A DNA stretch of 34,709 nucleotides. It comes from Clostridiaceae bacterium. GTDB lineage: Bacteria; Bacillota; Clostridia; Saccharofermentanales; DTU023. The stretch's first letter is position 1. The number at the start of each line of letters is the position of its first letter. Under the pieces are notes generated by a model that saw only the letters and a list, made by a program, of their open reading frames with translations, was not told where the DNA came from and made no database searches. The stretch spans positions 1 to 34,709 of the forward strand of contig JAAYNE010000121.1 in the NCBI GenBank assembly GCA_012521015.1, read 5' to 3'. Both the position numbers and the translations under genes were made by a program. Below, piece by piece: positions 1 through 34,709 of this stretch.

Positions 1-2
1 AT

Positions 3-2288
3 GATGAAGTTGTTGACGGGTTAGCGAAACTGTTTGACAATAAAAGATTTGCTTTAGATAGTTATCGTCGTTTTATTATGATGTTCAGTGATGTTGTTAT
101 GGAAATTGACAAGGCGAACTTTGAAAAAGTATTTGATGCTGCAAAAGAGGCTAAAGGCATTGAACTTGATACCGACTTGACAGCTGAAGATTTAGAAAAA
201 ATAGTTGCAGAATATAAAGTTATTTATAAAGAACAAACAGGCAATGATTTCCCGACAGATCCGTTTGAACAATTAATTTTATCTGTTACAGCAGTTTTCC
301 GTTCTTGGAATAATGAAAGAGCAATCTACTATCGTCGCATGAATAATATTCCTGCTGAATGGGGTACAGCCGTTAACGTACAAGAAATGGTTTATGGTAA
401 CATGGATGATACATGCGGTACCGGTGTTGCTTTTACCAGAGATCCTGCTACAGGCGAAAATGTTTTGTACGGTGAATATTTAATGAATGCTCAAGGTGAA
501 GACGTTGTTGCCGGAGTACGCACACCTGAACCGATTTCTCATTTAGAAGAACAATCAAAAGAATTATATGATCAATTTAAAGAAATTGGCGAAGTTCTAG
601 AAAAACACTATGGTGATATGCAAGACCTCGAGTTCACAATTGAGCGCGGCAAACTATTTATCCTGCAAACCAGAAATGGTAAACGAACAGCTCAAGCTGC
701 ATTGCGTATCGCTGTTGAAATGGCTGAAGAAGGTTTAATTTCCAAAGAAAAAGCTTTGCTGACAATTGACCCGAATCAACTTAATGCTTTATTGCATCCG
801 CAATTTGATCAAGCAAAATTAGCTGCAGCTGAACCTGTTGCTAAAGGCTTACCGGCTTCACCGGGTGCTGCTACAGGTGCCATTGTTTTCACAGCTCAAC
901 ATGCAAGCCAAGAAGCTGCAAAAGGCAAGAGCGTAATTTTAGTCCGTGATGAAACCTCCGCTGAAGATATTGAAGGTATGCATGCTGCTGAAGGTATCTT
1001 GACAGTGCGTGGTGGTATGACTTCTCATGCGGCTGTTGTAGCCCGTGGTATGGGTACTTGCTGTGTTGCCGGTTGTGGTGCGGTTTCGATTGATGAAGAA
1101 GCAGGCGTAATGACCATTGGAGGCGTAACATACAAAGAAGGTGATCAAATTTCATTAGACGGCTCAACCGGTTTTGTTTATGCAGGCAAAATTGACACTG
1201 TTAAAGCTGAAATTTCAGACCACATGAAAACAATCATGGACTGGGTTGATGAAATCAGAGTATTAAAAGTCAGAACCAATGCTGATTCACCGGAAGATTC
1301 ACAAACTGCGATCGATTTAGGTGCTGAAGGTATCGGATTAACCCGTACCGAGCATATGTTCTTTGCGGCAGACCGTATCTTACCTTTCCGTCGGATGATT
1401 GTTGCTGATACTGAAGAGGAAAGAAGAGCTGCGTTGGATCAAATTTTACCGGTTCAACAAGCAGACTTTGAAGGTATCTTTGAAGTAATGGTAGGCAAAC
1501 CTGTAACAATTCGTTTGTTAGATCCGCCCCTTCACGAATTCTTGCCTACAGAAGAAGCAGAAATTGCAGAATTGGCAAAAGATCTTGGTTTAGATATTGA
1601 CGATTTGAAAGCCAAGATACGTAGCTTAGAAGAAATCAATCCGATGCTCGGTCACAGAGGTTGCCGTTTGGCTATTTCATATCCGGAGATTGCTGAAATG
1701 CAAACCGCTGCGATTATCGGTGCTGCACTGGCAAAAACCACCGCTAATGAACCGATTGTTCCGGAAATCATGGTACCATTGGTAGGTGATGTCAAAGAAT
1801 TTGAATTTTTGAAAGATGTTATCACAGAGACTGCTGATGAACTGATTGCTGAAAGCGGCAAAAATTTAGAATATCACGTAGGTACAATGATTGAGATTCC
1901 GAGAGCTGCCTTGACATCAGATAAGATTGCTTTACAAGCAGATTTCTTCAGCTATGGAACCAATGACTTGACTCAAATGTCTTATGGTTTATCACGTGAT
2001 GATGCCGGTAAGATTTTGGATACTTATATCCATCGCGGTATTTATGATTCAGATCCGACAGCTCACTTAGACATTGAAGGTGTCGGTCGCTTGATGGAAT
2101 TGTCCTCAACTGAAGGTCGCAAGGCCAAGCCTGATATCAGTTTGGGAATCTGTGGTGAACACGGCGGTGATCCGGGTGCTGTAGAATTCTGTCATAGCTT
2201 GAACTTCGACTATGTTTCCTGTTCACCATACCGTGTACCGATTGCCAAATTAGCAGCTGCTCAAGCTCAAATTAAGAATCCGAGATAA
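3..2288 (+). CDS. ppdK: Pyruvate, phosphate dikinase (5'-truncated by window edge)
   Basis: Frame is open from base 3 (DEVVDGLAKLFDNKRFALDSYRRFIMMFSDVV), upstream of the listed ATG at 78. Characteristic PPDK motifs: GGMTSHAAVVARGMGTCCVAGC (phosphohistidine domain), GLTRTEHMFF, NPMLGHRGCRL, GICGEHGGDP, DYVSCSPYRVPIAKLAAAQA. Confidence 0.96.
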   Translation, partial: DEVVDGLAKLFDNKRFALDSYRRFIMMFSDVVMEIDKANFEKVFDAAKEAKGIELDTDLTAEDLEKIVAEYKVIYKEQTGNDFPTDPFEQLILSVTAVFRSWNNERAIYYRRMNNIPAEWGTAVNVQEMVYGNMDDTCGTGVAFTRDPATGENVLYGEYLMNAQGEDVVAGVRTPEPISHLEEQSKELYDQFKEIGEVLEKHYGDMQDLEFTIERGKLFILQTRNGKRTAQAALRIAVEMAEEGLISKEKALLTIDPNQLNALLHPQFDQAKLAAAEPVAKGLPASPGAATGAIVFTAQHASQEAAKGKSVILVRDETSAEDIEGMHAAEGILTVRGGMTSHAAVVARGMGTCCVAGCGAVSIDEEAGVMTIGGVTYKEGDQISLDGSTGFVYAGKIDTVKAEISDHMKTIMDWVDEIRVLKVRTNADSPEDSQTAIDLGAEGIGLTRTEHMFFAADRILPFRRMIVADTEEERRAALDQILPVQQADFEGIFEVMVGKPVTIRLLDPPLHEFLPTEEAEIAELAKDLGLDIDDLKAKIRSLEEINPMLGHRGCRLAISYPEIAEMQTAAIIGAALAKTTANEPIVPEIMVPLVGDVKEFEFLKDVITETADELIAESGKNLEYHVGTMIEIPRAALTSDKIALQADFFSYGTNDLTQMSYGLSRDDAGKILDTYIHRGIYDSDPTAHLDIEGVGRLMELSSTEGRKAKPDISLGICGEHGGDPGAVEFCHSLNFDYVSCSPYRVPIAKLAAAQAQIKNPR

Positions 2289-2331
2289 TTATTCGAATGA
2301 GAAGCTGTTTAAGCAGATCATGAGGAGAATA

Positions 2332-2370
2332 AAAAGACCGCTTCGTTGTTCATGGGAGGCGGTTTTTTTA
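2332..2370 (+). terminator. Rho-independent terminator after ppdK
   Basis: accgctt (2337-2343) pairs with aggcggt (2357-2363), followed by an uninterrupted T-tract. Confidence 0.8.
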
Positions 2371-2479
2371 TTTCTATATAGTTTATTTGTAACTCAAATG
2401 TAATGAAAATAATTCTCCCGGATTCTTGACGAACTACAACATGTATGGTAGAAATATTAAGGAACAACTACATATAGTA

Positions 2480-2660
2480 CTTTCAAGTCGTCGCAAGACG
2501 TACATGGAAACAGGTGTAAATCCTGTGCGGTCCCGCCGCTGTAACGCTTATCGAATTTCACATAACCACTGAGCTTTAAGCTTGGGAAGGGTGAAAGGGG
2601 AGCGAAGCCAGAATACATGTCTTGAAAGGTATCCGTGTCACGATGTATGACAGGAGCGGG
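2480..2660 (+). promoter_or_regulatory. Cobalamin (B12) riboswitch upstream of nrdD
   Basis: Conserved core: GGAAACAGGTGTAAATCCTGTGCGGTCCCGCCGCTGTAA, then CCACTG, then GGGAAGGGTGAAAGGGGAGCGAAGCCAGAATAC (B12 box). P1-like pairing ctttcaag (2480-2487) with cttgaaag (2621-2628). Candidate L5-L13 kissing pair CCCGC (2532-2536) with GCGGG (2656-2660). Confidence 0.93.
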
Positions 2661-2701
2661 TAAACATATTGCAGATTTTTCGATATCTATATTTTGTTTA
2701 T

Positions 2702-2729
2702 AACTCTCTTCTGTCGGAAGGGAGTTTTT
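2702..2729 (+). promoter_or_regulatory. Expression-platform hairpin masking the nrdD Shine-Dalgarno (terminator-like)
   Basis: aactctctt (2702-2710) pairs with aagggagtt (2718-2726) over 9 bp with one G-U, plus a closing C-G. The 3' arm contains the SD aagggag and is followed by TTTTT immediately before ATG 2730. Confidence 0.75.
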
Positions 2730-5039
2730 ATGTTAAATAGAGCAGGGTTGGCGTACCCGAAGAACATTCTTAAACGCGATGGTTCGTTGATGCCTTTTGA
2801 TGCTTATAAAATCCGCCAAGCTATCAGTAAGGCAAATCGTACAATACCAAGTGAAACAATGAGCGATCAGGACTTGGATGCGATTACTGCTAATGTTGTA
2901 CGCAAGCTTCAGGATGCAGACACTCCGGGAGTAGAACAAATACAAGACATTGTTGAGTTAGAATTGATGAGTTTTGGTGTTGTGCGTACTGCGAAGGCTT
3001 ATGTTCTCTATAGAGCAGAGCATGCTAAACGCAGACAGGCAGCAAACAATCTTATGGAGAGTTATAAGCAAATTACTTTTACCGACTCGCTCGACAGTGA
3101 CTTGAAAAGAGAAAATGCCAACATAGACGGCAATACTGCAATGGGTACTATGTTGAAGTACGGCTCCGAGGGGGCAAAATCTTTTGTTGATAACTATGTT
3201 TTACCGGAAGATATGGCACATGCACATGCTGACGGTTTGATCCATATCCATGACAAAGATTTTTATATGCTGACGGCAACTTGCTGTCAAATTGATTTGC
3301 AAAAGCTTTTTGCACATGGATTTTCAACCGGTCACGGACATTTAAGGAGCCCGCAAAGCATTGAAAGTTATGCTGCTCTTGCCTGTATTGCAATACAGGC
3401 TAATCAAAATGAAATGCATGGAGGACAGAGTATTCCGGACTTTGACTATGCTATGGCGGAGGGTGTGAATAAAAGCTTCCGCAAGCATCTTGCTGATGTG
3501 CGAAATAGTCTTGAAGATTTGACAAGCGTTTTATATTATTCATCTTCCAATGCAGAGAACTCAGAAAACGCCGGTACTGAATTGCTGAAAAAATTAGATG
3601 GCAAGAGTTACGATGACTTATTGACTATGATGGCAGAGCTTGAAGAAGGGAAAGAAGAATATACATTATTGGATATTATTAATAAACGCACGATTCGCAG
3701 CACAAATCAGGCGATGCAGGCTTTAATCCATAATTTAAATACGATGAATTCAAGGGCAGGGGCGCAAGTTCCTTTCAGTTCTCTTAATTACGGAACAGAT
3801 ACTTCAGAAGCCGGTCGTCTGGTAATTCGTGAATTGTTGCATGCAACCTGGGACGGCTTGGGCAGAGGCGAAACGGCTATTTTTCCGGTGCAGATTTTTA
3901 AGGTGAAAGATGGCATCAATACTAAGCCGAGCGACAAAAATTACGATCTATTTAAACTAGCCGTAAAAGTTTCTGCAAGAAGATTGTTTCCCAATTTCAG
4001 CTTTCTCGATGCTCCTTATAACATTGCTTTTTATAAAGAGGGTGACAGTAATTCCGAGGTGGCATATATGGGCTGTCGAACAAGAGTTATAAGTAATGCT
4101 TATGATCCGAATCATGAGTGCACCAAAGGTAGAGGGAATCTAAGCTTTACGTCCATTAATCTGGTACGTCTCGGTATTGAGGCAAGGGGTGATTTAGAAA
4201 AATTTTATCAAAGTCTCGATCAAACGATGGAGCTTGTTTTTCGTCAGTTGAGACAGCGTTTTGAAATTCAACGCAGAAAAAAAGCGAAAAATTATCCCTT
4301 CCTCATGGGACAGGGCTTATGGCTGGGTTCCGAACACTTGGAAGAGGATGAAGAATTAACAGAGATTTGGAAGCACGGTACACTTTCTCTTGGTTTTATC
4401 GGACTGGCGGAGTGTCTTGTTGCTTTGACCGGAAATCATCATGGTGAATCTAATGAAAGTCAGAAATTGGGTCTTGAGATTATTACTCACATGCGTAAAA
4501 AATGTGATGAGCGCACGCAAGCGGAGCTATTGAATTACACATTACTGGCGACCCCGGCGGAAGGGCTCTCCGGTCGTTTTGTCAATATTGACAGAGAACG
4601 TTTCGGAAAGCTCCCCGGGATTACCGATCGAGAATACTATACAAATTCTTTTCATATACCTGTGTACTTTCCGATTTCAGCAACGAGAAAAATCGATCTT
4701 GAAGCCCCCTATCATGCTTTGACGAATGCCGGGCATATCTCCTACATTGAGATGGATGGTGATCCTTTGCAGAACCTTGAAGCCTTTGAACAATTAATTC
4801 TTTACATGAAAGAAAGAGAGATAGGCTACGGGTCAATTAATCACCCTATTGATCATGATCCCATTTGCGGCTATAGCGGCATTATCGGTGATGTATGCCC
4901 CGGCTGCGGCAGAAAAGAGAGTGAGGGACCACGTTTTCATCGTATCCGTCGTATCACGGGATATCTCGTTGGAACTGTAGACCGTTTTAATGATGCTAAG
5001 AGAAAGGAGCTTTTTGATCGTGAAAAACACTCCCTATAA
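2730..5039 (+). CDS. nrdD: Anaerobic (class III) ribonucleoside-triphosphate reductase
   Basis: ATP-cone N-terminus (PKNILKRDGSLMPFDAYKIRQAI), C-terminal zinc site (CGYSGIIGDVCPGCG) and glycyl-radical loop (RRITGYLVGTVDRFN). Start moved from the track's TTG 2694 to ATG 2730, which has an SD. Confidence 0.96.
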   Translation: MLNRAGLAYPKNILKRDGSLMPFDAYKIRQAISKANRTIPSETMSDQDLDAITANVVRKLQDADTPGVEQIQDIVELELMSFGVVRTAKAYVLYRAEHAKRRQAANNLMESYKQITFTDSLDSDLKRENANIDGNTAMGTMLKYGSEGAKSFVDNYVLPEDMAHAHADGLIHIHDKDFYMLTATCCQIDLQKLFAHGFSTGHGHLRSPQSIESYAALACIAIQANQNEMHGGQSIPDFDYAMAEGVNKSFRKHLADVRNSLEDLTSVLYYSSSNAENSENAGTELLKKLDGKSYDDLLTMMAELEEGKEEYTLLDIINKRTIRSTNQAMQALIHNLNTMNSRAGAQVPFSSLNYGTDTSEAGRLVIRELLHATWDGLGRGETAIFPVQIFKVKDGINTKPSDKNYDLFKLAVKVSARRLFPNFSFLDAPYNIAFYKEGDSNSEVAYMGCRTRVISNAYDPNHECTKGRGNLSFTSINLVRLGIEARGDLEKFYQSLDQTMELVFRQLRQRFEIQRRKKAKNYPFLMGQGLWLGSEHLEEDEELTEIWKHGTLSLGFIGLAECLVALTGNHHGESNESQKLGLEIITHMRKKCDERTQAELLNYTLLATPAEGLSGRFVNIDRERFGKLPGITDREYYTNSFHIPVYFPISATRKIDLEAPYHALTNAGHISYIEMDGDPLQNLEAFEQLILYMKEREIGYGSINHPIDHDPICGYSGIIGDVCPGCGRKESEGPRFHRIRRITGYLVGTVDRFNDAKRKELFDREKHSL

Positions 5040-5565
5040 ATATGCAGAAGATGCTTACCTTCATCTGGCCGGTCTGGAAAAACATTCTATTGTTGATGGT
5101 CCGGGGATCAGGATGGTGGTATTTGCACAAGGCTGTCCTCACCGTTGTCCCGGTTGTCATAATCCGGAAACCCACTTACCACTTGGCGGTGAAAAGCGGT
5201 CAGTAGATGAACTGCTTGTATACTATGAAGAAAGCAATTTGCTGCGTGGCGTAACGCTATCCGGCGGTGAACCTTTTTGGCAGGCAAAGGCATTTTCTTG
5301 CTTAGCAAAAGCCATACGTGAGCGAGGCGGTGATGTAATAACGTATACCGGATATTATTATGAGGTTTTACAGAAAATGAATGATCCGGACGTTGATGCT
5401 CTCATTTCCTATACCGATTTGCTGATAGATGGTCCTTTCATAAAAGAATTGAAAACTTTGACACTGGCTTTTCGCGGTTCCAGCAATCAGCGACTTATTC
5501 CCTTAAGTGAAGCAGGGAAAGAACTTTGTCAAATCATAGAATTAGCACAAGTAGTACATTTTTAA
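5020..5565 (+). CDS. nrdG: Anaerobic RNR activating protein (radical SAM)
   Basis: CPHRCPGCHN (CxxxCxxC), SGGEPFWQ. Probable GTG start at 5020 with SD aaaggag about 8 nt upstream; overlaps the nrdD 3' end. Confidence 0.93.
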   Translation: MKNTPYKYAEDAYLHLAGLEKHSIVDGPGIRMVVFAQGCPHRCPGCHNPETHLPLGGEKRSVDELLVYYEESNLLRGVTLSGGEPFWQAKAFSCLAKAIRERGGDVITYTGYYYEVLQKMNDPDVDALISYTDLLIDGPFIKELKTLTLAFRGSSNQRLIPLSEAGKELCQIIELAQVVHF

Positions 5566-5649
5566 TTTGCAAATAAATAGTCAAACGGGCTGGAAATTAT
5601 TTATTAGATACTTGATAGAGTATGAAAATAATTGTTATTATCTAGTAAT

Positions 5650-6438
5650 ATGACTATTCAATCAACAAACACATCAAATAGGACGGTTAACCAAAAGCCT
5701 AGAGCGACTGAATTGGATGTGATTCGGGGTTTGGCTATTTTTTTTACGATAATTCATCATTTTATGTATGATGTTCATTTTATCTTCGGCTATCCGTATT
5801 TCAGTTGGCTGTTCGGTCCGGTAATGGAGAGTGTTTTCCATCCGTTGGCCTATATTATGTTTCTTGGTGTTGCCGGTATCAGCAGCAGTTTTTCTCGTAA
5901 TAATATCAAGCGCTCAGGGAGACTTGCGCTGATTGCGATAGGTTTAAATCTGGTAACTTTGATTATCTCTATAGTTATAAAATCCGATTATTATATTCTG
6001 TGGCAAATGCTTCATTGTTTGGCACTGTGTACTTTGCTGAATGGTTTATTTGAAAAAACAGCTTTGAAAGAAAAAACAAAAATTATAGTTTTGCTTCTTG
6101 CGGGTTTTTTAATTATTTTTTATCTGCCGCAAATTATTAAGGTTTTTAAATTAGACTCCAAAGGGTCTCCATTATTCTTACCGTTCGGTATCGGTCATTT
6201 GCGTCCGGAAGTTCCGGATATGATTGATTATTTACCCCTGATTCCGTATAGCGGATGTTTTTTTGTCGGTGTAGCTTTGGGAAAAATAATTTATCCTGAC
6301 GGTGTAGTACAAAAACAATATTGTACCGAAAAAATATTTAAACCTTTAGCTTTTATGGGAAGGCATTCTTTGCTAATTTATGCAATTCATCAACCGATTT
6401 GGATAGCCTTGATTTGGTTATGGACAAAGATTTCTTAA
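5650..6438 (+). CDS. DUF1624 / heparan-alpha-glucosaminide N-acetyltransferase-like membrane protein
   Basis: RATELDVIRGLAIFFTIIHHFMYDVHFIFGY N-terminal signature, multiple hydrophobic segments, C-terminal GRHSLLIYAIHQPIWIALIW. Confidence 0.75.
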   Translation: MTIQSTNTSNRTVNQKPRATELDVIRGLAIFFTIIHHFMYDVHFIFGYPYFSWLFGPVMESVFHPLAYIMFLGVAGISSSFSRNNIKRSGRLALIAIGLNLVTLIISIVIKSDYYILWQMLHCLALCTLLNGLFEKTALKEKTKIIVLLLAGFLIIFYLPQIIKVFKLDSKGSPLFLPFGIGHLRPEVPDMIDYLPLIPYSGCFFVGVALGKIIYPDGVVQKQYCTEKIFKPLAFMGRHSLLIYAIHQPIWIALIWLWTKIS

Positions 6439-6455
6439 TCCGGGAATATTGATTT

Positions 6456-7946
6456 ATGCAAGTAATTTTAGAAAATCATCAAGAATATCAGAGCATTGCA
6501 GAAATTTTGCGCCTGTTTTTTCTTGAGGTCGGGAAATTGGAATCAGGTGTTATCTTGGTGGCGGATTCAGAATATGCAGATATTATTTTACATTCATTTA
6601 TTGAATGTGAAGTCAGTGTAGAGCAAATGCGTAGCCAAGCTGATCAGACTGAAATATCGGTGCAAAGCAGAATTGTAGGTTCGGATTTGTCGATTGCAAC
6701 AAAAGTTGTACCTTCTGCGCTTAGACGTGAGATAAAGAGACAAACCTATTTCTTATTGAGTAAATTAACCAATGTTCACTATCCATGGGGATCACTCACC
6801 GGAGTGAGACCAACTCAAATAGTTTATCGCAGCTTTTTAGAGAATCACCATGATAAAAATCTGACAATTCAAGACTTAATAGAGGATTGGTATGTTGTGC
6901 CAGATAAAGCTGAAATCGGTTTAAAAACTGCTGTGACAGAAGCTAAAATTTTAGCTGCTTTACAATCTGAATTACCGATGCTGTATATAGGAGTTCCTTT
7001 TTGTACAACAAGGTGCAGTTATTGTAGTTTTATTACGCAAGATGCGATCAATATGGGTACAAAATTAGACATCTATGTACAAGCTTTATTGCAGGAGATT
7101 ACAGAGATTTCAGATTATTTCAAACGAATCAATAAGCCATTTCAAGCGATTTATATGGGCGGAGGTACGCCGACAGTTCTTTCCGATCAAGGTTTTACCA
7201 AAGTTATAACTGCAATTAAGGAGCAAGTTCCGCAAATAGAGAATTGTGAAATTACAATTGAAGCCGGGCGCCCTGATTCGATTACGCCTGCAAAGTTAGC
7301 GGCAATCAAAACCATAGCTGAAGCCAGGATATGTATTAATCCTCAAACAATGCATGATCAGACATTACAGATTATCGGTAGAAACCACTCGGTTGAAGAT
7401 GTTTATCGAGCATATGAATTGGCACGTGCTAATGATTTTTCGTCGATTAATATGGATTTAATATTGGGACTTCCAGGTGAAACCGGAGAAGATTTTTTAT
7501 ATTCCTTAGATAAGTTATTGGAACTTGATCCGGAGAGTATCACAATTCATACTATGGCATTAAAAAGATCTGCTTTTTTAGAACAACAATATGCCGCACA
7601 ATATTTGAAATTAAGATTTCCCGATCGGGAATTAAGTAATACTTTCAGTATTGCAATTCAGAAATTGGCAAAACAAGGTTATCAACCATACTATTTATAT
7701 CGGCAAAAGAATACACGTGGCGGTTTGGAGAATATTGGTTTTACGAAAACGGGATATGCCTGTGTTTATAATGTTGGTATGATGAGTGATCAAATTTCAA
7801 TAGTTGGTCTGGGTAGTGGTTCGAGTTCAAAGAGAGTTGATGGCGATCGATTAGAGCGGATATATAATCCGAAAGACTTGACAAATTATGTTGAGCGGCT
7901 TGCAGAAATAATTCAACGCAAGATAAATTTCTTCAGCGAATCATAA
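6456..7946 (+). CDS. hemZ: Coproporphyrinogen dehydrogenase-like radical SAM protein HemZ
   Basis: YPWGSLTGVRPTQIVYR, PFCTTRCSYCSF (CxxxCxxC), MGGGTPTVLS, INPQTMHDQTLQIIGRNHSVEDV, LGLPGET. Confidence 0.9.
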   Translation: MQVILENHQEYQSIAEILRLFFLEVGKLESGVILVADSEYADIILHSFIECEVSVEQMRSQADQTEISVQSRIVGSDLSIATKVVPSALRREIKRQTYFLLSKLTNVHYPWGSLTGVRPTQIVYRSFLENHHDKNLTIQDLIEDWYVVPDKAEIGLKTAVTEAKILAALQSELPMLYIGVPFCTTRCSYCSFITQDAINMGTKLDIYVQALLQEITEISDYFKRINKPFQAIYMGGGTPTVLSDQGFTKVITAIKEQVPQIENCEITIEAGRPDSITPAKLAAIKTIAEARICINPQTMHDQTLQIIGRNHSVEDVYRAYELARANDFSSINMDLILGLPGETGEDFLYSLDKLLELDPESITIHTMALKRSAFLEQQYAAQYLKLRFPDRELSNTFSIAIQKLAKQGYQPYYLYRQKNTRGGLENIGFTKTGYACVYNVGMMSDQISIVGLGSGSSSKRVDGDRLERIYNPKDLTNYVERLAEIIQRKINFFSES

Positions 7947-7998
7947 ACTGGTGTTTGATTTTATATAATAATGACGCAATTATTTTTGTCGAGTCGAA

Positions 7999-9081
7999 TT
8001 AATAACCTAACTCATCTACCGGCGAATTATGGATTCCGTGTGGGATTAGTGGAACTTCATAAATCTCATACAATTCAGAAACCGTGACAAAACGATAATT
8101 TTGTTCGTATAGGATAGGTAAACTTTGTTTCAAAGCTTCAAGTGTCTCGGGAAATAAAGAATGCATGAGGATTACTGATCCGGGTCTGGTATTTTCTATG
8201 GAATTGCTAATTAAATTTGCATTTCGCAAACGCCAGTCTTCAGTATCATGATTCCAAATAATATGAGGATATGGTAAAGCTTCCAGAACTGAATCATTAT
8301 AAGCACCATATGGCGGACGGATCATAGTAGGGGTAATACCCGTATACTCCTTAATTTTTTCATTTGTCAGATTAATTTCTGCAAGTAATTCTTCATGCGA
8401 TAATGTTGTTAAATCCGGATGACTGAATGAGTGATTAGCGATTTCAGAACCTTGTTCTGCGATTGCTTTTACAGTATCTGAATAATAATCTATTCGACTT
8501 CCAACCAGGAAAAATGTGGCATGAGCATTATATTCGTTTAACAAATCTAAAATTTCCAAATCAACTTCATCGTATGGACCGTCGTCAAAGGTCAGAGCAA
8601 TATAATTATAATCAACTAAAGAGTATAAGGATTTCTCTGAAGCTGAAGGTTCGGTCGTTTCGCCGGGTTGGTTTTTTTCAGGATCCGAAGTATCAGATTC
8701 TTTAGAATTTGCAGGATCTGAATCAGATTCAGAAATCGTTTTTTCAGTTTTTTCGCTACTAATACTTGATAAATCTATGATTGAGTGTAGGGTATTGCCG
8801 TCCTGATTGATGTTTTGCTCTTGACTATTCAAGGAATTTTGTTCAAGAGAATTATGTTCATCAGTCGGATCAATTTGACTTTGCTGATCGGTTTGCTTTA
8901 AATTGTTTTCGGAGATCGAATCTGGAGCGTCTTGCATGACTAATCGGGCTGTGCTTTTAATTTTTTGTGAATTTAAAAGAAACAAAATAATGACTGCAAT
9001 AATTAGCAATCCACTGAGTACAGGAGCTACAATTTTCAGGATATTTCTTTTTTGATGTTCTTTATTATGTTCTTTATTCAT
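7999..9081 (-). CDS. Membrane-anchored polysaccharide deacetylase (NodB homology domain)
   Basis: N-terminal TM (ILKIVAPVLSGLLIIAVIILFLL), Ser/Glu/Asp-rich linker, YIALTFDDGPYDE, NHSFSHPDLTTLS, RPPYGAYN, HDTEDWR. Confidence 0.92.
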   Translation of the reverse strand: MNKEHNKEHQKRNILKIVAPVLSGLLIIAVIILFLLNSQKIKSTARLVMQDAPDSISENNLKQTDQQSQIDPTDEHNSLEQNSLNSQEQNINQDGNTLHSIIDLSSISSEKTEKTISESDSDPANSKESDTSDPEKNQPGETTEPSASEKSLYSLVDYNYIALTFDDGPYDEVDLEILDLLNEYNAHATFFLVGSRIDYYSDTVKAIAEQGSEIANHSFSHPDLTTLSHEELLAEINLTNEKIKEYTGITPTMIRPPYGAYNDSVLEALPYPHIIWNHDTEDWRLRNANLISNSIENTRPGSVILMHSLFPETLEALKQSLPILYEQNYRFVTVSELYEIYEVPLIPHGIHNSPVDELGY

Positions 9082-9216
9082 GGTTTGACTTTATTTAATA
9101 ATATCATAATATCTATATGTTAAAATAAAAAAGTTTAATTGTGAAGGGCAGTAATAGATAATTAATAAAACATAAGCAAATTTTAAAGAATAAAGTATAG
9201 AAGAAGTGGAAAATCA

Positions 9217-9264
9217 ATGAGTTTATGTAAGTTAATTACCTTAAAAAATAGGAGGAATGAATGA
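9217..9264 (+). other. Possible 15-codon leader ORF overlapping the rnr start (MSLCKLITLKNRRNE*)
   Basis: ATG at 9217; stop TGA 9262-9264 overlaps rnr ATG 9261-9263 (ATGA). Its AGG AGG codons coincide with the rnr SD (aggagg). Weak SD of its own. Confidence 0.3.
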
Positions 9265-11192
9265 ACGCATTAGTGGGTGTATTACGCCAAAACGGCAAGC
9301 ATGGAATTGTTGAATTGGATCGTAAAAATGATGAACTAGGTGCGCGAATTAATATACCTCGAAAATTTCTTTATGGTGCTCCATTCAATATGAAAGTGGT
9401 TTGCGATTATAAGGGGACAGATTCCGGAGGTGAACCTTGGGGTTCGGTAATTGAAGTTTTAGGGGAAGAAGGAAATCCGGATACTGCAATTTTGGGGATA
9501 ATCAAGCATTATAATTTACCTTTGGAATTTCCCTCCGGAGTTCTTGAACAAGCGAAATCTTTCGGTAATAATATATCGGAACAGGAGATTGCCGAAGAAA
9601 TTAATCAGGGCAGAGTGGATCTGCGTGATTTGCCGACACTTACAATTGACGGTGAGGATGCAAAAGATTTAGATGATGCAATTGATATAGAAAAGCTGGA
9701 AAATGGAAATTATTTGCTTTATGTCCATATAGCTGACGTATCGCACTATATAAAAGACAAATCTGAATTGGATCAGGAAGCTTTCAAAAGAGGCAATAGT
9801 GTATATTTGGTTGACCGGGTAATCCCGATGTATCCGCCGCAATTGTCTAATGGAATTTGCAGTTTGAATCCGGATCAGGATCGTTTTGCTTTCACGGCAG
9901 AAATGGAGATTAATCATCAGGGAAAAGTTGTTAAAGGAAAACTTTATCCTTCAGTTATTTGCAGCAAAGTCAGAACTTCGTACAATGAAACTCAATCGAT
10001 TCTGAATGGAGAAGAGGTTGGCGAGGATCGACCGGATTGGCTTAGAAATCAATTATTTTTGATGAAGGAATTGACCGATATTTTACAAGCAATGCGCAAA
10101 AGACGTGGAGCTTTGGAATTTGAATTTCCTGAAATAAAAATTGATTTGGATAATGCAGGTAATCCTACGGATATTTATCCGGAACCGGATCTTTATACTC
10201 ATCATATGATTGAATCTTTTATGATTGCGGCAAATGAATATGTTGGCGATTTGGCGCAAAAACATAAAATTCCGATTATTTATCGGGTACATGAATTGCC
10301 TGATCCGGAAAAATTGAATGTTTTTGCTGCATTAGCAAAACGGTTTAATATCAGACTACAAATTGATTATGAAAAACCGGAACCGAAAGAACTGGCAAAA
10401 GCACTTGAAGAAATGAAAGATCAACCATATGGTTTAACTCTTTCCACAATGTTGTTGCGCTCATTAGCAAAAGCCCGCTATAGCGAGAAAAATTTAGGTC
10501 ATTTCGGTTTAGCTTCAGAGAATTATTGTCATTTTACAGCACCGATCAGAAGATATTCCGATACATATACTCACCGTAGCCTGAAACACTGGTTGGCTGG
10601 GCAAGGCAAAGCCGGCAAGGAATCTTTAAAACGTGCTAATCGAATTAGCGATCACGTTTCAGATACGGAAAGAATAGCTATTGATGCAGAACGCGATACG
10701 GTGGATCAAAAAGCGGCGGAATATTATGCTGACAAAATTGGTGAGATATTTGACGGAAAAATCTCCGGATTTGCACCGGCAAGCATGTTTGTGCAATTGG
10801 AATCGCTAGTCGAAGGTGCAGTCTTTTTTAGAAATCTAAACGGCTATTATGAATATGACCCGGAGCAATTTATTGCAATCAACCGAGACACCGGTGATGT
10901 TTTATCTTTAGGCCAAAAAGTAAAAGTTCAAATTGCGGCAGTTGATACGAATCGTCGTTTTATTGATTTTACTTTATTGGAACATGATACTGCCTGTACA
11001 AATAATAACGGGTATTATAGAGATTCTCGAAATGAACCTAATTCTAAACTGAATAAAAAACGAAAAATGGCTGCAAAATCGTATGGCAAAACGAAAAAAG
11101 TCAAATCATCCGGGGATAATATTGAACATAATCCTTTTTCGAGACGAAAGCGCTCAAAATTGAAAAAAAGGCGTAAAGACAGAAGGAGATAA
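9261..11192 (+). CDS. rnr: Ribonuclease R family 3'-5' exoribonuclease, short N-terminus
   Basis: DLPTLTIDGEDAKDLDDAIDIE, YVHIADVSHYIKDKSELDQEAFKRGNSVYLVDRVIPMYPPQLSNGICSLNP, HFTAPIRRYSD, S1-like C-terminus and Lys/Arg-rich tail. SD aggagg before ATG. Confidence 0.94.
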   Translation: MNALVGVLRQNGKHGIVELDRKNDELGARINIPRKFLYGAPFNMKVVCDYKGTDSGGEPWGSVIEVLGEEGNPDTAILGIIKHYNLPLEFPSGVLEQAKSFGNNISEQEIAEEINQGRVDLRDLPTLTIDGEDAKDLDDAIDIEKLENGNYLLYVHIADVSHYIKDKSELDQEAFKRGNSVYLVDRVIPMYPPQLSNGICSLNPDQDRFAFTAEMEINHQGKVVKGKLYPSVICSKVRTSYNETQSILNGEEVGEDRPDWLRNQLFLMKELTDILQAMRKRRGALEFEFPEIKIDLDNAGNPTDIYPEPDLYTHHMIESFMIAANEYVGDLAQKHKIPIIYRVHELPDPEKLNVFAALAKRFNIRLQIDYEKPEPKELAKALEEMKDQPYGLTLSTMLLRSLAKARYSEKNLGHFGLASENYCHFTAPIRRYSDTYTHRSLKHWLAGQGKAGKESLKRANRISDHVSDTERIAIDAERDTVDQKAAEYYADKIGEIFDGKISGFAPASMFVQLESLVEGAVFFRNLNGYYEYDPEQFIAINRDTGDVLSLGQKVKVQIAAVDTNRRFIDFTLLEHDTACTNNNGYYRDSRNEPNSKLNKKRKMAAKSYGKTKKVKSSGDNIEHNPFSRRKRSKLKKRRKDRRR

Positions 11193-11193
11193 T

Positions 11194-12564
11194 TTGCCGA
11201 AATTATACATACATAGCTTAGGTTGCAAAACAAATCATTATGAAACTCAGGCACTGGTTCAACAATTATCAGAGCATAATTTTGAATTGGTTGAAAAAAT
11301 GCAAGATGCCGATGTAGGAATTTTGAATACCTGTACGGTAACTGCTGAAGCAGGGCGAAAATCCAGACAATTTCTCCGCAGAATGAAAAAGCAAAATCCG
11401 GCAGCTCTGATTGTTGCAATGGGTTGTTATTCACAATTATACGATGTTACAAAAGATTGCGACATTGCGGTCGGAACAAGCCGGAGAAATTCAATTGTTG
11501 ATCTGATTTTAAATAAATTGCCAATTCTTAATCCAGAGCAAATTAAACCGATGTCTTCGAGTAGAAATAACAATGAAAAGGAAACAATTTCTGTTCAAAG
11601 ACAACCTGAACCAAGACTTTTAAGTAAAATTAGTAATGAAACCGAATATGAAGAATTGGGTATTGTTTCTCAACAGTCAGATACCAGAGCCTTGATTAAA
11701 ATTCAGGATGGCTGTAATGAATTCTGCACTTACTGTGCAATTCCTTTGGCAAGAGGTCGAATTCGAAGCAGAATCAGGCGAAATATTGTAAAAGAAGCGG
11801 AAAGATTGGTTGAATGCGGTTTTAAAGAAATTGTTTTAACAGGCATCCACATTTGTTCGTTTGAAAGGGAATCAGGTCGCAGTAGTGATGCTCTAGCCGA
11901 ACTTTGTCTTGAATTGAACAGTGTACCGGGCTTATCTAGAATCAGATTAGGTTCATTGGAGCCTTTGTCAATTACACAATCATTTCTCAACATTTTACGT
12001 CAAGCGGACAAGGTATGTCCACATTTTCATCTCTCATTACAATCCGGGAGTGACAGTGTATTAAAAAGAATGCATAGAAAATATAATTCCGAACAATATT
12101 TGACAAGAGTTCAACTTCTACGTGAAATCTATCCTGACCCTGCGATTACAACGGATATCATGGTGGGTTTTCCGGGAGAAACGGATAAAGAATTTGAACA
12201 GAGTTTGGCATTTGTCAAAAAAATAAATTTCAGTAGAATTCATGTGTTTCCCTATTCGCTTAGGCCGAATACTTTGGCGGCGAAAATGGAACAAGTTCCG
12301 CAAGATATTGTTAAGCGTAGAGTACAACATATGTTGGAGGCAGGTGAAATTTTAGCTGCAAAATATGCTGAAAAGTTCATAAATATAATAGTTGAAGTTT
12401 TACTGGAAGATGTCACCGAAGCCGAATCTGAATCATTTATCAGAGGATATACACAACATTATGTACGTACCCTGATTCCGAAAAAACAAGGTAAAACCGG
12501 AGAAATTAAAAATGTTTTAATATCCGATACGCAAAATGATGAATTAATTGGTAGAATTGTATGA
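11194..12564 (+). CDS. mtaB: tRNA (N6-L-threonylcarbamoyladenosine-C2)-methylthiotransferase MtaB
   Basis: MPKLYIHSLGCKTNHYETQALVQQL, NTCTVTAEAGRKSRQFLRR, CNEFCTYCAIPLARGRIRSR, VGFPGETDKEF. TTG start with SD aaggag in the rnr 3' end. Confidence 0.93.
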   Translation: MPKLYIHSLGCKTNHYETQALVQQLSEHNFELVEKMQDADVGILNTCTVTAEAGRKSRQFLRRMKKQNPAALIVAMGCYSQLYDVTKDCDIAVGTSRRNSIVDLILNKLPILNPEQIKPMSSSRNNNEKETISVQRQPEPRLLSKISNETEYEELGIVSQQSDTRALIKIQDGCNEFCTYCAIPLARGRIRSRIRRNIVKEAERLVECGFKEIVLTGIHICSFERESGRSSDALAELCLELNSVPGLSRIRLGSLEPLSITQSFLNILRQADKVCPHFHLSLQSGSDSVLKRMHRKYNSEQYLTRVQLLREIYPDPAITTDIMVGFPGETDKEFEQSLAFVKKINFSRIHVFPYSLRPNTLAAKMEQVPQDIVKRRVQHMLEAGEILAAKYAEKFINIIVEVLLEDVTEAESESFIRGYTQHYVRTLIPKKQGKTGEIKNVLISDTQNDELIGRIV

Positions 12565-12614
12565 TACTATATAATTTATAGTAGATAGTTAGTAGAAAAG
12601 AAAGAGGTAATACA

Positions 12615-12878
12615 ATGGCTAATCAAGAAACTGCAAAATTTGTAACCGGTATCAACCGTAAAGCGGAAGCTGCCGATATTATGACACAAGTTATGGCAGC
12701 ATTAAAAGAAAAAGGATATAATCCAAAAAATCAACTGGTAGGCTATTTTATTTCCGGTGACCCTACTTATATTACGAATCATCAAGGAGCAAGAGCAATC
12801 ATTAGTAAAATGGAGCGTGATGAACTGTTGGAAGTTATCTTAACAGATTATTTAGATAACCTTAAACAACAATCATAA
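12615..12878 (+). CDS. ireB: IreB family regulatory phosphoprotein (DUF965)
   Basis: Full-length 87 aa: [53 protein letters not shown]; followed by ruvX as in many Bacillota. Confidence 0.93.
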
Positions 12879-12894
12879 TAGCTTAAAGGTAATT

Positions 12895-13332
12895 GTGATG
12901 ACGAGGTATCTTGCGATTGATTATGGGACTGTACGAGTGGGTTTGGCAATAAGCGATCCTTTAGGTCTGATAGCTACAGGATTTAGAACTCTTAATCATA
13001 AAGCGAAAACAATGGATGAAATTGCATTTGAAATTGCTGAAATAGTCGAGAACCAAAATATTACCGATTTAATCCTTGGTTTACCTAAACGCACCGATGG
13101 TAAAGTCGGAGAAAAAGAGCAGTTAACCAGAGATTTTGCTGAAATACTTGAGAACGTGACGGGATTAAAGCCGATTCTATATGATGAGCGATATACTACG
13201 GTAATTGCGCATCAGTTTATGAATCAAACAGGTGTTAACCCTAAACGTAAAAAAGTGATTATCGATCAGGTTGCCGCTGAAATTCTTTTGCAAAATTATT
13301 TAGAAAAACACTCAAAGAACATTTTTGGATAA
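12895..13332 (+). CDS. ruvX: Putative Holliday junction resolvase (YqgF family)
   Basis: YLAIDYGTVRVGLAISDPLG, LILGLPKRTDGKVGEKEQ, YDERYTTVIA, DQVAAEILLQNYL. Confidence 0.93.
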   Translation: MMTRYLAIDYGTVRVGLAISDPLGLIATGFRTLNHKAKTMDEIAFEIAEIVENQNITDLILGLPKRTDGKVGEKEQLTRDFAEILENVTGLKPILYDERYTTVIAHQFMNQTGVNPKRKKVIIDQVAAEILLQNYLEKHSKNIFG

Positions 13333-13390
13333 CGTTTGAAATGTTAGGTGTTTTTCATAAGTAAAATAATTCAAATTAATTGGAGGATTT

Positions 13391-13789
13391 ATGTATAGAA
13401 ATAAACTATTCCTTTATAACGCTGAAACAGGTTCAGGTTGCGCTTGTGGACATGGTCATGATGATTGCCATCATAACGACAACGGTGCTGAATATGATGA
13501 ATTTGATGAGTATGATGAAGGTGATGAGTTTGAAGAAGATATGATGATAGAAATCGTGGACCCGGAAACAAATGAGGTTTATCAATTTTATCTGGGCGAT
13601 GAATTTGACTATCAGGATGATCTTTATTATGTTTTGGTAACAGTCGATGACGACCCTGTTTTTGTAATAGCTCGAGTGGTAGAGCAGGACGGCGAAATTT
13701 ATATTGAAACCTTAGAAGATGAAGAAAATGAAGAAATTTATGAAGTTTATGATAAAATTTTAGAAGAAACTTTTGAAGATGAGGAATGA
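13391..13789 (+). CDS. DUF1292 family protein with Cys/His-rich N-terminus
   Basis: Acidic DUF1292-like core (IEIVDPETNEVYQFYLGDEFDYQDDLYYVLVTVDDDPVFVIARVVEQDGEIYIETLEDEEN). N-terminal CACGHGHDDCHH. Located directly after ruvX. Confidence 0.8.
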   Translation: MYRNKLFLYNAETGSGCACGHGHDDCHHNDNGAEYDEFDEYDEGDEFEEDMMIEIVDPETNEVYQFYLGDEFDYQDDLYYVLVTVDDDPVFVIARVVEQDGEIYIETLEDEENEEIYEVYDKILEETFEDEE

Positions 13790-14234
13790 TCAAGCACAAA
13801 AACCTCTACAAGGTGTAGAGCCCAAATCTTATCCAGCAAAACAAAAACCTGTTTTTCCCAGGAAAGCAGCACTGGAAGGACAAAAACCGACTGCTGCCGG
13901 GAGTAAAAAAATCTCTCGACGTGATTTGAGAAAAGGCCTTGTTAAGAAAAGCAGAGCTGATTCCCTGAGTGATGAAATACTCGGAATTATTGTTGAAGAG
14001 CGTAGCGGACAGACATTTTATATTTCTTTAATCGATAATTTTGTCTATAAGAGAAAAGAATATGCAGTCATGTATCATCATCGAATTGAAGATGGTGTTG
14101 GCAGTCTGCCCGAGATGATAATTATGCGCTCTTATCGTGATAAAGATAAACAATATTTTACCTCAATACGCGATAAAAATGAGTTAAACACTATTTTTGA
14201 AGTGTTTTACGATCGTTTCCAACAATCAGTATGA
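13779..14234 (+). CDS. Second DUF1292-like protein (divergent paralogue)
   Basis: Core SDEILGIIVEERSGQTFYISLIDNFVYKRKEYAVMYHHR...YFTSIRDKNELNTIFEVFYDRFQ has the same order of elements as DUF1292. Basic rather than Cys/His-rich N-terminus. Overlaps the preceding CDS. Confidence 0.55.
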   Translation: MRNDQAQKPLQGVEPKSYPAKQKPVFPRKAALEGQKPTAAGSKKISRRDLRKGLVKKSRADSLSDEILGIIVEERSGQTFYISLIDNFVYKRKEYAVMYHHRIEDGVGSLPEMIIMRSYRDKDKQYFTSIRDKNELNTIFEVFYDRFQQSV

Positions 14235-14244
14235 TGGAGGATTC

Positions 14245-15165
14245 ATGAATTTCCATTCTCTTCAGCCATTCACAATAGAACAGGCTGAATTATATACACA
14301 TTATTTTAAACAGAGTGATACCAGATTAGCAGATGCTTGCCCTAATAGCAGATTTGCCTGGAATGTAGGTTATGCTTATCGATATTTAATTTTAGAAGAT
14401 TGTTTCTGCTTAATTTCAGATGGTGGAATTTTTACTGAGCCACATTTTTCTTTACCTTTAGGCAAATTAAACGCTGAAAAGCTGCAAATTATCATCCGAA
14501 AAATTGAACCGATTTTCAAACAGGAGGACTGGTTACTTGTCGGTATGTTTATTGATCAGGAATATACGACTTTATTCTCAGAACTTTCAGCGTATAAGAT
14601 AAAAATGTCATATGAAGAAGATTTTAGCGATTATATTTACCGAACTTCCGATTTAGCAAATTTAAAAGGCAAGAAATATCGTGCCAAACGCAATCATGTC
14701 AACCGCTTTATTCGGGATCATGCGGAATTTGAATACCATTCTCTGGCAAAATCCGATCAGAAAAAAGCTGTTGAATTAGTTAGGACATGGTGTCAGGATA
14801 AAGAGGTAGATTGTTCTGATCCTTTAGCAAGTGATTGCGGACCGATTGATAATTTATTTAATTTTTGGGATGAATTGGATGTGCGTGGTGGTGCTATTTA
14901 TTATAATTCAGATTTAATTGCCTTTTCAATGGGTTCGGTTATTTCAGATGATCAAGAAGCTGTAATACATTTTGAAAAGGCTCATCCTGATTATGAAGGT
15001 CTTTACTCCGCGATAAATCAACTGACTGTAATCCATGAATTTTCTGAAACCGAATTAATTAATCGTGAGGAAGATATGGGTGAAGAAGGTATTCGAGTTG
15101 CAAAAGAATCTTATTTGCCTATTGAAAAATTAAAAAAGTATAGAATAGTAATAACGAAAAAATAA
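14245..15165 (+). CDS. DUF2156 / phosphatidylglycerol lysyltransferase C-terminal-like protein
   Basis: KYRAKRNHVNRFIRDHAEFEYHSL, HFEKAHPDYEGLYSAINQLTVIHEF, NREEDMGEEGIRVAKESYLP. ATG 14245 follows SD ggagg; the upstream part of the track ORF overlaps the previous gene. Confidence 0.8.
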   Translation: MNFHSLQPFTIEQAELYTHYFKQSDTRLADACPNSRFAWNVGYAYRYLILEDCFCLISDGGIFTEPHFSLPLGKLNAEKLQIIIRKIEPIFKQEDWLLVGMFIDQEYTTLFSELSAYKIKMSYEEDFSDYIYRTSDLANLKGKKYRAKRNHVNRFIRDHAEFEYHSLAKSDQKKAVELVRTWCQDKEVDCSDPLASDCGPIDNLFNFWDELDVRGGAIYYNSDLIAFSMGSVISDDQEAVIHFEKAHPDYEGLYSAINQLTVIHEFSETELINREEDMGEEGIRVAKESYLPIEKLKKYRIVITKK

Positions 15166-15190
15166 ACATGATTTAAGAAAGATATTGTTT

Positions 15191-16255
15191 ATGGATAAAA
15201 ATGAACAAAAAAAGCAACAGGAAAATCAAACACAGTCTCCGAAACAACAGCAATTCCAGGAACCAACATTGCATCAAGTTCAACAACAATACTATTATCA
15301 GCAACCGTTCGATATAAGCTCGGTTCAATATGTCCATAATCAACAGATACAGGACCCTGAATTTTCTCAGCATTTGAACAAACCTGTTCCGTATTGGCGG
15401 ATTTGGCTTGTTTCATTCGTTTTTTTAGCAATACACTTCGTTGTATTGAATTTAGGCGGAATTATTGCAAGTGCGATTAAGATTGCAACAAATCCGGTGA
15501 GAACACAACAAGAAATGATAAATCTTCTAATGTCCTCTGACATTCAAAATTGGGCTTGTGTCATCATGGGATTAATCTGTATACCTATTTATATTGTGTT
15601 TTTGGAAAAGCGCAATCACAAATTTATCGGCAGCTTGGGTCGGCATAAATTGAAAGTGGGATCCGTTTCAAGTATGTCACTGGCAATAGTCGGTTCATTG
15701 GGTCTGGTAACATGTTTGCTTTTATTGTTGCAGGAATTAGGCAAAAATGTAATCTTTATTAATCAAAAACTGCATGAATATCAGGAATTGACGGAATTAA
15801 TTATTTCGGAAGAAAGCAATATAATCTTGCAAATTGTTGCAACTGTAATTTTTGTACCGATTGCGGAAGAACTTTTGTTTAGGGGGATTGTATTAGGTGA
15901 ACTTAATTTACGATATTCACCACGTGTAGTTGTTCTTATTCAAGCAGTATTGTTTGGTTTATTTCATATGAATTTTATTCAATCACTATATACATTTATT
16001 CCGGGTTTGCTCTTAGGGATTGCTTATTACTATACCGGGAACATTATCATACCGATCATTATGCATATGATATTTAATTTATTCGGCGGAGTTATATCCA
16101 CATTTCTGGTGGGAAAAATCTTAAATTATCTAAATTATATTGAATTGGCCACAGGTGTATTTTCGCTGATTATAATAGCTGTTTTCTTTATCAAAGCAAA
16201 ACCCGATGCAAAACATAAACTTCAATGGGAGCATAATTATCCGCACAATGTTTAA
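15191..16255 (+). CDS. CPBP family intramembrane metalloprotease with Gln-rich cytosolic N-terminus
   Basis: IAEELLFRGIVLGEL (EExxxR), LFGLFHMNF (FxxxH), IIPIIMHMIFNLFGG (HxxxN); several TM segments; N-terminal QQQ-rich stretch. Confidence 0.88.
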   Translation: MDKNEQKKQQENQTQSPKQQQFQEPTLHQVQQQYYYQQPFDISSVQYVHNQQIQDPEFSQHLNKPVPYWRIWLVSFVFLAIHFVVLNLGGIIASAIKIATNPVRTQQEMINLLMSSDIQNWACVIMGLICIPIYIVFLEKRNHKFIGSLGRHKLKVGSVSSMSLAIVGSLGLVTCLLLLLQELGKNVIFINQKLHEYQELTELIISEESNIILQIVATVIFVPIAEELLFRGIVLGELNLRYSPRVVVLIQAVLFGLFHMNFIQSLYTFIPGLLLGIAYYYTGNIIIPIIMHMIFNLFGGVISTFLVGKILNYLNYIELATGVFSLIIIAVFFIKAKPDAKHKLQWEHNYPHNV

Positions 16256-19200
16256 ACGAAGATATGGTAGAATCAAGAAAAGAAATTTTGTTGTATTAGC
16301 TATCTGTCTGATAGCCGTATTGATTCCCGTATTGACGTTATATTTATTCTCTGCCGAAAGAGTTGAACTTAGCAATATAGCTGACTTTTCAATTAGTGAT
16401 CAATCTTCTCGTCAAGTTGTACAAGGCTTAGGTTTCGATATTACCACAGTTAATGATGGTAATCTGCTGAACAACAATTCTTTTGAACCTTTGGTATATA
16501 AGCAGAATCTGAGAATAGATTCTGGCAACGATGAAATTATCAAGGTTGCAATGCCTAATGATCCGGCAACCCGGATTTTTCCGGAAAACTTTTTTGTGGA
16601 TGCGAATGCTGAAGTTTTTGCAACGGATTCCGAAGGGCGTCGTACCTTTAAAAAAAGCGGCAAGGTCAGCCAATATTTGCCTGATCAGATTAGTGAATTT
16701 CAGCCGGTAAGTTTGCCGCCGGATCTGCCGCGCAATATTAGCTGGAACAGTGTTGTTGAATCAAATGAGAAAGTAATTCTAGGTGGGAACAAGGGATATA
16801 TCCTAAGTATAGATTCTTTTTCGACAACAACTTTAAGTCGTTTGCCGAGTGAAGAGAAAGTGATTGGTGTTTGTGTTTTTGACGACTTGTTTTTGGCTCT
16901 AGATGAAAACGGTGGTTTTTATAAGTCTTCCGATTCACTTAAGTGGGAATTGATTTTCCGGATTGCTGACAAATTTTTGTTGACAGAATCAAAAAGCAAC
17001 TTGACAGATAATACCGAAAGATTCGTTGTTAAAACAGATGATATTGAAACATCAACGAGTGAAACAAGCAATACCGAAACATCAACAGATAAAACAAAAG
17101 ACATTAAAACGCAGACAAGTGAAAAAAATAATGACGAATTATCGGCAAGTAAAACATCAACGAGTAAACCGGCTGATACCGAAACATCGGCTGTTAAAAC
17201 AGATGTTGCGGAAACATCAACAGAAAAAACAAATGACACCGAAACATCAACTGGTAAAACGGATAATGTCGAAATTTTGACGGGTAAAACAGATGAAGCT
17301 GCCATATCGGTTGATGAAATAGATAATACTGAAATTGAAGCAAAGCCATCAGAAAATATTAAATGGCTGGATTTAAGTTCAAGAATTGATGATCAAGGCA
17401 ATTCCATATTCATGGCAGTCGGTGAAGCAGGTTTTGTTTTGTACGGAAATTTAGAGAAAAACTACACCAAAAGACTTGAAACTTCACAAAATATTAATGC
17501 AGTTACTTCAAATTCTGATGGATTTTATTTGGTTGGTGACAATTCTTTAGCGTTTTATTCATATGATGGAGAGAACTATCGATACTTAGATGTTCCGCTA
17601 AAAGCGAATTGGCAAGCTGTTGCTTCACGTGGTAGCCAAATAATGATTGCAGGTGATCAAGGGCAGGTGGTTTTCAGTAAAGATGGCTATTCATTCGATT
17701 CTTTGAATAATGAAACGATCAGTGAACTTTCATTGCAATATACCGAGCAAAACCATGATGACCAAGAAGTCATTGTAATTAAGCCGCATTTCATTTCTTG
17801 TAGCATTTTGAGCAATGAGCAATTTGTCTTACTTGATTCACGTGGTATGTCGTTCTTTTCCGATAATTTGGGAGTGACCTGGAAAAATTTAAGTGATCTT
17901 GCTACAAACAAATTTAATCTTGTGCAGAGATTGCCGAGTGGAAGACTTGTGATGGCAGGATTAGATGGCAGAATTGAATATGCGATCATGGGTTTGGTCA
18001 TAAAGCTTGATAGTAAACTGGAACAGGGAAAATATGAAAATGGTGATTTCTTAGTTTTAGAGCAGATTTCGACTACGCCGATTATTCAACCGAAAGTGGA
18101 AGAATCAGAAACTCTGGTTGGTGATTGGTATATCAGCAATCCGTCCGCTGTACAAATTCAGATAAATCATAATGCACCTGATGGAGGTAGAGCGGCTCTT
18201 GAAGTAGATTTATCACAAGGGTCAAATTCCGACAACAAATTTACAGGCTTGTTTAGTAAACAGACTATTGAGCGGCAGATTCCACAAAATTCGGGCTTAA
18301 TTATTCAACAAAAACTAGAAGATATCGCATATGCAAATATTAAAAACAATACACTTTTTAGTTTTGAGTTTTGGGCGAAATCCGATTCTGATGACTCGAT
18401 CAATCTGAATCTTTCATTTGAGGGATTAAATTTGCAAATTGAGCAGGTTAACAAAATTATTTCCGGTGACTGGAAAAAGCATCAAGGTTATTTTGTAATT
18501 CCTAAGAATTCGCTGAGAGAAGATAAATCGCTCTGGTTGCAAATTGAACTTACCGGTTCAGGCAAACTGTATTTGGACAATTTATGGTTCGGTGTGGCAG
18601 ATAATTTAGGGAAAAATGTATTGGCAAATCTATCTGAAGATTTGCCTAAGAATTCAATTATGCGTTTGAGTTTTATTCCGATCGGCAGTAAAAGATATCA
18701 TTCGGAAAGCTGGTTATCCTCTGAAAAATATTACAGTTCATATTATCAGGATCAAACCGAAGTCAAACTTCAAGGGCAAGCTAATTTGGCAAAGAGTTTG
18801 GAGCTTTGCAACACATTTAATGCTAACCCGTGGTTAATTATTGATTCTCAAGCATCAGATAGCGAATTGAAACATTTGATGCAGTATTTGTTTGGTCAAC
18901 AAAGCACACCTCTAGGGGAATTACGAACTGTACATGGTGCATTAAGTCGTTACAGTGATATTTTCAATCAGATATATCTTGAAATAGGCGATCCAAATGG
19001 ACTTTTGGAAAATGATTGGCAACGCAAATCATATGTAAATTGGGTTGTTCAGGTTTTGTCAGAAACGCCGGAATATGCACAAGTAAAGAAAAAATTAATT
19101 TTTGTGGATGGTATGCAATATAAAGATAATATTATTTTATCAGATGCCGATTATCATGCTTCGGATTTCAATTTAAATAATAAAATCAATAATCTAACCG

Positions 19201-19736
19201 ATTTAAAACAATTCAATGACGATTTTACAGAATTACTGCCCAGAGATCCGGGGCGAGGAACAGCAATTCGTTCAGAGCTAATTCGTCAGACCAATCAGCA
19301 TTTTGCTGAAATTAGATTGGCTGATGTAATTGCAACAGCTTTAAGTATGATGGGTGATGAAATTGACGCAACTTTATTAAACATTGATTTAACTTCGGAC
19401 TCAGAGATAAATCCTTTTGCTCATTGTTATGGCAATATAGGTCAAGCGATTTCAGGCACGAATCCATATACCTTAACTTCCGGTATTGAGCAGGAAAATG
19501 TATTAGCTTATGCCTACGGTTCCGGTAACAAAAGAATTATTGTTTTGATAAATTTATCTGAAATGTCATCCAGCTGCCAGATTCTCAATATTGACCTCAA
19601 AGGATTCAGACAATCGATCTATGACTCAAAAGGTACTGTCCTTGAACAATCCAAGGTTAGACATCACAAAACGATATATTCACTTTTACCCGGCGGAGTT
19701 ATTGTACTTGAGGGAACGTTACAGAAAAACAAATAA
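16248..19736 (+). CDS. Large extracellular protein anchored by an N-terminal TM: propeller-like repeats, Thr/Lys decapeptide repeat, CBM-like region, GH-A-like C-terminal region
   Basis: TM NFVVLAICLIAVLIPVLTLYLF; YCF48/BNR-like units (GNKGYILSIDSFSTT, VGEAGFVLYGN, GDQGQVVFSKDGYSFDSL); CBM/galactose-binding-like FSFEFWAKSDSDDSINLNLSFEG...LWLQIELTGSGKLYLDNLWFG; then LELCNTFNANPWLII...IYLEIGDPNG. Start at ATG 16248 overlaps the stop of the previous CDS. Confidence 0.7.
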   Translation: MFKRRYGRIKKRNFVVLAICLIAVLIPVLTLYLFSAERVELSNIADFSISDQSSRQVVQGLGFDITTVNDGNLLNNNSFEPLVYKQNLRIDSGNDEIIKVAMPNDPATRIFPENFFVDANAEVFATDSEGRRTFKKSGKVSQYLPDQISEFQPVSLPPDLPRNISWNSVVESNEKVILGGNKGYILSIDSFSTTTLSRLPSEEKVIGVCVFDDLFLALDENGGFYKSSDSLKWELIFRIADKFLLTESKSNLTDNTERFVVKTDDIETSTSETSNTETSTDKTKDIKTQTSEKNNDELSASKTSTSKPADTETSAVKTDVAETSTEKTNDTETSTGKTDNVEILTGKTDEAAISVDEIDNTEIEAKPSENIKWLDLSSRIDDQGNSIFMAVGEAGFVLYGNLEKNYTKRLETSQNINAVTSNSDGFYLVGDNSLAFYSYDGENYRYLDVPLKANWQAVASRGSQIMIAGDQGQVVFSKDGYSFDSLNNETISELSLQYTEQNHDDQEVIVIKPHFISCSILSNEQFVLLDSRGMSFFSDNLGVTWKNLSDLATNKFNLVQRLPSGRLVMAGLDGRIEYAIMGLVIKLDSKLEQGKYENGDFLVLEQISTTPIIQPKVEESETLVGDWYISNPSAVQIQINHNAPDGGRAALEVDLSQGSNSDNKFTGLFSKQTIERQIPQNSGLIIQQKLEDIAYANIKNNTLFSFEFWAKSDSDDSINLNLSFEGLNLQIEQVNKIISGDWKKHQGYFVIPKNSLREDKSLWLQIELTGSGKLYLDNLWFGVADNLGKNVLANLSEDLPKNSIMRLSFIPIGSKRYHSESWLSSEKYYSSYYQDQTEVKLQGQANLAKSLELCNTFNANPWLIIDSQASDSELKHLMQYLFGQQSTPLGELRTVHGALSRYSDIFNQIYLEIGDPNGLLENDWQRKSYVNWVVQVLSETPEYAQVKKKLIFVDGMQYKDNIILSDADYHASDFNLNNKINNLTDLKQFNDDFTELLPRDPGRGTAIRSELIRQTNQHFAEIRLADVIATALSMMGDEIDATLLNIDLTSDSEINPFAHCYGNIGQAISGTNPYTLTSGIEQENVLAYAYGSGNKRIIVLINLSEMSSSCQILNIDLKGFRQSIYDSKGTVLEQSKVRHHKTIYSLLPGGVIVLEGTLQKNK
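17031..17340 (+). repeat. Degenerate ~30-nt tandem repeat encoding decapeptides K-T-(D/N)-(D/N)-x-E-T-S-T-x
   Basis: Translated units KTDVAETSTE / KTNDTETSTG / KTDNVEILTG / KTDEAAISVD and more degenerate neighbours. Confidence 0.85.
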
Positions 19737-19756
19737 ATTTGTTGTGAGGTAAAAAA

Positions 19757-20941
19757 GTGGTTGATAATTTTGCGCAACTTTATTATTTGGATTCATATCA
19801 AAGCGAGTTTACAGCAGAGGTAACAGCTGTTAAAGAAGAAAAAAATAAAATTTGGCTATCCTTGTCTCAGACTTGTTTTTATCCGCAAGGTGGCGGTCAA
19901 CCGGGTGATCAGGGAATTTTGCAATTGATTGAACCCAATAATCAAACTGTAAAGGTTTTTGATACGATTTGGTCTGACGATATTATTTGGCATCAAGTTG
20001 ATCAATTGTTGGCTAAAGGAACATCAGTTGTCGGACAAATTGATTTTGCCAAGCGTTATGATTTGATGCAGCAACATAGCGGTGAACACATTTTTTCCGG
20101 TATTGTAAATCGTGAATACGGCTATACAAATGTCGGTTTTAATATTAATTCAACGGAGATGACTTTTGATTTTGACGGAGACTTAAATTGGGCACAGATT
20201 TTTGAAGTTGAAACAGAAGCAAATCAAGCTATCTACGAGAACATTCCGATCGAGATTCGTTATATTACTCAATCAGAACAAGACATGTGGACCTATCGGA
20301 GTAAATTGCAACTTGAGCAAAATATCAGATTGGTAATTATTCCGGGATATGATATATGTGCATGTGCAGGTACACACCTTGCTCGTACCGGAGAAATTGG
20401 TCAAATCAAAATCATTAAACGTGAATCTTATAAAGGTGGAGTTCGCTTAACAGCTCTCTGTGGTACAAGAGCATTGCGTTATTTTCAAAATCTGTTTCAA
20501 GTTATACAAAATGTCGGTGAAGTTATGTCTGCCAATCCGGATAATTTATTGGAAAAAATAATCAATCAACAATCTGAGATTTCTGATTTGAAATTTCAAA
20601 TTAACAAAAAAAACAAAGCATGGTTGGATCTGTTTGTACAAAAATTGCAGCCTAATACAGAAAGAATAATATTAACCAATCCCGAGTTTGATAAATATGA
20701 ATGGAAATATGTATGTCGATATTTGAGCGAATATGTAAGTGACTTTGTCGGTATTTTAACATCAAAAACTCAACATAATCAGCTTTTATTTTTGTACTCA
20801 AATAAGCAAGATTTGCGAACAATTATTCCGGAGTTAAAAGAGAAATTTAATTTCCAAGGTGGAGGAAATGCGAGTTTGATCCAGGGTTCGTTAGAAACAG
20901 AGTTGTCAATTATTAAAAATTTTTTAAACAGAATAACTTAA
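19757..20941 (+). CDS. AlaX-type alanyl-tRNA editing protein with C-terminal DHHA1 domain
   Basis: CFYPQGGGQPGDQG, QQHSGEHIFSGIV (HxxxH), CACAGTHLARTGEIGQIKII (CxxxH), C-terminal FQGGGNASLIQG. GTG start. Confidence 0.88.
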   Translation: MVDNFAQLYYLDSYQSEFTAEVTAVKEEKNKIWLSLSQTCFYPQGGGQPGDQGILQLIEPNNQTVKVFDTIWSDDIIWHQVDQLLAKGTSVVGQIDFAKRYDLMQQHSGEHIFSGIVNREYGYTNVGFNINSTEMTFDFDGDLNWAQIFEVETEANQAIYENIPIEIRYITQSEQDMWTYRSKLQLEQNIRLVIIPGYDICACAGTHLARTGEIGQIKIIKRESYKGGVRLTALCGTRALRYFQNLFQVIQNVGEVMSANPDNLLEKIINQQSEISDLKFQINKKNKAWLDLFVQKLQPNTERIILTNPEFDKYEWKYVCRYLSEYVSDFVGILTSKTQHNQLLFLYSNKQDLRTIIPELKEKFNFQGGGNASLIQGSLETELSIIKNFLNRIT

Positions 20942-21124
20942 AAATGTATTTGTTTTTATTGAAATATCTTAAAAATAGACTTTTAAGACTAATTAATTGT
21001 TCAAATAGCACAAGTAAATCAAATATTTCTAATCAATTCTCCAAATTTTTCGAAAAGTCCAACTTATCTCTTGACCTGAAATAAAGCTATGAATATACTT
21101 TAATCAAGCTTCAGGGAATTCTAA

Positions 21125-21690
21125 AAAACCTTGATCGAAAAATCTAGCACCATGAAAATGGTTCGGGATGGCAGTAACTTGATAACTGAACATTTAGCTG
21201 GCAAAAGAAGAGTCGAATTACCTAAAGGTAAAACCGATCTACATAAGAGGCAAAAATGGTATGATAAATAATTACTATTAATTATTAATCGGCTATTAAA
21301 TAATAAAATATCAGTCAAGATATTAAAACCCAAAATAGCTGAAAATAGTGAGAATAAATAGTAAAAAGATTCAGTATATAATCAGATACCAATTTAAATA
21401 TTCTAGCAATGCACTTGTGGTATAGATCTTAAAAGAGTTTATAGGTAGATCATTGATTGGATCAGAAATACACAATGAATGATAAAATTATAAAGAGTTG
21501 CCGGCTTGAACAACTACCATTAAGAAGTAATAAAAAATGAATGTTAAGTTGAGTATTGTAAATGCTAAGTTAGAAAAGGGATTGCAAGTCAAACAATTGA
21601 ATAAAAACATAGGGTTCAACAGAATACGAGAATGTATAAAAAACGTCAGAAGTACTGTTGGTAAAATGTAAGACATAGCCTGGAATGTGA
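21125..21690 (+). pseudogene. Possible decayed coding remnants in an otherwise non-coding gap
   Basis: Short in-frame stretches with coding-like composition: KTLIEKSSTMKMVRDGSNLITEHLAGKRRVELPKGKTDLHKRQKWYDK* (21125-21271) continuing in frame past the stop as LLLINRLLNNKISVKILKPKIAENSENK*; and MNVKLSIVNAKLEKGLQVKQLNKNIGFNRIRECIKNVRSTVGKM* (from 21537). No family recognised. Confidence 0.25.
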
Positions 21691-21871
21691 TGAGTTCAAG
21701 CGTTAGATAAAAAAAGTTCCGTTAATGTAATAGAGTAACGATCGAAGAATTGGCAGGTTCGCTGAAGCTTTTAAATTACTCTAAAAATTCTAAAACTTTA
21801 ATTCCCCAAAAATCGGAAAATCATTTGTAAGTTTCATAAAGATAAAAGCAATTTGCGGAAAAGTCGATATA

Positions 21872-21927
21872 TGCTCAAAATTTTAAGCTGTTTAAACTTC
21901 AATTTGCTGAACTCTGATTTTTGAGCA
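21872..21927 (+). repeat. Intergenic palindromic repeat, copy A (56 bp)
   Basis: TGCTCAAAA-38nt-TTTTGAGCA, perfect 9-bp terminal inverted repeat; interior matches copy B at about 26/38 positions. Confidence 0.7.
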
Positions 21928-21933
21928 AAACTT

Positions 21934-21957
21934 AAGGGGATGGTTTTTCGTCCCTTT
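21934..21957 (+). terminator. Possible terminator-like stem-loop in the convergent gap before hpt
   Basis: aaggg (21934-21938) pairs with ccctt (21952-21956), flanked by T-rich sequence; short stem. Confidence 0.3.
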
Positions 21958-22059
21958 ATTTTGAATGTTTTTAAATATTTTTAACAATTTTCCGAAGGTA
22001 CTGGATGCTTTATTCTAAAAACATTTGGCTGAAAATTATTCAACATAAAACATTAAATT

Positions 22060-22593
22060 CTAATACGTTTCATTCAATTTTTTGATGTAGCCAAGATTAC
22101 GATATTGTTCTCTATAATCAAGTCCGTATCCGACGACTCTGGTATAATCAATTTCAAATCCGATATACTTTAGAGGCAAATTGATCATTAACTGATCGGG
22201 ATTAGCTAACATAGCGACTAGATTGATGCTTGCAGGATTGAATTTTTCTAAATGCTCAAACATATAATGAGTTGTCAGTCCGGAACGGACTATTTCTTCA
22301 ACGACCAAAACATCATTTCCGGCAATATCGATTTCAATATCTCGGGTAACCTGAACAATATTTGTTGCAGACTGAACTTGACTGATTGCCATAAAATCGA
22401 ATTTTAGCGGAAGCTTAATTGCACGTGTAAGATCTGCTAAAAAATATGTTGAGCCTTTGAGCATTGCGATAACGCTAAAAGGTCTGTTTGAATCTTGATA
22501 ATCTTGGGTAATTTGTTGTCCGAGTTCGATAACTCTTTTGGCAATTTGTTGTTCGGTAAATAAAATATCATTATTTTCCTGATTGTCCTGCAT
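22060..22593 (-). CDS. hpt: Hypoxanthine phosphoribosyltransferase
   Basis: VIAMLKGSTYFLADLTRAI, DVLVVEEIVRSGLTTHYMFEHL (PRPP loop variant), YIGFEIDYTRVVGYGLDYREQYRNLGYI. Confidence 0.92.
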   Translation of the reverse strand: MQDNQENNDILFTEQQIAKRVIELGQQITQDYQDSNRPFSVIAMLKGSTYFLADLTRAIKLPLKFDFMAISQVQSATNIVQVTRDIEIDIAGNDVLVVEEIVRSGLTTHYMFEHLEKFNPASINLVAMLANPDQLMINLPLKYIGFEIDYTRVVGYGLDYREQYRNLGYIKKLNETY

Positions 22594-22602
22594 AGAAACT
22601 CC

Positions 22603-23640
22603 TTATTCAAAACGTTGAATTAGCGATAAGAAATCCCGCCGATAAATGATTTTAACATTAATTCCAGGATATAGTTCTTCCAGTTTTTTAAGTTTTTTTC
22701 GTTTGGCACTCACATACCTTTGATCCATCGTAGTTAACTCTAAATATAAATCAAACTTGGGTAAATAGAAATCCGGACTGAATGCCATGGTAACTCTGTT
22801 TTCTTCATCCCACTCAACCGGAAAAAATTTTGGTTCATAACGCCATTCAACTTGATATAGATTAAGCAATCTGGCAAATTCTTTTTCGGATTCATTTTTG
22901 AATTCAGGTATATCAGTACTTTGTAGAATAGCCTGCTCGCTATCACCTTGTTTTGCTAAATGACGATTGATTTCATAGTCCTCAATTAAGCTATTAACTA
23001 CACTTAAACAAGCATCTAAAGATAATTTATCCGTATTCAATATCAAATGAAAAGAGTCGAATTGATTGTCATCGGCTTGGAATAATGTGCTAACAAAGCG
23101 ACGATATTGACGATCAATTCTTTGGGTTAAATCACCAGATGATATATCGGCAATCTGAGTAGCAGGAATGAATTTTTCCATGAACTTTAATTCATGCAAA
23201 GAATCAATTGATGTAGAAAAATCTTTGTTCTTTTCCTTGTATTGCAAATAATTACGATATTGCTCCTGAGAGATTTCTATTCGTTGTTCACGGATTTCCA
23301 ATGGTGAAACGGTTCGTAAATGAATTGCTCTGGGATGATCTTTTAAAAAGTAATTAGCACCGCAACCAAGCAATATGGCATTATGATTTTTAGCCCAGTC
23401 ATGGATTGAACCTTCTAAATATGCTTTGAAATTCATTTGTTGATCTGTAGTAATTGGCTCAAAAAAATACTTAGCACTTACTTCAAGCATCTGTTTTTCA
23501 TGTTCACTGGCTATCGGCTTGAGAAATATTTCAATCATTTGATCAAAATCGATTAGAGTATATCCGCTTTTATTTGATAAACGTTCAGCGAATTCATCTC
23601 CAAAACTACCGGCTTCTCTGGAAATAGTTAATATGGGCAC
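22603..23640 (-). CDS. Cytidylate kinase-like (Cytidylate_kin2) protein fused to a PD-(D/E)XK nuclease-like C-terminal domain
   Basis: N-terminus MPILTISREAGSFGDEFAERLSNKSGYTLIDFD...AILLGCGANYFLKDHPRAIHLRTVSP. C-terminus SEKEFARLLNLYQVEWRYEPKFF...FSPDFYLPKFDLYLELTTMDQRYVSAKRKKLKKLEELYPGINVKIIYRRDF. Ends 9 nt before hpt. Confidence 0.7.
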   Translation of the reverse strand: MPILTISREAGSFGDEFAERLSNKSGYTLIDFDQMIEIFLKPIASEHEKQMLEVSAKYFFEPITTDQQMNFKAYLEGSIHDWAKNHNAILLGCGANYFLKDHPRAIHLRTVSPLEIREQRIEISQEQYRNYLQYKEKNKDFSTSIDSLHELKFMEKFIPATQIADISSGDLTQRIDRQYRRFVSTLFQADDNQFDSFHLILNTDKLSLDACLSVVNSLIEDYEINRHLAKQGDSEQAILQSTDIPEFKNESEKEFARLLNLYQVEWRYEPKFFPVEWDEENRVTMAFSPDFYLPKFDLYLELTTMDQRYVSAKRKKLKKLEELYPGINVKIIYRRDFLSLIQRFE

Positions 23641-23760
23641 TTGAACCTCTTTTCAGAATTGATCAGAAACTATAGAATATTATATCATGAAATTTATTTT
23701 GATTGAACACAAACAAGAAGAATTATTGACTAATAAAAGCTGAATTTTCAGGAGTATTGA

Positions 23761-24696
23761 ATGGATAAAAATAACATAATTAAATCAGGTATTGTTGGCT
23801 ATCCGTTGAACTATTCTATTTCACCGGTCATTCATAATTATTTATACGAACAGGCCGGTAGACAAGGCGAATATAAGGAGTTCAGAGTTCGGCCGGAAGT
23901 ATTTGCCGAGAGAATGGATGCTATACTGGAAGAATATCCATATTTGAATGTTACGATTCCATATAAAAAAGAAATTATTTCACATTTACAAGGAACCTCT
24001 GATAGCGCAAGGATTTTGGGTGTTGTCAATACCGTTGCTTGTGAACTGGGTTACAATACGGACGGTATGGGATTGGAGTTAGCTTTGGCGGAATGGCCGA
24101 AACCCGATCATGCAATGATTATCGGAGCGGGAAATACTTCACGGACAGCACTATATACGTTGCTTGATATGGGGATACCGAATATTTCTTTGATTCACAG
24201 AAATGTAAATACTTTAAAAAAATTAAAGCTGGAATTTGCTTCAATGATTAAAGTAAAAGCATTATCTGCAAGAACTTTTGTAAGCATATCGACTAATCAA
24301 CAAATTACTTTTTTGAATAATCCGGAAGAAACATTCAATTTTGCTCCCAAAATAGATTTGTTAATTAACACAACTTCAGCAGGTATGTATCCTGAAATTG
24401 ATCAAATCCCTTTGGCTGAAGAGATCATTCAATATATTTTAGTTGAGTCAAAACCAAGAGTGTTTGATGTAGTTTATAATCCGATTCGTACCAAATTACT
24501 AAAGATGGCAACTGAAAGTGAATTGGAAATTAAGAATGGGCTTTCAATGCTATTTTATCAAGCATACGCTTCTCACTCAATTTGGTTCGAAGAGGAGTAC
24601 TCTGTTGAAAAAGCACAAAAACTTTGGAAGAATTTTGTCGCAAAATTTGATCCGGAAAAATTCATTGTAGAAAATTGGCCGAATAAGAAACTTTAA
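23761..24696 (+). CDS. aroE: Shikimate dehydrogenase
   Basis: GIVGYPLNYSISPVIHNYLY, LNVTIPYKKEII, GVVNTVACELGYNTDGMG, MIIGAGNTSRTALYTLLDMG, LINTTSAGMYP, VFDVVYNPIRTKLLKMA. Confidence 0.95.
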   Translation: MDKNNIIKSGIVGYPLNYSISPVIHNYLYEQAGRQGEYKEFRVRPEVFAERMDAILEEYPYLNVTIPYKKEIISHLQGTSDSARILGVVNTVACELGYNTDGMGLELALAEWPKPDHAMIIGAGNTSRTALYTLLDMGIPNISLIHRNVNTLKKLKLEFASMIKVKALSARTFVSISTNQQITFLNNPEETFNFAPKIDLLINTTSAGMYPEIDQIPLAEEIIQYILVESKPRVFDVVYNPIRTKLLKMATESELEIKNGLSMLFYQAYASHSIWFEEEYSVEKAQKLWKNFVAKFDPEKFIVENWPNKKL

Positions 24697-24697
24697 C

Positions 24698-24735
24698 TTT
24701 ATTTCAGAATAATTTAAAAATTTTTCTGAAATAGA
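24698..24735. terminator. Inverted repeat between convergent genes, candidate bidirectional terminator
   Basis: tatttcagaa (24700-24709) is a perfect inverted repeat of ttctgaaata (24724-24733). Confidence 0.5.
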
Positions 24736-24781
24736 ATTTCAATTATCAGTTTAGTTTTAAAGAAATTGTGCAAAAGATAAT

Positions 24782-25729
24782 CTAGCTTTTTCTGCAAAAC
24801 AGCTTAAAAAATTTACGAAAATAAAACTTCAATTCTCGAAATATACTTTTAATGATATTGCCTAAATTGAATCTACGAGGAAAAAATTGAGCTTTCTTCT
24901 TAATATAAGCACGAATCAACATTGCAATTTCTTGAGTATGGACTTGAGTATTGTAATGCATCATATAATCTTCTGTATTAGGTGCGGCATAAAAAAAACG
25001 ATACCAAGCACCATATGCATCACCTAATCCGAATAAATGTCCGGCTTCATGTGCTGCAACTTGTTTCAAACTCTGTGTGCTGCGTAAATCATTGATCACA
25101 GCATAGCCGGGAAAATTTCGACTCCAATTGTAGCCAAAGCTTTCAATTTGCCCGGTGCGAAAAATTCCCCAGAACCTGCGAAAGAGTCCACTTGCAACAT
25201 GTGATGGTAAAAGTTTGGACTTTTTGACGAAGATAGGTATTGGTCTCGTTTTGCCTTTTAGTAATCGCTTTAAGAAAACAATTCTTGGATTTTGCTGACC
25301 GGATAAGATATCTTCATATAGTTTGACATGTAACGGTAATTTTGCCAGATGTTGTTCGGATAATTGATATTCTATATCTTTTGAAGCTTCACAACCGGGT
25401 AATTTTGTTAAATTTTGCTTAGATAGTTGATTTGACGTCTCTTTTAACAAGTTGTGATTATTATTGCGAGCGAGTGTTTTTGCTTGATGTTGTTTGACCG
25501 GACTTTGCCCTGTTTTTTGTAATAGGAAAAAATCTGAACATGCCTGACTGAGTTCCGGATTCATCGGGTAAAAACCGGACCAATTTTGTTCAATGCCCTT
25601 GATAACATAGTGTTTGTAGGAATGGTTGTGTGAAAAAATATTAAGTGCAAATTTATTAAAGGATACGTAAACTGTTAAGTGAAAGCCGCTATGCGGATCA
25701 TAATTTAGACGTAAAGGTGAACGGTTCAT
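24782..25729 (-). CDS. Metzincin-like zinc metalloprotease of unknown family
   Basis: VAAHEAGHLFGLGDAYG fits HExxHxxGxxD; downstream TEDYMMHYN is a candidate Met-turn. No signal peptide obvious. Internal near-duplicate QLSKQNLTKLP / QLSEQHLAKLP. Confidence 0.7.
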   Translation of the reverse strand: MNRSPLRLNYDPHSGFHLTVYVSFNKFALNIFSHNHSYKHYVIKGIEQNWSGFYPMNPELSQACSDFFLLQKTGQSPVKQHQAKTLARNNNHNLLKETSNQLSKQNLTKLPGCEASKDIEYQLSEQHLAKLPLHVKLYEDILSGQQNPRIVFLKRLLKGKTRPIPIFVKKSKLLPSHVASGLFRRFWGIFRTGQIESFGYNWSRNFPGYAVINDLRSTQSLKQVAAHEAGHLFGLGDAYGAWYRFFYAAPNTEDYMMHYNTQVHTQEIAMLIRAYIKKKAQFFPRRFNLGNIIKSIFRELKFYFRKFFKLFCRKS

Positions 25730-25736
25730 AATCAGC

Positions 25737-26546
25737 TCATGGTTTATTTGCCTGAATATTGTTTTTCAGCCAAGATTTCAAGCTGATTATTTTAAATTTT
25801 CGAGCTAAACGTTTATACCACGGGAACAAAGAGATGTCCTGCGGATAAAACAGATGAGCATGACTCATATCGAGAAAAATCGGGTAAAGATAAGAAGTTT
25901 GCTCAGTACTGACATAGTTTACGATTCCGGCTCCGGCAGAGAGAATTTCTTCTTCGTTTTTCATATCTGTGATCAAAATCAGATTATTTTGGCTGACAGG
26001 CTTTTTCAGGTTTTCCGATTCGATAAACCTTAAAGTTTCCGACAGAATGTTATCAACAATCAAGACATTTAAAATAGGACGATAAAGTAAAAATATTCGA
26101 TGGTATTTACTCTGAAATTTATGATTAATGAAAGGAGTCTTTTTTTCAAAAATCAAACCTAAGCGATGCTTGGCAACTTGTTGGTAATTTTGTCGATCAA
26201 ACCAATCGGTGATCATTTGTACAATATTTCCTTGTCGTTTAATCTGACTCAGCAAAACAGTATCAAGTTTGTATTTTTCCACCTTAGCTAATTTTGCCAA
26301 ACTTTTGGGGTCGGCAGGGTTATAGGGGTGAATTACGTGATCAGCAATCATTGTGTTTATGCTACCTACACAAAATATAATATATAGAATTGCTAAACCG
26401 GCAAAGATTAGATTCAGCCATTTCATTGCGAGCAAAGGTTGTAAATGTTGAATATTGCTTCGAATCCATAATAGAGCAAATCCAAGCAATAAAAGAATAA
26501 AAATTTGGCTGATTATATTGCGGATTTTCCAATACTTCCGTTTCAC
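25737..26546 (-). CDS. Uncharacterised membrane protein with two N-terminal TM segments
   Basis: IISQIFILLLLGFALLWI and LNLIFAGLAILYIIFCVGSI hydrophobic segments followed by a soluble region; stop lies 7 bp before the metzincin ATG. Confidence 0.65.
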   Translation of the reverse strand: MKRKYWKIRNIISQIFILLLLGFALLWIRSNIQHLQPLLAMKWLNLIFAGLAILYIIFCVGSINTMIADHVIHPYNPADPKSLAKLAKVEKYKLDTVLLSQIKRQGNIVQMITDWFDRQNYQQVAKHRLGLIFEKKTPFINHKFQSKYHRIFLLYRPILNVLIVDNILSETLRFIESENLKKPVSQNNLILITDMKNEEEILSAGAGIVNYVSTEQTSYLYPIFLDMSHAHLFYPQDISLFPWYKRLARKFKIISLKSWLKNNIQANKP

Positions 26547-26806
26547 ACTTCACCCCTAATTTTTTATAATTGTATCATTAAAAAAAACATTTTAAAACTT
26601 GAGATTTAATCCAGTGACTAAATTATGTTTCCTATTAAATTGTTCAACTAATGTAGATTTAGAAAATTCTAGAAATTCAATCGGTGGCAATTAAACAACT
26701 TTTACCACAATTTTTTAGTATAAGTTATAAGATTGTTACTTTAATTTCATCTTAAATAATTAAACGAAAAAGAGAGAATGGATTATCTGCAAGGAAAAAT
26801 ACTTTA

Positions 26807-27088
26807 TTAATTATTTTCTACAGAATAAGGATCCTTAACATCAGCCACTTCCAAAGAGTTTTTCCGGGATTTAAGAAAGGGTTGTTCAAAATCGTTCCCG
26901 ATTAAAGTGTCAAGACTGACTTTAAAATAAGAGCTGATTTTTTTGGCAACAGCAAGACTGGGAATTCTTTCAGCATTTTCATAATGTGAAACCAAACTGC
27001 GAGAAATGCCTAGTTCTTTTGCTAACATTAATTGAGTTAAATTATTTTGTTTGCGTAATTGTTTGAGATTATTTGAAAAATCTGTCAT
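26807..27088 (-). CDS. XRE-family HTH regulator
   Basis: LKQLRKQNNLTQLMLAKELGISRSLVSHYENAERIPSLAVAKKISSYFKVSLDTLIG. ATG at 27088 has an SD-like aggtgg; track ORF start at 27163 is likely too long. Confidence 0.9.
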   Translation of the reverse strand: MTDFSNNLKQLRKQNNLTQLMLAKELGISRSLVSHYENAERIPSLAVAKKISSYFKVSLDTLIGNDFEQPFLKSRKNSLEVADVKDPYSVENN

Positions 27089-27114
27089 AAGACCACCTAA
27101 ATTAAAATGAAATA

Positions 27115-27149
27115 ATGTTACAATCAGCGACTGTTTCTTATTGTAACAT
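27115..27149. promoter_or_regulatory. Candidate operator: perfect 10-bp inverted repeat upstream of the XRE gene
   Basis: ATGTTACAAT (27115-27124) - 15 nt - ATTGTAACAT (27140-27149). Confidence 0.55.
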
Positions 27150-27334
27150 ATTTTCAGAAACAAGTAGTTAGTTAATTACAAATTGGACAGAGTAAATTTT
27201 GACAAATTTAGGAAATCAAAAATTTAATTTGATTCAGTCTTTTTTATTTAATGCTGAAGAATATTTAAATTCGTGATACAATAAGTAACATCAAAGTACA
27301 TGTTAAATCAATAATGATATTAAGGAGTAACAAG

Positions 27335-27520
27335 ATGCGTGATTGGTTAAAAGAACTACGATTAGTATCAGGCTATACTCAGACCGATATTGCCAATTCA
27401 TTGAGAATTTCACGTTCTTACTATACGCAAATTGAGTTGGGGAATAGAAATCCTTCTCCTAAAGTAGCAATTGAATTAGGTAAATTATTAGATTTTGAAT
27501 GGACTCGATTTTTTGAATGA
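27335..27520 (+). CDS. Small XRE-family HTH protein (61 aa)
   Basis: MRDWLKELRLVSGYTQTDIANSLRISRSYYTQIELGNRNPSPKVAIELGKLLDFEWTRFFE; SD aaggag before ATG 27335. Confidence 0.88.
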   Translation: MRDWLKELRLVSGYTQTDIANSLRISRSYYTQIELGNRNPSPKVAIELGKLLDFEWTRFFE

Positions 27521-27636
27521 GAGCTGCAGATTCTACTTAATAACAAATTTTTGCAAATTATAGAATAACAGCTGCAGTATTCCGTTTATCGATAAATGTT
27601 TGCTAGCTTAATTTCACAATTGTTCATTTTTGTATC

Positions 27637-27697
27637 TTGAAGATGCTTGTCAGAATGCTATAATAGTTTTAAAAATCAAAGAAAGTCAAAGTCAAAA
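27637..27697 (+). promoter_or_regulatory. ctsR promoter with CtsR box
   Basis: -35 TTGAAG (27637-27642), 16-nt spacer, -10 TATAAT (27659-27664). CtsR heptads AATCAAA (27674-27680)-GAA-AGTCAAA (27684-27690), plus an abutting GTCAAAA (27691-27697). Confidence 0.85.
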
Positions 27698-27738
27698 TAT
27701 GAAATAATCAAATACCAAGATAGTAAGGGAGTGGGTTA

Positions 27739-28221
27739 ATGTCAAAGATAAGTGATGCAATAGAAGCAATTTTAAAGCAAATGTTGGATGAGAATGAAGG
27801 AATTGCAGAATTTACTCGCAATGAATTGGCAGAAAAAATGAATTGTGTACCTTCACAAATAACCTATGTTCTCCAGACCCGATTTACCAACGGTATGGGC
27901 TATCTCAAAGAAAGTAAGCGTGGAGGTGGAGGCTCGATAACTATCAGAAGAGTGGAGTTTTCTTCACCTAAACAACAACTAGCTCAGCAAATTCAATCTG
28001 TACCAAAAAGTCTCAGTCAACAAAAGGCATATTTAATTTTGGATAATTTGAGTGAACAAGAAGTCATTGATGAGAGAATTTCAAAAATAGTCAAATCTGC
28101 AGTCTCGCATCAAGCTTTACATAAAGTGCCGAATCTGATTGTCGATCAAGTCCGTTCAGATGTTTTTGTAAATATCTTATTAGTACTTTATCAACAAAAA
28201 TATGCAGGAGGAAAAAATTAA
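27739..28221 (+). CDS. ctsR: Transcriptional repressor CtsR
   Basis: ISDAIEAILKQML...FTRNELAEKMNCVPSQITYVLQTRFTNGMGYLKESKRGGGGSITIRRV; first gene of ctsR-mcsA-mcsB-clpC. Confidence 0.95.
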   Translation: MSKISDAIEAILKQMLDENEGIAEFTRNELAEKMNCVPSQITYVLQTRFTNGMGYLKESKRGGGGSITIRRVEFSSPKQQLAQQIQSVPKSLSQQKAYLILDNLSEQEVIDERISKIVKSAVSHQALHKVPNLIVDQVRSDVFVNILLVLYQQKYAGGKN

Positions 28222-28790
28222 TGTTATGTGAAAAATGTCTGAAAAATGAAGCTAATATTTCGGTTAAAACGATGATTAATGGTGTTGCGAAAACCTATCA
28301 ACTCTGCTCCGAATGTGCGCAAAAACAGGGACTATTCCAACCAGGATTTGGCTTTGAGAGTTTTCCGATGTCCAATTATTTAGGTCAAGCTTTATTTAAT
28401 TTTCCTTTTGGTTCATTAAGCAACCAACCGAAAACTATCGGAACCAAAATAGATAAGTCCGTATGTTGTCCAGCCTGCGGTCAGGAATTTGCCGATTTCA
28501 GAAAAAGCGGTCTATTTGGTTGTCCAGAATGTTATTCAACATTTCATGATGTAATTTGCTCAATGTTGGATCAAATTCATGGTGGGCATATTCATAATGT
28601 TACTCAAATTGTACCGCATAATATAGAAGTCGATAAATCGGAACCACTTACGGAGATTGAACAATTAAAATCTGAGTTAAAAGAGAAAATTCAATTGGAG
28701 CAATATGAAGAAGCTGCTGTAATTAGGGATAAAATTAAAGAATTGACTGCTGCCGAAAATAGTGATCCGGCAAATGATATTGAATCTTAA
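28221..28790 (+). CDS. mcsA: McsA, zinc-finger and UVR-motif activator of McsB
   Basis: CEKC...CSEC...CPACG...CPEC motifs; C-terminal LKEKIQLEQYEEAAVIRDKIKEL. Confidence 0.93.
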   Translation: MLCEKCLKNEANISVKTMINGVAKTYQLCSECAQKQGLFQPGFGFESFPMSNYLGQALFNFPFGSLSNQPKTIGTKIDKSVCCPACGQEFADFRKSGLFGCPECYSTFHDVICSMLDQIHGGHIHNVTQIVPHNIEVDKSEPLTEIEQLKSELKEKIQLEQYEEAAVIRDKIKELTAAENSDPANDIES

Positions 28791-28817
28791 ATTGAACCTG
28801 AAGGAGAAGAAAAAAAT

Positions 28818-29852
28818 ATGAGTTGGTACGAAGAACACGGAGCTGATCAGGACGTAGTAATCAGTACGAGAGTACGTTTTGCCCGCAATATTAAAGGTTA
28901 TAAATTTCCCCATTTGCTAAATAATACAAAAACTGCCGAGTTGACCAATGAAGTTGTTACAGCTGTGCAAAGGCTTGATCCAAAATCTTTTCACTTGGTT
29001 GAATTGAATAGTATGAATTTGATCGATAAACAGAGTTTAGCGGAAAGACATTTAATTAGCCCACAATTGATTAATTCTAAACAGAATAAATCCTTGTTAA
29101 TAAATAAGAATGAAGATTTGAGTGTACTGATTCTGGATGAAGATCATTTAAGAATTCAAGCTATTAAAGCCGGTTTTAGTCCGGATCAGGCTTTTAAGCA
29201 AGCCAAAAATTTAGCTGTTGCCTTGGAAAGTGTTTTGGAAATAGCTTGCGATCAGGAATTCGGTTACTTGACAGCCTGTCCCACCAATGTAGGAACCGGA
29301 CTTAGGATTTCTGCTCTCTTACATGTTCCGGGTTTGGAACATTTGAATCAATTAAAGTATATGATCGAATCTTTGCGCAGATCGGGCTTTACAGTTAGAG
29401 GTTATTATGGTGAAGGCAGTTCCGAACAAGGTCAAATGTTGCAAATTTCAAATCAAATTACATTAGGCAAGACGGATCAGGATTTAGTCAATCAGTTTAA
29501 AACGATACTTAGTGTTTTTATTAAACAAGAACGTGAAGCAAGAAAAAACTGGTATGAAAATGAGCAAATAAAATTGCAAGATAAAATTTATCGCTCTAAG
29601 GCAATTTTAAGTAATGCATATTTAATTGGACATGAAGAGGCATTTAATTGTTTGAGTGATATACGTTTAGGTCGTGCTTTAGGTTTTGCCGGATTTCCGG
29701 ACTATACTGATATTTTAACTCTGATTTATTTAATCGGTGTAGGATCAATTCAGAAAAAAGAAGGGCAAATCATAAATAGTGAACAAAGAGATATTGCCAG
29801 AGCTAAATTAATAAAAAATTATTTTGCTGATGTTACTAATAATAAAGAATAA
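28818..29852 (+). CDS. mcsB: Protein arginine kinase McsB
   Basis: VVISTRVRFARNIKGYKFP, LDEDHLRIQAI, FGYLTACPTNVGTGLRISALLHVPGL, RGYYGEGSSEQGQMLQISNQITLG. Confidence 0.95.
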   Translation: MSWYEEHGADQDVVISTRVRFARNIKGYKFPHLLNNTKTAELTNEVVTAVQRLDPKSFHLVELNSMNLIDKQSLAERHLISPQLINSKQNKSLLINKNEDLSVLILDEDHLRIQAIKAGFSPDQAFKQAKNLAVALESVLEIACDQEFGYLTACPTNVGTGLRISALLHVPGLEHLNQLKYMIESLRRSGFTVRGYYGEGSSEQGQMLQISNQITLGKTDQDLVNQFKTILSVFIKQEREARKNWYENEQIKLQDKIYRSKAILSNAYLIGHEEAFNCLSDIRLGRALGFAGFPDYTDILTLIYLIGVGSIQKKEGQIINSEQRDIARAKLIKNYFADVTNNKE

Positions 29853-29939
29853 TAACTTTTGATTAAAAACTTTAAAATGATTTGAAAACAACTGTGAGAA
29901 TTAATAAATTAATAATTATTGAAAATGGAGGAAATAGAT

Positions 29940-32495
29940 ATGATGATAAAATTATCCGAACGTTCCGGTAAAGTGCTTACTGAAGCATATAAAACAGCAA
30001 GATCTTACGGTATAGATTATATTGGAACGGAGTATTTGTTAAAAGGAATTCTGGTAGAAGGTGGCAAAGCCGGTCAAATTTTGAATAAGTATAATTTAAC
30101 TGTCGAGAATATAACAGAAGTCTTGAATCAATTTAATAAACAAGAACCGAAGGATTTCTCTGTTGATAGCAATGTCAGTGGTGATCAGATTTACCAAATG
30201 ATGACACCCAGAACTAAACAGGTTCTAAATTTGGCTGCGAGAGAGGCAAATGTACGAAATGTACCTGCAGTTGAACCTGAGCATCTATTATTAGGAATTT
30301 TAAGAGAAGGTGATAGTGTTGCAGTCAGAATTCTCCGTAGTGCGAATATCAGTATCCAAAAACTTTATGCCGAGATAATTCAAAGTTTTGGTGGTTCTTT
30401 CTTCGACAGCCTTTTTGGTCAGCTGGCAAATAGTCCTGAGGGACCGGATTTGGCTGGTAAAAGCAGCTCGTCCGGACAAGCCGGACCAAAAAACAGTTCT
30501 ACGCCGACTTTGGATCAATTCGGCATTGATTTTACTGAGGTGGCAAGAAATGACGGATTTGATCCGATTATCGGTCGTGATGAAGAGATTATGCGCTCAA
30601 TGCAAATTCTTTGCCGCAGAACTAAAAACAATCCGGTACTGATCGGTGAACCCGGTGTAGGAAAAACTGCTATTGCAGAAGGCTTAGCTCAAAAAATTGC
30701 TGCAGATGATGTACCTGATCTTTTGAAAAACAAACGGCTCTTTTCGCTTGATCTTACCGGTATGCTGGCAGGTGCAAAATACAGGGGTGAATTTGAAGAA
30801 CGTCTGAAGAACGGCATCGATGAGGCGGCAAAAGCTGGTAATGTAATTTTATTTATTGATGAATTGCATACTATCATTGGTGCAGGAGCATCCGAAGGTG
30901 CTATGGATGCTTCAAACATCTTGAAACCGATGCTGGCAAGAGGTGAAATGCAGGTAATTGGCGCAACGACAATTGATGAATATCGAAAGAATATAGAAAA
31001 AGATGCTGCTTTAGCCAGAAGATTCCAGCCTGTGATGATTGATGAACCGAGTGAAGAAGAATCAGTCCGTATCTTGAGTGGTTTAAGAAAAAAATATGAG
31101 GATCATCATAAAGTTGTAATTACTGATGAAGCAATTGAAGAAGCGGTTAAATTGTCCAGTCGTTACATTACGGATCGATTTTTACCGGATAAGGCAATTG
31201 ACTTGATTGATGAAGCTTCATCGAAAATCAGGATGAGTATTTCGGAAGAACCGCAAGATTTGAAAGATAAAGAGGAAGCATTAGCAAAAATTATTCAGGA
31301 AAAAGAAACAGCGGTAGAAAAAGAAGAATTTGAACAAGCTGCGAAACTCCTGCAAGAAGAAAATAAATTAATAGCAGAGATTGATGCAGTAAAGACTGAA
31401 CAAAATGATAATGAAACGAAAGAACGTCCTGAAATTAAAGTTGACGATATTGCGGAAATCGTTGCTTCTTGGACCGGAATTCCAGTAATGAAGTTGACTG
31501 AGGATGATCATGAAAAAATGAAAAATCTGGAAGCTGAACTCAAAAAACGGGTAATTGGTCAAGATGAGGCGGTAGCTGCAGTTGCTAAGGCAATTCGCAG
31601 AGGCAGGCTGGGCTTGAAAAATCCGAATCGTCCGACAGGATCTTTCGTTTTCTTGGGTACAACCGGTGTCGGTAAAACCGAATTGGCAAAAGCTCTGGCA
31701 GATACAATGTTCGGTGATGAAAATGCAATGGTCAGAATTGATATGTCTGAGTACATGGAAAAATTTGATGTTTCAAAACTGATTGGATCTCCTCCGGGTT
31801 ATGTTGGTTATGAAGAAGGCGGACAGCTAACTGAAAAAGTAAGGAGAAGACCATATACAGTTATTTTATTTGATGAAATTGAAAAAGCTCATCCGGATGT
31901 GTTTAATGTTTTACTACAAGTTTTGGAAGACGGTCGTTTAACAGATGGTCAAGGTCGCACAGTCGATTTCAAAAATACTATAATTATCATGACATCGAAT
32001 ATCGGAGCACGTCTTTTAACTTCAAGCAGTGGCGGAAAGATTGGTTTTGCAGCACCGGTAAATGATGAGCAAGAGGATAATTCTCAAATTGATGAAAATT
32101 TATATGGCGGCAGAAGCTATGAAGAAGCCAAAGAATTAATTATGAAGGAAGTAAAAAACACTTTCCCCCCTGAATTCCTGAACAGAATTGATGAAATGAT
32201 TTTCTTTACGATGTTGTCGCAAGAAGCATTATTGCAAATTGTGAATATTATGCTGGCCCAACTTGAAAAGAGAATTGCCGATATCGGCATCCAAATTGAA
32301 GTCACCGATCAGACAAAAAATTGGCTGGTCAAGAACGGCTATGAACCGCAATATGGTGCCAGACCGTTACGTCGTTTGATTCAATCTGCAATTGAGGATA
32401 AATTCTCGGAGGCGATGCTGGATGATATCATTGCAGAAGGTGATACGGCTTTAATAGATGTACTGGATGACCAAATTGTAATCAGTAAAAAATAA
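29940..32495 (+). CDS. clpC: ATP-dependent Clp protease ATP-binding subunit ClpC
   Basis: Two AAA+ modules (GEPGVGKTAIAEGLA; GTTGVGKTELAKALA), double Clp_N region, UVR-type EEFEQAAKLLQEENKL. Preferred start ATG 29940 with SD ggagg. Confidence 0.96.
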   Translation: MMIKLSERSGKVLTEAYKTARSYGIDYIGTEYLLKGILVEGGKAGQILNKYNLTVENITEVLNQFNKQEPKDFSVDSNVSGDQIYQMMTPRTKQVLNLAAREANVRNVPAVEPEHLLLGILREGDSVAVRILRSANISIQKLYAEIIQSFGGSFFDSLFGQLANSPEGPDLAGKSSSSGQAGPKNSSTPTLDQFGIDFTEVARNDGFDPIIGRDEEIMRSMQILCRRTKNNPVLIGEPGVGKTAIAEGLAQKIAADDVPDLLKNKRLFSLDLTGMLAGAKYRGEFEERLKNGIDEAAKAGNVILFIDELHTIIGAGASEGAMDASNILKPMLARGEMQVIGATTIDEYRKNIEKDAALARRFQPVMIDEPSEEESVRILSGLRKKYEDHHKVVITDEAIEEAVKLSSRYITDRFLPDKAIDLIDEASSKIRMSISEEPQDLKDKEEALAKIIQEKETAVEKEEFEQAAKLLQEENKLIAEIDAVKTEQNDNETKERPEIKVDDIAEIVASWTGIPVMKLTEDDHEKMKNLEAELKKRVIGQDEAVAAVAKAIRRGRLGLKNPNRPTGSFVFLGTTGVGKTELAKALADTMFGDENAMVRIDMSEYMEKFDVSKLIGSPPGYVGYEEGGQLTEKVRRRPYTVILFDEIEKAHPDVFNVLLQVLEDGRLTDGQGRTVDFKNTIIIMTSNIGARLLTSSSGGKIGFAAPVNDEQEDNSQIDENLYGGRSYEEAKELIMKEVKNTFPPEFLNRIDEMIFFTMLSQEALLQIVNIMLAQLEKRIADIGIQIEVTDQTKNWLVKNGYEPQYGARPLRRLIQSAIEDKFSEAMLDDIIAEGDTALIDVLDDQIVISKK

Positions 32496-32570
32496 TGTAA
32501 AACAAAGCTATAAAATCATAGAATTGTTAAATCTAAGTATATTTTATGATTTATATAAGAAAACCGAATT

Positions 32571-32628
32571 TGTCTCAAAAATTTGAGTTCTGCAAATTTC
32601 GAATTGCTGAATTTCGATTTTTGAGACA
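32571..32628 (+). repeat. Intergenic palindromic repeat, copy B (58 bp), 3' of clpC
   Basis: TGTCTCAAAA-38nt-TTTTGAGACA, perfect 10-bp terminal inverted repeat; interior related to copy A. Confidence 0.7.
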
Positions 32629-33021
32629 TTTTCTTATTTCTAAATCGAATTCATTTATTAACAATACAAGTTATAAGTGATATTGAAATTAATATTTCAT
32701 AGGTCAGAAAATCCTAAAACATAATGGTAAATGTTGTCAATGAAAAGATTTTGTTTTTATATTTTCTTAAATTTAATTGAACCTTATTGACCTGAAATAA
32801 TGTTTATTTTATTATTAGGATATAAAATATTTAAACACCATTATATTAATTGCAACTCAACGAACTTAATTTTTTGAGGAACGAAAACGATCAAGAACGA
32901 TCGAACAATCAAAATTATCAAAATTTTCGACCTATCGAAACAATTGCAAAAACCGTTCAACAAAATCCCATTCAAAAATTCAAAATTAAATAATCCAAGC
33001 ATCAGGATAAAGGAGAAGCCT

Positions 33022-34709
33022 ATGAAGGAGAAATTGTACTTGAGAATTCAGGCATTCGTCCTGGTATTGTTACTCACATTAACCACTTTAGTCATATCCC
33101 CTGAACAGGCTCTGGCTGATACGGAAGTTGTTGCAGGTGAAGAAACGCCGGAAGTTACTTCAGGCGAAGAAGCGATACCGACTATAAACGATACAGAAGA
33201 TCAAAATGATTCAGAACAATCAAACAATATAGAAAAATCGGATACCGGTACTGATATCACAGATGAATCACAGGAGAAGACAGTAGAATCGACGGTTGAA
33301 ACGGAACAAGTGGAGGAAGAAGCTGTTTCAGATAAGCAAGACGAACAAGATGCAGATACTGCGATGACGGATCACGCTGAACGCGATATAGGCGCTAGAG
33401 TCGTCTATACACCGGAGGAAGATTTTAACTTTGATTCTGCGACAGGAACTATCAGGTTTTACATTGGATCGGACAAAGTTGTCAACATTCCGCCTTATAT
33501 AAAAGGAGTAAAAGTTGAGCATATCGGAGAAGGGGCCTTTAGGTACCTGCATATAACAAGTGTCACAATACCGAACAGTGTTAAAACTATCGGAGATCAT
33601 GCGTTTATTATGAACAAACTCACGAGCGTCACGATACCGGACAGTGTCATTGAGATTAAAGACGTTGCGTTTCAAGACAACAAACTTACGAGTGTTACGA
33701 TACCGAACAGTGTCACAGAGATAGGAGAGCGGGCATTTTATAACAATCAACTTAAGAGTGTAACAATATCTGGCAATGTTACCTACATAAAAGACTCATC
33801 CTTTAGAAAAAATCAGCTCACGAGTGTCACGATACCGAACAGCGTCAAAAAGATAGGGAAAATGGCATTTGCTGAAAACCAACTCGCAAGTGTTACGATA
33901 CCGAACAGTGTCATGATCATTACTTATGCTGCATTTTATCAGAACAAACTGACAAATATTACGATTCCTGAAAGTGTCAGGAGTATCGGAATAAGAGCTT
34001 TTTCGTATAATCAGGCAAGCTGGGCTTCAATCCCTGACAGTATTAATTACATTTTAGATTATGATGGAGAATCACTTGTCTATCAACCAACCATCGAAGA
34101 AGTAGGGAAACATTGCTTTAATCCCGAAGTACCTTTAATTGGAAAACGTTACATCAAAGCGAATTATAACATTCGTGAGACACCTAACGGAAAAGTGATT
34201 ACCAAACTTTGGCGCCCGTTATATGTAACCGGCACCAGCACAAGCACTGGTGAATGGCTTGAGTTTAACTATAATGGAGAACAAGCCTATGTTGCAATGA
34301 CTGCAATTACAAAAAATCCACCACCAATGACCGGATATGCTAAACAAACCTTGAACCTAAGAGACGTACCCGGCGGATCGATTATCGGCACAATCCCGAA
34401 AGGTCATAAAGTGAGTGGTATTTTTGTCCGTAATACGGTAGAAACAACATATAACGGTAAAACCGGTTATGTGTCTGCTTCGTTATTGCAAAAGGATCCG
34501 GTCCAGGTAACACGCTATGTTAAGGCAGGTTCGAATATCAGGAGTGCGCCGGGCGGAACAATAATCGAAACCTTAAAGATGCCGATCTTTGTGACCGGAA
34601 CAATTACAGGAAACTATCTCAGATTTACCTATAAAAATCAAACAGCCTATGTGGCAATGAGTTTAACCACGACTCAAAATCCGCCGATTACCGGTTATGC
34701 CAAAAGTGC
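33022..34709 (+). CDS. Secreted BspA-like leucine-rich repeat (LRR_5) protein with bacterial SH3-like domains (3'-truncated by window edge)
   Basis: Open frame from ATG 33022 (SD aggag) to the window end, absent from the ORF track. Signal peptide MKEKLYLRIQAFVLVLLLTLTTLVISPEQALA, acidic Glu/Asp/Thr linker, repeated LTSVTIPNSVxxIGxxAFxxNQ, then SH3-like GYAKQTLNLRDVPGGSIIGTIPKGHKVSGI. Confidence 0.9.
   Translation, partial: MKEKLYLRIQAFVLVLLLTLTTLVISPEQALADTEVVAGEETPEVTSGEEAIPTINDTEDQNDSEQSNNIEKSDTGTDITDESQEKTVESTVETEQVEEEAVSDKQDEQDADTAMTDHAERDIGARVVYTPEEDFNFDSATGTIRFYIGSDKVVNIPPYIKGVKVEHIGEGAFRYLHITSVTIPNSVKTIGDHAFIMNKLTSVTIPDSVIEIKDVAFQDNKLTSVTIPNSVTEIGERAFYNNQLKSVTISGNVTYIKDSSFRKNQLTSVTIPNSVKKIGKMAFAENQLASVTIPNSVMIITYAAFYQNKLTNITIPESVRSIGIRAFSYNQASWASIPDSINYILDYDGESLVYQPTIEEVGKHCFNPEVPLIGKRYIKANYNIRETPNGKVITKLWRPLYVTGTSTSTGEWLEFNYNGEQAYVAMTAITKNPPPMTGYAKQTLNLRDVPGGSIIGTIPKGHKVSGIFVRNTVETTYNGKTGYVSASLLQKDPVQVTRYVKAGSNIRSAPGGTIIETLKMPIFVTGTITGNYLRFTYKNQTAYVAMSLTTTQNPPITGYAKS
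33505..34050 (+). repeat. Tandem LRR repeat, 66-nt (22 aa) period in the central units
   Basis: acgagcgtcacgataccggacagtgtc (33622) and acgagtgttacgataccgaacagtgtc (33688) are 66 nt apart; further units on both sides. Confidence 0.85.
34141..34709 (+). repeat. SH3-like domain array with a 360-nt (120 aa) higher-order period
   Basis: TGYAK linker codons recur at 34330 and 34690; VTGTxTxxxxxLxFxYxxxxAYVAM appears in both units. Confidence 0.7.

Follow-up and report, generated by a model that had tools for sequence, protein, structure and literature searches.

The class III ribonucleotide reductase genes nrdDG of this Clostridiaceae genome are very probably controlled by a cobalamin OFF-riboswitch that favors the class II enzyme NrdJ when corrinoid is available. 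The sequence analyzed, referred to here as the window, is a single contig of 34,709 nucleotides from a draft metagenome bin (2.08 Mb, 156 contigs, 89.5% complete), the near relatives of which are biogas-reactor bins named "Clostridiaceae" and "Mageeibacillus." The genome was searched family by family, and because the assembly is incomplete to this degree, the absences of genes reported below are provisional.

The nrdDG genes and their cobalamin aptamer

In the window, a pyruvate, phosphate dikinase gene ending at 2288 is followed by the aptamer, nrdD, and nrdG (Table 1). The aptamer match covers all of RF00174 (model positions 1-189 of 189; cmscan), including the conserved core, ends 91 bases before the nrdD ATG, and is the sole Rfam match across the whole window. 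The first-pass annotation had placed a B12 riboswitch directly ahead of nrdD-nrdG, and running the Rfam cobalamin model confirms this with a score far above its cut-off and with both genes full length; only the riboswitch's start, which had been put at 2480, was misjudged, the first 11 bases having been missed. The same leader-nrdDG arrangement is found in eight relatives. All nine leaders compared (G000, G003, G004, G007, G009, G021, G026, G027, and G046) share a common order of promoter region, aptamer, P13 hairpin, a hairpin that holds the Shine-Dalgarno sequence and is followed by a U-run, and start codon.

Table 1. Features of the nrdDG locus, in window coordinates
Feature	Position	Strand	Basis
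Likely sigma-70 promoter (TTGACG, 17 bases, TAGAAA)	2426-2454	+	Sequence reading
NrdR-like box 1, CTACAACATGTATGGT	2434-2449	.	6 mismatches from consensus
NrdR-like box 2, CAACTACATATAGTAC	2465-2480	.	5 mismatches from consensus
Cobalamin riboswitch aptamer (RF00174, full length)	2469-2638	+	85.2 bits (gathering 31.5), E 7.8e-20
P13 hairpin (TGTCA CGATGTA TGACA)	2636-2652	+	Minimum-energy folds; form kept in nine leaders
Antiterminator strand GACAGGAG, overlapping the P13 3' arm	2648-2655	+	8-pair complement of 2708-2715
Terminator-like hairpin, then U-run	2702-2726	+	Terminator scan and folds; layout shared by nine leaders
nrdD, class III anaerobic ribonucleoside-triphosphate reductase with ATP-cone (769 aa)	2730-5039	+	Profile matches
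nrdG, glycyl-radical activase	5020-5565	+	TIGR02491, 130.8 bits (cut-off 126.1)

All features of a class III reductase are present, namely, the NRDD domain, a glycyl-radical motif, Zn-site cysteines, and an adjacent radical-SAM activase. NrdD matches NF005497 (1072 bits), TIGR02487 (NrdD; 604 bits), PF13597 (654.8 bits), and an ATP-cone; in the translated sequence its glycyl-radical end reads RRITGYLVG and the Zn-site cysteines lie in CGY and CPGCG. A longer nrdD frame starting with TTG at 2694 was rejected, as it would run through the leader terminator hairpin. For nrdG, the GTG at 5020, which lies behind AAAGGAG, appears likelier as the start than the ATG at 4990 that opens the longest frame.

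In four relatives (G020, G024, G031, and G034), nrdD ends beyond the Zn-site, and a separate 49-residue frame before nrdG encodes the glycyl-radical tail (loci L018 to L021; in L020, 1414-3717 and 3796-3945, with the tail beginning MISKHATVGEGVNFQRIRRITGYLVGTTDRFNDAK). This small frame is preceded by AAGGAG in three of the four and by the purine-rich AGAGGAAG in the fourth, and no riboswitch was found upstream of nrdD at any of these four loci. Between the most distant pairs, differences were synonymous in 25 codons against 9, and 32 of 48 fell at third positions; since the differences are mainly of these kinds, the tail frame seems to be under selection at the protein level. Phages are known to carry split nrdD genes, some of these, several in number, with introns or inteins (PMC3653736), and a limited literature search found no report of a free-standing bacterial NrdD glycyl-radical subunit.

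Alternative helices in the leader, and NrdR-like boxes

The antiterminator strand GACAGGAG forms a predicted duplex of -15.9 kcal/mol with positions 2708-2715 (CTTCTGTC), which is better than shuffled sequences (p 0.0035). As CTTCTGTC makes up the 5' arm and loop of the hairpin at 2702-2726, pairing of the P13 3' strand with it and formation of that hairpin are mutually exclusive. The 3' arm of the hairpin, GGAAGGGAG, is the nrdD Shine-Dalgarno sequence, and the hairpin can therefore also block translation. The overlap of P13, antiterminator, and terminator strands is conserved in six leaders, in all of which the duplex beats shuffles (p 0.0005-0.02). In G026 and G007, GACAGGAG and CTTCTGTC are replaced by GACAAAGAG or GACAAAAAG with CTTTTTGTC, compensatory changes that keep the pairing (p 0.0005 and 0.003, respectively). 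In G009, G027, and G046, the pairing is no better than in shuffles and could be chance complementarity; these leaders may use another arrangement. The pairing was judged sequence by sequence against shuffles, and not by pair counts from an alignment, because MAFFT did not place the terminator arms of the six expression platforms correctly. Taken as a whole, the leader does not fold with unusual stability relative to shuffles (z -1.16), and the terminator scan of the window returned one hairpin where 0.5 would be expected.

Read from its sequence, the layout of the leader is that of an OFF switch, with ligand and direction of switching assigned from the riboswitch family. When adenosylcobalamin or another corrinoid is bound, kissing between L5 and the P13 loop, its expected partner, would hold P13 closed, so that its 3' strand would be unavailable to 2708-2715 and the downstream hairpin would form. 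That hairpin would end transcription, hide the nrdD Shine-Dalgarno sequence, or both, leaving the cell without NrdDG and dependent on NrdJ. When corrinoid is scarce, P13 would open and its 3' strand would pair with 2708-2715, preventing the hairpin and allowing the B12-independent NrdDG to be made.

A less likely but plausible reading is that a genuine cobalamin riboswitch here acts mainly on translation by hiding the Shine-Dalgarno sequence, with no effective terminator. In all nine leaders, the hairpin's 3' arm contains the Shine-Dalgarno sequence, about 10 bases or less from the start codon; in the window, the U-run is short (TTTTT) and partly paired. However, the U-run reaches 6-7 in several relatives, the terminator scan did pick up the hairpin, and an intrinsic terminator was predicted for 37 of the 38 B12 riboswitches found functional in a Bacillus subtilis reporter study (PMC9600662). 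The two modes can operate together.

A likely sigma-70 promoter precedes the aptamer. Its TTGACG/TAGAAA pair was not reported by an automatic promoter scan of the window, and -35 and -10 elements at the same 17-base spacing occur in orthologous leaders (TTGACC/TATAAA in G021, TTGACA/CATTAT in G009, and TTGCAC/TATTCT in G026). Two NrdR-like boxes lie 31 bases apart in this region, and box 2 shares 12 bases with the start of the aptamer match. Scored against what we take to be the NrdR-box consensus, the pair is weak in the window (11 mismatches of 32; shuffle p 0.02). It occupies the same position in all nine leaders, and of the eight orthologous leaders seven give p < 0.01; the G026 boxes are near-perfect (1 and 2 mismatches), and the pair is also strong in G007. 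A strong NrdR-like box pair also precedes nrdJ, and the genome carries an nrdR gene (TIGR00244, 197 bits). NrdR reads dATP/ATP. Dual control of nrdDG by NrdR and the riboswitch seems likely, with NrdR probably repressing both nrdDG and nrdJ at the DNA level. We suggest, more tentatively and at slightly less than even confidence, that in an anaerobe that scavenges B12 this leader works as a compact device for three signals. Its parts would be an operator through which NrdR responds to dATP/ATP, with box 2 overlapping the DNA that encodes the 5' edge of the aptamer; the corrinoid aptamer itself; and a hairpin acting both as a transcription terminator and as a mask over the ribosome site. If so, dNTP status and B12 supplied by the community would be integrated within one stretch of roughly 300 bases.

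NrdJ, corrinoid supply, and the distribution of the riboswitch

From the placement of the riboswitch, the first-pass annotation had predicted that the genome would also carry a class II nrdJ, and exactly one, intact, was found (C130:14201-17401; NF005122, 1221 bits; TIGR02504, 559 bits; PF08471). Its product is the only PF02867 protein (class I/II large subunit) in the genome, on which ground a class I reductase was rejected as the alternative isozyme. The isozyme-switch reading of the first-pass annotation is supported, nrdJ being present and the nrdD riboswitch occurring only in nrdJ genomes among those examined; of the outcomes it named as refuting, neither a missing covariance-model match nor a missing nrdJ arose. 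NrdD works only under anaerobic conditions, whereas NrdJ is indifferent to oxygen, and the switch is therefore not one between two oxygen-compatible enzymes. Reductase content varies within the genus: the NrdD of G006 (L033) is a different one, sharing about 32% identity, and its gene lacks a riboswitch; in G001, neither a long NrdD nor NrdJ was seen.

A gene for a CobA/BtuR corrinoid adenosyltransferase, an enzyme that would make the active cofactor, follows nrdJ on the same strand at a distance of about 1 kb, with an aroK-like gene between the two in the opposite orientation; nrdJ and the adenosyltransferase gene together span L007 12652-17401. Family searches found neither CbiD nor CobS in the genome, and none of the seven genomes of the genus yielded CobS. 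Given that CbiD and CobS were not found, the corrinoid is probably imported, that is, the cell probably takes up an external supply. A FecBCD-type transporter encoded on contig C136, which carries no riboswitch, is a possible B12 importer, although its substrate could instead be iron or heme.

RF00174 has three matches in the genome, none of them anywhere on the nrdJ contig (L007). Besides the nrdD leader, a strong cobalamin riboswitch (87.7 bits) at L001 656-868 is followed by two terminator-like hairpins, and the next large gene, some 330 bases past it (L005 1196-4279), encodes a 7TM-GAF-GGDEF-EAL protein and is not a B12 gene. The third, at L006 8646-8819, precedes a gene (9032-12085) whose 1017-aa product is secreted, possibly anchored to the cell wall, and carries beta-propeller repeats of the PQQ type; it is a candidate for corrinoid binding at the cell surface.

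Every nrdD riboswitch seen so far sits in a genome that also has nrdJ. Among the relatives, nrdJ is present in 9/9 genomes with an nrdD riboswitch and in 7/9 without one (the exceptions being G017 and G028). In the wider collection, from which one duplicate was removed, the counts are 8/8 (seven Desulfovibrio-type genomes and one Mageeibacillus-named bin) and 11/41. The cultured species Desulfovibrio piger has both nrdJ and nrdDG, with a riboswitch at locus L111. Pooled over the 67 genomes with a window-type nrdD, nrdJ accompanies the riboswitch in 17 of 17 cases against 18 of the 50 genomes lacking it, some of whose loci have little upstream sequence; the Fisher p of 1.3e-6 was computed without correction for relatedness, and the lineages are not independent. 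On the NrdD tree, many rows of which are close kin, the riboswitch label needs 8 changes, of which at least 5 are required by branches with good support; shuffled labels need 15.5.

These several changes indicate that the riboswitch was gained or lost several times, and the 18 genomes that keep nrdD and nrdJ with no detected riboswitch show that the switch is not obligatory. Both observations could be taken to mean that the element is a relic, or that it senses corrinoid for reasons unrelated to nrdJ and marks no isozyme switch. We regard this as improbable: the aptamer is full length, the switch pairing is maintained with compensatory changes, nrdJ is present in every riboswitch genome, and the published cases have been interpreted alike, as an isozyme switch. 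That a chance match, or a misassembly in a draft bin of so many contigs, put another gene's riboswitch ahead of nrdDG can be dismissed, given the E value of 7.8e-20 and the recurrence of the junction in eight other assemblies (NrdD 63-93% identical) and in Desulfovibrio and the Mageeibacillus-named bin.

Comparison with known systems

For a B12-independent reductase under a B12 riboswitch, the first-pass annotation pointed to actinobacterial nrdAB; a nearer precedent exists, since nrdDG itself has been published in this setting (PMC545781 and PMC3848588). A tested parallel is the metE riboswitch with metH elsewhere, where a B12-independent isozyme is likewise repressed when the B12-dependent one can work (B. 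subtilis; PMC9600662), although the enzyme there is methionine synthase and not ribonucleotide reductase. Closer are Desulfovibrio vulgaris and Desulfuromonas, which have nrdJ and in which B12 elements have been described upstream of nrdDG (Genome Biol 2004, PMC545781). As in the window, the riboswitch lies directly ahead of nrdDG and nrdJ lies elsewhere, and the same repression of the B12-independent isozyme was proposed. These organisms belong to another phylum, and B12 elements also precede their genes for B12 synthesis or transport, whereas here CbiD and CobS were not found; NrdR is unmentioned in that report, whereas NrdR-like boxes are seen in the window leader. In Propionibacterium acnes, the nrdDG leader has been annotated with a cobalamin riboswitch and cobalamin repression has been proposed (BMC Genomics 2013, PMC3848588). 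There, too, nrdJ has no riboswitch and NrdR boxes occur at the nrd operons, but a class I nrdAB is also under a riboswitch, and the nrdDG boxes are found a long way downstream of the active promoter, whereas in the window they are at the promoter and touch the aptamer.

The arrangement itself has thus been known since 2004, and the window is a sound new example of it. What is new is the clostridial lineage, the proposed switching helices with their compensatory changes, and the count of nrdJ co-occurrence. The known rule that the B12-dependent reductase is used when B12 is available would thereby extend to clostridia of a lineage that yielded neither CbiD nor CobS, where B12 from neighboring organisms would decide which reductase makes DNA precursors. 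The 67-genome comparison also provides a broader check of an isozyme switch that was proposed in 2004 from few genomes.
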